In this document: piece after piece, positions 1 through 64,000 of the stretch
Position numbering within the stretch: position 1 is the first letter of the stretch
Layout of the letters: the number at the start of each line of letters is the position of its first letter
Assembly: GCF_001294455.1 (NCBI RefSeq)
Contig: NZ_LIKT01000009.1
Location: 124,001-188,000, forward strand
Reading direction: 5' to 3'
Length of the DNA: 64,000 nucleotides
Source: Phaeobacter sp. 11ANDIMAR09
Lineage (GTDB): Bacteria; Pseudomonadota; Alphaproteobacteria; Rhodobacterales; Rhodobacteraceae
Position numbers and translations under genes: made by a program
The notes under the pieces: generated by a model
Database searches by the model: none
Told to the model about the DNA's origin: nothing
What the model saw: only the letters and a program-made list of their open reading frames with translations

Positions 1-779
1 GGAAAGAAGACATTGCGCACATCGCCGCGCCTGACCAGATCGGCGCAGGCCTCGGGAGTGAACTTATCCAGCCGCGCCGCCACAACTGGCACACCCAGCG
101 CCAGCCCCGGCATAAGCACGTCAAACAGCCCGCCAATCCAGGCCCAATCCGCTGGGGTCCAGAGGCAATCCCCAGGCTGGCCTAGGTGGTCGTGGCTGAT
201 CGCCACTCCGGGCAAATGCCCCGTCAGCACGCGATGGCCGTGCAGGGCGCCCTTGGGGCTGCCGGTCGTGCCAGAGGTATAGATCAAAACCGCTGGTGTT
301 TCAGCAGAGGTCTCGGCAAAGGCAATCGAGGCACCTTCGCGGGAGACCTGGTCCACCAGCACGGCTTCGGCCAGATCCCCCAAGAGGTCGACGCCTTCGG
401 GGTCGGTCAATACAAAAGAGACACCAGCATCGCCAGCCCGCGAGGCCAGGGCATCGCGTTTGAACAGCTTAAACAACGGCACGGAAATGGCGCCCAGTTT
501 CCAGAGGGCCAGATGCGCCGCGGCGCACCAGGGCGATTGGCTCAGCAAAACGCCGACCCGATCCCCCGCTTTGATGCGGGTCATCAGATAGCGCGCCAGC
601 CCATCAACCATCGTCGCCAGCTCTCCATGGGTGATGTCGCGCCGCTCCCCCCCTGTGAGATCAATGATCGCCAGCTTGTCTGCAGCATGGGCCATGGCCT
701 GTTGCGCCAAATTGATCTGAGCCGGGAGGCACCATTCACTCTGGGGTGTCAGGCCGGGGGTTTGAACTACTTCAGTCAT
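1..779 (-). CDS. Acyl-CoA synthetase (AMP-forming), N-terminal part, cut by window edge
   Basis: The reverse strand reads from an ATG (MTEVVQTPGL...) without a stop to base 1, giving 259 residues of an AMP-binding ligase. The P-loop signature YTSGTTGSPKG lies at about residues 167-177, followed by the WTPADWAWIGG stretch typical of acetyl/medium-chain acyl-CoA synthetases. The family activates a carboxylate to an acyl-adenylate and then forms the CoA thioester in the cytoplasm. The C-terminal CoA-binding domain lies outside the window, so the substrate cannot be judged. It is divergent from the ompW gene and shares that upstream region with it. Isovaleryl-CoA dehydrogenase is nearby on the same strand but is separated by ompW and a terminator, so an operon is unlikely. 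Confidence 0.9.
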   Translation of the reverse strand, partial: MTEVVQTPGLTPQSEWCLPAQINLAQQAMAHAADKLAIIDLTGGERRDITHGELATMVDGLARYLMTRIKAGDRVGVLLSQSPWCAAAHLALWKLGAISVPLFKLFKRDALASRAGDAGVSFVLTDPEGVDLLGDLAEAVLVDQVSREGASIAFAETSAETPAVLIYTSGTTGSPKGALHGHRVLTGHLPGVAISHDHLGQPGDCLWTPADWAWIGGLFDVLMPGLALGVPVVAARLDKFTPEACADLVRRGDVRNVFF

Positions 780-797
780 CGAAACTATTCCCAAATT

Positions 798-812
798 GCA
801 TAGCTGCTATGC
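798..812. promoter_or_regulatory. Perfect dyad GCATAG-CTG-CTATGC between divergent promoters
   Basis: Six-base arms with a three-base spacer lie 19 bases upstream of the acyl-CoA synthetase start and about 115 bases upstream of ompW. The placement suits an operator that mainly controls the synthetase. The cognate regulator is not visible in the window. Confidence 0.45.
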
Positions 813-852
813 TGATTTTTCCTGACATTCCAAGTGGCAAGCTCACGCTCTT

Positions 853-866
853 TTGATCCAGATCAG
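853..866 (+). promoter_or_regulatory. Fnr/FnrL-like box upstream of ompW
   Basis: TTGAT-CCAG-ATCAG differs from the Fnr consensus TTGAT-N4-ATCAA at one base. It sits 61 bases upstream of the ompW ATG. Fnr control of ompW under low oxygen is established in enterobacteria; here it is inferred from the site alone. Confidence 0.5.
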
Positions 867-927
867 TGAGCCCTGGCGATTTTGGGCGCAGATAGAGCGG
901 GCAAATACAAGAAAAGGGAATCCCCCC

Positions 928-1530
928 ATGAAACGTTCCGCTTCCATCCTGGCCCTGGCAACTGCCTGTACCGTTCTGGCCGTTCCAGCCTTTGCTCAGT
1001 CGCAGGGCGACTGGACCTTTGGCGTTGGTGTCATCAACGTCAACCCTAAGTCCGACAACGGCACTCTGGCTGGTGGTGCGACCACATTGACCGACGACAC
1101 TCAGATCTCTTTGACTGTCGAATACTTCATTCGCGACAACATCGGTATCGAACTGCTGGCCGCGACCCCCTTTGAGCATGACATCAACATTGCCGGTGTT
1201 GGCTCTGCCACCGCCAAGCAATTGCCGCCCACCCTGTCGATCAACTACCACTTCCCCACCAAAGGCAAAATCAAGCCCTTCGTTGGTGCAGGCATCAATT
1301 ACACCACTTTCTTTGAAGAAGAGACTGCGCTGGGTGTACTGGAGCTGAAAGACAGCTGGGGTTTTGCACTGCAGGCCGGTGCCGACTGGCAGGTCTCCGA
1401 CAAAGGTGCTCTGCGTCTGAACGTGCGCTACATGGACATCGATTCCGATGCCTATCTCGGTGGTGCCTCCATCGGCACAGCGGAAATCGATCCGGTCACC
1501 ATTGGTGTCAGCTACGTTCACAGGTTCTGA
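928..1530 (+). CDS. ompW: OmpW-family outer membrane beta-barrel protein
   Basis: This 200-residue protein has a signal peptide (residues 1-23, ending VPAFA before QSQG) and then a small eight-stranded barrel of the OmpW type. Family marks include the long hydrophobic LLAATPFEHD segment, LPPTLSINYHF, a KPFVGAGINYT strand and a C-terminal aromatic residue (YVHRF), the outer-membrane insertion signal. An in-frame reading begins 75 bases earlier, but the start chosen here opens the signal peptide and has GAAAAGGGA just upstream. OmpW proteins form narrow hydrophobic channels implicated in passage of small hydrophobic molecules and in stress responses. The gene stands alone and ends at a strong terminator. 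Confidence 0.92.
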   Translation: MKRSASILALATACTVLAVPAFAQSQGDWTFGVGVINVNPKSDNGTLAGGATTLTDDTQISLTVEYFIRDNIGIELLAATPFEHDINIAGVGSATAKQLPPTLSINYHFPTKGKIKPFVGAGINYTTFFEEETALGVLELKDSWGFALQAGADWQVSDKGALRLNVRYMDIDSDAYLGGASIGTAEIDPVTIGVSYVHRF

Positions 1531-1583
1531 TCCTTTGATCTAACATCTCTTGGTGGGCCTCATGGGGCCTACCACCCCGCTCT

Positions 1584-1626
1584 AAAAACCCCCACTTGGC
1601 CTCCCTCGGACAGGTGGGGGTTTTCT
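1584..1626. terminator. Bidirectional intrinsic terminator between ompW and ivd
   Basis: AAAAACCCCCACTTG pairs with CAGGTGGGGGTTTT, giving a T-run on either strand. It can serve both converging genes. Confidence 0.9.
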
Positions 1627-1631
1627 TTGGC

Positions 1632-2792
1632 CTACATGGTGCCCATCAACTCGCGGCCGATCAGCATCCGGCGGATTTCCGAAGTGCCCGCACCGATTTC
1701 CATCAGCTTGGCATCCCGGAAAATCCGGCCCACGGGGTTGTCAGACAGATAACCCGCACCGCCCAGCGCCTGAACCGCCTGATGCGCCTGCACCATGGCC
1801 TGCTCCGAGGCATAAAGACAGCAAGCGGCCGCGTCCTGGCGGGTCACAGTGCCCTTGTCGCAGGCCTTGGCCACCTCGTAGATATAGGCGCGGGCCGAGT
1901 TCATCGCGGTGTACATATCGGCGATCTTGGCCTGCATCAGCTGGAAGTTTCCGATGGGCTGGCCGAATTGCTTGCGCTCTTTCAGATAGGGCATCATTTC
2001 GTCCATACAGGCGGCCATGATCCCCGTACCGATACCCGCCAGAACCACGCGCTCATAATCAAGACCCGACATCAGCACCTTGACGCCCCGGCCCTCTTCG
2101 CCCAGCACATTCTCAAACGGCACTTCGCAGTCTTCAAAAATCAGCTCGGCGGTGTTGGAGCCGCGCATACCCAGCTTGTCGAAATGCGGCGAGGTTGAGA
2201 AGCCTTTGAAGTCTTTCTCGATGATGAAGGCGGTGATGCCCTTGGAGCCGGCATCCGGGTCCGTCTTGGCATAGACCACCAGCGTGTCGGCATCTGGGCC
2301 GTTGGTGATCCAGTATTTATTGCCATTCAGGCGGTAGTGATCATTGCGCTTTTCCGCCCGAAGCGACATCGACACAACATCGGAACCGGCGCCTGCTTCT
2401 GACATGGCCAGCGCGCCCACATGCTGGCCAGAGACCAACCCAGGCAGGTATTTCTTTTTCTGCTCATCCGTGGCGTTCAGCTTGATTTGGTTGACGCAGA
2501 GGTTGGAATGCGCGCCGTAGGACAGCGAGACCGAGGCCGAGGCCCGCGCCACCTCCTCAACCGCGACGGTATGGGCCAGATAGGACATGCCTGCGCCGCC
2601 GAACTCTTCTGGCACGGTGATGCCCAGCAGACCAAGCTCTCCCATCTCCGTCCACAGCTCTGGTGGGAATTCGTTCTTCTGGTCGATCCCCTGCGCCATC
2701 GGCTTTACGCGATCCTGCGCCCAGCGATGCACCATGTCACGCAGTGCATTTACCTCATCCCCAAGATCGAATTGCATGCTTGCATTGAACAT
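1632..2792 (-). CDS. ivd: Isovaleryl-CoA dehydrogenase
   Basis: This is a 386-residue acyl-CoA dehydrogenase, full length for the family. It carries the FAD/substrate signature MSEAGAGSD (130-138), the WITNG segment (161-165) and the C-terminal ALGGAGY and [15 protein letters not shown] motifs. Glu247 in GLDYERVV occupies the helix-G position that marks isovaleryl-CoA dehydrogenases (Glu254 in the human enzyme), rather than the usual C-terminal catalytic Glu of short/medium-chain enzymes. It oxidises isovaleryl-CoA to 3-methylcrotonyl-CoA in leucine breakdown and passes electrons to ETF. The carboxylase and lyase genes of the pathway are not in the window, so here it is a lone leucine gene. 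A palindrome lies just upstream of its start. Confidence 0.93.
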
Positions 2793-2829
2793 TGGTCGCT
2801 CCCTCTATCAAGCTGTCTGTCAGGTTATC

Positions 2830-2843
2830 TGAACACTTGTTCA
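2830..2843. promoter_or_regulatory. Palindromic operator candidate TGAACA-CT-TGTTCA upstream of ivd
   Basis: A perfect dyad with six-base arms lies 38-51 bases upstream of the ivd start codon, where a repressor could block transcription. The form fits TetR-type operators. Leucine-catabolism regulators of the TetR (LiuQ) and MerR (LiuR) families are known in proteobacteria, but which one acts here is not shown. Confidence 0.5.
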
Positions 2844-2973
2844 TTTACTAGCCGCAAACCTCGATTCGGGTCAATCCCCAGCCCTGCGGTCTTTGCCTTC
2901 GCCTGCCTGTGGCAAAGACACGCGCCTTGACGCAGGCAAGCGATCGCTGGGTCCTGCGCTATGTGCCGCACCA

Positions 2974-3003
2974 CAAAAAAGGCCCCCCGGAAACGGGAGG
3001 CCC
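2974..3003 (-). terminator. Intrinsic terminator of the aminotransferase gene
   Basis: On the reverse strand, GGGCCTCCCG and the GGGGGGCC arm form a hairpin followed by TTTTTT, 28 bases after the stop codon of the DegT-type gene. Confidence 0.8.
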
Positions 3004-3031
3004 ATTGCAATCATTGTTGGATCAGATGGCT

Positions 3032-4225
3032 CTAACCGGCCTGAAAGACGCCAGAGACTTCGGCGCGGATGATGCGGGCGATCAGCGCGCAGTCTTCAAG
3101 ACTAAAGGTCAGCGGCACCCGCATATCAACGATCCCTGCCAGAATGCGGTCGCTTGAGGGCAGGCTCTGCGCTTCGGCATAGCGCCAACTGTCATATCGA
3201 GAGGTAAAGCCCTTGGGCTCGGCGCCGCCAAACCACTTGAGCTCAACCCCGCGTTTGGCGCAACGAGCGATCACCTCCGCCACGGCTTCCGCGCTCCAGT
3301 CCAACAGCAGGAACTGAATGGAAGATCCGACATAGGTTTCCTCCTCCGGGCGCTCCACAAGCGTCAGGCCCGGCAAATCACGCAGCCCGGCTTCAAGTTT
3401 CTGATAGCGCTCGTTCCAACGCGCCACTTGGGTATCCAACTCACGCAGCTGCGGACGCAGGATTGCGGCGCGCAGATTGTCCATACGGCCAGAGATATTG
3501 GGGGTTTCATATTTCACCCGCTCAAAAACCTCAGGGCCCGGCGCAGCCAGATGACGCTCATAGAGCATGTATGAGCCCGACAGCATGATAGCACGCGCTG
3601 CGACCTCTTCGTCATCGGTGACCAGCAGCCCCCCTTCGCCGGAGTTCACATGTTTATAGGTCTGACAGGAATAGCAACCGATAGCGCCCTGACGCCCCGA
3701 AGGGACCCCTTTCCAGGCGGCCCCCATGGTATGGGCACAATCCTCAATCACGGTGATGCCTGCGTCGTCGCAGATCTGCATCAGGCGCTCCATGTCACAC
3801 AGATGGCCCCGCATGTGGCTCAGCATCAGCACCGAGGCCTGATCCGCCTTGGCCGCCAGGTCTTCCAGATCAATGACCAGATCCTCACTGACATCGACAA
3901 AAACCGGCTCTGCCCCAACAGCGGCAATCGACCCCGGAACAGGGGCCAGGGTAAAGGCATTGGTCAGCACCTTGTCGCCATACTGAACACCCACCGCCCG
4001 CAGGGCCGTCGCCAAGGCATAGCCTCCCGAGGCCACCGCCAGGCAGTACTTTGCCCCAACCTGGGCCGCAAACTCCTGCTCCAGAAGGGCCGCCTCGCCC
4101 AGCTCGCCCTCAACAACATTGTAACGGTGCAGGCGCCCGTGACGCATGACATTCATAGCGGCCTCGATGGCCACCTCCGGGAGTGCTTCTTGTTGGGTGA
4201 AGCTGCCAGTGAAATTCTCGCTCAT
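3032..4225 (-). CDS. DegT/DnrJ/EryC1/StrS-family PLP aminotransferase
   Basis: This 397-residue PLP enzyme belongs to the sugar-aminotransferase group. The PLP-lysine is Lys191 in QTYKHVNSGEGG, and Asp162 in EDCAHTMGA contacts the pyridine nitrogen; both are in their usual places. Such enzymes transaminate keto-sugars (usually nucleotide-linked) from glutamate. The sugar substrate cannot be read from the sequence. A GTG 60 bases further upstream would add MLMHRFFPLD..., which has no family counterpart, so the internal ATG (MSENFTGSF) is preferred; neither has a strong ribosome site. It lies 78 bases downstream of the HAD phosphatase in the same direction and is probably cotranscribed. The pair abuts glmU-glmS, which suggests amino-sugar or envelope polysaccharide work. 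Confidence 0.85.
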   Translation of the reverse strand: MSENFTGSFTQQEALPEVAIEAAMNVMRHGRLHRYNVVEGELGEAALLEQEFAAQVGAKYCLAVASGGYALATALRAVGVQYGDKVLTNAFTLAPVPGSIAAVGAEPVFVDVSEDLVIDLEDLAAKADQASVLMLSHMRGHLCDMERLMQICDDAGITVIEDCAHTMGAAWKGVPSGRQGAIGCYSCQTYKHVNSGEGGLLVTDDEEVAARAIMLSGSYMLYERHLAAPGPEVFERVKYETPNISGRMDNLRAAILRPQLRELDTQVARWNERYQKLEAGLRDLPGLTLVERPEEETYVGSSIQFLLLDWSAEAVAEVIARCAKRGVELKWFGGAEPKGFTSRYDSWRYAEAQSLPSSDRILAGIVDMRVPLTFSLEDCALIARIIRAEVSGVFQAG

Positions 4226-4303
4226 GACCTGTTTGTGAGCCGCCGCCCCGCAGGGGTCAAGAGGGAAGAACCTGTGCATGAGCACCAGAACGGCTGCACC
4301 CGG

Positions 4304-4966
4304 TCACCCGATCAGGCGAGCAACTACGCCGGGCAGGTCCTCGTAACGGTCCAGCAGCGCCTCGGGTTTGAGCGCTGCCATATCGCCACCGGCAGGGCCA
4401 AAGGTCACCAGCACCGAGGGCACCCCAGCATTGGCAGAGGTGTTGCGATCCGTGTCACTGTCGCCAATCAAAATCGTTTTGTTAGGATCTCCTCCAGCCC
4501 GGCGCGCCGCCTCAAACAGCGGTTCGGGGTCGGGTTTACGCACTGGCAGCGTATCCGCCCCCACCAGCGAGGCAAAGGCATCCCGCACCCCCAAGGATCG
4601 CATCAATTGCTCGGCCAGCGCCTCGGGCTTGTTGGTACAAATGCCAACACCGTAACCCGCCACTTTTAGCGCCTCGATTGCCTCCATTGCGCCAGGGTAG
4701 AGAAAGCTGTGATGGTCAATCGCATCGCGGTAGGCCTCCAGCAGCACCGGGTAATAGGCGTCCACCTTTTGAGCCTCATAGACTCCGGCCCGTTTCATTC
4801 CGGCGGCCAGCATCATCTTACCACCGCGCAGAGCTGTTGCCGCATCCTCCGGCTGAGTCAGGATGTCGCCCAGCCCCATTTGACGAAAACAGGCATTGGC
4901 CGCAGCCAATAGATCGCCCGATGTATCCGCCAGTGTTCCATCCAGATCAAAGATAACTGTTCGCAT
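4304..4966 (-). CDS. HAD-superfamily phosphatase, phosphoglycolate-phosphatase type
   Basis: The 220-residue protein begins MRTVIFDLDGTLADT, giving the HAD motif I nucleophile Asp7 and general acid Asp9. Motif II (GICTNKP) follows a helical cap, the conserved Lys is in VRKPDPEPL, and motif IV is IGDSDTD. This matches the Gph/PGP branch, which removes phosphate from 2-phosphoglycolate or related small phosphates in the cytoplasm. The start is set by the HAD motif and a GGGGGC purine-rich site; an upstream GTG/ATG extension is not supported. It diverges from glmU across about 130 bases. In this genus-level neighbourhood a role in sugar-phosphate hydrolysis is as likely as phosphoglycolate salvage. 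Confidence 0.85.
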   Translation of the reverse strand: MRTVIFDLDGTLADTSGDLLAAANACFRQMGLGDILTQPEDAATALRGGKMMLAAGMKRAGVYEAQKVDAYYPVLLEAYRDAIDHHSFLYPGAMEAIEALKVAGYGVGICTNKPEALAEQLMRSLGVRDAFASLVGADTLPVRKPDPEPLFEAARRAGGDPNKTILIGDSDTDRNTSANAGVPSVLVTFGPAGGDMAALKPEALLDRYEDLPGVVARLIG

Positions 4967-5096
4967 ATTGCCCCCGCTCGGCGTCTTTTCGCTGCCCTTT
5001 ATTGCAAGCCGCAACCTGTTTTGATGGCAGATTGGCTTGCACCCTTGCTGTTAGCGGATAGAACGGGGGCGGTAAAAGTCAAAGAGAAAACTGATA

Positions 5097-6452
5097 ATGA
5101 GCACTGCCCTTGTCGTCCTTGCCGCAGGCAAAGGCACCCGAATGAACTCTGACATCCCCAAGGTTCTGCACCCCATCGCCCAGGGGGCGATGCTCGAGCA
5201 CGCCCTCATTGCAGGTCGCGCGCTGGACCCCGAGCGGGTGATTGTGGTGGCCGGTCACGAAGCAGATGCTGTACGCGAAGCCGTCGCCGAAATCGACGAG
5301 AGTGCCGAAGTTGTCCTGCAGGAAGAACAGCTGGGCACGGCCCATGCGGTGGATCAGGCCCGCGAGGCCCTGAGAGGGTTCACTGGTGACGTTGTGGTGC
5401 TTTATGGCGACACCCCTTTTGTCAGCGCCGAAACGCTGGAACGTATGGTCGCTGCACGCGCCTCTGCCGATCTGGTGGTGCTGGGCTTTCACGCCGCAGA
5501 CCCGGCACGCTATGGACGTCTGGTGATGCAGGGCGACAGCCTGGAACGCATTGTCGAATTCAAGGACGCTTCTGACACCGAGCGCGCCATTGATTTTTGC
5601 AACTCGGGCCTAATGGCCTGTGATGCTGCGCTGATGTTTGATCTCTTGGCCAAGATTGGCAATGAAAATGCCTCTGGCGAGTATTACCTCACCGATCTGG
5701 TAGAACTCGCCCGTGCAACCGGTCGTAGCGTCACAGCAATTGCCTGCGATGAAAGCGAAACCCTGGGCGTGAATTCCCGCGCCGATTTGGCCACTGCGGA
5801 TGCGGTTTTCCAGGACAAAGCCCGGGCTGAACTGCTGGAATTGGGTGTCACACTAATGGCCCCCGAAACAGTCTATCTCGCCTTTGACACCGTCATTGGC
5901 CGCGACACGGTGATTGAACCAAATGTGGTTTTTGGCCCCGGTGTCACGGTTGAAAGCGGCGCTTTGATCCGCGCCTTTTCACATCTGGAAGGCTGCCACG
6001 TCAGCCGTGGCGCCAAGATCGGGCCCTACGCGCGTCTACGCCCAGGCGCTGAGCTAGCCGAAAACACCCATATCGGCAATTTTGTCGAAATCAAAAACGC
6101 TGAAATCGCCGAGGGCGCCAAGGTCAACCATCTGAGCTATATCGGCGATGCCTCTATTGGCAAAGAGACCAACATTGGGGCAGGCACAATTACCTGCAAC
6201 TATGACGGGGTAATGAAACACCGCACCAAGATTGGCGCCCGCGCCTTTATCGGCTCCAACACCCTGCTGGTGGCGCCTGTAACCCTGGGCCATGAAACCA
6301 TGACCGCCTCCGGCACCGTCGTGACCAAGGATGTCGACCATGGCGACCTGGCCATCTCCCGCACCAGGCAGGAAAACAAAGCAGGCTACGCAGAAAAACT
6401 CATGGACATGCTGCGCGCCAAAAAGGCCCGCCTGAAAAAAGGATCCGAATAA
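5097..6452 (+). CDS. glmU: Bifunctional UDP-GlcNAc pyrophosphorylase / GlcN-1-P acetyltransferase
   Basis: This 451-residue protein has the complete two-domain GlmU layout. The N-terminal uridylyltransferase opens with VVLAAGKGTRMNSDIPKVLH (nucleotide-binding loop and Lys). A GDTPFV segment at about 102-107 binds the metal. The C-terminal half is a left-handed beta-helix of hexapeptide repeats (for example IEPNVVFGPGV, IGKETNIGAGTI) that acetylates glucosamine-1-phosphate with acetyl-CoA. The product UDP-GlcNAc feeds peptidoglycan and lipid A. Its stop codon overlaps the glmS start as TAATG, so the two genes are translationally coupled and supply consecutive parts of one pathway. Confidence 0.97.
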   Translation: MSTALVVLAAGKGTRMNSDIPKVLHPIAQGAMLEHALIAGRALDPERVIVVAGHEADAVREAVAEIDESAEVVLQEEQLGTAHAVDQAREALRGFTGDVVVLYGDTPFVSAETLERMVAARASADLVVLGFHAADPARYGRLVMQGDSLERIVEFKDASDTERAIDFCNSGLMACDAALMFDLLAKIGNENASGEYYLTDLVELARATGRSVTAIACDESETLGVNSRADLATADAVFQDKARAELLELGVTLMAPETVYLAFDTVIGRDTVIEPNVVFGPGVTVESGALIRAFSHLEGCHVSRGAKIGPYARLRPGAELAENTHIGNFVEIKNAEIAEGAKVNHLSYIGDASIGKETNIGAGTITCNYDGVMKHRTKIGARAFIGSNTLLVAPVTLGHETMTASGTVVTKDVDHGDLAISRTRQENKAGYAEKLMDMLRAKKARLKKGSE

Positions 6453-8275
6453 TGTGTGGTATCGTAGGCGTCCTTGGCAACCACGAAGCAGCTCCGATCC
6501 TGGTCGAAGCCCTGAAACGGCTGGAGTATCGCGGCTATGACAGCGCCGGTATTGCCACCGTGAACAATGGCACCCTGGACCGGCGGCGTGCTCTGGGCAA
6601 GCTGGTTCATTTGAACGACCTTCTGGTGCATGAGCCCCTGCCCGGCAAGTCTGGCATCGGCCATACCCGCTGGGCCACCCATGGCGCGCCTTCGGTTGGC
6701 AATGCCCATCCGCATCGCGCCGGTGCCGTGGCTGTTGTGCACAATGGCATTATCGAAAACTACCGCGACCTGCGGGCCGAGCTGGCAGACTGCGGCATCG
6801 AGTTTCAGACCGAAACCGATACCGAAACCATTGCCCTGCTGACCCAGCGCTATCTGCAAGAGGGGCTGTCGCCTGTCGAGGCGGCCAACAAGACGCTGGA
6901 TCAGCTCGAAGGGGCTTTTGCCCTCGCGTTTTTGTTTGACGGCGAAGAAGACCTGATGATCGCCGCCCGCAAGGGCTCGCCGCTAGCTGTGGGGCACGGC
7001 GACGGCGAAATGTTCATTGGCAGCGATGCCATTGCCCTGGCGCCGCTCACCGATCGCGTCACCTATCTGGAAGAAGGCGACCGCGTCTACCTGACCCGCA
7101 CCAGTGTCGAAATTCGCGACGCCCAGGGCGTCCTGGCCAATCGGGCGATGAAAACCATCCAGATCGACGTCTCGCAGGTCGATAAGGCTGGCCACAAACA
7201 TTATATGGCAAAAGAGATCGCCGAACAGCCCACCGTGATTGCCGAGGCCATCCGCCACTATCTGCCCGTGGGCGAAGATAAGGTGCATCTGCCGGACGAC
7301 AGCATTGATTTCTCTCAGATCGAGCGGCTGACCCTGGTTGCCTGCGGCACCGCCTTTTATGCTTGCCTTACTGCCAAATACTGGTTCGAGCAGATCGCCC
7401 GCATCCCCGTCGAGGTCGATATCGCCTCGGAATTCCGCTACCGCGAACCACCTATCCCGGGCAAAACCGCTGCGCTGTTTGTCTCTCAGTCCGGCGAAAC
7501 AGCCGATACCCTGGCGGCGCTGCGCTACTGTGAGGGCAAGGCGGATAAGATCCTGTCGGTGGTCAATGTCCCTGAAAGCTCGATTGCGCGGGAAAGCGAT
7601 CTGGCGCTGCCCATTCATGCAGGCGTTGAAATTGGCGTGGCCTCGACCAAGGCTTTCACCTGCCAGCTCAGCGTTTTGCTGATGCTAGCGCTCAAGGCGG
7701 CAACCGACCGCGGAGAAATCTCTGCAGAGGATCTGCAGGCGCATATCTCCGCGCTGCGGGGACTGCCCAACGTTCTGGCTGCCGGGTTGGAGCAAAACGA
7801 CAAGATCCGTCAGGCGGCTCAAAAGCTGAGCGAAGCCCGCGATATCTTGTTCCTGGGCCGTGGGCTGATGTTCCCGTTGGCGCTGGAAGGCGCGCTCAAG
7901 CTCAAGGAAATCAGCTATATCCACGCCGAAGCCTATGCCTCGGGCGAGCTGAAGCACGGGCCCATCGCGCTGATCGACAAACAAATGCCGGTGGTGGTCA
8001 TGGCCCCACGGGACGCGCTTTTTGATAAATCTGTCTCCAATATGCAGGAGGTCATGGCACGCAAGGGCAAGGTGCTGTTGATCTCGGATGAGGCTGGCCT
8101 TAAGGAGGGCGGCGACGGTACCTGGGAAACCATCCAGATGCCACAGGTGCACGATAGCCTGACGCCCATCCTTTATGCGCTGCCAGCCCAGATGCTGGCC
8201 TATCACACCGCGGTGGCCAAAGGCACCGATGTGGATCAGCCGCGCAATCTAGCCAAATCCGTTACGGTGGAGTGA
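6452..8275 (+). CDS. glmS: Glutamine-fructose-6-phosphate aminotransferase (isomerizing)
   Basis: The 607-residue protein begins MCGIVGVLG, so Cys2 becomes the N-terminal nucleophile of the class II glutaminase domain after Met removal. GHTRWATHG follows at about residue 69. Two SIS sugar-isomerase domains occupy the C-terminal part, with SQSGETADT and a C-terminal AKSVTVE tail as in all GlmS. It makes glucosamine-6-phosphate, the entry step to UDP-GlcNAc. The ATG shares one base with the glmU stop. There is no sign of a glmS ribozyme leader, which is a Gram-positive feature; coupling to glmU leaves no room for one. Confidence 0.97.
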   Translation: MCGIVGVLGNHEAAPILVEALKRLEYRGYDSAGIATVNNGTLDRRRALGKLVHLNDLLVHEPLPGKSGIGHTRWATHGAPSVGNAHPHRAGAVAVVHNGIIENYRDLRAELADCGIEFQTETDTETIALLTQRYLQEGLSPVEAANKTLDQLEGAFALAFLFDGEEDLMIAARKGSPLAVGHGDGEMFIGSDAIALAPLTDRVTYLEEGDRVYLTRTSVEIRDAQGVLANRAMKTIQIDVSQVDKAGHKHYMAKEIAEQPTVIAEAIRHYLPVGEDKVHLPDDSIDFSQIERLTLVACGTAFYACLTAKYWFEQIARIPVEVDIASEFRYREPPIPGKTAALFVSQSGETADTLAALRYCEGKADKILSVVNVPESSIARESDLALPIHAGVEIGVASTKAFTCQLSVLLMLALKAATDRGEISAEDLQAHISALRGLPNVLAAGLEQNDKIRQAAQKLSEARDILFLGRGLMFPLALEGALKLKEISYIHAEAYASGELKHGPIALIDKQMPVVVMAPRDALFDKSVSNMQEVMARKGKVLLISDEAGLKEGGDGTWETIQMPQVHDSLTPILYALPAQMLAYHTAVAKGTDVDQPRNLAKSVTVE

Positions 8276-8279
8276 CCTG

Positions 8280-9059
8280 ATGACCCTTGAAGATGCCCTG
8301 AATGAGTTGAACGCGGCTTTTGAGCCCGGCCGCGCGGAACAGATGGTGAGCTATCACAAACAAAAGCGCATCGTCCTGGGCATCCCCAATACAGCAATCA
8401 ATGACATCACCAAGGGCTGGCGTCAGGCGCTGACTGTGGAGGAGCGCGTCACCCTAGCGGATGAGCTGTGGAAAACAGATGTCTTTGAGGCCCGCATTGC
8501 TGCGGGCAAGCTGCTCACCCAGGCGCGGATTCAGGATGACTCGGCGGTCTGGGCGCTGCTGCAAAGCTGGTTGCCAGATTTTGACAGCTGGGCCATTGCT
8601 GATCACGCCTGTATGGCGATGCAAAAGCGCCTGGTGGCAAATCCCGCCCGCCTGGATGAGGTTGCCGTCTGGACCACCTCTGATCACATGTGGACCCGGC
8701 GCGCTGCTTTGGTGGCCACGTTGCCCTGGGCCAAGCTCAACAACCTCAAACCAGAAGACCAAGCCCGCCGTGACCAAATCCTGAGCTGGGCTGCCTCTTA
8801 TGTACCGGATCGCACCTGGTTCCTGCAAAAGGCCATCGCCTGGTGGGTCCGCGATCTCAGCAAACATGACGCCACAGCCAGCCGCGACTTTTTGGTGCAA
8901 CATGGCGCCGGGATGAAGCCCTTTGCCCGCAAAGAAGCCGCGAAGTATCTTAAAGAGCCGATCGAGTACCCGACCCTCGCATCTGTGGCACAAGAAACCG
9001 CGCAAGACCCAGAGGTGGAAACATCCGACGCCGGTGAAAACGCAGCCCCAGACTCCTGA
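8280..9059 (+). CDS. AlkD-like HEAT-repeat DNA alkylation-repair glycosylase
   Basis: This 259-residue all-helical protein resembles AlkD. The residues used by AlkD to hold an alkylated base have counterparts here: Trp104 and Asp108 in FDSWAIADH, Arg140/141 in WTRRAALV, and Trp188/189 in FLQKAIAWWVRDLSK. AlkD enzymes remove N3- and N7-alkylated purines without flipping the base out. The C-terminal 40 residues are acidic and probably disordered. The gene starts four bases after glmS, so it rides on the glmUS transcript although the functions are unrelated. The match is by motif and pattern, so activity is inferred. Confidence 0.8.
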   Translation: MTLEDALNELNAAFEPGRAEQMVSYHKQKRIVLGIPNTAINDITKGWRQALTVEERVTLADELWKTDVFEARIAAGKLLTQARIQDDSAVWALLQSWLPDFDSWAIADHACMAMQKRLVANPARLDEVAVWTTSDHMWTRRAALVATLPWAKLNNLKPEDQARRDQILSWAASYVPDRTWFLQKAIAWWVRDLSKHDATASRDFLVQHGAGMKPFARKEAAKYLKEPIEYPTLASVAQETAQDPEVETSDAGENAAPDS

Positions 9060-9061
9060 GT

Positions 9062-9562
9062 TCAGCCTGCGGGCAGCACCTCGACCTCAACCAGTTCGGT
9101 CAGCGGCGCGCCAAGGGCGCGCATGGCGCTGATCGACAAGCGTCCAGCGGACCCGTCACCCGGCGCAGGTTTCAGCGTCACGGTGATGACCTTACCATTT
9201 GCACTGCGCAGCCGGGCAATTTGCTCGGTTGTGACCAAAGAGGTCTCCATCCATAGCCCCGGGATCACCGGATCACCCAGGGAGGCCACCGTTTGTGCCC
9301 GCCCCTGAAATCCGGGCAGAGCGCCCCCACTCCCTGTACCAGCGCCCAAGGCGCTGGAGCTGACAGCGGCAGGGTCCTGCACCATTGCCCCCTCTTGCGC
9401 GGTTTCCAGTTCCGGAATGGCCGAGAGCGGCGCCCCGGGATCACTTTGTGGTGCCTGAACCGGCGCGGCACCTCCCCCTCCCAGAATATCGGAGTTCCAC
9501 TGCAAGGTATTGCAGCCACTTAAAAACACTGCAGGCACAAGGGCAAAAATCATCTGTTTCAT
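9062..9562 (-). CDS. Small secreted lipoprotein, function unknown
   Basis: The 166-residue protein has a lipoprotein signal peptide with lipobox LSGC (Cys17). A glycine-, proline- and alanine-rich linker follows, then a compact C-terminal segment (about residues 88-166: QTVASLGDPVIPGLWMETSLV ... ISAMRALGAPLTELVEVEVLPAG, quoted in parts). The same C-terminal pattern occurs in alphaproteobacterial lipoproteins that databases sometimes call D-galactarate dehydratase; nothing here supports an enzyme of that kind. It converges on the AlkD-like gene with only two bases between stops and diverges from moaA. Cell location should be the periplasmic face of a membrane. Confidence 0.7.
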   Translation of the reverse strand: MKQMIFALVPAVFLSGCNTLQWNSDILGGGGAAPVQAPQSDPGAPLSAIPELETAQEGAMVQDPAAVSSSALGAGTGSGGALPGFQGRAQTVASLGDPVIPGLWMETSLVTTEQIARLRSANGKVITVTLKPAPGDGSAGRLSISAMRALGAPLTELVEVEVLPAG

Positions 9563-9654
9563 GCGGCAAGCCTAGCCTTGGCGCGGACCTATTGCCAGCA
9601 CCAAAACGCAGTCTCTCCTTGCCCTGAGCGAGTGTGCGCCTTAGCTATGACACC

Positions 9655-10665
9655 ATGACTGCTCCACTGATTGATCCCTTCGCCCGCGCCATCACCTATC
9701 TGCGCGTATCGGTCACCGACCGGTGTGATTTCCGATGCGTTTACTGCATGTCGGAAAACATGACCTTTCTGCCTAAGAAAGAGCTGCTCACACTCGAAGA
9801 GCTGGACCAGCTGTGTTCCAGCTTTATCAAGTTGGGGGTGCAGAAACTGCGCATCACTGGCGGTGAGCCCCTGGTACGGCGTGGGATTATGACCTTCTTT
9901 GCAAGCATGACCCGCCATCTGGACAGCGGCGCGCTCAAGGAACTGACCTTGACCACCAATGGATCGCAGTTGGAGAAATACGCCGAAGCGCTCTATGCCG
10001 CCGGGGTGCGCCGGGTGAATATCTCGCTCGACACTCTGGATGAACAAAAATTTGCGGATGTCACCCGCTGGGGCCGCCTGCCCCAGGTGCTGCGCGGCAT
10101 TGATGCGGCACAAAAGGCCGGCCTGCGGGTCAAGATAAACGCAGTGGCGCTCAAAGGGTTTAACGAGGAAGAACTCCCGAAAATCACCCAATGGTGCGCC
10201 ACGCGCGATCTGGACCTTACCTGGATTGAAGTGATGCCGATGGGCGAAGACATGGGCGATGAAAAGCGCATCGGCCAGTTCTGGTCGCTCAAAGAGGTGC
10301 GGGCAGAGTATGAAAAACACTACACTGTCAGCGATCTGGCCGAGCGTTCCGGCGGCCCCGCGCGCTACGTGCGGCTGGAAGAGACCGGCCAAAAGATCGG
10401 CTTCATCACTCCGCTCAGCCATAATTTCTGCGAAAGCTGCAATCGCGTGCGTATCACCTGCACCGGCGAAATCTACACCTGCCTTGGGCAGGAAGGCTCG
10501 GCGGATCTGCGGGCACCTTTGCGCGCCAGTCAGGGCGATCCTGAGGTGCTGGAGCAGGCCATCCGTGCCGCCATTGGTGACAAGCCCAAGGGCCATGATT
10601 TCGACTATTCCCGGCAAGAGGTGGGGGGCACCATGTCACGCCACATGAGCCACACCGGCGGTTAA
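9655..10665 (+). CDS. moaA: GTP 3',8-cyclase (molybdenum cofactor biosynthesis)
   Basis: This 336-residue radical SAM enzyme has the CDFRCVYC cluster motif (Cys24, 28, 31), the GGEPLVRRG segment that binds SAM, and the second, C-terminal iron-sulfur site [14 protein letters not shown]...C. It ends in the conserved Gly-Gly. MoaA converts GTP to the cyclic precursor used by MoaC, the first step to molybdopterin. A GTG start seven codons earlier is possible, but the ATG chosen fits the family length. The cofactor is needed by the IorAB-type enzyme at 36.7-39.4 kb. It sits ten bases before waaA in the same direction, without obvious functional link. Confidence 0.95.
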
Positions 10666-10675
10666 GCGAAACACC

Positions 10676-12001
10676 ATGACCAAGCCCCAAAAAACAGCAC
10701 CTCCGACGCTGCTGTTTCACAGCTATCGCGCCCTGACGGCGCTCCTGGCTCCGCTTGCCTATCGCAGGGTTTCTGCAAAACTTGCCGACCAGGGGGTTAG
10801 CACGACACGCCAGCGCGAAAGACTGGGCCATGCCAGCCAGCCACGCCCGGATCTTGACGCAGGGGCCGCGCTGATCTGGTTTCATGGCGCCTCCGTCGGG
10901 GAAAGCCTGGCGGCCATTACCCTGATCAAGCGGCTGCACAGGTGCCTACCCGAGGCGCGGTTCTTGCTCACCTCCGGCACCGCCACCTCCGCCGAAATGG
11001 CTGCAAAGCGGCTGCCAGACTGCGCCCAGCACCAATTTGCGCCGCTGGATTCGCAGAGGGCGGTAACCCGGTTTCTGTCCCATTGGCGCCCCGACGCCGG
11101 GATCTTTGTTGAAAGCGAGCTCTGGCCCGTGACCCTGTCGGCAGCCAAGGCCCGCGGCACCCGGCTGGCGCTGGTCAATGCCCGGCTCTCGGCCAAATCG
11201 GTGGCAGGCTGGCGCAAGAAACTGCCAACCGCACGGTTTGTTCTCGGGCTATTTGACCTGCTGTTGACCCAAAACAAAACCGTGGCCCGGGATCTATGCG
11301 CGCTCGGCGCAAACCCGGAGCGGGTTTTTCCAAGTGGCAATCTTAAGGCTGGGGCAGCCGCCTTGCCACAGAACGACGATTTGGTGGCGGAGATGAAGCG
11401 TGGTCTTGCCGGTCGCCCCCTATGGATTGCCAGCTCGACACATAATGGCGAAGAGGAAATCGTGCTGGCGGCCCATAGGGCTCTGCTGCGTGACCATCCC
11501 GACCTTTGCCTGCTGCTGGCCCCACGCCACCCAGAGCGTGCCGATGAAATCGCCCAAGAGATTGCGAAAGCAGGGCTGAGCTCAGTCAAACGCAGCGCAG
11601 GAACGGCGCTGACAGCCAATACCCAGGTCTATCTGGCCGATACCCTGGGCGAGCTGGGCAGCTGGTATGCCCTGTCTCCGATTGTTTTCCTCGGCGGCTC
11701 CCTCTTGCCGATTGGCGGCCACAATCCCTTTGAGGTCGCTCAGGCCGGCGCAGCGGTGCTGACCGGGCCGGGCTACAGCAACTTCATCGAGACCTTCCCG
11801 CCGATGATCAAAGCTGGCGGCGCTACCGAAGTGAGCAATGCCACGGATCTGGCCCAGGCGGTGGATCTGTGGCTGACCCAGCCGGAGCGGTTGCAAACCG
11901 CGCGCACCTCTGCCCGCACCTTTATCGATGTACAATCCGGCCAGCTCGACACAGTGGTCGAGCGGCTGATCCAGAGCCTCAACCTGAAGCAAGCCATATG
12001 A
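10676..12001 (+). CDS. waaA: 3-deoxy-D-manno-octulosonic acid (Kdo) transferase
   Basis: The 441-residue protein has the WaaA/KdtA pattern: an N-terminal hydrophobic helix (residues 10-30), WFHGASVGE (69-76, with the catalytic Glu76), FVESELWP, and GGHNPFEVAQAG in the C-terminal GT-B domain. It transfers Kdo from CMP-Kdo to the lipid A precursor at the inner membrane, starting the LPS inner core. The stop codon overlaps the start of the next glycosyltransferase (ATGA), so the pair is one LPS-core operon. Confidence 0.93.
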   Translation: MTKPQKTAPPTLLFHSYRALTALLAPLAYRRVSAKLADQGVSTTRQRERLGHASQPRPDLDAGAALIWFHGASVGESLAAITLIKRLHRCLPEARFLLTSGTATSAEMAAKRLPDCAQHQFAPLDSQRAVTRFLSHWRPDAGIFVESELWPVTLSAAKARGTRLALVNARLSAKSVAGWRKKLPTARFVLGLFDLLLTQNKTVARDLCALGANPERVFPSGNLKAGAAALPQNDDLVAEMKRGLAGRPLWIASSTHNGEEEIVLAAHRALLRDHPDLCLLLAPRHPERADEIAQEIAKAGLSSVKRSAGTALTANTQVYLADTLGELGSWYALSPIVFLGGSLLPIGGHNPFEVAQAGAAVLTGPGYSNFIETFPPMIKAGGATEVSNATDLAQAVDLWLTQPERLQTARTSARTFIDVQSGQLDTVVERLIQSLNLKQAI

Positions 12002-13041
12002 CCGAACTCTTTGTCACCAATTTCAATAAGAACTTCACCGGGGTCTCTTCCACGGCGGCAAATGTGCTGCGTCAACAGGTTGCTCTGCATGATCTGGCTT
12101 TGGTGGGGCGCCCCCTGCCCGGCTGCCCCGCCCCGATCAGTGTCAAACAGGCGCGGCAGATGTCGGTAACGCCTCCCGAAAAATACCCCTTTGCCATCTG
12201 GCATGTGCGCCGCAATACTGAAATGCGCGCCGCAATCTGGGCACGGGATGTGCTGCGCCTGCCCATCCGTATTGTCTTCACCTCGGCTGCTATACGCCGC
12301 CACTCCGCCTTTCCCCGCTGGCTGATTGCGCGCATGGATGCCATTGTTGCCACCAGCGATGAGGCCGCAAGCTTTGTCCCTCATGTGCGCGCCGTTGCGC
12401 CCCATGGGGTCGATACCGACAATTTCACCCCGGCGCCGGACCGCCGCGCCGCCTGGCAGGCGCTGGGATATGGCGGCGAGATGGGGATCGCCACCATTGG
12501 CCGTATTCGCCCCGAAAAAGGCACCGATCTGTTTGTCGAAGCCATGCTGCAACTGCTGCCGCAGCTTCCCGGTGCAAAGGCGCTGGTTCTGGGCCGCGCT
12601 GCGCGCGAGCATCAGGGTTTTCTGAGAGGCTTGCAGGACAAGATCAGGGCCGCAGGACTGACAGATCGCATCCTCTTTCCCGGCGAAATCCCTGCCGCTG
12701 ATCTGCCTCGGATCATGCAGGCCCTGTCGCTGGTTATGCAATTGCCCCGCTACGAGGGCTACGGCATGGTGCCCCTTGAGGGTATGGCCAGCGCAGTGCC
12801 CTTTGTTGGCTCTGAGGCTGGCTATTATCGGGCCTTTTCCGCGCAGGGCACAGCGGGACGGGTTGTCCCGCAGGACGCCCCGGCGCAGGGGGCAGAGGCA
12901 GCGCTTGCCCTATTGCGGGATCCGGATCTCTACCAGGCTATGTGCGCCCAGGCACGCGAAGTGGCTATACACAGCTTCAGCGCCGCCCGCGAGGCACAGG
13001 CAATCGAGGCCGTCTATCAGGAGCTGTGGGCCGGTGGCTAA
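11998..13041 (+). CDS. GT4-family glycosyltransferase, probably LPS core
   Basis: This 347-residue protein shows the GT-B fold marks of family 4: GRIRPEKGTDLFVEA for nucleotide-sugar binding, and YEGYGMVPLEGMASAVPFVG, which holds the E-x7-E-like signature. The start is the ATG that overlaps the waaA stop; a longer in-frame reading would run antisense-like through waaA and is rejected. Coupling to waaA makes an LPS-core sugar transfer the best guess. The sugar and linkage cannot be read. Confidence 0.85.
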   Translation: MTELFVTNFNKNFTGVSSTAANVLRQQVALHDLALVGRPLPGCPAPISVKQARQMSVTPPEKYPFAIWHVRRNTEMRAAIWARDVLRLPIRIVFTSAAIRRHSAFPRWLIARMDAIVATSDEAASFVPHVRAVAPHGVDTDNFTPAPDRRAAWQALGYGGEMGIATIGRIRPEKGTDLFVEAMLQLLPQLPGAKALVLGRAAREHQGFLRGLQDKIRAAGLTDRILFPGEIPAADLPRIMQALSLVMQLPRYEGYGMVPLEGMASAVPFVGSEAGYYRAFSAQGTAGRVVPQDAPAQGAEAALALLRDPDLYQAMCAQAREVAIHSFSAAREAQAIEAVYQELWAGG

Positions 13042-13094
13042 CCCCGTCCCTGCCGGCAGGACAGCAACGCAAAAGCCCCACAAGAAGCGCAAAC

Positions 13095-13123
13095 AAAAAA
13101 GCCCGGCAATAGCCGGGCTTTTT
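13095..13123. terminator. Bidirectional terminator closing the LPS and M20 operons
   Basis: GCCCGGC-AATA-GCCGGGC is flanked by A6 on one side and T5 on the other. It lies between the converging glycosyltransferase and the last M20 gene. Confidence 0.9.
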
Positions 13124-13149
13124 CAATGTGGGAATGACGCATCGGCCCG

Positions 13150-14313
13150 TTAGGCGGCGGGCATACGCTGCTCAACAATGCCAGCCCACCAGCTGCATCC
13201 CGCAGGAATGGCCTCGTCGTTGAAATTGTACTCAGGGTGATGCACATCGGCGCTATCGCCATTGCCCACCAGAATATAGGCCCCGGGGCGCTCTTCGAGC
13301 AAATAGGCAAAATCCTCGCCCCCCATGACCAAAGGTGCTTCGTCGCACTTGCCCGAAATATCGCTGGCAACTTTGGCGGCGAATTCGGTCTGCTCGTCGT
13401 GGTTCACCATGACCGGATAGCCCCGGTTATAGGTCACATCCGCCGCACCGCCATAGGTCGCGGCCACACCGGCGCAGATCTCTTTGATCCGGGTCTCGGC
13501 CAGGTCGCGCATCTCTTTGGACATGGTGCGCACGGTGCCTTTGATTTGCACCCGCTGCGGGATCACATTGAAGGCCTTGGAGGAGGTCTCAAACGATGTC
13601 ACCGAGACCACGACGCGATCAATCGGGTCCGCATTGCGCGAGGCAATGGTCTGCAGCGCCAACACCGCCTGGGCGGTCATCACAGTGGTGTCGATGGTTT
13701 CATGTGGTTTGGCCGCGTGACCACCACGGCCTTCGAAGGTGATGTCAAAGGTATCGGTTGCCGCAAAGAAAGCGCCAGAGCGGATCGCAAAGCTGCCAAT
13801 AGGTTGGCCCGGCCAGTTGTGCATGCCGTAGACTTCCTGGATGTTCCAACGCTCCATCATGCCATCGTCGCACATTTCCTTGCCGCCGCCGCCGCCTTCT
13901 TCGGCAGGCTGGAAGATCACCACAACGGTGCCGTCAAAGTTGCGGGTCTCAGACAGGTATTTGGCCGCCCCCAGCAGCATGGCGGTATGGCCATCATGGC
14001 CGCAGGCATGCATGGCATTTGCGGTCTTGGAGGCATAGTCCAACCCGGTCTGTTCGTGGATCGGCAAGGCATCCATATCGGCACGCAGGCCAATCACCTT
14101 CCCTGCAGTGTCTCTCTTGCCCTTGATCACGCCGACAACACCCGTTCGGCCAATGCCGGTGACGATCTCGTCGCAGCCAAAAGCCTTTAGCTTTTCGGCC
14201 ACCAAGGCCGAGGTGCGGTGGGTTTCAAACAAGATTTCAGGGTTTTCGTGAATATCACGACGCCATTCGGTGATCTCTTTTTGCAATTCGGCAAAGCGGT
14301 TCTTGACCGGCAT
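13150..14313 (-). CDS. M20-family amidohydrolase, paralogue A (hippurate/N-acyl-amino-acid hydrolase type)
   Basis: This 387-residue metallopeptidase-like enzyme has the M20 dinuclear site: HACGHDGHT at 102-110 and QPAEEG at 135-140. Family members hydrolyse N-acyl or N-aroyl amino acids, including hippurate and plant-type indole-acetyl amino acids, in the cytoplasm. It is the last gene of a six-gene run that starts with the ABC transporter ATPase. It aligns residue for residue with the two preceding paralogues from the first codon to past residue 140. AAGGAGAG precedes the ATG. The acyl and amino-acid preferences cannot be predicted from the sequence. Confidence 0.9.
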   Translation of the reverse strand: MPVKNRFAELQKEITEWRRDIHENPEILFETHRTSALVAEKLKAFGCDEIVTGIGRTGVVGVIKGKRDTAGKVIGLRADMDALPIHEQTGLDYASKTANAMHACGHDGHTAMLLGAAKYLSETRNFDGTVVVIFQPAEEGGGGGKEMCDDGMMERWNIQEVYGMHNWPGQPIGSFAIRSGAFFAATDTFDITFEGRGGHAAKPHETIDTTVMTAQAVLALQTIASRNADPIDRVVVSVTSFETSSKAFNVIPQRVQIKGTVRTMSKEMRDLAETRIKEICAGVAATYGGAADVTYNRGYPVMVNHDEQTEFAAKVASDISGKCDEAPLVMGGEDFAYLLEERPGAYILVGNGDSADVHHPEYNFNDEAIPAGCSWWAGIVEQRMPAA

Positions 14314-14391
14314 GGAAACTCTCCTTGGTATAGATGTCCCGGTGATTTCCCCGGGTTGTATTGAATGATAATCTGTGGAGCCCGATCTGGA

Positions 14392-15561
14392 TCAGGCCAC
14401 GGGCATCCGCTGTTCGATCATTTCAGCAAACCAGCTGATCCCGGTTGGGATTGCCTCGTCGTTGAAGTCATATTCGGGATGGTGCAGCCCTGCCGAAGGC
14501 CCATTGCCCAATTGGATCATGGCTCCGGGGCGCTCTTGCAGCATGAAAGAGAAATCCTCTCCGCCCATGGAGACATCTGCCATCTCACAGGCCCCCGCAC
14601 CAGAGACGGTCTCGGCGGCCAGCTGCGCAAAATCCGCCGCCGTATCGTCATTGATCGTGACCGGGACACCCAGATGGAAGGACAGATCTACCGAACCGCC
14701 AAAAGTTTGGGCAATTCCTTCGGCAATGGCCTTGATCCGCTCTGGGATCAGGGCACGCGCCTCAGGCGAATGGGTCCGCACAGTGCCACGCACTTCAGCC
14801 CGATCCGGAATGACGTTGAAAGCCTTGGAGGAGGTCTCTGCCGAGGTCACCGACAGAACCGCCTGCTGAACTGGGTCGACATTGCGGGAGATCACGCTTT
14901 GCAGGGCACAGATGATATGGGACATCATCACCGTGGTATCGACGGTTTCCTGCGGTTTGGCCGCATGGCCGCCACGGCCCTGCAAGATCAGGGTGAACTC
15001 ATCCACCGAGGCCAGAATCGGACCGGGGCGCACGGCAAACTTGCCCAGTTCCAGCCCCGGGTAATTGTGAATGGCATAGACCTCATCAATGCCAAAACGT
15101 TCCATCAGCCCGTCCTTGCACATTGCCTCGGCGCCATTGCCGCCCTCCTCGGCGGGCTGAAAGATCACCACCGCGGTGCCATCAAAGTTCCGCGTCTCCG
15201 ACAGGTATTTGGCGGCGCCCAGCAGCATGGCCGTATGGCCGTCATGGCCACAGGCATGCATCGCCCCATCGGTTTTGGAGGCATGCGGCAGCCCGGTCTG
15301 TTCCTGCATCGGAAGCGCGTCCATATCGGCGCGCAGGCCAATGGCGCGCCCCTGCGTATCACTGCGACCCCGAATGATCCCAACCACACCGGTGCGGCCC
15401 AGGCCCGTCACCACTTCATCGCAGCCAAAGCTCGTCAGTTTTTCTGCTACCAGCGCCGAGGTGCGGTGGGTCTCGTAGAGGATTTCGGGGTTTTCGTGGA
15501 TATCGCGGCGCCAGCCGGCCACTTCTTCGTGCAGATCAGCAATTCGGTTTTTGACTGGCAT
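14392..15561 (-). CDS. M20-family amidohydrolase, paralogue B
   Basis: The 389-residue protein is the closest relative of paralogue A. Both begin MPVKNR, both have HACGHDGHT at 102-110, and both share the SETRNFDGT stretch after it. QPAEEG again lies at 135-140. The start is the ATG at MPVKNRIADL; a longer in-frame reading would overlap the next gene and matches nothing. In the substrate-facing middle region it departs from A (for example LPHASKT against LDYASKT, and FGIDEVYAIHNYPG against WNIQEVYGMHNWPG), which suggests a different substrate. It is separated by 78 bases from A. Confidence 0.9.
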   Translation of the reverse strand: MPVKNRIADLHEEVAGWRRDIHENPEILYETHRTSALVAEKLTSFGCDEVVTGLGRTGVVGIIRGRSDTQGRAIGLRADMDALPMQEQTGLPHASKTDGAMHACGHDGHTAMLLGAAKYLSETRNFDGTAVVIFQPAEEGGNGAEAMCKDGLMERFGIDEVYAIHNYPGLELGKFAVRPGPILASVDEFTLILQGRGGHAAKPQETVDTTVMMSHIICALQSVISRNVDPVQQAVLSVTSAETSSKAFNVIPDRAEVRGTVRTHSPEARALIPERIKAIAEGIAQTFGGSVDLSFHLGVPVTINDDTAADFAQLAAETVSGAGACEMADVSMGGEDFSFMLQERPGAMIQLGNGPSAGLHHPEYDFNDEAIPTGISWFAEMIEQRMPVA

Positions 15562-15583
15562 CGCGCATGTCCTTTTGTCAGAA

Positions 15584-16750
15584 TTATTTTGCGGGCATTC
15601 GTCGTTCGACGAGTTCGGAAAACCAGCTGCATCCCAGCGGAATCGCTTCATCATCAAAGACATAAGACGGGTGATGACACATAGGCGTGTCACCGTTCCC
15701 TAGGAAAATATAGGCGCCTGGGCGCTCTTCCAGCATGTAAGAGAAATCTTCAGATGGCATGATTGGCGGGGTGTCCTCATCCACCCGAGCGCCCACTGCA
15801 CGGGCGGCATCAACCGCATAGGCAGTTTCGGTCTCGGTATTGATAGTCACCGGATACCCGGGGGTCCAGATCACCTCGGCAGTGGCGCCAAAGGCCTCCG
15901 CCGTGCTGGTGACAACGCGCCGCACCCAGTCTTCAGCCTGGGCGCGGTACTCTGTGTCCAGCGTCCGAACAGTGCCTTCCAGTTTGGCGGTATGAGCAAT
16001 CACATTGGAGGCGGTACTGTCGGTTTCAAAGGTGCCAACTGTCAGCACCACCCGCTTGAGCGGATCCACATTGCGCGACACGATCGAATGCAGTGAGACC
16101 ACAATCTGCGAGGCCACCAGGGTGGTATCGATCGCATCATGCGGGGCCGCAGCATGGCCGCCCTTGCCGGTTACCTTGATCTCGAACTCATCCGAGGAGG
16201 CCAAAAGGGCACCTGGGCGAATGCCAAATTCACCCACAGGCATGCCCGGCGTATTGTGCAGCCCGTAGACTTCCTGAATACCCCAGCGCTCCATCAGGCC
16301 ATCATCGCACATGGCCTTGCCACCAGCCCCGCCCTCTTCGGCGGGTTGGAAGATCAGCACGGCCTTGCCATCAAAGTTCCGGGTCTCTGCCAGGTATTTT
16401 GCTGCCCCCAGCAGCATAGCCGTATGGCCATCATGGCCGCAGGCATGCATCACACCGGGCGTTTTCGAGGCATAGTCCACCCCAGACGCCTCATGAATGG
16501 GCAGCGCATCCATATCGGCACGCAGGCCAATGACCCGCCCCGAGGTATTGGTCTTGCCCTCGATCACCGCAACAACGCCGGTCTTAGCAATGCCGGGGGT
16601 CACATCCGTGACGCCAAAGCCCTTCAGCTGTTCCTGTACAAAGGCTGCGGTCTGATGCACCTCATACATGAGTTCAGGATTCTCATGCAGATGATGCCGC
16701 CAGGCGGTGATCTCTTTCTGCAGCTCAGCAAAACGATTTTTGATAGGCAA
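15584..16750 (-). CDS. M20-family amidohydrolase, paralogue C, with a TTG start
   Basis: This 388-residue protein is the third tandem copy: HACGHDGHT at 102-110 and QPAEEG at 135-140 again. No ATG begins the frame. The TTG at 16748-16750 is chosen because it has AGAGGAG eight bases upstream and gives MPIKNRFAELQKEI, which lines up exactly with the MPVKNR starts of A and B. A GTG two codons earlier lies too close to the ribosome site. It is more divergent than A and B are from each other (for example WRHHLHENPELMYEVHQTAA). Only 22 bases separate it from B. Confidence 0.9.
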   Translation of the reverse strand: MPIKNRFAELQKEITAWRHHLHENPELMYEVHQTAAFVQEQLKGFGVTDVTPGIAKTGVVAVIEGKTNTSGRVIGLRADMDALPIHEASGVDYASKTPGVMHACGHDGHTAMLLGAAKYLAETRNFDGKAVLIFQPAEEGGAGGKAMCDDGLMERWGIQEVYGLHNTPGMPVGEFGIRPGALLASSDEFEIKVTGKGGHAAAPHDAIDTTLVASQIVVSLHSIVSRNVDPLKRVVLTVGTFETDSTASNVIAHTAKLEGTVRTLDTEYRAQAEDWVRRVVTSTAEAFGATAEVIWTPGYPVTINTETETAYAVDAARAVGARVDEDTPPIMPSEDFSYMLEERPGAYIFLGNGDTPMCHHPSYVFDDEAIPLGCSWFSELVERRMPAK

Positions 16751-16774
16751 AGGCACAACTCCTCTCAAGTGAGA

Positions 16775-16792
16775 TAATTGTTACGAGAATTA
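16775..16792. promoter_or_regulatory. Candidate MarR operator TAATT-N8-AATTA
   Basis: An AT-rich dyad lies in the 53-base gap between marR and M20 paralogue C, upstream of the M20 start. MarR proteins often bind such AT-rich inverted repeats near their own genes. Short arms make this tentative. Confidence 0.3.
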
Positions 16793-16803
16793 AAAAGCCT
16801 TGT

Positions 16804-17274
16804 CTACGCCTCTTGCTGATCGGGGCCCTGGGCCGCGAGAAAGGTGACAAGGTTTTCTTGCAAGATTGATATGTCAGCCGAGCCCAACCCGCCTGTGACC
16901 TCTGCACGCAAAGTGGCCAGGCGCTTTTTGGAGGCAAGTGTATAGGTCAGCCCTGACTGCGTCAGCGTCAGCCGAACGGTGCGCCGGTCCCCGTCGCAGC
17001 GCTCGCGCAGGACCAGGCCCCGATCCTCCAGCTTGTCCACATAGCGCCCCAAGGTGGCGTCATTGATCGCCAGAATCCCACCATAGACGCTTTGCACCAG
17101 CCCCGGCTTGCGATGGATCATGCCCAAAACGCTCATGTGTCCGGCGGAGAGCCCTGCGTCCTTGCCGATGGTCTCGACATGCTGCGCGATCATCCGGCCA
17201 GCGATCTGCAGCAATACAGCAAAATCGATGTCCTCGTAGATCCCTTTGGGAAGCTCACTCTCAAACTTTGACAT
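16804..17274 (-). CDS. MarR-family transcriptional regulator
   Basis: The 156-residue protein has a winged helix-turn-helix of the MarR type. The recognition region is INDATLGRYVDKLEDRGLVLRE (quoted as INDATLGRYVDKLEDRG) and the wing is RCDGDRRTVRLTLT. An ATG two codons after a GTG is preferred because it has AAAGG at good spacing. MarR proteins are usually repressors released by small aromatic or acidic ligands. It is embedded in the same-strand run between the ArgE-like gene and the three M20 paralogues, so it most likely senses a substrate or product of this locus. Confidence 0.88.
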   Translation of the reverse strand: MSKFESELPKGIYEDIDFAVLLQIAGRMIAQHVETIGKDAGLSAGHMSVLGMIHRKPGLVQSVYGGILAINDATLGRYVDKLEDRGLVLRERCDGDRRTVRLTLTQSGLTYTLASKKRLATLRAEVTGGLGSADISILQENLVTFLAAQGPDQQEA

Positions 17275-17318
17275 GGTCACCTTTCACTAAACGGCAGAGC
17301 GGAACAATCGACCTCCGG

Positions 17319-18491
17319 TTACGTAAAATCCTCCAACCGCGCAACGAGCTGTTTCATAAAGTCATGACCTGCGGAGAATTGCGCCACCGTGATGAACTCA
17401 TTGGGCTGATGAGCCTGAGCAATATCGCCGGGCCCGCAGATCACAGCGGAATAGCCTGCTGCCTGAAACTGACCGGCCTCAGTGCCATAGCTGACCACAT
17501 GGGTTGCGTTGTCTCCGGTGAGGCTGCGCACCAGCGCTTCGGACTGCCCCTCTTCTTCGGGCACCAGGGCCGGCACGTCAAAGGCCTTGCGGATCTCGAT
17601 ACGCGCCTCGGGGTGGATGGCCTGCATCTCCGCTTCGACCCTTTGCACTTCAGCGCGATAGGCCGCCTCCCAATCCGAGGCCTGCTCACCAGGAACCACC
17701 CGAAAATCCATCATGAATTCGCAGTCCTTTGCGGTGATGTTATGGGCGGTCCCGCCCGAGATCATTCCAACATGGCAGGTGGTAAAGGGTGGGTTGAACA
17801 GGGATTGCATCGCCCCCGGCTTGCGACCCATGTTTTCGGCATTACGATGGTTGGCCCAGTCGATCAGCCGGGCCCCCTGCATAATGGCACTGACGCCAGT
17901 ATGCATAAGCGAGCTGTGCACCTCAAAGCCAACCACATGCGTCCGGTAGCCGATACCGCCCTTATGGCCGGTCACCGTCTGCATCATCGAAGGTTCCCCC
18001 ACAATCACCGCTGATCCTTTGGGCAGATGCTTTTGCATCTCTTCGATCATGGGAGGCGCCCCGGTGCAGCCGATCTCTTCGTCAAAACTAAGCGCCAATT
18101 GCAGCGGTCGTTGCACGCCCCTGTGATGAGCATCCACCAGGGCCCAGATCGCCAGGGCGTCAAAGCCCTTCATGTCGCAGGTGCCACGGCCAAAATACTT
18201 ACCGTCGCGTTCAACCACCGTAAACGGGTCGCTGTCCCAGGGTTGGCCATCCACCGGCACCACATCTGTGTGACCCGACAGGACCACCGCGCCCTCTATC
18301 TCAGGGCCGACATGGGCGAACACAGCCGCCTTATGCGGCTGGTCCGGATCCACCCAGCGGTGCGAAGCTATGCCCTGTTCCGACAGGTAGTCCTGCACCC
18401 AGTCGACCAGAGGCAAATTGCTGTCCCGGCTTACAGTCGGGAATGCCACCAGCTGCGTCATGATTTCGAGCGGCGAAAGCACCTTCGCCAT
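17319..18491 (-). CDS. ArgE/DapE-type M20 deacylase (acetylornithine deacetylase-like)
   Basis: This 390-residue M20A enzyme has the metal ligands in order: His74 and Asp76 in SGHTDVVPVDGQPW, Asp106 in RGTCDMKG, and the Glu138/139 pair in FDEEIGCTG. It resembles acetylornithine deacetylase, which releases ornithine from its N-acetyl form. Most alphaproteobacteria use the ArgJ cycle and do not need ArgE for biosynthesis, so its position behind a peptide-type transporter argues for catabolic deacylation of an imported N-acyl amino acid. The ATG lies four bases after the transporter ATPase stop (TGATCGCATG); a GTG five codons earlier would overlap that gene. Confidence 0.85.
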   Translation of the reverse strand: MAKVLSPLEIMTQLVAFPTVSRDSNLPLVDWVQDYLSEQGIASHRWVDPDQPHKAAVFAHVGPEIEGAVVLSGHTDVVPVDGQPWDSDPFTVVERDGKYFGRGTCDMKGFDALAIWALVDAHHRGVQRPLQLALSFDEEIGCTGAPPMIEEMQKHLPKGSAVIVGEPSMMQTVTGHKGGIGYRTHVVGFEVHSSLMHTGVSAIMQGARLIDWANHRNAENMGRKPGAMQSLFNPPFTTCHVGMISGGTAHNITAKDCEFMMDFRVVPGEQASDWEAAYRAEVQRVEAEMQAIHPEARIEIRKAFDVPALVPEEEGQSEALVRSLTGDNATHVVSYGTEAGQFQAAGYSAVICGPGDIAQAHQPNEFITVAQFSAGHDFMKQLVARLEDFT

Positions 18492-18495
18492 GCGA

Positions 18496-20316
18496 TCAGT
18501 ATCCACTGTCGGTGGTCAGCACAAAATGACCCGGCTCCACCTCTAGATACTTTGAGGGCTCGGGCTGATAGTCCAAGCCATGAATAGGCGATGGAATCGG
18601 TTTGAAGTTCAGATCTTTTTCGCTCTTGCGGCGACGTGGATCAGCGATCGGCACTGCTTTCATCAAGGCCTGGGTATAGGCATGCTGCGGGTTTTCAAAG
18701 ACGCGGGCACGCGGGCCCAATTCCACGATTCGCCCCAGATACATCACCCCCACCTGGTGACTGACTCGCTCGACCACGGCCATATCATGGCTGATGAAGA
18801 GAAAAGACAATCCAAGGTCTGCCTGTAATTCCATCATCAAGTTCAAAACTTGAGCTTGTACCGAAACGTCCAGTGCCGACACCGCCTCGTCAGCGACGAT
18901 CAATTTAGGGTTCAGCGCCAAGGCACGGGCAATTGCGATTCTTTGACGCTGCCCACCAGACATTTCATGCGGATAACGCCGCATAAAGCTGCGCGGCAGT
19001 TGCACTCGATCAAACAGATTCGCCACGCGGTCCTGCAGCTCAGAGCCTGACGCCAACCCATAGTTGCGCAGCGGCTCAGCAACCTGGTCCAAGAGTTGCA
19101 TCTGCGGGTTCAGCGAGGCAAAAGGATCCTGAAAAATCATCTGCATATCCAGGCGCGCCTTGTGCAACTCGCTCTGGTTCAAGCCGATGACGTCACGTCC
19201 CTCGAACTCGACCTTGCCTGAAAGAGGCTCAACCAAACGCAGAATCGAGCGACCTGCCGTTGATTTCCCGCATCCCGATTCGCCCACTAGCGACAATGTC
19301 TGCCCCTTAAAAACCTTGAAGGACACGTCCTCGACCGCATGCACATTGGCCACGGTGCGGCGCAGCAAGCCGCCTTTGACCGGGAAACGGGTGGTCAGGT
19401 TTTCAACGTTTAGCAGCACTTCTTCGGTGCCGATAATCGGTTCGATCTTCTGGTCCTCAACACCCATCAGTTTCATCGGCTCTGGGTAGGCTTTGCCCTG
19501 CATCTCGCCCAGCTTTGGCACAGCCGCAAGCAGCGCTTTGGTATAGTCATGCTGAGGATTTTCAAAGATTTCTTCTACCGTGCCTTCTTCGACTTTATTG
19601 CCCCGGAACATCACCACAACCCGGTCCGCCATCTGGGCCACAACCGCCATGTCATGGGTGATGAACATCACCGCAGTGCCGGTTTCACGCTTTAGCCGGT
19701 CCATCAGGGCCAGGATTTCCGCCTGAATGGTCACATCCAGCGCGGTTGTGGGCTCATCCGCGATCAACAGGCGCGGTTCGCAGGCCATGGCCATGGCGAT
19801 CACCACCCGCTGGCGCATGCCGCCAGAGAGTTCATGGGGATATTGCGCCATACGGCGCTCGGGTTCGGGAATACGCACCTCACGCAGCAATTCAACCGCA
19901 CGTTCTTCGGCTTGCGCCTTGTTCATATCCTTATGGACCCGCAGGCCTTCGGTCAGCTGACGGCCAACGGTGAACACCGGGTTCAGAGCCGTCATAGGCT
20001 CCTGAAAGATCATGCCGATTTCATTGCCACGAATGTCTTTCATCACCTCGCCAGGGGCTTTGGAAAGATCCATCTCGCCGCCGTCGCGCCGGTCAAACAT
20101 CAGTTCGCCAGCAGCAATCTCGCCGCCGCCAAACTCCACCAGGCGCATAAGAGAAAGGGAAGAAACAGATTTGCCAGAGCCGGATTCACCGACGACACAG
20201 ACGGTCTCACCAGGGTGGACATCAAAAGAGACATTTTCGACGCCGACGACCGGCCCATCTTTGGTTTGAAACTCTACACGCAAGTTACTGATGGATGCGA
20301 TAGCATTGTCCAGCAT
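18496..20316 (-). CDS. Fused double ABC ATPase of a peptide/opine-type transporter (DppD-DppF fusion)
   Basis: The 606-residue protein holds two complete ABC domains in one chain. The first has Walker A GESGSGKS (43-50), signature LSGGMRQRV (164-172) and [12 protein letters not shown]. The second has Walker A GESGCGKS (345-352), then MSGGQRQRI and [10 protein letters not shown]. Each is followed by the oligopeptide-transporter C-terminal extension (the [15 protein letters not shown] and [15 protein letters not shown] blocks). It energises import by the permeases encoded across the divergent region. The ATG has AGGGGAG upstream; the longer in-frame reading is not supported. It is the first gene of the run ArgE-like, MarR, M20 C, B, A. 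Confidence 0.93.
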
Positions 20317-20406
20317 GGCGGCTCCCCTTAGTTCTTCTTTTTGGCCTCGCACAGCATGCAAGCGCCGCTTTTGCAGCGGATAGCACAATTCGCCTCAACA
20401 ATACTC

Positions 20407-20421
20407 ATGCAAATATTGCAT
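20407..20421. promoter_or_regulatory. Perfect dyad ATGCAA-ATA-TTGCAT
   Basis: Six-base arms with a three-base spacer sit in the middle of the divergent region, about 90 bases from the ATPase start and 237 from the binding-protein start. It is a good operator candidate for a regulator of both arms of the locus. Confidence 0.45.
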
Positions 20422-20423
20422 AG

Positions 20424-20454
20424 GCAAATCCAAAATTCGGATTTGCATTTTTTT
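20424..20454 (+). terminator. Terminator-like hairpin in the leader of the binding-protein gene
   Basis: GCAAATCC-AAAATTC-GGATTTGC is an 8-bp perfect stem followed by ATTTTTTT. It could end transcripts entering from upstream or act as an attenuator if the promoter lies before it. The stem is only half GC, so strength is uncertain. Confidence 0.45.
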
Positions 20455-20657
20455 GGAAACTGGTTTTCGATACGGCCAGTATCTGCACATGGGGGCCGGT
20501 CGTATAGCGACCAAAGATGTTGAAAAATTTCGATCTTTCAATTTGTTCCACGCCAACTTAGGCAGAACGACATCGTACCCGCAGCTTTGCGGCAACAAGC
20601 CGGAGTATAAATCTTCGGCACAAAAAGACACGTAATGTGTTCGACAAGGAGAGTGTA

Positions 20658-22358
20658 ATGAAACTCAAAACCCTCTTGATGGGTGCCATCGCCACGGCCG
20701 CCATCGCTCCGGCAGCTTTTGCCGAGCGCGGCTCGGATGGCCAGGTCAGTATCATCTATTGGCAAGCGCCTTCGATCCTGAACCCCTTCCTGTCCGGCGG
20801 CACCAAGGACGTTGAATCCGCGTCGCTGGTGATCGAACCTCTGGCCCGCTACAACGAAGTTGGTGAAATGGTGCCTTTCCTGGCAGCCGAAATTCCAACA
20901 GTTGAAAACGGCGGCGTCAGCGAAGACCTGACCTCCATCACCTGGAAAATCGCCTCTGGCCTCAAATGGTCCGATGGCTCAGCCTTCACCTCGGCTGATG
21001 TGAAATTCACCGCAGATTACTGCATGGACCCTGAAGGCGGCTGCGCGCAGGTCACCAAATTTGAAGGCGTGACCTCGGTCGAAGCGCTTGACGACCTGAC
21101 TGTCAAAGTCACCTTCGACAAGCCAACCCCTTTCCCCTACGGTCCCTTTGTTGGCGGCGAGAGCCCCATCATCCAGGCGGCTCAGTTTGCGGATTGCATG
21201 GGCGCCAAGGCTCCTGAGTGCACCGAGGCCAACTTTGGTCCCATCGGCACCGGCCCATTTGTTGTGGATGAGTTCAAGCCCAACGACGTGATCACCATGT
21301 CGGCGAACCCCAACTACCGTGACCCGGCTAAGCCTGCCTTTGCCAAGGTCCTGTTCAAAGGGGGCGGCGACGCAACGGCTGCTGGCCGTGCGGTTATGGA
21401 AACCGGCGAGTTCGATTACGCCTGGAACCTGCAGTTGGCTCCTGAAGTTGTGGCCCAGATGGAATCCGCTGGCAAAGGTACGCCTGTCGCAGGTTTCGGC
21501 CCACTGGTTGAGCGGATCATGCTGAACAACACCAACCCTGACCCGGCGCTTGGCCCAGATGAGCGTTCGGTGATCCGTCCTCACCCATTCTTGGGCGACC
21601 CTGCGGTTTACAAAGCGATGTCGCTGGCGATTGACCGTCCTCTGCTGGTCGAAATCGGCTATGGCAAAGCAGGTAAAGTCACCTGTAACTGGATCCCAGC
21701 GCCTGCCGCTGTGAACTCCGACACCTTCACCTGCGACAAGCAGGACATCGCAGCCGCAAACGCGATGCTGGACGAAGCGGGCTACAAAGACACCAATGGT
21801 GACGGCGTCCGTGAAACTCCATCGGGTGTTCCGATGAAGATCCTGTACCAGACCTCGACCAATGCCGTGCGTCAGGATTTTCAGGCTCTGATCAAACAGT
21901 GGTGGAGCGAAATTGGTATCGAAACCGAGCTGCGTAACCTCAGCGGTTCCGTGTTCTTTGGTGGCGACCCCGGCTCGCCTGACACCTTCCAGAAGTTCTA
22001 TGCCGACGTTGAAATGTATGCCAATACCTTCAACGGCACCGACCCTCAGTCCTACCTGGCCAACGGCCTGTGCGACAAGGCGCCTACGCCTGCGTCCCAG
22101 TGGCAGGGTGAGAACATCTCTCGCTTCTGTAACGAAGAGTTCGACAAGCTGCACGCTGAGCTGACAACAACAGCCGGTGCCGCAGCCCGTGCCGAAATCT
22201 CCAAGCGTCTCAATGACATCATCGTTGAAAACGGCGGCATGATCCCACTGGTTCACCGTGGTCGTCTGTCGGCGCATGCCAACTCTTTGGGTGGCGTTGT
22301 GCTGAACGTCTGGGACAGCGAGCTGTGGAACGCAGCTGACTGGCACCGCATCAAGTAA
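20658..22358 (+). CDS. Periplasmic substrate-binding protein of peptide/nickel/opine-type ABC transporter (SBP_bac_5)
   Basis: This 566-residue family 5 solute-binding protein has a cleavable signal peptide (residues 1-22, ending PAAFA before ERGSDG). The YWQAPSILNPFLS and LVIEPLARYN blocks follow, and the TGPFVVDEFKPND and INEIGY-like regions are typical of DppA/OppA proteins. The ATG is preceded by AAGGAGAG, and an in-frame start seven codons earlier is disregarded. It delivers substrate to the two permeases downstream. At 566 residues it is slightly longer than DppA (about 535). Cargo in this family ranges from dipeptides to opines and N-acyl conjugates; the four deacylases opposite point to the last. 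Confidence 0.92.
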   Translation: MKLKTLLMGAIATAAIAPAAFAERGSDGQVSIIYWQAPSILNPFLSGGTKDVESASLVIEPLARYNEVGEMVPFLAAEIPTVENGGVSEDLTSITWKIASGLKWSDGSAFTSADVKFTADYCMDPEGGCAQVTKFEGVTSVEALDDLTVKVTFDKPTPFPYGPFVGGESPIIQAAQFADCMGAKAPECTEANFGPIGTGPFVVDEFKPNDVITMSANPNYRDPAKPAFAKVLFKGGGDATAAGRAVMETGEFDYAWNLQLAPEVVAQMESAGKGTPVAGFGPLVERIMLNNTNPDPALGPDERSVIRPHPFLGDPAVYKAMSLAIDRPLLVEIGYGKAGKVTCNWIPAPAAVNSDTFTCDKQDIAAANAMLDEAGYKDTNGDGVRETPSGVPMKILYQTSTNAVRQDFQALIKQWWSEIGIETELRNLSGSVFFGGDPGSPDTFQKFYADVEMYANTFNGTDPQSYLANGLCDKAPTPASQWQGENISRFCNEEFDKLHAELTTTAGAAARAEISKRLNDIIVENGGMIPLVHRGRLSAHANSLGGVVLNVWDSELWNAADWHRIK

Positions 22359-22375
22359 GCGGCTTTAGCCCAAAC

Positions 22376-22402
22376 GAGGCCCCGGTGTTTCACCGGGGCC
22401 TC
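22376..22402 (+). terminator. Strong hairpin between binding-protein and permease genes
   Basis: GAGGCCCCGGTG-TTT-CACCGGGGCCTC is a 12-bp perfect stem just after the binding-protein stop, with only a short TT after it. Without a long T-run it is more likely an mRNA-stabilising or partial-termination hairpin, which would raise binding-protein output over permease output. Confidence 0.65.
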
Positions 22403-22518
22403 TTGCCATCAGTGCCCCATTCCGTTCTATCGCGGGTACATTGGCCACGCGACGCAGCCTCTGAGGTGCGATCGCCTGTCCAGCTCAACAATAACAAATT
22501 GCAAAAGGCGCACGCTCC

Positions 22519-23526
22519 ATGCTGACCTTTACAATCAGGCGACTGGTCCTGTCGGTTCCGACACTGCTGTTTATCAGTCTCGTGATTTTCCTGCTGCTCG
22601 AACTCGCCCCTGGCGACCCGATGGCACAGGTTCCCCTCACAGTTCCCCCTGAAGTCAAAGAAAAAATGCGCGAGGCCCTGGGCCTTGGCCAACCCGCCCC
22701 CATTCGGTTCTGGAAATGGCTGGTGCAGTTCTTCTGGATTGAACCCCAGGTTCTGATCGACCACTATTTTGGCACCACCTTCTCGCAGGGTGACCTGCGG
22801 GTGATCTCCTGGCAGACCCGTTCGCCAGTGATGGATATCGTCATCCAGCGGATGCCCCAGACCCTGTGGGTTGTTGGCACCGCCTACGTGGTTGCCATCT
22901 TTATCGCCCTGCCAATTGGTATCTATTCGGCCTATCGCCAGTACAGCTGGTTCGACCAGCTTGGCACCTTTGTGTCGATGGTTGGCTTTTCCGTGCCACC
23001 GTTCTTTTCCGGTGTTTTGGTCATCGTGATCTTTTCGGTGCAGCTTGGCTGGTTCCCCTCGATCTATGACACCACCCATGTGGTCGATAGCTGGGACAGT
23101 TTTGTTTACCAGATGAAGCAGATGATCATGCCGGTCATGGTTCTGGCCTTGCAGATCACCGCACAGCTCAGCCGTTTCATGCGCGCCTCGATGCTGGATA
23201 ACCTCAATCAGGACTATGTGCGTACCGCACGGGCCAAGGGCCTCAGCGAGTATGTTGTGGTCATGGTGCATGTGCTGCGCAACTCGATGATTCCTGTGGT
23301 CACCGTGATTGCCCTGGGCATCCCGTCGATCTTTGGCGGCGCCATCATCACTGAACAGGTGTTCAAGGTGAATGGCATCGGCCAGTTGCTGATTGGCGCC
23401 ATCCAGGCCAATGACCTGCCCATGGTGCAGACGCTGACCTTTATCTTTGCCATCCTCATCGTGCTGTTCAATCTGATCGCCGATGTTCTCTACGGCATCC
23501 TAGACCCGAGGATCCGCTATGACTGA
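22519..23526 (+). CDS. ABC transporter permease, DppB type
   Basis: The 335-residue inner-membrane protein begins with the family opening MLTFTIRRLVLSVPTLLFIS, a first membrane helix. It then has a periplasmic domain and a five-helix core with the EAA-like loop YVRTARAKGLSEYVV near residue 235, which contacts the ATPase. It ends RIRYD like other DppB proteins. Its last 8 bases overlap the next gene (ATGACTGA). Confidence 0.93.
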   Translation: MLTFTIRRLVLSVPTLLFISLVIFLLLELAPGDPMAQVPLTVPPEVKEKMREALGLGQPAPIRFWKWLVQFFWIEPQVLIDHYFGTTFSQGDLRVISWQTRSPVMDIVIQRMPQTLWVVGTAYVVAIFIALPIGIYSAYRQYSWFDQLGTFVSMVGFSVPPFFSGVLVIVIFSVQLGWFPSIYDTTHVVDSWDSFVYQMKQMIMPVMVLALQITAQLSRFMRASMLDNLNQDYVRTARAKGLSEYVVVMVHVLRNSMIPVVTVIALGIPSIFGGAIITEQVFKVNGIGQLLIGAIQANDLPMVQTLTFIFAILIVLFNLIADVLYGILDPRIRYD

Positions 23527-24430
23527 GCTTAGCAATCCCATCCCCAGCAAGCCACCGCGCAGCCAGTGGCTGGACGTCTGGGACCAGTTCAAATCGCACC
23601 GCGGAGCCCTGATGGGCGGGATTCTCTTCCTGCTGATTGTTGCCTCCGTTTACCTTGGGCCATTGTTCTGGGACATCGAAGCAACCCATATCGACATCCG
23701 CTCGCGTAATCAGGGGCCTAGCTGGGCGCATCCCTTTGGCACCGATCAGCTGGGGCGCGATATGATGGCCCGGATGATGGCAGGCGGCTCCACCTCGGTC
23801 TCGGTGGGTCTTACTGCGATGGCGCTGGCGCTGTTCCTGGGTTCCTTCATCGGCGTGGTCGCCGGGTTCTTCAAACGGCTGGACGGGCCGTTGATGCGCC
23901 TGACCGACCTGTTCCTGGCGCTGCCCCTGCTGCCGCTGCTCCTGGTGATGATGTTGTTGTTCCGCGAACCGCTGAACGCGGCCTTCGGACCGGAACAGGG
24001 CATCTTTATCCTGATCGTTTGCGCCATTGGGGTGACCTCCTGGATGCCCACTGCCCGGATCGTGCGCGGCGATGTTCTGGCGATCAAGGAACGTGAGTTT
24101 GTTCTGGCGGCCCGCTCCATCGGGACCTCGAACAAGGGGCTGATCACCCGGCATATCCTGCCCAACGTGCTGTCACCCATCATGGTCTCGGCCACCCTTG
24201 GTATTGCCACGGCGATCATCACCGAAAGCTCGCTGTCCTTCCTTGGCCTCGGCTTCCCACCGGATTTCCCAACCTGGGGACGGTTGCTGTTTGATGCCAC
24301 CGACTATCTGCAGCAGCATCCAGAGCGGGTATTCTGGCCCGGCATGGCGATCTCCTTGACCGTGCTGAGCGTGAACTACCTTGGTGATGGTCTGCGGGAT
24401 GCCCTGGATCCACGGATTCGCGGCCGCTAA
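23519..24430 (+). CDS. ABC transporter permease, DppC type
   Basis: This 303-residue inner-membrane permease has the DppC plan: an N-terminal helix, the HPFGTDQLGRD motif near residue 77, the EAA loop FVLAARSIGTSNKGLITRH, and the ending ALDPRIRGR. It pairs with the DppB-type protein to form the channel. An 8-base overlap couples its translation to that gene. A strong terminator follows. Confidence 0.93.
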   Translation: MTELSNPIPSKPPRSQWLDVWDQFKSHRGALMGGILFLLIVASVYLGPLFWDIEATHIDIRSRNQGPSWAHPFGTDQLGRDMMARMMAGGSTSVSVGLTAMALALFLGSFIGVVAGFFKRLDGPLMRLTDLFLALPLLPLLLVMMLLFREPLNAAFGPEQGIFILIVCAIGVTSWMPTARIVRGDVLAIKEREFVLAARSIGTSNKGLITRHILPNVLSPIMVSATLGIATAIITESSLSFLGLGFPPDFPTWGRLLFDATDYLQQHPERVFWPGMAISLTVLSVNYLGDGLRDALDPRIRGR

Positions 24431-24488
24431 GGCAATGCCCCGTCTCAGCCCCGGTCGCTGAGACATATTCAAATAAGAACATAACATT

Positions 24489-24515
24489 CGGCCGTCCCCT
24501 GGGGCGGCCGTTTTT
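24489..24515 (+). terminator. Intrinsic terminator of the binding-protein/permease operon
   Basis: CGGCCG-T-CCC-CT-GGG-G-CGGCCG followed by TTTTT, about 60 bases after the DppC-type stop. Confidence 0.85.
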
Positions 24516-24696
24516 GTTTCACAGCTCCTGTGAAAATTGCGAACAGGATCCCACCAGGACCGTATCAAGCGGGAAGCCGTTCCACCCCAAACCAATCCAA
24601 ACACGTCACCGCCCCTTGCCTGACAATGGATTTGCTCTCATTTCGGGAAATAATTCCACTTCGCAATTCCACGTCACAGTGAAACGGGTACAGGCA

Positions 24697-25782
24697 ATGT
24701 TTGAGACACTCGGCTTTGAAGAGACCAGCCCACGACTGGCCTCGCTCTATTTTTCCCTCGCACTGGGCCTGGGCTTTGGCGTGCTGGCTCAGCTCACCCG
24801 GTTTTGTTTTCGTCGCGCTGTGATCGGTGAAGACCGACGTCAAGCCGCGGGCATTTGGGCACTGGCGCTTGTGGTGTCGGTTCTGGGCACTCAGGCTGCC
24901 GTGATCCAGGGCTGGATCAGCTTTGATGCCCACCGCCTGCTGGTCTCGGATCTGCCGCTGCTGGCCATTGCGCTAGGTGGCGTGATGTTTGGCATTGGTA
25001 TGGTGCTGACCCGGGGCTGCATTTCCCGCCTCACCGTGCTCAGCGGCACCGGAAATCTGCGCGCCCTGCTCTGCCTGGTGGTTTTTGCCATCACCGCCCA
25101 TGCCACGCTCAAAGGCGTGTTGGCACCCCTGCGCAGCGCATTGGGCAGCTACACTGTCCAGCTGGGGGACTATGCAACACTGGCCGCCCTGCCCGGCGGT
25201 GCGCCCCTGTGGAGCGCCCTCATCGCCCTGCCCGCCCTTTGGGTGGCGCTGCGCTCAAAGAACGCTGCATTGGCCCTGCTTGGCGGCGCCATGATCGGGG
25301 CGCTGGTGCCGCTGGCCTGGGTGACCACCGGATTTGTGCTCTTTGATGAATTCGACCCCATCGCCATGGAGAGCCTGTCCTTTACTGCGCCAATGTCCGA
25401 AGGGCTGTTCTATGCGATCGCCTCCAGCGCCGTCCCTGCGGGCTTTGGACCCGGATTGATTGGCGGTGTCCTGGTCGGCGCGCTGCTCACCGCCCTGCTG
25501 CGGGGGCAATTCCACTGGCAGAGTTTTGAAAACCCAGGCCAGACCGGCCGCTACATTCTGGGCGCCAGCCTGATGGGCTTTGGTGGGGTTCTTGCGGGTG
25601 GCTGCACCCTCGGCGCCGGTCTAGCGGGGGTCTCCACCCTGGGGGTGGCGGCACCTCTGGCGCTGGGTGCAATTGCCCTGGGTGGAATCCTGGCGCACCG
25701 GGTGCTGAGAGACAGGCCTAATGCAGCTTCTTTTTCACCCGCTGGATCGCCAGCCACACCAGCGCCACAACCGGCAGAGTGA
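24697..25782 (+). CDS. YeeE/YedE-family sulfur (thiosulfate-type) transporter
   Basis: This 361-residue polytopic membrane protein has the two repeated halves of YeeE/YedE (TsuA) proteins. The conserved cysteine motifs are RFCFRRAVIG, LTRGCISRL and GGCTLGAGLAG; in the characterised thiosulfate transporter the equivalent cysteines line the pore. It probably imports thiosulfate or another reduced sulfur species. The start is set at MFETLGFEETSP, where homologous sequence begins; a longer in-frame reading begins inside the preceding terminator. The last about 22 residues are a Pro/Ala-rich tail encoded opposite the end of the DUF3422 gene. Confidence 0.85.
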   Translation: MFETLGFEETSPRLASLYFSLALGLGFGVLAQLTRFCFRRAVIGEDRRQAAGIWALALVVSVLGTQAAVIQGWISFDAHRLLVSDLPLLAIALGGVMFGIGMVLTRGCISRLTVLSGTGNLRALLCLVVFAITAHATLKGVLAPLRSALGSYTVQLGDYATLAALPGGAPLWSALIALPALWVALRSKNAALALLGGAMIGALVPLAWVTTGFVLFDEFDPIAMESLSFTAPMSEGLFYAIASSAVPAGFGPGLIGGVLVGALLTALLRGQFHWQSFENPGQTGRYILGASLMGFGGVLAGGCTLGAGLAGVSTLGVAAPLALGAIALGGILAHRVLRDRPNAASFSPAGSPATPAPQPAE

Positions 25783-26998
25783 TCAGGGCCGTCATCATCC
25801 CCTTGCTTTGGCCCAAGGCCTGCGCGAGGGGATAGAGCAGGTAAGAGGCCAGCGAGACGGCGTAGTAGCTGATCGCCACCACCGAGAGCCCCTCAACGGT
25901 GTGCTGCAGCCGCAGCGCCTGATCCGCGCGCCGGTCCATACTGGCCAAAAGCGCCTGATTCTGCGCGCTGCGCTCCACATCAACCCGGGTTCTGAGCAGC
26001 TCGCCTCCCCGACGCGCCCGATCCGCCAGAGTGCCGATACGTTTCTCGGTGGATTTCACCGTGCGCATGGCGGGCTCATAGCGGCGCAGCATGAACTCCG
26101 CAAAGGTTTGAAACCCACCATGGCGGGCCTCGCGCAGCAGGCTGATGCGTTGATTGACCAGTGCCTCATAGGCGCCTGTGGCGCCAAAGCGAAAGGCCGA
26201 GCGCGCCGCCATAGCCTCCAACTCAGCCGAGACGGTGAGAAGCTGCGTCAGGGTCTGTTCCGCCGGAATGGTGTCTGAGGTCATTTCGGCCATCATCTTG
26301 CTCAGATGCGTGTCCAATGTGCCAATGTCGCGGCTGAGATCCCGCGCCCGCGAAAATCCCAGCATCGACATGGCACGATAGGTTTCGATCTCGCAAAGTC
26401 GCTGGACCAATCGGCCGATGCGTTGCGAGCCGGTAGCGGCATTGGCAAAGAGGGCAAAGCGCATATGTCCCGCTGGATCAATGCGGAAATCCCCCGCCAC
26501 CACAGCGCTGTCATCCAACACATCGGCCACGGCCAGGCTTTCCGGGACAAACCAATCCTTGAGTGCAGCCTTGATCCGCTTTGGCTCCGGGCGCGGCAGA
26601 ATACGGATCATCAAAGAGGTCACCCGCTGCCCCGGCGCGGCTTCCAGCCACTCGGCTGGGAAGATGTCAAAATCCGACGGGTCAAAGGCCCGTTTTGCGA
26701 CTCCATCCCCATAGAGCGTATAGCTGACAAATTCGGTGTGTTGTTCCCATTTCAGGGTGTAGCGCCCCAGTTGCGCCGAATGATGGGTGGCACCGGGTTG
26801 CGGATGCGCTGCGCCGTGGCGGTCCAGCAGCGCCACAAGATGCGCCAGGTCCAGGCTGCGGTCGCGGTGCACTGCTTCCCTGGGCTGTTTCACCGCCAGA
26901 TAGATCACCGTGCTAGGGCTTTGCATGGCGGGAAAGGGCCGGGCATGCAGTTCATTGGCAAGAGAGTAGCGCAGGGGATGATCTGGGATGGGGGGCAT
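25718..26998 (-). CDS. DUF3422 family membrane-anchored protein
   Basis: The 426-residue protein begins MPPIPDHPLRYSLANELHARPF, the hallmark of DUF3422. The body is largely helical and ends with two membrane helices (about residues 365-390 and 395-420) before a basic KKKLH tail. The function of the family is unknown. Most of the chain should face the cytoplasm. Its last 65 coding bases overlap the tail of the YeeE-type gene on the other strand. Confidence 0.85.
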   Translation of the reverse strand: MPPIPDHPLRYSLANELHARPFPAMQSPSTVIYLAVKQPREAVHRDRSLDLAHLVALLDRHGAAHPQPGATHHSAQLGRYTLKWEQHTEFVSYTLYGDGVAKRAFDPSDFDIFPAEWLEAAPGQRVTSLMIRILPRPEPKRIKAALKDWFVPESLAVADVLDDSAVVAGDFRIDPAGHMRFALFANAATGSQRIGRLVQRLCEIETYRAMSMLGFSRARDLSRDIGTLDTHLSKMMAEMTSDTIPAEQTLTQLLTVSAELEAMAARSAFRFGATGAYEALVNQRISLLREARHGGFQTFAEFMLRRYEPAMRTVKSTEKRIGTLADRARRGGELLRTRVDVERSAQNQALLASMDRRADQALRLQHTVEGLSVVAISYYAVSLASYLLYPLAQALGQSKGMMTALITLPVVALVWLAIQRVKKKLH

Positions 26999-27131
26999 GA
27001 CGTCGGGTCTCCAATAGTGACGCCACCATAGGACCCATGTTTCAATCTGTACAGAATTCTTTTATTTCAACATGTTACAGGGATACAATGGTATACAAAT
27101 CCACGCCAGCCAGCTCGAGCATGCTGGGATT

Positions 27132-27185
27132 GGGGCTCTGCCCCAGGCCTGCGGCCTCCCCCGGGATATTTGAGGCCAAATGAAG
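27132..27185 (+). repeat. Intergenic repeat family 1, copy 1
   Basis: The order is GGGGCTCTGCCCC (a near-palindrome), then AGGCC-TGC-GGCCT (a hairpin), then CCCCCGGGATATTT, then GAGGCCAAATGAAG. A second copy on the other strand lies at 48.9 kb. From general familiarity this kind of element is scattered through Rhodobacteraceae intergenic regions. Confidence 0.75.
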
Positions 27186-27213
27186 ATCGGGGGTTTTTCG
27201 GCCAAGACCATAG

Positions 27214-27237
27214 AAAAGGCGCCCCCGAAGGAGCGCC
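27214..27237 (-). terminator. Intrinsic terminator of pntAB
   Basis: On the reverse strand GGCGCTCC-TTCG-GGGGCGCC is followed by TTTT, 22 bases after the pntB stop. Confidence 0.85.
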
Positions 27238-27258
27238 CTATTTAGGTTTTTAAACCGC

Positions 27259-28692
27259 TTACTGGATCATGGTCAGAAGCTGATCCAGGCTGGCCTTGGC
27301 ATCGCCGTAGAACATGCGGGTGTTCTCTTTAAAGAACAGCGGGTTCTCGATGCCGGAATAGCCGGTGCCCTGGCCACGTTTGGAGACAAAGACCTGTTTG
27401 GCCTTCCAGCATTCCAGAACCGGCATGCCAGCGATCGGGCTGTTTGGGTCTTCCTGAGCCGCCGGGTTGACGATGTCATTGGAGCCAATGACGATGGCCA
27501 CATCGGTTTCCGGGAAGTCCTCGTTGATCTCATCCATTTCCATGACGATGTCATAGGGCACTTTGGCTTCGGCCAGCAAAACATTCATGTGGCCTGGCAG
27601 ACGACCTGCGACGGGGTGGATGGCAAAGCGCACCTCCTTCCCCTTGGCGCGCAGACGGCGGGTCAGTTCCGCCACATTCTGCTGAGCCTGGGCCACCGCC
27701 ATGCCGTAACCGGGGATGATGATGACGCTGTCGGCTTCTTCCAGCGCGGTTGCAACGCCATCTGCGTCAATCGCCACCTGTTCGCCCTCGACCTCCATTG
27801 CGGGGCCGGTGCTGCCACCAAAGCCACCCAGAATGACGCTGACAAAGCTGCGGTTCATCGCCTTGCACATGATGTAGCTGAGGATGGCCCCGGAAGAGCC
27901 CACCAACGCGCCAACCACGATCAACAGATCATTGCCAAGACTAAAGCCAATCGCCGCTGCGGCCCAGCCGGAATAGCTGTTCAGCATCGAGACCACCACC
28001 GGCATATCAGCACCACCGATGCCCATGATCAGGTGGTAACCAATGAACAGCGCCGCCAGTGTCATCAGGAACAGCGGGAAGAAGCCGCCTGTGTTGAAGT
28101 ACCAGATCAGTGCGATCAACGACAGGGCAGCGGCACCGGCGTTGAGCATATGGCCGCCAGGGAGTTTGGTTGCCGCCGAGGTCAGCTTGCCCGCCAATTT
28201 GCCATAAGCCACCACGGAGCCGGTAAAGGTCACCGCGCCGATGAAGATACCCAAGAAAAGTTCAACCCGCAGGATCGAGATCTCAACCGAGGATTTCTTG
28301 GCCAGCAGTTTTGCAAAGCCATCCAGAGCCTGCTTTTCCTCGGCACCCATGGCCATAACCCGGCCCAGTTCGATATGGGCGATGAGGCCCACAAAGACCG
28401 CTGCCAGCCCAACCAGCGAGTGCATTGCGGCCACCAGTTCCGGCATTTGGGTCATCTGCACCCGCGTTGCCAGCTGGTAGCCAATAGCGCCGCCACCGGC
28501 AATCAGCAGGATCGACAGCAGCCACAGGCCAGAGCCGGGGCCCACCAGGGTGGCAAACACCGCCAGCGCCATGCCGACAATACCATACCAGACCGCGCGT
28601 TTGGCGCTTTCCTGACCGGACAAGCCGCCCAGGGAGAGAATGAAGAGAACGGCGGCAACTACATAGGCCGCTGTGGTGAATCCATATTCCAT
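27259..28692 (-). CDS. pntB: NAD(P) transhydrogenase subunit beta
   Basis: The 477-residue protein starts [12 protein letters not shown], matching PntB. About nine membrane helices fill residues 1-260 and a soluble NADP(H)-binding domain follows ([14 protein letters not shown], then the [15 protein letters not shown] block and [16 protein letters not shown]). Transhydrogenase uses the proton gradient to reduce NADP+ with NADH. AGGGGGAC precedes the ATG; an in-frame upstream extension would run into pntA's end and is rejected. It begins 13 bases after pntA. Confidence 0.96.
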
Positions 28693-28705
28693 CTCAGTGT
28701 CCCCC

Positions 28706-30277
28706 TTAAGATTTCTGGAACATGGCAAGCATGCGCCGGGTGACGAGGAAGCCACCAAAGATGTTGATACCGGCCATAAAGACCGACAAGGCTGCCAACA
28801 GGATCACCAGGAAGGACCCGGATCCGATCTGCATCAAGGCGCCCAGAATAATGATCGAGGAGATCGCATTGGTCACCGCCATCAGTGGGGTGTGCAGGGA
28901 ATGTGCCACGCCCCAGATCACCTGGAAGCCGATAAAGACGGAGAGCACAAAGACGATGAAATGCTGCATGAAGGAGGCCGGAGCCACCAGGCCCACCAGC
29001 AGGAGCAAAGCGCCGCCAACAGCCAGCAAAGTCACCTGCTGCTTGGTCTGCGCCTTGAAGGCCGCCACCTCTTCAGCCCGTTTTTCTTCCGGCGTCAGTT
29101 CCGGCACCACCTCTTTGGGTTTGGCGGCAATCGCCTGCACCTTGGGAGGGGGCGGTGGGAAGGTGATTTCACCCTGATGGGTGACGGTGGCGCCACGGAT
29201 GACATCGTCTTCCATGTCGTGATTGATCTGACCGTCCTTTTCTGGGGTCAGATCCGTCATCATGTGACGGATATTGGTGGCATAGAGCGTCGAAGACTGC
29301 GCAGCCATCCGCGAGGGGAAATCGGTATAGCCGATGATGGTCACACCATTTTCAGTGACGATCTTCTCGTCCATCACGGTGAGCTTGCAGTTGCCGCCCT
29401 TTTCCGCTGCTAGATCAACAATGACCGAGCCCGGCTTCATCGCCTGGACCATGTCCTCGGTCCAAAGTTCAGGGGCCTCGCGGTTGGGGATCAGCGCGGT
29501 GGTGATGACGATGTCTACCTCTGGCGCCAACTCGCGGAACTTGGCCAGCTGCGCTTCGCGGAACTCCGGCGAAGAGACCGAAGCATAGCCACCAGAGGAG
29601 GCGCCATCGGCCTGCTCTTCTTCAAAGTCGAGATAGACAAATTCGGCGCCCATCGACTCAACCTGTTCCGCCACTTCTGGCCGCACGTCAAAGGCCAGCG
29701 TGATGGCCCCTAGAGACGTCGAGGTCCCGATAGCGGCGAGACCTGCCACACCGGCGCCTACAACCAGCACCTTGGCTGGGGGCACCTTGCCCGCCGCCGT
29801 GATTTGCCCCGTAAAGAAGCGGCCAAAGTTGTTACCTGCTTCAATCACCGCGCGGTAGCCGGCGATATTGGCCATCGAGGACAGCGCGTCCATTTTCTGG
29901 GCCCGGCTGATCCGTGGCACCATTTCCATGGCCACCACATTGGCGCCTTTGGCTTTGGCCAGTTCCAGACCTTCCTCGTTGCCACCGGGGTTGAAGAAGG
30001 AGATCAGTGTTTTCGCCTTGTTCAACCGCTTAAGCTCAGCCTCGTTTGGCTGGCGCACCTTGGCGATGATGTCGCTTGCCTTCCACAGGGCCGCAGCGGT
30101 CTTGATCACCTCGACACCGGCCTCCTCGTAGGTGGCATCGCTGAAACCGGCCAATAGGCCCGCCCCGCTTTCAATGGCGCAGTCATAGCCGAGTTTCTGC
30201 AGCTGGCGCGCAGATTCCGGCGTCATGGCAACGCGTGCTTCTCCAGTGATCACCTCTTTGGGTGTTCCAATTTTCAC
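28706..30277 (-). CDS. pntA: NAD(P) transhydrogenase subunit alpha (single-chain form)
   Basis: This 523-residue PntA has the N-terminal alanine-dehydrogenase-like NAD(H) domain ([20 protein letters not shown], and [15 protein letters not shown] for nucleotide binding). A C-terminal membrane part of about four helices is joined by a proline-rich linker near residue 370. Some relatives split alpha into two genes; here it is one. It forms the proton-pumping enzyme with PntB. Two TTGCGCAA palindromes lie 70-90 bases upstream. Confidence 0.96.
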
Positions 30278-30346
30278 CTTGTCGGTCCCCCTCGTCTTAT
30301 CCGCGCCGGCATCGGCCGGGTACGTATTGCAAATATTTTAGCTACA

Positions 30347-30367
30347 TTGCGCAATATTTTTGCGCAA
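30347..30367. promoter_or_regulatory. Paired TTGCGCAA palindromes upstream of pntA
   Basis: Two identical 8-base palindromes are centred 13 bases apart, 70-90 bases upstream of the pntA start. The repeated spacing suggests a dimeric regulator that binds as a pair. The rest of the 252-base gap up to the ICMT-like gene shows no other gene. Confidence 0.45.
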
Positions 30368-30529
30368 GCATTTCGCTGCGTCGCCGCATGAGACTGCCGC
30401 GCTGCCGCATTTCTGCATCACTGAACGAAAAGATGTCGCATTTTGCAACAAATTCCCGAAGATCCTGCCGCATATGCCGCAGGGGTTCAGCCATACAGAC
30501 ACTCTAAATACACCTTTCCAACCCAAGGA

Positions 30530-30979
30530 TCAGAGCCAACGGCGCACTTTGCCCTCGTAGCGCGCCCAATCGGCGCGAAAACTACGACGCATCCGGTTTT
30601 CTTCCCCAATGATGAAGCGCTTTTCCAAGATCCAGGTCAGAATTGGAATCAGCGGCAAACTGAGAATCGCATCAAAATACAGGATCAACCCAGCCAGGAT
30701 CATCACATCACCGAGGTAGATCGGATTGCGACTGCGGGTGAAAATGCCGGACTGCACCAGATGGCTTGGCGTTTCATGCGGCATGATCGTGGTTTTCTGG
30801 CGGCGCATCTCGGTGACAGCCAGTGCCATCAGCACCACGCCACCGCCCACCAAGAGCCCGCCCAGCAGATCCGCCCAGACCGGCCCGAAGTCTAGCCCCA
30901 GCGACATAAACCGGGCTTGGCACCAGGCAAGAGCGACAAATCCCGCCAACCAGACCGGCGGAAGGTCTATCCATTTCAT
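30530..30979 (-). CDS. ICMT/PEMT-like small membrane methyltransferase
   Basis: The 149-residue protein has about four membrane helices and the conserved C-terminal motif of isoprenylcysteine carboxyl methyltransferase and phospholipid methyltransferase relatives: TRSRNPIYLGD, then GEENRMRRSF...YEGKVRRWL. These bind SAM and methylate lipid-like substrates at the membrane. The bacterial substrate of this subgroup is usually unknown. The gene is alone; a 10-bp inverted repeat lies just upstream. Confidence 0.78.
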   Translation of the reverse strand: MKWIDLPPVWLAGFVALAWCQARFMSLGLDFGPVWADLLGGLLVGGGVVLMALAVTEMRRQKTTIMPHETPSHLVQSGIFTRSRNPIYLGDVMILAGLILYFDAILSLPLIPILTWILEKRFIIGEENRMRRSFRADWARYEGKVRRWL

Positions 30980-30999
30980 CTCATGTCTCTTTCATCAAA

Positions 31000-31033
31000 G
31001 CCGCAAACCACAATGTAACTGGCGGTTTGCGGC
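31000..31033. promoter_or_regulatory. Inverted repeat GCCGCAAACC / GGTTTGCGGC upstream of the ICMT-like gene
   Basis: Perfect 10-base arms are separated by 14 bases, starting 21 bases upstream of the start codon. It may be an operator or a leader hairpin. Nothing recognisable fills the rest of the 218-base gap. Confidence 0.45.
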
Positions 31034-31197
31034 ACAGTCCCCGCTTCTTGAGGGAAGGTCCATAGGCTCAGCAAATACCGTCTAGATAAAAGAACAGCGT
31101 GCTAATTTTTTAAGCCCTATCACAACTTCGTTCCCGCTGCTCCATCAGCTTTGACCCTGACCTGTAAAACAGAACAGACGGAATGGGCCATATTGAC

Positions 31198-32184
31198 CTA
31201 TTCCCACTCCATCTCTTCAAACACTCGGCCCGCGTTCTTTGTTGCCAACTCCTCGAATGTGTCCAGCCCGCGCCATTGCTCCTGATCCACATAATAGGCC
31301 TCTGCCAGATCGCCTCCCTCGTCGATATGAGCGCCGATCTTGCCGCGCAGATCGGTCAGATAGTCCAGGGTGTAACGGCGCACCTGGGCAAAATTGGTTG
31401 GATGACCATGGCCGGGAATCACATAGGTCGGCGCCATCGGCTCCAGCTTGTCCTGCCAGGTCTCGATCCAGCAGCTGGTGCAGGTATGCGGGAAGATTGG
31501 CAGCATGCGCTCATGAAAGGCGATATCGCCGGCAATCATGATCTGCCACTGCGGAATCCAGACCTGGACATCGCCGGGATCATGGGCCGGACCCAGGTGC
31601 AGAACTTGGATCTCCACGCCGCCCAGGTTCAGGTCATAGCGGTCGTCAAAGCTGATATTGGCATGCTCCATCCGGCTGTCGCCTGCGCGGTCCTTATTGT
31701 AGGATTGCATCCGCTGCAGGATAAAATCACCGTTTTTCTGCGTTTCGGCAATAGCATCTGCATGGCCCAGAATATCTACGCCCTGATCGCGCCAATAGCC
31801 ATTGCCCAGCACTGCATGGCCCTGGCCATTTTCATTGATCACCAAAACAACAGGCTGATCTGTCACCGCTTTTATCTCGCTGTGCAGGGCCGCTGCCAGA
31901 GCATCCGAGGCGCCGGAGTTGATCACCACGACGCCCTCTTGCGTGACGATAAAGGACAGGTTGTTGTTATGACCTGCGTTTTCATAGGTCGGTGGCGCGG
32001 TGGCTCCGATGGCCGAAAAGACATGCGGGATCACCTCTACCGGCTTTGAATACAGCTCGGACTGGGGATATTGATCGGCAATCTCTTCGCTTGCGGTGGC
32101 TGCCAGGGGCAACCCCACACCAAGCGCTGTCAGCCCTGCGGCACAGATCGGCGCCAAGAGCCCGGTCAACGCGGTTTTGGTCAT
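31198..32184 (-). CDS. Secreted metallo-beta-lactamase-fold protein with a degraded metal site
   Basis: This 328-residue protein has a signal peptide (about residues 1-31) and the MBL fold. The usual first metal motif THxHxDH is replaced by NENGQGH at 117-123, keeping only the last His (His123). The later ligands remain: His201 in GPAHDPGD, Asp220 in IAGDIAF and His259 in PGHGHP. Relatives with the full motif act as periplasmic hydrolases near dehydrogenase systems. This copy may bind one metal, or none. GGGAGGATGAC precedes the chosen ATG. It diverges from the SDR gene. Confidence 0.82.
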   Translation of the reverse strand: MTKTALTGLLAPICAAGLTALGVGLPLAATASEEIADQYPQSELYSKPVEVIPHVFSAIGATAPPTYENAGHNNNLSFIVTQEGVVVINSGASDALAAALHSEIKAVTDQPVVLVINENGQGHAVLGNGYWRDQGVDILGHADAIAETQKNGDFILQRMQSYNKDRAGDSRMEHANISFDDRYDLNLGGVEIQVLHLGPAHDPGDVQVWIPQWQIMIAGDIAFHERMLPIFPHTCTSCWIETWQDKLEPMAPTYVIPGHGHPTNFAQVRRYTLDYLTDLRGKIGAHIDEGGDLAEAYYVDQEQWRGLDTFEELATKNAGRVFEEMEWE

Positions 32185-32335
32185 GTCATCCTCCCATATG
32201 GTCTGCACAAATCATTCACACTTGCGAATATGATTGTAAATAGGGTTTTCTCCCGCCCCCGGGCTCTGTGACGGAACGGCGCGCTTGCGCCGCCCCGCCG
32301 CACCGATACCCTGTCGCAAACAGGAGGAGACACAG

Positions 32336-33088
32336 ATGGATTTGAACGGGAAACACGCATTGGTCACCGGCGGCGGCACCGGAATTGGCCTGGCGATTGC
32401 ACGGGCTCTGGCCGAACAGGGTGCACAGGTCACCATCACCGGGCGCCGCCTCGAGGTGCTGGAAGAGGTGGCAACCGAAGGCCTGCATCCTATGGCCATG
32501 GATGTCCGCGACGAAGCCGACATCATTGCCAAGGTTGCCGCTGCGGTCGAGGCTCGCGGCCCAATCCAGATCTGCGTGGCCAATGCTGGCGTGGCCGAGG
32601 GCAAGGCGTTGCATAAGACATCGCTTGAATTCTGGCGGAACATGATGTCGACCAATCTGGATGGCGCCTTTCTCACCATCCGCGAGAGCCTGAAATCCAT
32701 GGTGCAGACAGATTGGGGCCGCATCATCACCGTGGCCTCCATCGCCGGGCTGCGCGGCCTCAAGGGCGGCGCCTGCTACAGCGCCAGCAAACATGGCATG
32801 ATCGGCCTGACCCGGGCGCTGAGCGAAGACTTCATGGGCTCCGCCATCACCGTAAATGCCCTGTGCCCCGGCTATGTGGATACGCCCATTGTGGATCGCA
32901 ACATCACCTCGATCGCCCAGCGCGCAGGCATCAGCGAGGAAGAGGCGCTCAAGGTCATGGTCAATGCCAACCGCCACCAGCGCCTGATCGAGCCCGAAGA
33001 GGTCTCAGCGGCGGCCCTGTGGCTGGTCGGCCCCGGCTCCCAGTCGATCAATGGCCAGACCATCGAGATCGCAGGCGGTCAGACCTGA
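32336..33088 (+). CDS. Short-chain dehydrogenase/reductase
   Basis: The 250-residue classical SDR has the cofactor motif TGGGTGIG (11-18), NAG (83-85), and catalytic Ser135, Tyr148 and Lys152 (ACYSASKHG). It resembles 3-hydroxyacyl-CoA or 3-hydroxybutyrate dehydrogenases, but substrate cannot be assigned. An AGGAGGAG site fixes the ATG. The YjbR-like gene starts 13 bases downstream and is probably cotranscribed. Confidence 0.88.
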   Translation: MDLNGKHALVTGGGTGIGLAIARALAEQGAQVTITGRRLEVLEEVATEGLHPMAMDVRDEADIIAKVAAAVEARGPIQICVANAGVAEGKALHKTSLEFWRNMMSTNLDGAFLTIRESLKSMVQTDWGRIITVASIAGLRGLKGGACYSASKHGMIGLTRALSEDFMGSAITVNALCPGYVDTPIVDRNITSIAQRAGISEEEALKVMVNANRHQRLIEPEEVSAAALWLVGPGSQSINGQTIEIAGGQT

Positions 33089-33101
33089 GGAGGTAGACAA
33101 G

Positions 33102-33467
33102 ATGAACAGAGCGGAATTCAACCAGTTCTGCGCGACATTCCCGGCTGCGGACCATGTGGTGCAATGGGGCAATTCCGACGTCTGGAAAGCAGGCGGCAAG
33201 CTCTTTGCCGTCTGCGGCTGGGCTGATGGCGCGGATGCCTTTACCTTCAAAGCGGGCGAAATCGCCTATGAGGTGCTGCAAGAGCGCCCCGGTGTGCGCC
33301 CTGCCCCCTATCTTGCCTCGCGCGGCATGAAATGGTTGCAGCAGTTTGCCGAGGATGGCCTGACGGATGCGGAGCTGCGTGATTGTATCCGCCAGTCCTA
33401 TCAGTTGGTGACGGCAGGCCTGTCCAAAAAGAAGCGCAGAGAACTGGGTATCCCGGAGCCAGAGTAA
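33102..33467 (+). CDS. MmcQ/YjbR family protein
   Basis: This 121-residue protein fits the YjbR fold: FPAADHVVQWGN, a KAGEIAYEVLQERPG strand-helix pair, RGMKWLQ and a final LSKKKRREL helix. The family has a CyaY-like fold often called DNA-binding, but its role is not established. GGAGG lies seven bases before the ATG. It follows the SDR gene closely. Confidence 0.8.
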   Translation: MNRAEFNQFCATFPAADHVVQWGNSDVWKAGGKLFAVCGWADGADAFTFKAGEIAYEVLQERPGVRPAPYLASRGMKWLQQFAEDGLTDAELRDCIRQSYQLVTAGLSKKKRRELGIPEPE

Positions 33468-33493
33468 TTCTCAAACCTCCTAGCAAAGAAAAG

Positions 33494-33559
33494 GGCCGCG
33501 CCCCGGCCTGGGTGGGTGCAAAGCGCCTTCACGAGGCACAGACCAGGCGCGGCGCGGCC
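33494..33559 (+). other. Structured intergenic region upstream of kynU
   Basis: GGCCGCGCC (33494) pairs perfectly with GGCGCGGCC (ending 33559). An inner CCTGG/CCAGG stem closes a 31-base loop that holds further pairing options (GTGC/GCAC and GCCTT/GAGGC). No T-run follows directly, so it is a weak terminator candidate for the SDR-YjbR transcript or a leader structure for kynU, which starts 134 bases downstream. Confidence 0.45.
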
Positions 33560-33693
33560 TATAAGGTCGTGCGTAAACGCAGCCTGCTCCAATCGATCAT
33601 CCGGCAAAAACCGAGGCTGGACAGCCTCTCTCCGATCGGATACGAAACAAGAAAGCTTTAAGCATGAAATAAATTACAGACCTGCGAGGCCCC

Positions 33694-34887
33694 ATGACCG
33701 ATTTTGCTGCCACCAAGGCGATGTTCGACCTGCCCGAAGGCATGATCTATCTCGATGGCAATTCCCTGGGGCCCTTGCCCAAGGCCACCAAGGATCGTGT
33801 CTCGACCATGATCGAAGACGAATGGGGCCAGATGCTGATCACCGGCTGGAACAAGGCCGGCTGGATGCAGAAACCCACCGCAATTGGGGACCGTATTGGC
33901 CGCCTGATCGGGGCGGAGCCCGGCCATGTGGTGATGGGCGACACCCTGTCGATCAAGGTCTATCAGGCCGTCGCCTCAGCGCTGGAGCTGAACCCCAGCC
34001 GCAAGGTGGTGCTGTCGGACAACGGCAACTTCCCGTCTGACCTCTATATCGTGCAGGGCCTGCTGAAATCGCTGGGGCCGGAGTATGAGCTGCGGGTGGT
34101 AAACCCTGAGGATGTTGCAGACAATATCACCGAGGATCTGGCGGTGTTGATGCTGACCGAAGTGGACTATCGTTCGGGCCGCAAGCACGACATGAAGGCC
34201 CTGACCGAACTGGCCCATAAAAATGGCGTGGTCACGGTCTGGGATCTGGCGCATTCTGCTGGGGCGCTGCCGGTGGATCTGGCAGGTTGCAATGCGGATT
34301 TTGCCGTTGGCTGTTCCTATAAATACCTAAACTCCGGCCCCGGCGGCCCGGCCTTTATCTATGTGGCTCCGCGCCATGCGGAAACCGCCCGCCCGGCCCT
34401 GTCCGGCTGGCTGGGGCACGAGGCGCCTTTTGCCTTTGATCTCGACTACCGTCCCGGCACTGGCATTGAGCGCATGCGTGTCGGCACACCGCCGGTGATC
34501 CAGCTGGCCGCCCTGGAAGCCTCGATGGACATCTGGGATCAGGTGGACATGCAGGCGCTGCGCGCAAAATCCATCGCGCTCTGTGATCGCTTCATTGCCG
34601 GGGTCGAGGCCAAATGCCCCGAGCTGACCCTGGCCTCTCCGCGCGATGGTGCGGGGCGTGGCAGCCAGGTTTCCTTTGCCTTTGACGAGGGCTATGCCGC
34701 CATGCAGGCGCTGATTGCGCGCGGCGTGATCGGTGATTTCCGGGCGCCCAATATCATGCGCTTTGGCTTTACGCCGCTCTATATCGACGAGGGAGATGTC
34801 GATGGCGCGGTCGAGATCCTGGCCGAAATCATGGGCGATCGCCTCTGGGATCAGCCCGAATACAAAATCCGCTCGGCCGTGACCTGA
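33694..34887 (+). CDS. kynU: Kynureninase
   Basis: The 397-residue PLP enzyme starts with the family opening (YLDGNSLGPLPK at 19-30). It has WDLAHSAGALP (183-193, with the PLP-contacting Asp184) and the Schiff-base Lys210 in CSYKYLNSGPGG. It cleaves L-kynurenine to anthranilate and alanine. With kynA, 150 bases downstream, it covers two of the three steps from tryptophan to anthranilate; the formamidase is not in the window. Confidence 0.95.
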   Translation: MTDFAATKAMFDLPEGMIYLDGNSLGPLPKATKDRVSTMIEDEWGQMLITGWNKAGWMQKPTAIGDRIGRLIGAEPGHVVMGDTLSIKVYQAVASALELNPSRKVVLSDNGNFPSDLYIVQGLLKSLGPEYELRVVNPEDVADNITEDLAVLMLTEVDYRSGRKHDMKALTELAHKNGVVTVWDLAHSAGALPVDLAGCNADFAVGCSYKYLNSGPGGPAFIYVAPRHAETARPALSGWLGHEAPFAFDLDYRPGTGIERMRVGTPPVIQLAALEASMDIWDQVDMQALRAKSIALCDRFIAGVEAKCPELTLASPRDGAGRGSQVSFAFDEGYAAMQALIARGVIGDFRAPNIMRFGFTPLYIDEGDVDGAVEILAEIMGDRLWDQPEYKIRSAVT

Positions 34888-34992
34888 TGCACCTGGGTCG
34901 ATCTCATAGCCTGCCCCTGTGCAGGCCCGCTGGCTGGGTGGCGCTCTGGCGTCGCCTGGCACAATGCGGCACGCTCAACCGGAGAACCCTCG

Positions 34993-35027
34993 CTTTTTCC
35001 TGAACCATGCTATTTTCAAGGAAAAGG
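34993..35027 (+). promoter_or_regulatory. Leader hairpin that overlaps the kynA ribosome-binding site
   Basis: CTTTTTCCT (34993-35001) can pair with AGGAAAAGG (35019-35027) through nine pairs, one of them G-T. The second arm runs into the AGGAGGG ribosome site (35025-35031), so folding would hide part of it. Confidence 0.4.
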
Positions 35028-35037
35028 AGGGCTCCCG

Positions 35038-35907
35038 ATGAGCGACCCCACACCTAAGACACAGACCAAACCCCAGACCTGCCCCTTCAACCCGGCGGAA
35101 GATGGCGCCCAGATGGATTTTGACGGGCGCATGTCCTATGGCGACTACCTGTCGCTGGATATGCTGCTGAATGCGCAAAAGACCTGGAGCGACACCCACG
35201 ATGAAATGCTTTTCATCATTCAGCACCAGACATCCGAGCTGTGGATGCGCCTTGCCATCCATGAATTGCAGGCGGCCCGCAGGCAGCTGATTGCCGGAGA
35301 GTTCCGACAGGCCTTCAAGATGTTGGCGCGGGTGGCGCGCATCTTTGAACAGCTCAACTCCGCCTGGGATGTGCTGCGTACCATGACCCCATCGGATTAC
35401 ACCCGGTTCCGCGATGCCCTGGGGCAGAGCTCGGGGTTTCAGTCGCATCAGTACCGGCTGATTGAGTTCATGCTGGGCAACCGCAACAAGGCCATGCTGC
35501 GCCCCCATGCCCACCGCCCGGATCTGGTGAAACTGCTGGAGGAGGAGCTGGCGCAGCCCTCGCTTTATGATGTGGCACTAAAGGCGCTGCACCAGAGCTT
35601 TGCCCTGCCCGCCGAGGTGCTGGAGCGTGACTCCAGCGCCCCTTATCAGCCCAGCGAAGCGGTCGAGGAAGCCTGGACCAAGGTCTATCAGTCCCCCGAA
35701 GAGCATTGGGAGCTATATGAGCTGGCCGAAAAGCTGGTGGATTTTGAGGATTACTTCCGCCGCTGGCGTTTCAACCATGTGACCACGGTCGAGCGCGTCA
35801 TCGGCTTCAAACGCGGCACCGGCGGCACCGGCGGGGTAAATTACCTCAAACGGATGCTGGAGGTGGAACTCTTCCCGGAGCTCTGGCATCTGCGCACCAC
35901 GCTGTAG
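35038..35907 (+). CDS. kynA: Tryptophan 2,3-dioxygenase
   Basis: This 289-residue heme dioxygenase has the family motifs. His63 in [12 protein letters not shown] corresponds to the active-site His55 of the Xanthomonas enzyme. His247 in [17 protein letters not shown] is the proximal heme ligand. The substrate carboxylate is held by the Arg in [12 protein letters not shown] (residues 139-150). It opens the indole ring of tryptophan to N-formylkynurenine. The N-terminal about 25 residues are extra and probably flexible. AAGGAGGG lies seven bases before the ATG. Confidence 0.96.
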
Positions 35908-36024
35908 CCAAACACAAAACTTCGTCGATGAATGCCATGTCCGGCCCTGAGGGGCCGGGCAGCGCCTGACCTCCCCCACGCGAAGGCGCACCACTCTTTA
36001 TGACCGAAGGGAATGCCTCTGCTA

Positions 36025-36630
36025 TCAGGGCTTCAAAGCCATAGCACAGAGCCGAGCATAGTCAGACACGCCTGTGGAATATTCAGCAAAACCCGTGGCA
36101 TTATGCTTAATCCCCTTGAGGCAGGCACAAAACAGCCAGGCAACCTGCGTAGCGCTGCCACTTAGGCTGACTGCCCCCTTTGCCGCCTCCTGCGCCAGCC
36201 ACTCCTGATAGAGCCCGCGCAAGACGCCTTCGCCCGCTTCGATCATGTCACCGGCTACATTCATCGTGGCCTCAAACAGTTCCATACCATGGGCCGAGGA
36301 CATCATGTCTTCCATGCTGTCACCGCCATGGGCGGCAAAGGCCCGAGCGAGCTTGGCCTCCAGCGTCACCTCTTCCTTCAGGGCTGCGCGGATTTCAGCC
36401 TCGGCACCCTGATAGTAGAGCCCAACGAGGCCGCGAAAGATCGCTTCCTTGTTCTTGAAATGCAGATAGAGCGCCGGACGTGACATGCCCGCCCCCCGGG
36501 CTATGTCATCCATCGAGGTCTTGCGGAACCCATAGGCCGCAAAACCGGCCCAGGCAGCCTTGAGGATGCCCTCCACCTTGGGATCAGGAGCAATAGAAAC
36601 AGAAGTCATCATAGGATCTTGCGCAGTCAT
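36025..36630 (-). CDS. TetR-family regulator, divergent from iorAB-type genes
   Basis: The 201-residue protein has an N-terminal TetR helix-turn-helix (AAWAGFAAYGFRKTSMDDIA then GMSRPALYLHFKNKEAIFRG, residues about 25-67). Its C-terminal ligand domain is helical. The ATG at MTAQDPMM is chosen, with AGAAG upstream; a methionine pair six codons later has no ribosome site. It faces the molybdenum hydroxylase genes across 102 bases that hold a perfect palindrome, so it probably represses them and itself. Confidence 0.88.
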   Translation of the reverse strand: MTAQDPMMTSVSIAPDPKVEGILKAAWAGFAAYGFRKTSMDDIARGAGMSRPALYLHFKNKEAIFRGLVGLYYQGAEAEIRAALKEEVTLEAKLARAFAAHGGDSMEDMMSSAHGMELFEATMNVAGDMIEAGEGVLRGLYQEWLAQEAAKGAVSLSGSATQVAWLFCACLKGIKHNATGFAEYSTGVSDYARLCAMALKP

Positions 36631-36659
36631 GATGTGCTTCTGACAGTTTCGCTGAAAAA

Positions 36660-36671
36660 TGTCAATTGACA
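36660..36671. promoter_or_regulatory. Palindrome TGTCAATTGACA, TetR operator candidate
   Basis: This 12-base perfect palindrome contains a TTGACA -35-like hexamer reading toward iorA. CTGACAG (36640), CTGACAC (36674) and TGTCAG (36694) repeat the half-site on both sides, suggesting several operator copies in one divergent promoter. Confidence 0.6.
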
Positions 36672-36732
36672 CCCTGACACAAATCACCCATTTTGTCAGA
36701 AATCCATTGGACCCAGCAAAGAGGCCAGTCCC

Positions 36733-37197
36733 ATGTCAAAAACACTCCGTATCAATGGAAAGACCCACCAGGTCGATCTGCCTGATGATGTGCCCCTCTT
36801 GTGGGTACTGCGTGATGAGCTGGGTATGACCGGCACCAAGTTTGGCTGCGGCGTTGCCGCCTGTGGCGCCTGCACCGTGCAGGTGGATGGCGAGGCCATG
36901 CGCTCCTGCCAGCTGCCGCTGGGCGATGTCGAAGGCGAGATCACCACCATCGAGGGCCTGGGCACGCCTGACAATATGGCCAAGATTCAGGCTGCCTGGG
37001 TCGAGCATCAGGTGGCGCAATGCGGCTACTGCCAGTCCGGCCAGATCATGCAGGCCGCCAGCCTGCTGGCCGAGAACCCCAGCCCCACGGATGCCGATAT
37101 TGACGAGGCCATGCAGGGCAATCTGTGCCGCTGTGGCACCTACCCCCGGATTCGCGCCGCGATCCATTCCGCCGCCAAGATGATGCAGGAGGCGTGA
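36733..37197 (+). CDS. [2Fe-2S] subunit of a molybdenum hydroxylase (isoquinoline 1-oxidoreductase alpha type)
   Basis: The 154-residue protein holds two [2Fe-2S] clusters. A plant-ferredoxin-like set is Cys39, 44, 47 and 59 ([11 protein letters not shown]...C). The helical C-terminal set is Cys97, 100, 132 and 134 (CGYC...CRC). It passes electrons from the molybdenum subunit encoded four bases downstream. The arrangement without an FAD subunit marks the IorAB/aldehyde-oxidase branch, whose electrons go to a cytochrome or quinone. The gene opposite is the likely regulator. Confidence 0.92.
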
Positions 37198-37201
37198 TCC
37201 C

Positions 37202-39445
37202 ATGGCCAGCTTGAAAAAAATTGCCCGCCGCAGCTTTCTCATCGGCTCTGCCGCCATTCTCGGCGGGGTGGCCTTTGGCACCTACAAATACCACCAGCCC
37301 GCCCCCAACCCGCTGCAACCTGCCGAGGGCAAGGCGGTGCTCAATCCCTTTGTTTTTGTGGATCAATCTGGCGTCACCCTGATCGCACCACGGGCTGAGA
37401 TGGGCCAGGGCGTGCGCAGCTCCTGGGCCGCACTGATCGCCGAAGAGCTGGACGTGGATCCGGCAGCGGTCACGGTGCTGCACGGCCCCGCCGCCAAAGC
37501 CTATTACAACAGCGCGATGATGGCCGAGGCCCTGCCCGGGCGTGGCTATAACAACAGCGATTTCCAACACTCATTGGGACAGGTGGTGGGGAATTTCTCC
37601 AAATTCCTCGATCTTCAGGTCACTGGCGGCTCCTCCTCGATGAAGGACGGGTTTGAGCGTATGCGCCATGCAGGTGCCTCTGCGCGAGAAACGCTGAAAG
37701 AGGCCGCCGCCCAGCGGCTGGGCGTATCGCGCGCCTTGCTCGACACCAAGGATGGTCAGGTTCTGGCGCCCGGCGGTGTGACGCTCTCTTATGCGGAACT
37801 GGCTGCCGAGGCCGCCGGGATTGAGCCGCAAGAGGTTGAACTGCGCCCGGCCGCACAGTGGAAATACATCGGCAAGCCAGTGCCGCGCATTGACATGCTG
37901 GCCAAGGTCACCGGCACCGCTGGGTTTGGCGTCGACACCCGCCTCGAGGGTATGAAATTCGCCGCCATCAAGCAAAGCCCATATTTTGGTGCCGGAAAGC
38001 GTGGCTATGACGCCTCTGCCGCCGAAGGCATGCCTGGAGTAGAGAAAATCCTCGATCTGGGCGATGCTGTCGCCGTTGTCGGCAGCAATACCTGGCTGGC
38101 ACAGCAGGCGGTTGACGCCATCGACGTGGACTGGGAAGCCCCCAGCTATCCCGAAACCACCGATGCCATCTTTGCTGAGATCGCCGCCGCCTTTGACGGC
38201 TCGGCCAATTCCACCCTGCGTGATGATGGCGATGTCGAGGCCGCCCTGCCCGACGGCGCCGAGCTGATCGAAGCCGAATACCAGCTGCCCTATCTCGCCC
38301 ATGCCACCATGGAGCCGATGAATGCCACCGCGCTATATACCGGCGACGCCCTGCAGATCTGGGCGCCAAACCAGGGGCCAACCATTGTGCAACAGGCCGC
38401 AGCGGATCTGACGGGCCTGTCGAAAGAGGCAATCGAGGTTCATACCACCTATCTGGGCGGAGGATTTGGTCGCCGCATCGAGGTGGATTACTGCAACCGC
38501 GCGGTGCAGATCGCCCAGCAGATGAAGGGCACCCCGGTGCAGCTCACCTGGTCGCGCGAAGAAGATATGAGCCATGATTACTTCCGCCCCGGCGCCATTG
38601 CCCGCTACCGCGCGGCTGTCAAAGATGGCAAAGCGCTGATGGTCCATGGCAAAATCGCGGCGCAATCGACCACCCAGGAAGGCGCCGGGCGGATGCTGGG
38701 CCTGCCGATGTCCGGCCCCGACAAGGGCCATGTGGATGCCGCCTTTAACCAACCGCTGGCAATCCCCAATTTCCGGGTCGAAGGCTATCTGGCGAAACCA
38801 ATGATACCGGTTGGCTTCTGGCGCTCGGTGGCGGCCTCCTTCAACGGGTTCTTCTCGGACAGTATCATCGACGAGATGGCGCATAAGGCCGGGCGCGACC
38901 CGCTGGAGTTCCGTCTGGAACTGGCCCGCGCCGAATGGGAGCCCGCGGCACAGGTGCTGGAGCAGGTCCGCGATATGTCCGGCTGGAGCGGCAAAACACC
39001 AGAAGGCACTGGGCGCGGCGTTGCCATGGCCTATAGCTTTGGCACCCCTGTGGCCCAGGTGATCGAGGTCGAGGATCGCGACGGTCAGATCGCCATCACA
39101 CAGGCCTGGATTGCCGCCGATCTGGGGCTGGTCGTGGATCCAAAGAACACCGAAGCCCAGCTGTTCAGCGGATTGGCCTATGGGCTCTCCGCCGCCTGCT
39201 TTGGCGAAATCACCTTTGAGGGGGGCATGGTCGAACAGGAGAACTTCCCCGATTATGAGGCCATGCGCATGCCCAGCATGCCACGTGTCGAGGTCGCTGT
39301 GTTGCAGAACCAGAAACACATGGGTGGTGCGGGCGAACCCGGCACCCCGCCGGCCGCACCTGCCCTGGCCAATGCGCTCTTTGATCTCACCGGCAAACGC
39401 GCCCGCCGCCTGCCCCTGATGCATGACTTTGATCTGCTGAGCTGA
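37202..39445 (+). CDS. Tat-exported molybdopterin subunit of a xanthine-dehydrogenase-family hydroxylase (isoquinoline 1-oxidoreductase beta type)
   Basis: The 747-residue protein starts with a twin-arginine signal (KKIARRSFLIGSAAILGG), so the folded enzyme acts in the periplasm or is membrane-anchored. Molybdopterin-binding segments include YLGGGFGRRIEVDY and the C-terminal GGAGEPGTPPAAPALANA, which carries the catalytic Glu. Relatives hydroxylate N-heterocycles or oxidise aldehydes. Substrate is not predictable. It needs cofactor made through MoaA. AGGAGG inside the end of the small-subunit gene serves as its ribosome site. Confidence 0.9.
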   Translation: MASLKKIARRSFLIGSAAILGGVAFGTYKYHQPAPNPLQPAEGKAVLNPFVFVDQSGVTLIAPRAEMGQGVRSSWAALIAEELDVDPAAVTVLHGPAAKAYYNSAMMAEALPGRGYNNSDFQHSLGQVVGNFSKFLDLQVTGGSSSMKDGFERMRHAGASARETLKEAAAQRLGVSRALLDTKDGQVLAPGGVTLSYAELAAEAAGIEPQEVELRPAAQWKYIGKPVPRIDMLAKVTGTAGFGVDTRLEGMKFAAIKQSPYFGAGKRGYDASAAEGMPGVEKILDLGDAVAVVGSNTWLAQQAVDAIDVDWEAPSYPETTDAIFAEIAAAFDGSANSTLRDDGDVEAALPDGAELIEAEYQLPYLAHATMEPMNATALYTGDALQIWAPNQGPTIVQQAAADLTGLSKEAIEVHTTYLGGGFGRRIEVDYCNRAVQIAQQMKGTPVQLTWSREEDMSHDYFRPGAIARYRAAVKDGKALMVHGKIAAQSTTQEGAGRMLGLPMSGPDKGHVDAAFNQPLAIPNFRVEGYLAKPMIPVGFWRSVAASFNGFFSDSIIDEMAHKAGRDPLEFRLELARAEWEPAAQVLEQVRDMSGWSGKTPEGTGRGVAMAYSFGTPVAQVIEVEDRDGQIAITQAWIAADLGLVVDPKNTEAQLFSGLAYGLSAACFGEITFEGGMVEQENFPDYEAMRMPSMPRVEVAVLQNQKHMGGAGEPGTPPAAPALANALFDLTGKRARRLPLMHDFDLLS

Positions 39446-39465
39446 CCACATCAGCAACGCACTAG

Positions 39466-39497
39466 AAAAAGGCGCCCTATGACAGGGCGCCTTTTTT
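39466..39497. terminator. Bidirectional terminator after the molybdenum hydroxylase genes
   Basis: AAAAAGGCGCCCT-ATGAC-AGGGCGCCTTTTTT lies between the hydroxylase and the converging MsrQ-like gene. Confidence 0.92.
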
Positions 39498-39516
39498 ACT
39501 TTTGTCGGCCCAGCTC

Positions 39517-40113
39517 CTAGGCAACTCGCGCAGGCGGGCGCAGATACCAAAACCAAAGACGATAGCTTTCCAGCAGCAGGAGAGGGCCAAAATGGACCAA
39601 CGCGGGCCCAATCCCTTTAAACTCATCATGCGCGGCCCAATGCAGCAGGGTCAGGGCTGCCGCCAGATAGACCCAGCGCTGCAAGGTTTTCCAACGGGTG
39701 CCCATGGCCTTGACTGCTGCATCAAAGGACGTCGCGGCCAATGCCAGAAAGATAAAAAAGGCCAGCCAACCGGTCCAGATATCTAGTTGGGTCACTTCGC
39801 CAATAGCCTTGGTCAGGCTGGCGCGATCCACAAAATAGAACACCAAGTGCAGCATGGTATACCCAAAGGCGGCAACCCCAAAGTAGCGTCGGTTCTTTTT
39901 CAGCCAAGCAGGGCCGCGCCAGCCGCGGAACACCAGTGCCAAGGGAGAGGCCAACATGGATATGATCAGCAGCCGCGCGCCAAACTCTCCGGTAGGATGC
40001 AACAACTGATGAAAGACCTTTGGGTCCGGTGAAGAAACGGATTGGGACATGAAGGCGAGGGCAGGAAGAGACAGGAGCAGCCAAAGCCAAAAGGGGGACA
40101 GACGAGAAAACAT
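39517..40113 (-). CDS. MsrQ-like heme b membrane protein (ferric-reductase-like domain)
   Basis: This 198-residue protein has about six membrane helices and the MsrQ/YedZ pattern: HPTGEFGARLLIISMLASPL, GWRGPAWLKKNRRYFG, FGYTMLHLVFYFVD, and LQRWVYLAAALTLLHWAAHDE, giving the His pairs that hold heme b. MsrQ feeds electrons to the periplasmic methionine-sulfoxide reductase MsrP, but no msrP adjoins it here. It could use a distant MsrP or have another partner. A 30-base dyad sits just before the start codon. Confidence 0.82.
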   Translation of the reverse strand: MFSRLSPFWLWLLLSLPALAFMSQSVSSPDPKVFHQLLHPTGEFGARLLIISMLASPLALVFRGWRGPAWLKKNRRYFGVAAFGYTMLHLVFYFVDRASLTKAIGEVTQLDIWTGWLAFFIFLALAATSFDAAVKAMGTRWKTLQRWVYLAAALTLLHWAAHDEFKGIGPALVHFGPLLLLESYRLWFWYLRPPARVA

Positions 40114-40125
40114 AACAATGCCCTT

Positions 40126-40155
40126 CTGATTGCGTTACCTATGTAACGCAATCAG
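40126..40155. promoter_or_regulatory. 30-bp perfect dyad upstream of the MsrQ-like gene
   Basis: CTGATTGCGTTAC, CTAT, GTAACGCAATCAG: 13-base arms with no mismatch, ending 12 bases before the start codon. The arms look like a TetR-class operator (core TTACnnnnGTAA). It could also fold as an mRNA hairpin. No regulator gene is adjacent. Confidence 0.7.
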
Positions 40156-40266
40156 GGACAAGTTCCGTCGCAGTGTTGTGAAAGGTAGCGCGAATACTTC
40201 GCACCCCTACGGCGGCAAGCCAAAGCCTGGCTCCAGTTGCGCTAGAAGCTGCCACACAGATTGATG

Positions 40267-41049
40267 TCAGGCCCTCTTTTGCTGCTGGGCGGCGGGGCGT
40301 TCGCCCTGCGCCCAAGCGTGCACAGCCTTACCATAGGCCTGAAACAGAGGCCTAGAGACCGGATCGTTATTGGCATCCCATTCCGGATGCCATTGCACCG
40401 CAAGGGTAAAGCCCGGCGCGTCCTTAACATAAATCGCTTCAGGGGTTCCATCAGGCGCCTGGCCTTCGACCACGATCCGCGCGCCGGGAGTTTTGATCCC
40501 CTGCCCGTGCAGGCTGTTGGTCATGACCTCCTCCGCGCCGAAGACCTGCGCAAACACACCAGCAGGTTCCAGTTTGACCGGATGGCGCAGGGCAAATTTC
40601 TCTTCCAGTGTGCCATCTGGGGGCATCCGGTGGTTCATCCGCCCCGGCAGATCGCGAATTTCCGGATAGAGCGTCCCGCCCATGGCGACATTGACCTCCT
40701 GAAAGCCCCGACAGATCCCCAGGAAGGGCTGACCGCGCTCAACGCAGGCCCGCACCAGCGGCAGCACGATGGCATCGCGGGCCCGATCAAAGGCCCCGTG
40801 GGCTGCGGTCTCAGCCTCGCCATATTCATTTGGGTGCACATTGGGGCGCCCCCCCGTGAGCAGGAAGCCGTCAAAGCTCTCCAACAGTTCTTCCACCGAC
40901 AAAAAGCGCGGATCCGAGGGGATCAAGAGCGGCATACAGCCCGCAACCTCGGCCACGGCCTCGGAATTCATGGTGCCACCCGCATGGGCTGGGTATTGAT
41001 CGTTGAGCAAATAGGAATTGCCGATAATGCCGACTTTGGGACGCGCCAT
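40267..41049 (-). CDS. Gamma-glutamyl-gamma-aminobutyrate hydrolase family protein (PuuD-like)
   Basis: The 260-residue class I glutamine-amidotransferase-like enzyme has the nucleophile Cys113 in LGICRGFQEVNVAMGG and the catalytic His in VQWHPEWDA. These match PuuD, which releases GABA from gamma-glutamyl-GABA in putrescine breakdown. Other members act on different gamma-glutamyl amides, and no putrescine genes are next to it. GGAG before MARPKVGIIG fixes the start. Confidence 0.87.
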   Translation of the reverse strand: MARPKVGIIGNSYLLNDQYPAHAGGTMNSEAVAEVAGCMPLLIPSDPRFLSVEELLESFDGFLLTGGRPNVHPNEYGEAETAAHGAFDRARDAIVLPLVRACVERGQPFLGICRGFQEVNVAMGGTLYPEIRDLPGRMNHRMPPDGTLEEKFALRHPVKLEPAGVFAQVFGAEEVMTNSLHGQGIKTPGARIVVEGQAPDGTPEAIYVKDAPGFTLAVQWHPEWDANNDPVSRPLFQAYGKAVHAWAQGERPAAQQQKRA

Positions 41050-41228
41050 GGGGACTCCGAATGTGATAGATGACCCAAGGCTAAGGCCTAGCCCCGCGTC
41101 CCGCAACCTCCCAGACCCCAGGAGCCCGCGCAAAGGCCTGTTCAATTCTGCACGCCCTGACGTCATCGGAGAAGATGAGAGGTTAAATGAGGCAGACCGG
41201 AAACATGGTTCAGCCCAGGGCGTAAATA

Positions 41229-41257
41229 AGGGGCGCCGCAAACTGCGACGCCCCCCG
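41229..41257 (-). terminator. Terminator downstream of glcG
   Basis: The reverse strand reads GGGGCGTCGCA-GTTT-GCGGCGCCCC then TTATTT, 28 bases after the glcG stop. Confidence 0.75.
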
Positions 41258-41283
41258 ATGCATTTCAACAGATGTTGCGGATC

Positions 41284-41709
41284 TCAGATCTCGCCAATGA
41301 GCCCGGCGGCCTCGATCCCGGCCATGGCGGCGATGGCATCATTGTCCGAAGTATCACCGGTCACACCCACCGCACCAATGACTTCTCCAGCCTCATCGCG
41401 CAGCAGCACCCCACCAGGGACAGGGATGACCTGCCCGCCATAGACACCGTTCACCGCCGCCATGAAATAGGCCTGCGCCTCGGCGCGCGCCATCTGCGCT
41501 GTGCCCGCCATGCCCAGCATAACCGCCCCATACGCCTTACCATGGGCAATGGCAAAACGGCCCGGTGCAGCGCCGTCTTCGCGGGCAAAGGCCTGAACAT
41601 GGCCGCCCGCATCCAGCACCACAGCAGAGAGCGGTTTCAGGCCCATCTCCTTGCCCTTGGCCAGGGAGATGTCGATGATGGTCTGAGCGGATTTCAATGA
41701 GATCGTCAT
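41284..41709 (-). CDS. glcG: GlcG/HbpS family protein
   Basis: The 141-residue protein shows the GlcG/HbpS fold: LSAVVLDAGGHVQAFAREDGA, then GGVLLRDEAGEVIGAVGVTG and a final glycine-rich helix. HbpS members bind heme. GlcG proteins are encoded with glycolate/glyoxylate genes but their role is not known. Here it follows malate synthase G, as in glc operons, though an intrinsic terminator lies between them. The ATG at MTISLKSAQ is chosen by family length. Confidence 0.87.
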   Translation of the reverse strand: MTISLKSAQTIIDISLAKGKEMGLKPLSAVVLDAGGHVQAFAREDGAAPGRFAIAHGKAYGAVMLGMAGTAQMARAEAQAYFMAAVNGVYGGQVIPVPGGVLLRDEAGEVIGAVGVTGDTSDNDAIAAMAGIEAAGLIGEI

Positions 41710-41740
41710 GGGGTTGTCCTCGTGATCAGGATCTGGGTGT

Positions 41741-41769
41741 GAAAAAGGGGCAGGAAGATCCCTGCCCCT
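41741..41769 (-). terminator. Intrinsic terminator between glcB and glcG
   Basis: On the reverse strand AGGGGCAGG-GATCTT-CCTGCCCCT is followed by TTTTT. The stem is perfect. glcG expression must come from read-through or its own promoter. Confidence 0.88.
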
Positions 41770-41785
41770 ATTGTCTGATGGTGTC

Positions 41786-43918
41786 TCAATTTGCTGCCTT
41801 GAGTTCAAGACGGCGAGCATGCAGCACTGGCTCGGTATAGCCTGATGGCTGGATGCGGCCCTTGAACACCAGATCACAGGCGGCCTGGAAGGCAATGCCG
41901 TCAAAGCCGGGCGCCATCGGCATATAGCTGGCATCCCCTGCGTTCTGATCATCCACCACGGCCGCCATCTTTTGCATCGCCGCCATCACCTGGGCCTCAT
42001 CCACCACGCCATGGTGCAGCCAGTTGGCCAGCGCCTGGCTGGAGATCCGGCAGGTCGCCCGGTCTTCCATCAGGCCAATATCATTGAGGTCAGGCACTTT
42101 GGAACAGCCGACGCCCTGATCCACCCAGCGCACCACATAGCCCAGGATCCCCTGAGCATTGTTCTCGATCTCGCGGGTGATCTGTTCGTCAGACAGGTTC
42201 TGCCCCTGCATCACCGGCACGGTGAGCAGATCCTCCAGAGTGCCGCGCGGGCCAGCAGCGCGCAGCGTATCCTGATGGGCCAGCACATCAAACTGGTGGT
42301 AATGGGTCGCATGCAGAGTGGCCGCGGTGGGGGATGGCACCCAGGCGCAGGTGGCCCCGGATTTGGGATGACCAATTTTGGCCGCCAGCATCTCGCCCAT
42401 CAGATCGGGCATGGCCCACATGCCCTTGCCGATCTGAGCCCGCCCTTTCAGACCACAGGCCAGACCAATATCGACATTGCGGTCCTCATAGGAGGCAATC
42501 CAGGGGGTGCCTTTCATCTCGCCCTTTGGCAACATGGCCCCGGCCTCCATCGAGGTATGGATCTCATCCCCGGTCCGGTCCAGGAAGCCAGTGTTGATAA
42601 AGGCCACGCGGGATTTGGCCGCGCGGATACATTCTTTGAGGTTCGCACTGGTGCGGCGTTCCTCGTCCATGATGCCGATCTTGACGGTATTGGCCGGCAG
42701 GCCCAGCGCCGCTTCGACATGGTCAAAGATACGACAGGCAAAATCGACCTCTTCGGGGCCGTGCATCTTAGGCTTGACCACATAGACCGACCCTTTGAGC
42801 GAATTGCCGCCCTCGGCCTGCAGGTCATGCATGGCGATCATCACGGTGATCATTGCGTCCAGGAAGCCTTCGCCGGCCTCCCGCCCTGCGCTATCCAGAA
42901 CCGCCGGGTTGGTCATCAGATGACCCACGTTGCGAACCAAGAGAAGCGAACGCCCCTTCAGGCTGGCGGCATCGCCCGCTGCGGAGGTAAACTCCAGATC
43001 CCCATTCAATACGCGGGTAAATGTTTTGCCGCCCTTGCTGACTTCTTCGGCCAGATCGCGCTTCATCAGGCCCAGCCAGTTGGAATAGGCCACCACCTTG
43101 TCCTCGGCATCGACGCAGGCCACCGAGTCTTCGCAATCCATAATGGTCGAAAGCGCCGACTCGAGGGTGACGTCATTGATACCGGCAGCATCAGAAGCGC
43201 CAATGTTTCCTGCGGTGTCGATCTCGATCACCGCGTGCAAACCGTTGTTTTTCAACAGCACCCGCATTGGCGCCGCGGCCTCGCCGACGTGGCCCGCAAA
43301 CTGGGTCGCATCTTTCAGCTGAGGCTGCAGGACACCTGCGACAACGGAAAGGCCAGTGATGTCACTCCAGCTACCAGCCTGAAGCGGGAAGGTTTCATCC
43401 AGGAAGGCGCGCCCCCAGGCAATCACCCGGGCGCCACGCGCCGCATCATAGCCGCCAGCGCTAGGCAGGTCGCCCATGGCATCGGTGCCATAAAGCGCAT
43501 CATACAAGCTGCCCCAACGGGCATTGGCCGCGTTCAGCGCAAAACGGGCATTGGTGATCGGCACCACCAGCTGCGGACCTGGCGTAAAGGCGATCTCGGC
43601 GTCGACATTCTCGGTCTCGATCTCAAAATCATCGCCTTCAGGCAGCAGGTAGCCGATCTGGCGCAAAAACGCCTGATAGGCAGCGCTATCGGGCGCTGCG
43701 CCCCGGTTGGCCACATGCCAAGCATCGATCTGACCCTGCAAATCGGCGCGCTTGGCCAGCAAAGCTCGGTTTTCATCGCCCATGCCATTGACCAACCCGG
43801 ACAAGCCGGTCCAAAAGGCTGCTGCGGAGACACCGGTGCCTGGCAAAGCCTTATTTTCAATGAACTCCGCCAAATGGGCCGCGACCTGCATTCCCTCGAT
43901 ATTGCGCATCTCGCTCAC
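41786..43918 (-). CDS. glcB: Malate synthase G
   Basis: This 710-residue enzyme condenses glyoxylate with acetyl-CoA to malate. It has the malate synthase G body: the [18 protein letters not shown] segment with acidic metal-binding residues, GLMKRDL, the [14 protein letters not shown] block, [20 protein letters not shown] and a C-terminal domain. Length matches the G form (about 720). The GTG at VSEMRNIEG is chosen because AGGAG sits seven bases before it; the ATG three codons later is 16 bases away. It supports growth on two-carbon compounds. Two dyads lie upstream. Confidence 0.95.
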
Positions 43919-43954
43919 TGATAATCTCCTTCGCCGATTGTCGATCCTGTTTCT

Positions 43955-43980
43955 CCGATACAGGAAAAGTTTCCTATCGG
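43955..43980. promoter_or_regulatory. Extended dyad upstream of glcB
   Basis: The core AGGAAA-AG-TTTCCT (43962-43975) is perfect and extends outward with CCGAT and ATCGG, offset by two bases. It lies about 37-62 bases before the GTG start, a promoter-overlapping position. Confidence 0.55.
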
Positions 43981-43990
43981 CAACAGATGC

Positions 43991-44007
43991 GGTAAACAAA
44001 CTTTACC
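43991..44007. promoter_or_regulatory. Dyad GGTAAA-CAAAC-TTTACC upstream of glcB
   Basis: Perfect six-base arms lie 11 bases beyond the first dyad, 73-89 bases before glcB and about 200 before pepN. It may be a second site for a glyoxylate or acyl-CoA responsive regulator. Confidence 0.45.
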
Positions 44008-44204
44008 AATTATCGCAAGGCTGTTTCAAAATTTCCCAGCAAATCACCCGGTATTTCAAAAAGAACTGGCGAATACGGCTCGATTTTGCTCGCATTTTCC
44101 GCGACATCCGCTTGCCCGGCCCAGCGCCATTGCCTACCACTAGACCCAGACAAGACTAAAACACCCGACCTAGGCTTAGGGTACGGCGAGACGAGGACAG
44201 CAAG

Positions 44205-46769
44205 ATGACCAGCGAAGCAGCCCAAACCGAAGCAGAAACCTTTTATCTAAAAGACTATACCCCCTTTGGATTTGAGGTGGACAGCGTCCAGCTGACTTTC
44301 CGACTTGCGCCCCATACCACTCGCGTGTTGAGCCAGATCCGCTTTACGCCCAAAGCGGATGCCGCTGATCCGCGTTTCTTTTTACACGGGGAAAAACTGA
44401 ACCTGATCTCCGCCAAAATCGACGGCGCCGAGGTCTCGCCCCAGGTCAGCGCCGAGGGGCTGACCTGCGCTGTCCCGGCGGTCTCGTTCCTGTGGGAAGC
44501 CGAGGTCGAAATCGACCCGGCAGGGAATACTGCACTCGAGGGGCTCTATATGTCGAACGGCATGTATTGCACCCAATGCGAGGCCGAGGGCTTTCGCAAG
44601 ATCACCTATTATCCCGACCGCCCCGATGTGATGTCCACCTTCTCCGTGCGCATCGAGGGCGACGAGGAAGTGCTGCTCTCCAACGGCAACCCGGTTTGCC
44701 AAGAACAGGGCATGGCGGAATGGCACGATCCCTGGCCCAAACCTGCCTATCTCTTTGCGCTGGTGGCTGGCGATCTGGTCAATCACCCCGACAGCTTCAC
44801 CACCCGCTCCGGCAAAGAGGTGGAGCTGAACATCTGGGTGCGCCCCGGAGATGAGGACAAATGCGCCTTTGGCATGGAGGCACTGAAGAAGTCCATGACC
44901 TGGGACGAGGAAGCCTATGGCCGGGAATATGATCTCGACATCTTCAACATCGTCGCAGTGGATGATTTCAATATGGGCGCTATGGAAAACAAAGGGTTGA
45001 ATATTTTTAACTCTTCCTGCGTCTTGGCCTCGCCGGAAACCTCGACGGATGCCAATTTTGAACGCATCGAAGCGATCATCGCGCATGAGTATTTCCACAA
45101 CTGGACCGGCAACCGTATCACCTGCCGCGACTGGTTCCAGCTCTGCCTCAAAGAGGGGCTTACAGTGTTCCGCGACGCGCAGTTCACTTCCGATATGCGC
45201 TCTGCCTCGGTGAAACGGATCTCGGATGTGATTGATCTGCGCGCCCGCCAGTTTCCCGAGGATCAGGGCCCGCTGTCACATCCGGTACGCCCCGAGGAGT
45301 TCCAAGAGATCAACAACTTCTACACCGCCACCATCTACGAGAAAGGCGCCGAAATCATCGGTATGCTGAAACGCTTGGTGGGGGATGAGGCCTATCGCGC
45401 CGCAGTGGATCTCTATTTTGACCGTCACGATGGCCAGGCCTGCACCATCGAGGACTGGCTGCAGGTGTTCGAAGACAGCACCGGCCGTGATCTCGCCCAG
45501 TTCAAACGCTGGTACGCCCAGGCCGGCACCCCGCGCCTGCAGGTGGCTGAAAGCTATGAAAACGGCACCTATACGCTCAATTTTGAACAGAAAACCGCAC
45601 CAACGCCCGGCCAGCCGGACAAAGATCCACGGGTCATTCCAATTGCTGTTGGCCTGTTGAATGACAATGGTGATGAGGTCCAGCCCACCACGGTTCTGGA
45701 AATGACACAGGCCAAGCAGAGCTTCCGATTTGAGGGGCTCGCCAGCAAGCCGGTGCCGTCGATCCTGCGCGAGTTTTCAGCCCCGGTCATTCTGGAGCGC
45801 GAGATCAGCAACGCGGAGCGGGCCTTTTTGCTGGCCCATGACAGCGATCTGTTCAACCGCTGGGAGGCCGGCAATGCACTGGCCCGCGAGGCTCGCATTG
45901 CCATGGTTCTGGAGGGCGCCGCCCCAGATAGCGCTTATCTGGATGCGTTGCAAAAGTTGGTGCGCGACGATGATCTGGACCCGGCTTTCCGAGCATTGGT
46001 GCTGCAACCTCCCAGCCAGTCCGATATTGCCCAGGCGCTGTTTGAACGCGGCCATACGCCCGACCCGCAAAAGATTGGCGATGCGGCTGAGACCTTTGCC
46101 CTGACCCTTGCGCAGAAATTGGCTGACAGCCTGCCCCGGCTCTATGCCGACACGACCATTGACGGCGGCTATTCCCCCGATGCCATAAGTGCCGGTAAAC
46201 GAGCGCTAAACGGGCGCATCCTGTCGCTACTCACCCGTCTGGATGGCGCAGATCAGGCCTCGCGCCAGTATTACGCCGCCGACAATATGACCCAGCAGCT
46301 TACCGCCCTGTCCTGCCTGATGAAGGCCGAAAAAGGTGGGGTTCAATCGGCCGCCTTTCACACCCAATGGCAGGAAGACCGGCTGGTCATGGACAAGTGG
46401 TTTGCCCTGCAGGTTGCCTGCGCCCCCGCCAATCAGGCCGCCGCGATTGCTTCGGACCTTACAGCGCATCCGCTGTTCACTCTGAAGAACCCCAACCGGT
46501 TCCGCGCCGTCATGGGCGCCCTGGCCGGTCACCACCCCGGCTTTCACCATAGCAGTGGAGCAGGCTACAGACTGCTGGCAGACAATCTGATTGCGCTCGA
46601 CGGTCTCAATCCGCAAACCACGGCCCGGATGTGCACCGCCTTTCAAACCTGGAAGCGCTATGACAGCCCGCGCCAAGCCCTGATCAGCAGCCAGCTGGAG
46701 CGGATCAAATCCACCAAAGGCCTGAGCCGCGATACCAATGAAATGGTCAGTCGGATATTGGATGCCTGA
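44205..46769 (+). CDS. pepN: Aminopeptidase N (M1 family)
   Basis: The 854-residue metalloprotease has GAMEN at 258-262 and the zinc motif HEYFH at 294-298. A Glu ligand follows in LKEGLTVF. The four-domain PepN layout and length (E. coli 870) are kept. It removes N-terminal residues from peptides in the cytoplasm. GAGGA lies eight bases before the ATG. The stop overlaps the next start by eight bases. Confidence 0.96.
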
Positions 46770-47247
46770 TCAGCCCGAGACCAAGCCCTCTTTGGATGTT
46801 GCGGGCAGGGAGGCTTCCCTGCCCCCGTTTCAGTTCAAGCGGCAGGGACGGTCGCTGAAACTGCTCACCGCTCTTGGCCTTTGGGCGGTAGCGCTAATCC
46901 TGTGTAGCCAAGTATTGCAGGTCACCACCTGGATTGTCCTGATCCTGGCGCTGCCCCTGTTGCCCGGCCTTTGGGATCTGTGGCGCAATCCCCTCTCGGG
47001 CCTGACCATCGGAACCGACCAGATCAGCTGGTTCACCGGTGCGCGGGTCACCACCCTGCCTTTGGCAGACATCGCCCTGTTGCGGCTTGACCGGCGCTGG
47101 GATTTTTCCTTTCGCGCAACCTTGATCCTGCACGATGGCGCCAAACTGCGCCTGCCCCAATCGGCACTCCCCCCGGCGCAGACCTTCGAAATGGCTTTGA
47201 ACGCCCGTGGTATCGCAAGCGAAAGACACCACTTTACCGTTGTCTAA
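46762..47247 (+). CDS. Small membrane protein with a PH-like C-terminal domain, unknown function
   Basis: This 161-residue protein has a polar N-terminus, two adjacent membrane helices (about residues 33-50 and 52-70), and a soluble beta-rich part ([18 protein letters not shown] ... [13 protein letters not shown]). The latter looks like bacterial PH-type domains that follow paired helices. The start is the ATG overlapping the pepN stop (ATGCCTGA), so translation is coupled to pepN. I do not recognise a named family. Confidence 0.65.
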
Positions 47248-47373
47248 GCCTGCCCCCTTGCCACGCCATTTCCCAAATCCTAACGGCAATGACCCCATCG
47301 CCGCCACGTTTGCGCCGCATTAAGCAATCATTTTGAGCCTGACCGGAATAGCTGCCAACCTGCAGGATTTTGA

Positions 47374-48825
47374 ATGCTCAAACCACACGCCCAAATCTGG
47401 ACGCATCTTTCTAGACTGCACAAGGATGTCCCCGCTTGGATTTCCGCCAATTTCTCGGCCGAGCCCTCTCGCGCCCTGCCTGGCACCGCAGCAGCGCAAG
47501 AAAGCGCTCCCGCGCCGCTGGCAACGACGTTGCCCGCCACGCCACTGCGCAGTCCTGAAACAGGCACAGACTCACAGGAGGGGCAGACAGAGGCAGGCAG
47601 CTTTACAGACCAGCTCCTGATCCCGATCCTCAGCGAGTGCCCCGGCAGCAAAACGCGACAAGCCCTGCAGGACAAGGGGCAATTCCTGGCGCGACAAGAG
47701 CGCTGGGACGAACTGTCCAACCTCATCCGCTCGTCTGATCAAGCGCGGCGCAGCACCAGCTGCGGCCAGCCCAAAGCAGACCTCCTCGCCTATGGCGCCC
47801 GTTCTGATGTGGTCAATGCGGTGGAACACGCCCTTCAGGATCGTACCGCAAAACCAGGCGGCGGCCAAACGAGCCTTGGCAAAAAAGGCTCCAACAGGCC
47901 GAAGAACAGCGAAAACCCTATCCTGATAGAAGGGGTCATGGCTCTCGAATCCCTGCGCCGCGACCATCCCAAAGACAGCTACCTGACAGCCATCGTGGCC
48001 CTGGCCCATATCGACATCGCCTGGACCTGGCGGGCGGCAGCCTCGCAAGACTATACCGCTCAGGCCAACCGGGAAGCACAGCTTCGCCGCTGCACTGCGC
48101 ATTTTGATCGCGCGGCCGTCCTGCTGGCCCCGCTCGATGATCAAAGTAAGAGCAGTGCCTTTCTGCTGGCCGCGCGCTGCGCGCTCTTTGCTGGACGGAG
48201 CGCCGACACCCTGGATGTCGCAGATGCCTATGCGGCCTTGATTGACCAAACACCCAGCAACCCAAGGCCAATGCGCGCCCTCGGGGTTCAGATGCTGCCC
48301 CGCGCCAATGGCTCCTACGCCGCCCTCGAACTCGAGGCCCGCCGCACCGCCGCCCGCACCCAGGAGCAATGGGGTGCCGGAGGCTACACCTGGGTCTATT
48401 TTGATGCCATGGCCCTTGACGAACAGGCCTGCGCCCGGGTCGATCCCAAGTTCTTTCTGGATGGGCTGCAGGATATTCTCTGCGCCGACCCGAGCCAGGA
48501 AATGATCAACCTGCTCGCGGCCTATTGTGCGGTCTCCTTGCCCAAACGTGAGGGGATCAGTGCCTCGGCCGATCGCCATAGGCTGGAAATCTCAAAAGCC
48601 GCCCGCTGGCTGGTGCGTAGCCACCTGCGCGAGTTGCACCCGCTGATCTGGGCCCATGCCAGCGAAGGCTTTGACAACAATGCCCGCATCACCTCCCTGC
48701 GCCGTTTTGCGGCCCATGGACAGGCTAAAGCTCTGCACTGCATTGCCGGCATCTACCGCGACGAGCTCGACAGCGGCCACAGAATCACCTTTTCACCTCA
48801 AGGTGTCAATCTAACCCCAGCCTAG
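47374..48825 (+). CDS. Unrecognised 483-residue protein, helical C-terminal part
   Basis: No family is recognised. Residues 1-75 are low-complexity, rich in Ala, Pro, Thr and Ser. Residues from about 80 to the end are mostly helical with TPR-like spacing of small and aromatic residues (for example YLTAIVALAHIDIAWTWRAA and KSSAFLLAARCALFAGRSAD). There is no signal peptide or membrane helix. AGGA is seven bases before the ATG. It stands alone, converging on tex across a family 1 repeat. Codon use looks like its neighbours, so it is a real gene. Confidence 0.7.
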   Translation: MLKPHAQIWTHLSRLHKDVPAWISANFSAEPSRALPGTAAAQESAPAPLATTLPATPLRSPETGTDSQEGQTEAGSFTDQLLIPILSECPGSKTRQALQDKGQFLARQERWDELSNLIRSSDQARRSTSCGQPKADLLAYGARSDVVNAVEHALQDRTAKPGGGQTSLGKKGSNRPKNSENPILIEGVMALESLRRDHPKDSYLTAIVALAHIDIAWTWRAAASQDYTAQANREAQLRRCTAHFDRAAVLLAPLDDQSKSSAFLLAARCALFAGRSADTLDVADAYAALIDQTPSNPRPMRALGVQMLPRANGSYAALELEARRTAARTQEQWGAGGYTWVYFDAMALDEQACARVDPKFFLDGLQDILCADPSQEMINLLAAYCAVSLPKREGISASADRHRLEISKAARWLVRSHLRELHPLIWAHASEGFDNNARITSLRRFAAHGQAKALHCIAGIYRDELDSGHRITFSPQGVNLTPA

Positions 48826-48882
48826 CGGACGCCAGGACGCCCCCCGCCCCCGTCTTGCCCGGACGCATCGCGCCCTTATCAT

Positions 48883-48937
48883 CTTTCGCAAAATATTCCG
48901 GGGGAGCGCGCCAAAGGCGCACGGGGGCAGAGCCCCC
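48883..48937 (-). repeat. Intergenic repeat family 1, copy 2
   Basis: Read on the reverse strand: GGGGGCTCTGCCCCC, then GTGCGCC-TTT-GGCGCGC (a hairpin), then CCCCCGGAATATTT, then TGCGAAAGATGA. It matches copy 1 at 27.1 kb in order and in both conserved blocks, but its middle hairpin has a different sequence. It lies between the converging 483-residue gene and tex. Confidence 0.75.
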
Positions 48938-48962
48938 CCTTCCGCTCCCCCACAAATCAGGG

Positions 48963-51326
48963 TCAGCTCTTCTTGAAGGCATCCATCAAGGCCGCGCCGA
49001 GCGCACCGGTCTGTTTGGTGTCAGACTTTGGAGAAGACGACATGCCAGCGCGCTTGCCTGCCCCCCCCTTACCACTGCCACGCGGGCGGCCCCCAGCCGC
49101 CTTCTTGGCTTCCGCCCCAGAGCCCGCGGCCCGCCCATTGCGCTCGTCGCGCGCCGAGGCCCCGCCATCCTTACGCATGGTCAGAGCGATCCGCTTGCGA
49201 GAGACATCCACCTCGGTCACGGTCACCTTCACCACCTGCCCGGTCTTGACCACCTCATGCGGATCCTTGACAAATCTATCCGCCAGTTGGCTGACATGTA
49301 CCAGCCCGTCCTGATGAACCCCTACATCCACAAAGGCCCCAAAGGCGGCGACATTGGTGACGGTGCCTTCCAGCACCATGCCGGGTTTGAGATCCTGAAT
49401 AGTCTCCACCCCTTCTGCAAAACTCGCCGTGACGAAGCTGGGGCGCGGGTCTCTGCCTGGCTTTTCCAATTCCGCAAAGATGTCGCGCACCGTCGGCAGA
49501 CCAAAGGAATCCTCGACAAATTGCTCAGCGCGCAGGCTTTTCAGCGCTCCGTCATGCCCCATTATCTGCCGGATATCACGGCCACAGGCTGAAACGATCT
49601 TGCGCGCAACACTATAGGCCTCAGGGTGCACTGCAGAGGCATCCAGTGGCTCTTTGCCATCGCGGATGCGCAAAAAACCCGCGCATTGCTCAAAGGCCTT
49701 GGGGCCAAGGCGCGCCACTTTCAGCAATTCCCGCCGCGAAGCAAAGGCCCCATTGGTATCGCGATGGGCCACGATCGCCTCCGCCAGTCCAGGCCCCAGC
49801 CCCGACACATGCGCCAAGAGCGGCGCCGAAGCCATATTGAGATCGACGCCAACCCCATTCACGACATCTTCGATCACCGCTTCCAGTGATTTGGACAGCT
49901 TATGCTGATCGACATCATGCTGATACTGACCAACACCGATGCTTTTGGGTTCAATCTTGACCAGCTCCGCCAAGGGATCCTGCAAACGTCGGGCAATGGA
50001 GACCGCTCCGCGCAGCGACACATCCAAATCCGGAAACTCACGGGCCGCCAGCTCCGAGGCAGAATAGACCGAGGCGCCAGCTTCGGAGACCACCACCTTG
50101 GTGGGTTTCTGCACCTTGGCGGGCAGATGTTTGATCACCTCAGCCACCATACGTTCGGTCTCCCGGCTGGCGGTGCCATTGCCAATGGCAATCAGCTCGA
50201 CACCATGCTCGGCGATCAGTTTCAAAATGCTGACCTGGGCGCCACGCAGATCATTCTTTGGCTGAAACGGATAGAGCGTCTCTGTGGCCACCACTTTCCC
50301 GGTTGCATCAACCACTGCCGCCTTGACGCCGGTGCGAATGCCCGGGTCCAACCCGAGCGTCGGCCGCGCACCGGCTGGGGCGGCAAACAACAAATCCTTG
50401 AGGTTGCGAGCAAAAACCTGAATGGCATCTTCCTGCGCCCGCGCCCGCAGATCGCTCATCAATTCCAGCATCATCGACAAAGACAGCTTCACCCGCCAAC
50501 ACCAGCCCGCCACTTTGCGCAGCCATAGATCCCCCGGACCCGCGCCCCCGGCGCCCAGTTCGGCCGCGACCATGGCCTCCGCCCGTGCCACCCCCTCTTC
50601 CGGGTCGGGGCCGATGTCCAGTGTCAAAACGCCCTCATTGGAGCCGCGCAGCATTGCCAGGGCCCGGTGCGAGGGCACATCGGCCCAGCGTTCACTATGT
50701 TCGAAGTAATCCGAAAACTTTGCGCCCTCCTGCGCCTTGCCCTCGACCAGTCGCGCGGTCAGCCGCGCATCCGATTGCATGAACTGACGCATCCGCCCCA
50801 GAAGATCCGCATTCTCGGTCAACCGTTCTGTCAGGATATCGCGTGCGCCATTCAGCGCCTCTTTGGTGCCCGGCACGGCCTCTGAAATGTAGCCAGCAGC
50901 CAGGGTCTCCGGATCGGCACTGTGGTCGGCCAGAATGGCCTCAACCAATGGCTCCAGCCCGTTCTCCCGCGCGATCATCGCCTTGGTGCGGCGCTTGGGT
51001 TTATAGGGCAGGTAGATATCTTCGAGCTGCGCCTTGGTTTCGGCTTTGGCGATAGATGCCGTCAGATCATCCGTCAGCTTGTCCTGGGATTTGATCGAGT
51101 CAAAAATTGCCAGCCGCCGCGCTTCCAGCTCACGCAAATAGGACAGACGCTCGGCCAGGGTACGCAACTGCGTGTCATCCAGCCCGCCGGTTGCCTCTTT
51201 GCGGTAACGTGCCACAAAGGGCACGGTTGCGCCCTCATCCAACAGGGTCACGGCACTGTTCACCTGATTTGGAGCGGCACCAATTTCACGGGCAATGGTC
51301 TGGGCAATACGGGCTGCGGTTTCCAA
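48963..51326 (-). CDS. tex: Tex-family RNA-binding protein, with a TTG start
   Basis: The 787-residue protein has the Tex layout: N-terminal helical domain ([17 protein letters not shown]), a YqgF/RNase H-like domain ([17 protein letters not shown]), helix-hairpin-helix repeats ([18 protein letters not shown]) and a C-terminal S1 domain ([20 protein letters not shown]). A basic Gly/Ala/Lys-rich tail follows. Tex binds RNA and affects transcription and stress tolerance. The frame has no ATG at the homologous start; TTG with AGAGGA seven bases upstream gives METAARIAQ. It diverges from gatB. Confidence 0.93.
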
Positions 51327-51526
51327 GAATGCGTCCTCTTTGTTCTGCTCGGCGGTCTGGCCGGGCGATCTTCATAGCTTTGCATTGCGGCCAGGCCAAG
51401 AGGCGAGATCAAAAGCCTGGGTGCCAGGCTACCCGCCGCTGCTGTCTTGCCGCCCTTATCCTCTTGCCCCGCATGGCCCGCTGGCCTAGAACGCTCAGCA
51501 AACGTGATTAAAGGAGCCGGTGCGAG

Positions 51527-53038
51527 ATGCTCGACCTGACATATGAACTCCCCAAGCCCAAGGTGATCTCGGGCGCCAAACATGACTGGGAACTGGTCAT
51601 CGGCTTGGAAGTCCATGCCCAGGTCAGCTCCAATGCCAAGCTGTTCTCCGGGGCTTCGACCAAATTTGGCGCCGAGCCGAACTCGAATGTTTCCTTCGTG
51701 GACGCGGCCATGCCCGGCATGCTGCCTGTTATCAACGAATTCTGCGTTGAACAGGCTGTGCGCACCGGGCTGGGGCTGAAGGCAGATATCAACCTCTGGT
51801 CCGCCTTTGACCGCAAAAACTACTTCTACCCCGATCTGCCGCAGGGCTATCAGATCAGCCAGCTCTACCACCCCATCGTAGGCGAAGGCGAAGTGCTGGT
51901 GGAACTGGGCGACGGCACCGCGCGCAACGTGCGGGTTGAGCGCATCCACATGGAGCAGGATGCCGGCAAATCGATTCACGACATGGATCCCAACATGTCC
52001 TTTGTCGACCTAAACCGAACCGGCGTCTGCCTGATGGAGATCGTATCCCGCCCCGACATCCGTGGTCCGGAAGAGGCTGCGGCCTATATCGTGAAGCTAC
52101 GCCAAATCATGCGGTACTTAGGCACCTGCGACGGCAACATGCAAAACGGCAACCTGCGCGCAGATGTGAACGTTTCGGTCTGCCGTCAGGGCCAGTATGA
52201 GAAATTCCAGGAGACTGGCGACTTCTCTCATCTCGGCACCCGCTGCGAGATCAAGAACATGAACTCCATGCGCTTTATCCAGCAGGCCATCGAGGTCGAG
52301 GCCCGCCGCCAGATCGCCATCATCGAGGCCGGTGGTTCGGTCGATCAGGAAACCCGGCTCTATGATCCCGACAAGGGTGAAACCCGCACCATGCGCTCAA
52401 AGGAAGAAGCACATGACTATCGCTATTTCCCCGATCCCGATCTGCTGCCGCTAGAGATCGAACAGGCCTGGGTTGATGACATTGCAGCAAAACTGCCTGA
52501 ACTGCCCGACGCCAAAAAGGCCCGCTTTATCGCAGATTTTGGTCTGTCGGAGTATGACGCCTCGGTGCTGACGGCCGATGTGGAATCCGCTGCCTATTTC
52601 GAAGCCGTAGCCGAGGGCCGCAATGGTAAGCTCGCCGCCAACTGGGTGATCAACGAGCTCTTTGGCCGCCTCAAGGCCGATGAAAAAGACATCGCCAACT
52701 GCCCGGTCACCCCAGCACAGCTGGGTGGTATTGTCGAACTGATCTCGGCTGAGACCATTTCTGGCAAGATTGCCAAGGACCTGTTTGAGATCGTTTACAC
52801 CGAGGGCGGTGACCCGGCGCAGATCGTTGAAGCCCGTGGCATGAAGCAGGTGACAGATACCGGCGCCATCGAGGCCGCACTGGATCAGATCATCGCCGAC
52901 AACCCGGCACAGGTAGAAAAAGCCAAGGTGAACCCAAAACTGGCGGGCTGGTTTGTCGGTCAGGTGATGAAAGCCACCGGTGGCAAGGCCAACCCCAAGG
53001 CGGTGAACCAGCTGGTTGCTCAAAAACTAGGCAGCTGA
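51527..53038 (+). CDS. gatB: Aspartyl/glutamyl-tRNA amidotransferase subunit B
   Basis: This 503-residue GatB has the amidotransferase cradle ([26 protein letters not shown] and [15 protein letters not shown]) and the C-terminal YqeY-like helical domain ending LVAQKLGS. With GatA and GatC it converts Glu-tRNA(Gln) or Asp-tRNA(Asn) to the amide form. gatA and gatC are not adjacent. AAAGGAG precedes the ATG. Confidence 0.96.
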
Positions 53039-53058
53039 TCCCTACCAGCATCGGTTTT

Positions 53059-53084
53059 AAAAGGCGGCCTCGGGGCCGCCTTTT
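53059..53084. terminator. Bidirectional terminator after gatB
   Basis: AAAA-GGCGGCC-TCGG-GGCCGCC-TTTT begins 20 bases after the gatB stop. Confidence 0.9.
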
Positions 53085-53112
53085 CTTTTGGCCAGCCCCC
53101 TTTCACCGGTGC

Positions 53113-53177
53113 ACGCCGGGCAGTGCCCGACCGCACCCAGGGCGCCCCTTGGGCGGGCACTTCGTTTCCGCTCGCGG
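53113..53177 (+). repeat. Intergenic repeat family 2, copy 1
   Basis: The left flank ACGCCGGGCAGTGCCCG continues ACCGC; the right flank is GGGCACTTCGTTTCCGC with CGCGG just after. AGTGCCCG (53122) and CGGGCACT (53154) are perfect inverted arms. Both flanks recur identically at 57.5 kb, whereas the middle differs in sequence. Confidence 0.75.
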
Positions 53178-53276
53178 TCAGGCTCTGCCCTAGGCACCCC
53201 CTCCAGAAACTCACCGCCCCAGCCTTGACCTCCCCTTCCTTGCAGGCTTTTCTCTCCGCAAACCCCAGGAGATCTC

Positions 53277-54515
53277 ATGCAAGATAATTTCAATCAAGAG
53301 CTTCAGGACCGTCTGGTCCGCTATGCCGCAATCGGCAGCCAAAGCGATGAAAACTCGCCCACCTCACCCAGCACAGCGATCCAGTTCGATATGTCGAACC
53401 TCTTGGTGACGGAGCTGAAAGAGATCGGTGCAAGCGACGTAACCCTGACCGAATATGGCACCGTCCTAGCGACCATTCCAGGCAATACAGAGGGGCCGAC
53501 AGTTGGCTTCCTCGCCCATGTGGACACTGCGCCGCAGTTCAATGCAGCAGGGGTAAAACCCCGAGTTATCAAAGGCTACAACGGTGGCGACATCACGTTC
53601 CCCGACGATCCCGATCTGGTGTTGTCACCACAGGACCACCCCTATCTGGCGGGTAAGGAAGGCCATGATCTGGTCACTGCCTCCGGGTTGACGCTTTTGG
53701 GGGCTGACGACAAATCCGGGGTTTCCATCGTGATGACCCTGGCGCGCCACCTACTAACAAATCCCGGGATCGCACATGGTCCGATCCGCATTGCCTTTAC
53801 CCCGGACGAAGAAATCGGGCGCGGTGTGGATGCCAAACTGCCCCAGGATCTGGGGGTTGATTTTGCCTATACGTTGGATGGCAGCGATCTGGGCGAGATC
53901 ATCTATGAGAGTTTCTCGGCGGATCGTGCGGTTGTCAGTATCAAAGGCGTTTCGATCCACCCCGGCTGGGCCAAGGAAAAAATGGTCAATGCCGCGCATC
54001 TGGCCTCGAAAATCGTGCAGACGCTGCCCCAGGCCACCCTGACGCCGGAAACCACCGATGGGCGCGAAGGCTTCCTGCATGTGACAGATATGAATGGCGG
54101 CTCGTCGGAGATGGAGATCAAACTGATCCTGCGCGACTTTGAACGCGATGGCCTGGAGGCCAAGGGCGCGCTGCTGCGCAGCGTCTGTGACGCGGTGCAG
54201 GCCTCAGAGCCCCGTGCCGAGATCACCTGCGAAATCTATCCGCAGTATCGCAACATGCGCTATTGGCTGGAAGAGGACATGACGCCGGTTGATCTGGCAG
54301 TGGAGGCCTGTCGCGCCAACGGGATTGAGCCGATTTCCGTGCCGATCCGCGGCGGTACGGATGGATCGCGCCTGACCGAACTGGGTGTCCCGACTCCAAA
54401 TATTTTTTGTGGGATGCAATGTGTTCACGGCCCCCTAGAATGGGTCTCGGTGCAGGATATGGCCGCCTCGCTTCAGGTTTGCCTGACCCTGGCGCAGTTG
54501 GCGGCGAAAAACTAA
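53277..54515 (+). CDS. pepT: Peptidase T (tripeptide aminopeptidase)
   Basis: The 412-residue M20B enzyme has HVDTAPQFNA (the metal His and its Asp partner), LLGADDKSGV, FTPDEEIGRGVDA and a final GGTDGSRLTELGVPTPN. It matches PepT in length (about 410) and motifs. It releases the N-terminal residue from tripeptides. AGGAG lies five bases before the ATG. It stands alone between two hairpins, downstream of the family 2 repeat. Confidence 0.95.
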   Translation: MQDNFNQELQDRLVRYAAIGSQSDENSPTSPSTAIQFDMSNLLVTELKEIGASDVTLTEYGTVLATIPGNTEGPTVGFLAHVDTAPQFNAAGVKPRVIKGYNGGDITFPDDPDLVLSPQDHPYLAGKEGHDLVTASGLTLLGADDKSGVSIVMTLARHLLTNPGIAHGPIRIAFTPDEEIGRGVDAKLPQDLGVDFAYTLDGSDLGEIIYESFSADRAVVSIKGVSIHPGWAKEKMVNAAHLASKIVQTLPQATLTPETTDGREGFLHVTDMNGGSSEMEIKLILRDFERDGLEAKGALLRSVCDAVQASEPRAEITCEIYPQYRNMRYWLEEDMTPVDLAVEACRANGIEPISVPIRGGTDGSRLTELGVPTPNIFCGMQCVHGPLEWVSVQDMAASLQVCLTLAQLAAKN

Positions 54516-54532
54516 CCGGTCTCACCCCTTAA

Positions 54533-54567
54533 ACATCAGCCGCCCCCCCCTGGGCCACGGCTGATGT
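54533..54567. other. Perfect 10-bp hairpin after pepT
   Basis: ACATCAGCCG and CGGCTGATGT are separated by 15 bases. No T-run follows, so termination would be weak. It may be a stabilising hairpin. Confidence 0.5.
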
Positions 54568-54643
54568 CCACCAGGGTCTGCGAAGCCAGACTTGACCCCC
54601 TGCGCGCATCAGTTAAACCTGCGCCGGAAGTCAGGAGACCGAG

Positions 54644-55156
54644 ATGCAGGCGTTTGAGTATAAAGTTGTTCCCGCCCCTCATAAGGGCACCAAGGCCAAG
54701 GGCGTCAAAACCGCAGAGGCGCGGTTTGCCAATTCCATCGAGATCACCCTCAATGAATTGGCAGCAGAGGGCTGGGAGTATCAACGGGCGGAACTTTTGC
54801 CCTCGGATGAGCGGTCCGGTCTGACCGGATCCACCACCCATTGGCGCAATGTCCTGGTGTTCCGCCGCGCTTTAACCGACGCCGATCGCACCTCAGCACA
54901 ACCGCTTACTGCGGCTCATGTACCGACCGGCAATGCCCCAGCCGTGGAAACACCCGCCGCAGCTGCCCCTGTCTCAGCCTCAGGCGTGCTGACCGCCACA
55001 GCAGGCGATCCCGAAGCTCCAACAGGGGCCACCGCTGTTCCCGGCCCGGGGGCGGCCAGTATGCAGGCCGATGATGGCGTCGAAGAGCTGAGCCCGGTCT
55101 CTGGCATGACCGCCGCGCTCAAAGCTCGCGCCAAGCTGCAAGGCTCGGACGACTAA
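54644..55156 (+). CDS. DUF4177 domain protein
   Basis: The 170-residue protein begins MQAFEYKVVPAPHKG and continues with LNELAAEGWEYQRAELLPSDE and a WRNVLVFRR strand, the DUF4177 pattern (residues 1-76). The remainder is a Pro/Ala/Thr-rich disordered tail with an acidic end. Function is unknown. It stands alone, with AGGAGACCGAG upstream. Confidence 0.8.
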   Translation: MQAFEYKVVPAPHKGTKAKGVKTAEARFANSIEITLNELAAEGWEYQRAELLPSDERSGLTGSTTHWRNVLVFRRALTDADRTSAQPLTAAHVPTGNAPAVETPAAAAPVSASGVLTATAGDPEAPTGATAVPGPGAASMQADDGVEELSPVSGMTAALKARAKLQGSDD

Positions 55157-55170
55157 AGAGCGCCGACGGT

Positions 55171-55197
55171 AAAAGCCCGGGCGATTGTTCGCCCGGG
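55171..55197 (-). terminator. Terminator of bolA
   Basis: CCCGGGCGA-TTGT-TCGCCCGGG is a 9-bp perfect stem; on the reverse strand it runs on to CTTTTA. It lies 22 bases after the bolA stop. Confidence 0.75.
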
Positions 55198-55219
55198 TAA
55201 TCCGGCGCGATCAGACAGA

Positions 55220-55477
55220 TCAGACGCAGCCAATGTCCAGTGCCAGCGCGTGAATGCGCGGCACGATGTCTCCCAGTGCCTGATGCACCGCGCGGTGTTG
55301 CTGCACCCGGCTTTTGCCTTTGAAGGCGGCTGAGCGGATTCTCACGTTAAAGTGACTCTCGCCACTGCCATCATGACCCGCATGGCCGATATGGCTGTTG
55401 CTGTCATCGACGACCTCAAGTTCCGTGGGCGCAAAGGCCGCGTTCAGCCGCTGCTCCATTTCGACACGAATGCTCAT
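55220..55477 (-). CDS. bolA: BolA family protein
   Basis: The 85-residue protein fits BolA: MSIRVEMEQRLNAAF, VVDDSNSHIGHAGHDGSGESHF with the His and Ser residues used for iron-sulfur binding with monothiol glutaredoxin, and RVQQHRAVHQALGDIVP. BolA acts in iron homeostasis, and as a DNA-binding protein in some bacteria. It diverges from the J-domain gene, an arrangement common in this family. Confidence 0.93.
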   Translation of the reverse strand: MSIRVEMEQRLNAAFAPTELEVVDDSNSHIGHAGHDGSGESHFNVRIRSAAFKGKSRVQQHRAVHQALGDIVPRIHALALDIGCV

Positions 55478-55583
55478 ATTCCGCTCATCCTCATTTTTAT
55501 TTCTCTCCCCCCCTTCAATCTGCCGCCCCTTAGACTAAACTGCTGCCTCCGAGTCGAGTAGTTGCGTCGAGAAGGTGCACCCC

Positions 55584-56207
55584 ATGAGTAAATCAGATCC
55601 TTTCGGTTTCGATATGTCCGTCAGCTCTGCAAAAAAGAAAAACCCGCGGGGCCGCCGGGCCGCAAGCGGTGCGTCGGAAACCTCGACGCGAGTCTGTGAC
55701 AAAGAAGGCTGCAATGAACCCGGAAAGTTCCGCGCGCCCAAGGCCCCAGATGTACTGGACGACTTTTTCTGGTTCTGCCAGGAGCATGTCCGCGAGTACA
55801 ACAACCACTGGAACTTCTTCCAAGGCACCACCGAGGCCGAGTTGAACGCCCAGCAGTCCAAGGACAAGGTCTGGGAGCGCCAGACCAAACCCATGGGCGA
55901 CCCCGAGGCCCGCGCCTGGGCCCGTCTGGGCATTGAGGATCCGCATCAGGTGCTTGGGGGCAATGCCACCCAAAACCCAGGCCGCTCTGGCGCAACGGGA
56001 CGTCGCCTGCCTGCGACCGAACGCAAAGCGCTAGAACTGCTGGAGGCCAAGGACGATTGGTCAAAAGCCGACATCCGCAAGGCCTACAAAAAGCTGATCA
56101 AGGTGCTGCACCCGGATATGAACGGTGGCGACCGCAGCCAGGAGGAACAGCTGCAGGAGGTCCGTTGGGCCTGGGATCAGATCAAGGACAGCCGCAGCTT
56201 CAAATAG
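55584..56207 (+). CDS. J-domain (DnaJ-like) protein with C-terminal J domain
   Basis: The 207-residue protein has its J domain at the C-terminus (about 150-205), with HPD at 176-178 in KVLHPDMNGGD. The N-terminal part holds Cys38, Cys43 and Cys65 (VCDKEGC...FC), which could bind zinc, and a basic disordered start. It should stimulate a DnaK ATPase, with a client set by the N-terminal region. An in-frame GTG three codons earlier is too close to AAGG. It precedes cobS, with a terminator between. Confidence 0.9.
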   Translation: MSKSDPFGFDMSVSSAKKKNPRGRRAASGASETSTRVCDKEGCNEPGKFRAPKAPDVLDDFFWFCQEHVREYNNHWNFFQGTTEAELNAQQSKDKVWERQTKPMGDPEARAWARLGIEDPHQVLGGNATQNPGRSGATGRRLPATERKALELLEAKDDWSKADIRKAYKKLIKVLHPDMNGGDRSQEEQLQEVRWAWDQIKDSRSFK

Positions 56208-56240
56208 CGCGCGAGGTCCAGACAGAGGCAAAACCGGAAG

Positions 56241-56264
56241 GGGCGGCGCAGGCTGCCCTTTTTT
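56241..56264 (+). terminator. Terminator after the J-domain gene
   Basis: GGGCGGC-GCAG-GCTGCCC (one G-T pair) followed by TTTTTT. Confidence 0.85.
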
Positions 56265-56451
56265 CATGCCCAATTGTCGCATTTGCCGCTCCGTGGTCCA
56301 AATCCCAAACCAGTAATAAGGCCAGTTCCACCTGCAACATCACGTTATTTGGCCGCCCCCTACTCTGCCCCTTGCCCTTCACCGCAAGATCAGGCACCAA
56401 TCCACCGGATTGACCCCGCAATCGGCGGGAGAGGAACAAGGATCGACTGTG

Positions 56452-57438
56452 ATGACCGACGGCATGCTGGATATGAATGCAAAACCCACCGACCCCATTT
56501 CGGTGCGCGATGTCTTTGGCATCGATACCGACATGACCATCAAGGGCTTTGCCGAAGGCTCTGACCGCGTCCCCGCGATTGATCCCACCTATAAATTTGA
56601 CCCCGATACCACCATGGCCATCCTGGCGGGCTTTAGCCACAATCGTCGTGTGATGATCCAGGGTTACCACGGCACCGGGAAATCGACCCATATCGAACAG
56701 GTTGCCGCGCGCCTGAACTGGCCCTCCGTTCGGGTTAATCTCGATAGCCATATCTCCCGGATCGACCTGATCGGTAAGGACGCCATCAAACTGCGCGACG
56801 GCAAGCAGGTAACGGAATTCCATGAGGGCATCCTGCCCTGGGCCCTGCGCAACCCGGTTGCGATTGTGTTTGACGAATATGACGCCGGCCGCGCTGACGT
56901 GATGTTCGTGATCCAGCGGGTTCTGGAACATGACGGCAAGCTCACACTGCTGGACCAGAACGAGATCATCACCCCGAACCCGAACTTCCGTCTGTTTGCC
57001 ACCGCCAATACTGTTGGCCTGGGCGACACCACGGGCCTCTACCACGGCACTCAGCAGATCAACCAGGCACAGATGGACCGTTGGTCGCTGGTCGCCACAC
57101 TGAACTACCTCAGCCATGACGCCGAGACTGCCATCGTTCTGTCCAAGACGCCGCATTACAACACCGCCGAAGGCCGCAAGAGCATCTCACAGATGGTCAC
57201 TGTCGCGGATCTGACTCGGACCGCCTTTATGAACGGCGATCTGTCGACCGTGATGAGCCCGCGGACCGTGATCAACTGGGCGCAGAACGCCGAGATCTTC
57301 CGCGATGTGGGCTATGCCTTCCGGCTGTCGTTCCTGAACAAATGTGACGAGCTGGAACGCCAGACCGTCGCCGAGTTCTACCAGCGCTGCTTTGACGAAG
57401 AGCTGCCCGAAAGCGCCGCCAGCGTTTCGCTGGGATAA
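56452..57438 (+). CDS. cobS: Cobaltochelatase subunit CobS (AAA+ ATPase)
   Basis: The 328-residue AAA+ protein has Walker A GYHGTGKS (71-78), Walker [12 protein letters not shown], and sensor-like [15 protein letters not shown]. CobS and CobT form the motor that inserts cobalt into hydrogenobyrinic acid diamide with CobN in aerobic B12 synthesis. The ATG at MTDGMLDMN is preceded by AAGGA. cobT follows after 186 bases that contain a family 2 repeat. Confidence 0.96.
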
Positions 57439-57460
57439 GATGAAGTCCCGCCCGGCGGCA

Positions 57461-57542
57461 ACGCCGGGCAGTGCCCGACCGCCCTCCAGACCGGAGGTTT
57501 GCCCCAGGCAAAACGGAACGGGCACTTCGTTTCCGCCCGCGG
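57461..57542 (+). repeat. Intergenic repeat family 2, copy 2, between cobS and cobT
   Basis: It has the same left (ACGCCGGGCAGTGCCCG then ACCGC) and right (GGGCACTTCGTTTCCGC) flanks as copy 1. AGTGCCCG (57470) pairs with CGGGCACT (57519). The 42-base interior holds two other hairpins, CTCC/GGAG and TTTGCC-CCA-GGCAAA. The element splits an expected operon. Confidence 0.75.
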
Positions 57543-57624
57543 CCGGACACCGCCCTTCGCTCAGACATAGAAGGCTGGACATAGGTTGCTCTAGGCGGGA
57601 TGCTTCTACCGAGCACAGGGTGCG

Positions 57625-59505
57625 ATGATGAAAAAGCCAAACGACAACCCAGCGGATCCGTTCAAAAAGGCCCTGGCCGAGGCCACCAAGGTCATGGCTG
57701 ATGATCCGGAGCTGAGCGTTTCCTACACCGTCGACCCTTCGGGCGTGTCCGGTGACAATATGCGCCTGCCGCAGGTTTCCCGTCGCATGACCCGCGAGGA
57801 GGTTCTGCTGGCCCGTGGCACCGCTGACGCGCTGGCGCTGCGGCGCAAGTTCCACGACGATGCCACCCATGCCAAATACACCCCGCAGGGGGAAATGGCG
57901 CGCGATCTTTATGAAGCGATGGAAACCGCCCGCTGCGAGGCCATGGGCGCGCGGCAAATGCCCGGCACCGCCTCCAACATCGACGTCAAGATCCGCAACG
58001 AGGCCATCCGGCGCGGCTATGACCAGATGAAGAGTTCCTCTGAGGCGCCGCTAGCGGCCTCGGCAGGCTATCTGGTGCGCCATCTGGCCACGGGGCGCCC
58101 CCTGCCTGAGGGGGCGGACAATGTGATGGAGCTGTGGCGCGGGTTTATCGAATCCCAGGCTGGCGAGACGTTGGAGAACCTCGACGACAAGATCGCCGAC
58201 CAGTCAGAATTTGCCAAATTCGCCCGCAAAATCATTGCCGATCTCGGCTATGGCGATCAGCTGGGCGATGACCCGGATGAGCTGGACGACAATCAGGACG
58301 ACGAGGCCGAAGACAACGCCGAAGAACAGCCCGATCCCGACAGCAATGGTGAGGATGACTCTGACGACGAGCAGGCCGAGGCCGACGCCGAGCAGGCTCA
58401 GGAACAGCAGCAGGACGAAAGCCAGGCACAGGTCTCGATGGATGAGATGGCCGATGAAGAACTGGCCGAAGATACCGAGATGCCCGACGGTGAAGCTCCG
58501 TTGGAGCCCCCGGCCCCACCGCCGGCCTCCGAGGCTGACCCAGATTACAAGGTCTTCCTAGACGTCAATGACGAAGAAATCGCCGCCGAAGACCTGGCGG
58601 AACCGGCTGAGCTGGAGCGCCTGCGTGCCTATCTTGATCAGCAGCTGGAGCCGCTGAAGGGGGCGGTAAGCCGCCTGGCCAACAAGCTGCAGCGCCGCCT
58701 GCAAGCGCAGCAGAACCGCTCCTGGGAGTTTGATCTCGAGGAGGGCATTCTGGATGCCGGCCGTCTGGCGCGGGTGATTGCCAACCCAACAACGCCGCTG
58801 TCGTTCAAGCGCGAAAAAGACACCGAGTTCCGCGATACCGTGGTGACGCTCTTGCTGGATAACTCCGGCTCGATGCGCGGACGCCCGATTTCCATTGCGG
58901 CGATCTGCGCCGATGTTCTGGCCCGCACACTAGAGCGTTGCAATGTCAAGGTCGAGATCCTCGGCTTTACCACCCGCGCCTGGAAGGGCGGGTTGGCCCG
59001 TGAGGCCTGGCTCAATGACGGTCGGCCACAGATGCCGGGCCGTCTGAATGACCTGCGTCACATCATCTATAAATCAGCCGACAGCCCCTGGCGGCGGGTG
59101 CGGCCCAATCTGGGTCTGATGATGAAGGAAGGCCTGCTGAAGGAAAACATCGATGGCGAGGCGCTGGAATGGGCCCACCGTCGTATGTTGGCGCGGCAGG
59201 AAGCCCGCAAAATCCTGATGGTGATCTCGGATGGGGCGCCGGTGGATGACAGCACGCTTTCGGTGAACCCCGCGAATTATCTGGAAAAACACCTGCGCGA
59301 TGTGATCGCCATGGTGGAAAAACGCAAACAGGTCGAACTGCTGGCGATTGGCATCGGCCATGACGTGACGCGCTACTATGATCGCGCGGTGACCATCACC
59401 GATGTGGAGCAACTGGCTGGGGCCATGACCGAACAGCTGGCCGCGTTGTTTGACAGCGACCCGCGCGCGCGCGCCCGGGTCATGGGCATCAAGAAGGTCA
59501 GCTAA
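57625..59505 (+). CDS. cobT: Cobaltochelatase subunit CobT
   Basis: This 626-residue protein has an N-terminal helical domain, a strongly acidic stretch (about residues 215-330, mostly Asp, Glu and Gln) and a C-terminal von Willebrand A domain. The MIDAS motif is DNSGS at 412-416. CobT pairs with CobS in the cobalt-inserting complex. Length is normal (about 630). Two ATGs are adjacent at the start; either may be used. Confidence 0.95.
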
Positions 59506-59519
59506 ATCAGGAGCCCTAT

Positions 59520-60170
59520 GTGACGCAGCGCAGGATCGAGTATTTCTACTCCACCCACTCCGCCTATGCCTATCTGGGCTCCAAACGGCTGAGCGAAATC
59601 TGCGCTGCGCATCACTGCCAGCTGGTGCATCGCCCGTTCGAGCTGTCTCCGGTGGTGGAACAGGCTGGTGGCCAGCCTTTTGCCGGGCGCAGCCAGGCCC
59701 ATGTTGACTATTTCTTTGGACGCGAGATTGAACGCTGGGCGGCCTATCGCGAAGTCCCGATTATCTCTTATCGCCCGACCTATCATGACAATGCGCTGCA
59801 CCTCTCCAGCGGCATGGTGATCGTGGCAGAGAGGCTGGGATGGGACGTTGATGGCCTGGCCCATGCGCTGCTACAGGCTCATTGGCGCGACGACATTGAC
59901 TTGATGAACCCCGACGATCTGGCGCGGGCTGCACAGGAGACCGGGCTCGATCCCGCTCCCCTCCTTGCGGAAGCGATGACGGATGAGATCCAATCCGTGT
60001 TTGCCGCCAATACGCAGGCGGCGCTAGAGATCAACCTTTTTGGCTCGCCCACCTATGTGCTGGATGGCGATCCCTACTATGGACAGGATCACCTGGAGCT
60101 GCTTGAGCACGCGCTGATGCAGCCCTTTCCCAAAGCCGGGTTCCAGAACCCTGCGGTTGATATAGCCTGA
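59520..60170 (+). CDS. DsbA-fold 2-hydroxychromene-2-carboxylate isomerase family protein, GTG start
   Basis: This 216-residue protein has the kappa-class GST/HCCA isomerase pattern: YFYSTHSAYAYLG (catalytic Ser position), LSPVVEQAGG, and LFGSPTYVLDGDPYYGQDHLELLEHAL near the end. Family members isomerise glutathione-linked aromatic intermediates. No aromatic-degradation genes adjoin it, so the substrate is open. GTG with AGGAG seven bases upstream is the only workable start. It lies 14 bases after cobT. Confidence 0.85.
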   Translation: MTQRRIEYFYSTHSAYAYLGSKRLSEICAAHHCQLVHRPFELSPVVEQAGGQPFAGRSQAHVDYFFGREIERWAAYREVPIISYRPTYHDNALHLSSGMVIVAERLGWDVDGLAHALLQAHWRDDIDLMNPDDLARAAQETGLDPAPLLAEAMTDEIQSVFAANTQAALEINLFGSPTYVLDGDPYYGQDHLELLEHALMQPFPKAGFQNPAVDIA

Positions 60171-60243
60171 CATTCTGCGCTTGCACCTGCACGCGCTTCG
60201 CGGTTCTCTGGCCGCGCATTCAATCCCCTGACAGGAGAGCCCT

Positions 60244-62037
60244 ATGTACCAGACCTATGACGTCACCGCCCGTCCCGAGCAGGGACCGCCGCGCTTGACT
60301 GTCCTGCGGCAAGAATTGGTGCAGCAAGGGCTGGACGGCTTTCTGGTGCCGCGTGCGGATGCCCATCAGGGCGAATATGTTGCGCCGCGTGATGAGCGCC
60401 TCAGCTGGCTCACGGGGTTTACCGGCTCGGCGGGCTTTTGCGCAGTTCTGACCGATGTCGCCGGTGTGTTCATCGACGGGCGCTATCGCACCCAGGTCAA
60501 ACGGCAGGTCGCCGATGCCTTCACCCCTGTGCCCTGGCCCGAGGTCCAGCTTGGTAGCTGGCTAAAAGAGCAGCTGCCACAGGGCGGCAAAGTTGGTTTT
60601 GATCCCTGGCTGCACGCCTGTGCGCAGATCAAATCCCTGACGCAGGAGCTGGAAGGCACAGGGATCGAACTGGTCCAATCAGACAATCTGGTTGACCGCA
60701 TCTGGGCGGATCAGCCCGCGCCCCCCATGAAGCCCGTACAGCCGCATGCGCTGGACTATGCCGGCGAAGCCGCCGCCGAGAAATGTTCCCGATTGGCGCG
60801 AGGCTTAGTCCAGGACGGACAGGTCGCGGCTTTGATCACCCTGCCCGACAGCATCATGTGGCTGTTGAACATCCGCGGCGCTGATATCGGCCGAAATCCC
60901 GTTGCCCATGGCTTTGCCATCCTCCATGCGGACGCACGACTGGACCTATTCATGGCAGCGGAGAAGCTCAAACAGCTTGGCGATCATCTACCGGAAAGTG
61001 TCACCTGCCACACGCCTGGGGCCTTCCTGCAGGCAGTCTCGGGCCTGAACGGGCCTGTCGCGGTGGATAGCTCCAGCCTGCCACAGATTGTGGCTGATGC
61101 CCTGGGTCCCGACCAGTTGGTAGAGGCCGGCGACCCCTGTGCTCTGCCCAAAGCGCGCAAGAACCCGGCAGAAATTGCGGGCTCAGCCGCTGCCCATCTG
61201 CGTGATGGCGCTGCCGTGGTCGAGCTGCTGTGCTGGCTGGATGCCCAGGCTCCTGGCACCATCACAGAAATCGAGGTTGCAAGCCGGCTCGAAGAGCTGC
61301 GCCGCCGTGATCCAGCACTGCGCGACATCAGTTTTGACACCATTTCAGGCACCGGCGAAAACGGCGCGGTGATGCACTACCGTGTGACCGAGGAAAGCAA
61401 CAGCCGCCTTGAAGAGGGCCATCTGCTTGTTCTCGACAGCGGCGGCCAGTATCTGGACGGCACCACCGATATCACCCGTACCATTGCCATTGGCACTCCG
61501 GGCCAGGAAGAATGCGCCGCCTTTACCCGGGTTCTTCAGGGCATGATCGCCATGTCCCGGCTGCGTTGGCCCAAAGGCCTAGCTGGGCGCGATATCGAGG
61601 CCGTGGGCAGAATGCCGCTGTGGCTGGCCGGGCAGGATTTCAACCATGGGTTGGGACACGGGGTTGGTGCCTATCTCAGTGTACACGAAGGACCGCAGCG
61701 CTTGAGCCGGGTCTCTTCGGTGCCGCTTGAACCCGGAATGATCCTGTCAAACGAACCGGGCTATTACCGCGAAGGGGCCTTTGGCATTCGCATCGAAAAC
61801 CTGCTGGTGGTACAACAGGCACCGGATCTGGAGACCGGGGATTCTGAGCGCGAAATGCTGTGCTGGCGCGGGTTGACCTATGTGCCGATTGACCGTCGCC
61901 TGATCGTAACAGAGATGCTGACCGCGGCGGAAAGAGACTGGCTGAACGCTTATCACGCCGAAACCGCCGCAAACCTGCGCCCCTACGTCAGTTCCACAGC
62001 GCAAAGTTGGTTGGATGACGTTACCACAGCAATCTGA
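60244..62037 (+). CDS. Aminopeptidase P family (M24B) metallopeptidase
   Basis: The 597-residue protein has two non-catalytic creatinase-N-like domains and a C-terminal pita-bread domain with LDSGGQYLDGTTDITRT (two Asp ligands), HGLGHGVGAYLSVHEGP (His) and SNEPGYYREGAFGIRIEN (Glu ligands). The three-domain length matches the XPNPEP1-like branch. It removes residues preceding proline from peptide N-termini. AGGAG precedes the ATG. Confidence 0.93.
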   Translation: MYQTYDVTARPEQGPPRLTVLRQELVQQGLDGFLVPRADAHQGEYVAPRDERLSWLTGFTGSAGFCAVLTDVAGVFIDGRYRTQVKRQVADAFTPVPWPEVQLGSWLKEQLPQGGKVGFDPWLHACAQIKSLTQELEGTGIELVQSDNLVDRIWADQPAPPMKPVQPHALDYAGEAAAEKCSRLARGLVQDGQVAALITLPDSIMWLLNIRGADIGRNPVAHGFAILHADARLDLFMAAEKLKQLGDHLPESVTCHTPGAFLQAVSGLNGPVAVDSSSLPQIVADALGPDQLVEAGDPCALPKARKNPAEIAGSAAAHLRDGAAVVELLCWLDAQAPGTITEIEVASRLEELRRRDPALRDISFDTISGTGENGAVMHYRVTEESNSRLEEGHLLVLDSGGQYLDGTTDITRTIAIGTPGQEECAAFTRVLQGMIAMSRLRWPKGLAGRDIEAVGRMPLWLAGQDFNHGLGHGVGAYLSVHEGPQRLSRVSSVPLEPGMILSNEPGYYREGAFGIRIENLLVVQQAPDLETGDSEREMLCWRGLTYVPIDRRLIVTEMLTAAERDWLNAYHAETAANLRPYVSSTAQSWLDDVTTAI

Positions 62038-62098
62038 TAACAGATTGTTACATAGTTCGGGCATAGAGACATGCCACGTCACAAATCAGGGGGAAGAC

Positions 62099-62440
62099 AT
62101 GAGCAATATCCGCATCCGCAAGGCAACAGGCACCTGGGTGGTTCGCTCGGGCGGCGCTGTTCTGGGTGAATCGACACGCGCCCTGGAGCTGGACGAGGAT
62201 GGCCACGATCCGGTGATCTACTTCCCCCGCGAAGACATCGCCGTCGCGTTTCTGGACCCCAGCGACAAGACAACCCATTGCCCGCTCAAGGGGGATGCCA
62301 CCTATTACTCCATTGCCAACAAGTCATCCGTGACCAAAAACACGGTCTGGAGCTATGAAAATCCAAATGACGAAGTGGCCGAAATTAAGGGCTATCTCGC
62401 CTTTCACCTGAGCGACTCTGTAAAGGTGGAGCAAATCTAG
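62099..62440 (+). CDS. DUF427 domain protein
   Basis: The 113-residue protein has the DUF427 pattern: IRIRKATGTWVVRSGGAVLGES, YFPREDIAV, HCPLKGDATYY and AEIKGYLAFH. The fold is a small beta-barrel. Function is unknown. AGGGGGAAG precedes the ATG. Confidence 0.88.
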   Translation: MSNIRIRKATGTWVVRSGGAVLGESTRALELDEDGHDPVIYFPREDIAVAFLDPSDKTTHCPLKGDATYYSIANKSSVTKNTVWSYENPNDEVAEIKGYLAFHLSDSVKVEQI

Positions 62441-62478
62441 CAGGGTCTCTTTCCCCCTGTTTCAATAGGATCAAAATA

Positions 62479-62512
62479 AGAGCTGCGGCACCGGGGTGCC
62501 GCGGCTCTTTTT
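62479..62512 (+). terminator. Terminator after the DUF427 gene
   Basis: AGAGC-T-GCGGCACC-GG-GGTGCCGC-G-GCTCT, followed by TTTTT. Confidence 0.92.
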
Positions 62513-62779
62513 GTGGCAGGTGGCAGATTTCTCGCGGCTTTCAAGCGGGCTGGAGACGGGCAGCACCTACGGCAGCACCCGGCAAAAACGCAGGCACAGC
62601 TGTTACAGAAAGAACGGGGAAAGACCCCAGAGAGATAAGTCAGGGGAAACAATCTGGGAAAAGGGCCCAAGCAAGAGATTGTCCTGTATTTCAGCAGAAC
62701 AATGGCGCCCTATTGTCATTGGGCGCAACGGCCAAGGCGCCAAGGCCCCGACAGTTAGAATTGACATCTTAGACGCCGG
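62513..62779. other. Intergenic stretch without a recognised gene
   Basis: Open frames here lack ribosome sites and typical codon bias. A GGCGCCCT...TTGGGCGC pairing near 62704-62728 is the only structure noted. Confidence 0.4.
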
Positions 62780-62968
62780 TTACAGAACAGCCCGGCACAG
62801 ATTGCGCCGCACATCTTCCAATTTTTCATCACCACTAAAGACATTGGTTTCCATGGCGCATTGAATTGCATAGTCGATCAATGCTTCCAAGGATGCCTTT
62901 TCCTTGTCGTGCTCGCCCAAACCCAGTCTCTGTGCAGTCTCTTCTGGACCACCTTGAAAAGTACGCAT
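62780..62968 (-). CDS. Small acidic protein (62 residues), unknown function
   Basis: MRTFQGGPEETAQRLGLGEHDKEKASLEALIDYAIQ and so on is a polar, helical, acidic chain with two Cys and no membrane segment or signal peptide. GGAAGGA lies five bases before the ATG, which favours a real gene. Only 243 bases separate it from the ClC gene upstream on the same strand. No family is recognised. Confidence 0.55.
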   Translation of the reverse strand: MRTFQGGPEETAQRLGLGEHDKEKASLEALIDYAIQCAMETNVFSGDEKLEDVRRNLCRAVL

Positions 62969-63211
62969 CTCTTTCCTTCCGCACTTTGGTAACCTGTATT
63001 ACCGCAGAAAAAGAATCCGACAACCACCGCACCTAATCAATAGAAAGAAAAAATTAACCAAAATGTGATGTAGAAACCTCGCATTTTGTACCAATGCCAT
63101 GAATTGACAGCCGAAGCCTGTCGTTTTGGTGAAGGTTTTTAGCGGATTTTCACCGGATTTGGAAATTGGTCTCAATTGCCAAAATGCGCTCAAGGTTCGA
63201 GAAGGACAATT

Positions 63212-64000
63212 TTAACTATGTTCTTCCGCTGCGACAGCCACCAAAGCCCGGTTATAGGCCTTCAGCGCATCCACATGGTAAATCGCTCCCAGCAGCTCTT
63301 CCTTACCGTCCTGCATCTCGACCACGGGCAGGAAACCTGCGTCAGCGCGATCAAATACCGGTAGGGCCGCCTCTAGGGATGAGCCAATTTCGAGACAGAG
63401 CCCCTGGCTCAGCAGATCTTCGCATTCTTCGCGCGAGGCACAGCGCGGATCGCCAAGCGGGCGCATCATCGCGTCCGATTTGAGCAGGGCCAGCAGATAG
63501 GCCTGGGGCCCGGCAGCACAGTGGATATTGCGCTTTTCCAACTGGGTCAGGAAGAAGGACCGTGCCACCAGTCGCGAGGCAAGCGCGGTGGAAATGGAGA
63601 CAGCCGCCATCACGGCCAGGCCAATTTGCCAATCCCCTGTCAGCTCAAAAACAATCAATGTAGTCGAAATCGGCGCCCCTAGCACAGCGGCGGCCACTGC
63701 GCCCATTCCGGCAAAGGCATAGAGCGTATGCGTGCCTGAGATATCCGGCAACAGGGCGGTCGCAATCAGGCCAAAGGCCAAGCCGGTCAGCGCACCGATC
63801 ATCAGAGAGGGCGAGAAAACGCCGCCGCCCATGCGCCCGCCCATGGTAATGGCCACGGCTGCAGTTTTGACAACCACAAAGATCAGTGCCTGAGACAGGA
63901 CCAGCCCCCCAGTGAGCGCCAGTTCCGTCGTTTCATAGCCAACCCCGATGATATGGGGATACCAAATTGCAATCCCGCCCAGCAGGACCCCCGACATAGC
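63212..64000 (-). CDS. ClC chloride channel/transporter, C-terminal part, cut by window edge
   Basis: The 262 residues seen include the ClC filter motif GGVFSPSLMIGA, then GMGAVAAAVLGAPISTTLIVFELTGDW, which marks the last membrane helices. A soluble C-terminal CBS-like region of about 110 residues follows (LGDPRCASREECEDLL ... FLPVVEMQDGKEELLGAIY). The N-terminus lies beyond base 64000. Bacterial ClC proteins are anion channels or chloride/proton exchangers of the inner membrane. Confidence 0.92.
   Translation of the reverse strand, partial: AMSGVLLGGIAIWYPHIIGVGYETTELALTGGLVLSQALIFVVVKTAAVAITMGGRMGGGVFSPSLMIGALTGLAFGLIATALLPDISGTHTLYAFAGMGAVAAAVLGAPISTTLIVFELTGDWQIGLAVMAAVSISTALASRLVARSFFLTQLEKRNIHCAAGPQAYLLALLKSDAMMRPLGDPRCASREECEDLLSQGLCLEIGSSLEAALPVFDRADAGFLPVVEMQDGKEELLGAIYHVDALKAYNRALVAVAAEEHS

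What the first reader, a model, noticed from the sequence alone, without database searches (positions are those of the whole stretch)
13150..24430. A complete uptake-and-hydrolysis locus for N-acylated or conjugated amino acids
Seen: a fused DppDF ATPase, an ArgE-like deacylase, a MarR regulator and three tandem M20 amidohydrolases form one run on the reverse strand. The binding protein and two permeases diverge from it. Known: M20 enzymes of these groups cleave N-acyl, N-aroyl (hippurate) and indole-acetyl amino acids, and family 5 binding proteins carry peptides, opines and conjugates. Inference: one importer feeds four deacylases of differing acyl specificity, with MarR sensing a released acid. 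I know no described system with this exact set. Auxin-amino-acid conjugates from algae are one speculative substrate.
Basis: partly seen in the sequence, partly recalled or inferred. Interest (0 to 1): 0.72.

Follow-up and report, generated by a model that had tools for sequence, protein, structure and literature searches.

The report
Roseobacter importer with clustered amino-acid deacylases
A gene cluster shared by many related marine bacteria joins one nutrient importer to enzymes that probably cut acyl groups off amino acids; its true substrate is unknown but could be tested directly in a laboratory strain.

Summary
The nine genes are there as described, in a Pseudophaeobacter-like roseobacter. 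The unit is conserved. Of 74 named loci with at least 8 kb held upstream of the binding-protein gene, 70 carry M20D genes, 67 the ArgE-like gene, none lacks both. In the window's own genome 1 of 11 family-5 binding proteins has an M20 gene within 10 kb. The three M20D genes are old paralogue lineages with intact metal sites. MarR is confined to the genus, with a candidate operator in the divergent promoter region. In 26 of 80 loci an FAD oxidoreductase, closest in the PDB to L-amino acid deaminase, lies between M20D and ArgE. By gene order the Ruegeria pomeroyi counterpart is SPO2814-2816; its permease mutants show small fitness losses beside Vibrio in a diatom culture. Most likely function: import and intracellular deacylation of N-acyl-type amino acids. 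The substrate is unproven; auxin conjugates are speculation. Importer-plus-amidohydrolase loci are a known kind (naa, yxe), so this is a new variant.

The parts
13150..14313 (-). M20D amidohydrolase, lineage a (387 aa), the lineage found in 67 of 81 loci compared
14392..15561 (-). M20D amidohydrolase, lineage b (389 aa from the conserved MPVKNR start; the ORF runs to 15693)
15584..16768 (-). M20D amidohydrolase, lineage c (394 aa)
16804..17280 (-). MarR-type regulator, found only in the genus among the loci compared
17319..18506 (-). ArgE-like (PRK07522) deacylase, 395 aa
   Evidence: the genome has ArgJ
18496..20316 (-). fused DppD-DppF ATPase, nearest NCBIfam model GsiA (775 bits, cut-off 1077); the ORF runs to 20388
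20469..20483 (.). inverted repeat GATAC-N5-GTATC, candidate MarR operator in the divergent promoter region
20655..22358 (+). family 5 substrate-binding protein (567 aa; the ORF begins at 20637)
22519..23526 (+). permease B (OppB/DppB type)
23519..24430 (+). permease C (OppC/DppC type)

Best explanation
The locus is a catabolic unit for N-blocked amino acids: N-acyl, N-aroyl or short blocked peptides. The binding protein and permeases B and C, driven by the fused ATPase, import the conjugate. Cytoplasmic M20D hydrolases, of lineages with probably differing preference for the acyl or amino-acid side, and an ArgE-like hydrolase then cut the amide and release an amino acid and a carboxylic acid. 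In about a third of the named relatives' loci an FAD enzyme like L-amino acid deaminase would oxidise the freed amino acid. In this genus a MarR protein probably represses both divergent operons at a palindrome between them. Shown: gene content, conservation, paralogue history, intact metal sites. Inferred: all substrates, cell compartment, direction of flux and regulation.
For: Of 74 loci with enough flank, 70 have M20D, 67 ArgE, 63 both, none neither, within the roughly 10 kb held upstream. In the family sample outside the genus, 15 of 16 genomes with the binding protein have M20D or ArgE in the locus; the sixteenth is cut by its contig end. Control: 1 of 11 family-5 binding proteins in the window's genome lies within 10 kb of an M20 gene (coordinates). 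Positions C104, H106, E138, E139, H165 and H358 are invariant in 122 of 122 locus M20Ds. The five solved relatives of M20a include YxeP, IAA-amino acid hydrolase ILL2, N-alpha-acyl-glutamine aminoacylase and an aminobenzoyl-glutamate utilization protein; the fifth, 4ewt, is named only as an M20 peptidase. The FAD gene, where found (26 of 80), is always on the same strand between M20D and ArgE; its best PDB match is L-amino acid deaminase. ArgJ is present, so ArgE is not needed for arginine synthesis. Permease mutants of the R. pomeroyi counterpart, so identified by gene order, lose fitness in one co-culture.
Against: No substrate is known. Fitness effects are small (-0.12, -0.14 log2) and significant in one of three treatments. 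M20D scores highest against carboxypeptidase CpsA in NCBIfam, though below its cut-off (364, 344 and 357 against 500). The binding protein lacks a conserved Asp at the DppA D436 position, but this says little: the column shifts (N 23, D 4, S 3, A 1, P 1 of 32; T 32 of 32), E. coli GsiB and NikA lack it too, and 7 of 10 other binders of the same genome do. The structure model is middling (pLDDT 76.5) and its matches are tied among nickel, peptide, opine and other binders. Four of 74 loci lack M20D and 7 lack ArgE. Binding-protein copies stand without these enzymes on five Sulfitobacter plasmids (60-61% identity, also without permeases) and in homologues of 37-54% (L057, L059, L144, L145, L146, L160, L161).
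Confidence: 0.55

Rival explanations
1. Ordinary peptide scavenging: the importer takes up free di- or oligopeptides and the M20 proteins act as carboxypeptidases or dipeptidases.
For: Family 5 importers of this type carry peptides (recalled); the nearest NCBIfam transporter models are Opp4 for binding protein and permeases and GsiA for the ATPase, and the highest-scoring equivalog for M20D is carboxypeptidase CpsA, all below cut-off.
Against: Four of the five nearest solved M20D relatives are named, here or, for acyl or aroyl amino acid substrates; the ArgE-like partner is above the cut-off of a deacylase family; the Asp shared by DppA, OppA, MppA and DdpA is not conserved, which is weak evidence.
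Confidence: 0.28
2. Salvage of sulfur amino acid conjugates such as N-acetylcysteine or mercapturates, with the neighbouring YeeE/TsuA-like transporter also supplying sulfur.
For: The best-scoring solved relative of M20a is YxeP (257 bits), described as an N-acetylcysteine deacetylase beside an ABC transporter; a YeeE-like gene follows permease C on the same strand within 1.5 kb in 27 of 74 loci.
Against: No such YeeE gene in 47 of 74 loci; no lyase or monooxygenase of the yxe type among the genes identified round the window's locus; homology to YxeP does not carry the substrate over.
Confidence: 0.09
3. An opine or chitin-oligosaccharide importer that happens to lie beside unrelated hydrolases.
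For: The best PDB sequence matches of the binding protein include a chitin-oligosaccharide binding protein (1zty); opine binders MoaA and AccA are among the fold matches.
Against: Matches are weak (about 102 bits for 573 aa) and tied over many ligand classes; M20D or ArgE accompanies the binding protein in 74 of 74 loci with enough flank, which chance neighbours would not.
Confidence: 0.05

Closest known systems
naa system of Ruegeria pomeroyi for N-acetyltaurine (SPO0657-0664), seen in passages of PMC4334477
   Same: An ABC importer with one binding protein, two permeases and two ATPases next to an amidohydrolase for the imported N-acyl compound, in a related bacterium.
   Different: One amidohydrolase (naaS), LysR regulator, separate ATPases; no ArgE or M20D tandem is named. 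Sequence kinship was not tested.
yxe (scm) operon of Bacillus subtilis, S-(2-succino)cysteine breakdown (passages of PMC9706529)
   Same: ABC transporter YxeMNO beside YxeP, the best-scoring solved relative of M20a, which deacetylates N-acetylcysteine.
   Different: No genes of the YxeK, YxeL or 2SL kind were identified round the window's locus; one deacetylase only.
gsi and ddp loci of E. coli
   Same: Hydrolase gene next to a family 5 importer (iaaA-gsiABCD with ATPase GsiA; ddpX-ddpABCDF). GsiA is the nearest NCBIfam model for the window's fused ATPase.
   Different: Hydrolases are of other kinds (isoaspartyl dipeptidase, D-Ala-D-Ala dipeptidase); GsiA's cut-off is not reached.
N-alpha-acyl-glutamine aminoacylase and IAA-amino acid hydrolase ILL2 (PDB 6slf, 1xmb)
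   Same: M20D relatives; the metal-binding motifs align with those of the window's enzymes, except that the 6slf alignment ends before the C-terminal His.
   Different: Genomic setting not examined here; substrates of the window's enzymes are unknown.

Membership tests
TIGR01891 amidohydrolase subfamily (M20D) | score above the curated cut-off of 153.75 bits | tested here: met
   346, 338 and 341 bits for the three tandem genes
TIGR01891 amidohydrolase subfamily (M20D) | metal ligands and catalytic Glu | tested here: met
   invariant at C104, H106, E138, E139, H165, H358 in 122 of 122 locus sequences; the roles of these residues are recalled, the motifs align with 1ysj and 1xmb
acetylornithine deacetylase ArgE (TIGR01892, PRK07522) | score above the curated cut-offs | tested here: met
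   384 against 297.7 and 495 against 412 bits
acetylornithine deacetylase ArgE (TIGR01892, PRK07522) | works in arginine biosynthesis | tested here: inconclusive
   ArgJ is in the genome, so the step is otherwise supplied; activity not tested
dipeptide/oligopeptide family 5 ABC importer | SBP_bac_5, two BPD_transp_1 permeases, ATPases with oligo_HPY | tested here: met
dipeptide/oligopeptide family 5 ABC importer | Asp that anchors the free amine of peptides (DppA D436; role recalled) | tested here: inconclusive
   not conserved in 32 sequences, but the column shifts between two alignments, and E. coli GsiB and NikA and 7 of 10 other binders of this genome lack it too
glutathione ATPase GsiA (NF007613) | score above the equivalog cut-off of 1077 bits | tested here: not met
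   775 bits
DoeB2, N-acetyl-diaminobutanoate deacetylase (NF038260) | score above 550 bits | tested here: not met
   330, 301 and 335 bits
carboxypeptidase CpsA (NF040868) | score above 500 bits | tested here: not met
   364, 344 and 357 bits
yxe (scm) operon | YxeK monooxygenase or 2SL lyase and YxeL acetyltransferase in the cluster | tested here: not met
   none among the ORFs from 5097 to 30277 that I gave to Pfam; no search with the yxe proteins themselves was made
naa N-acetyltaurine system | orthologues of naaA and naaS | not tested
   naa sequences were not at hand; only gene names were read

The most novel reading that the evidence does not exclude
A roseobacter-wide scavenging system for algal N-acyl and N-aroyl amino acid conjugates, such as indole-acetyl or phenylacetyl amino acids, in which separate M20D lineages handle different acyl groups; hydrolysis would also free hormones or other active acids in the phycosphere.
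Probability: 0.15. Interest if true: 0.75.

Novelty: new variant of a known kind. Interest (0 to 1): 0.5.

Why it matters
R. pomeroyi has about 126 organic-carbon influx transporters, of which 18 have verified substrates (abstract of PMC10130141); a search of that text finds no locus tag beginning SPO28. The transporter here is widespread in roseobacters, its permease mutants, identified by gene order, show a small fitness loss in one diatom co-culture, and its neighbouring enzymes narrow the guess to N-blocked amino acids. That makes the assignment of an orphan ocean-nutrient importer a short experiment.

Tried and rejected
Chitin-oligosaccharide import: among the best PDB sequence matches of the binding protein, too weak, and the fold comparison is tied over many ligand classes. 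Arginine biosynthesis for ArgE: ArgJ present. Ectoine (DoeB2) and CpsA identities: below cut-offs. Recent dosage duplication of the M20 genes: rejected, since lineages a (67 loci), b (12) and c (27) are each at most one per locus and span genera; it is a quick tree, supports round a and b (90-94) fall short of its 95 mark, and 16 of 122 locus M20Ds fall in none of the three. MarR as a core part: rejected. My query called d26306 (26306-27031, +) is antisense to a real DUF3422 gene (25718-26998, -), so its columns mark DUF3422. The promoter scan of 20300-20700 found no sigma-70 consensus site. The palindrome is missing in one of 12 distinct genus genomes that does have MarR (L040). A first count gave the FAD gene in 21 of 80 loci (clusters of ORFs); tblastn over 250 bits gave 26 of 80, the figure used. 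The lack of the DppA-type Asp was first taken as support for a blocked amine; on recount it is too common among other binders. Literature: searches found no papers; one search listed 15 of 22; one search listed 10, of which I searched passages in three; I also searched passages in two more; apart from PMC10041152 (used), none mentions the set in the passages seen, though accession numbers of amidohydrolases could not be matched to genes. One search found three papers by locus tag (used), none; one search listed 12 of 202, of which two were searched by term; one search listed 8 of 12, one searched by term; one search listed 8 of 41, plant papers by title and abstract start, not opened.
Full report
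Observation. Pfam and NCBIfam give, from 20316 leftwards on the minus strand, a fused DppD-DppF ATPase, an ArgE-like (PRK07522) deacylase, a MarR regulator and three M20D amidohydrolases; and on the plus strand a family 5 binding protein (from 20655) and two permeases. Gene spacing on the minus strand (11-base overlap, then gaps of 38, 35, 22 and 78 bases) fits one transcript. The long ORF of the middle M20 gene should start at 15561.

Organism. The window is contig C9, 124001-188000, of a 4.7 Mb genome. The nearest named record is Pseudophaeobacter sp. EL27 (binding protein 97% identical), whose contig has the same length as that of G005, a genome of the window's genus.

Conservation. Searching 60 relatives with the binding protein gave matches in 29, the window's genome included: 11 of 11 others of the genus, 16 of 24 others of the family, and 1 of 24 from the rest of the class. 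In the genus, 10 of 11 loci show all nine genes (one with M20c split into two ORFs), and the eleventh is cut by its contig end after seven. In the 16 other family genomes, M20D is in the locus in 12 and ArgE in 14; 15 have at least one, and the last contig begins 387 bases before the binding protein. I left out of that count a second, 54% copy without permeases in one of these genomes (L057) and the class homologue (L059, 39%), neither of which has a deacylase. It was mapped. Six of the 80 were dropped for having less than 8 kb upstream; of the 74 left, 70 have M20D, 67 ArgE, 63 both, none neither, 63 a divergent fused ATPase, 10 separate D and F genes upstream on the binding protein's strand, 73 each permease, and 2 MarR. 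Farther off, a Rhizobium lusitanum plasmid keeps M20D beside the binding protein and permeases (56% M20D, 59% binding protein), but Neorhizobium, Roseomonas and Microvirga homologues (37-51%) show no deacylase, and five Sulfitobacter plasmids carry a 60-61% copy with neither permeases nor deacylases. As a control within the window's genome, 1 of 11 family-5 binding proteins has an M20 gene within 10 kb (coordinates; one of the eleven is on a 17.6 kb contig).

The M20D genes. Window and 80 loci hold 0 to 4 M20D genes: 8 loci with none, 38 with one, 24 with two, 8 with three, 3 with four; four of the eight empty loci are truncated or hold a partial copy at a contig end. A quick tree of 125 sequences puts the three window genes in three lineages that span genera: a in 67 loci, b in 12, c in 27, never twice in one locus. 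Sixteen of the 122 locus proteins fall in none of the three. Three other M20 proteins of the same genome lie far outside. Six metal and catalytic positions are invariant in all 122 locus proteins, whereas 17 positions differ by lineage, among them 144 and 146 near E138/E139, 331 and 332, and 357 next to H358. Divergence near the active site suggests, but does not show, different substrates.

Added enzyme. In 26 of 80 loci an FAD oxidoreductase (Pfam DAO) lies between M20D and ArgE, always on their strand. Its best solved match is L-amino acid deaminase (165 bits). The window's own genome has a 42% relative elsewhere. This is the neighbour one would expect if the hydrolases free L-amino acids.

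Binding protein. Sequence and fold place it among family 5 binders without a clear ligand. Aligned with six E. coli binders, it lacks the Asp that DppA, OppA, MppA and DdpA share at DppA position 436; the residue is N in 23, D in 4, S in 3, A in 1 and P in 1 of 32, or T in 32 of 32 in a second alignment. E. coli GsiB and NikA lack it as well, as do 7 of 10 other binders of the same genome, so the point hardly bears on the substrate. That D436 and R383 matter in DppA is taken from the title of a PDB entry with both mutated (8z1z); the amine-anchoring role is recalled.

Regulation. The divergent region carries GATAC-N5-GTATC at 20469-20483. It is exact in 13 of 14 genus rows (11 of 12 distinct genomes, two rows being second copies of the same genomes) and in 0 of 68 rows from outside the genus, where no MarR gene was found. 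The genomes are closely related and one with MarR lacks the repeat, so this is a candidate operator, not proof.

Experimental trace in print. R. pomeroyi SPO2814 is listed as a peptide/opine/nickel binding protein and SPO2815 and SPO2816 as permeases (passages of PMC8319176 and PMC10041152), SPO2819 and SPO2820 as pntB and pntA. The window has the same order: binding protein, B, C, a YeeE-like gene, DUF3422, pntB, pntA; Ruegeria loci L067 and L121 show it as far as pntB. The identity of the R. pomeroyi genes is thus inferred from order, not from a sequence comparison. Mutants in the two permeases lost 0.12 and 0.14 log2 fitness with Vibrio in the diatom phycosphere, significantly in one of three mixed cultures (section 6 of PMC10041152 read); the authors propose that such losses mark resources that the competitors do not use. 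In the transporter study that verified thirteen substrates, a term search finds no SPO28 tag (PMC10130141).

Verdict. The best reading is an importer coupled to deacylases for N-blocked amino acids. The kind is known: naa for N-acetyltaurine in R. pomeroyi (passages of PMC4334477) and yxe with YxeP in B. subtilis (passages of PMC9706529). What is new is the specific, widely conserved combination with several old M20D lineages, ArgE and, in a third of the named loci, a probable amino-acid-oxidising enzyme. I found no paper that describes it in the searches listed under Tried and rejected.

Noticed in passing
24514-25782 (+): YeeE/TsuA-like sulfur transporter gene 83 bases after permease C; a homologue follows permease C on the same strand within 1.5 kb in 27 of 74 named loci.
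   Followed up: partly
25718-26998 (-): DUF3422 protein (516 bits), a neighbour of unknown function between the importer and pntBA.
   Followed up: no
L140:7497-11884, L142:10016-14768, L144:6001-10713: Binding-protein paralogues without permeases beside them on roseobacter plasmids, next to RidA, cytochrome c and a flavin amine oxidase; to cytochrome c, FAD oxidoreductase and M55 peptidase genes; or to N-formylglutamate amidohydrolase and an FAD oxidoreductase. Orphan binders may feed a chromosomal permease. The three other roseobacter plasmid copies opened lack such neighbours, apart from a Rid hydrolase beside one.
   Followed up: partly
L075, L076, L079, L082, L092, L108, L112, L115, L117, L128: The divergent fused ATPase is replaced by separate DppD and DppF genes on the binding protein's strand in these 10 of 74 named loci, a swap within one conserved importer.
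   Followed up: no
   Followed up: no
L133: A MAG contig titled Granulosicoccaceae carries the locus (binding protein 73%): binning error or transfer.
   Followed up: no
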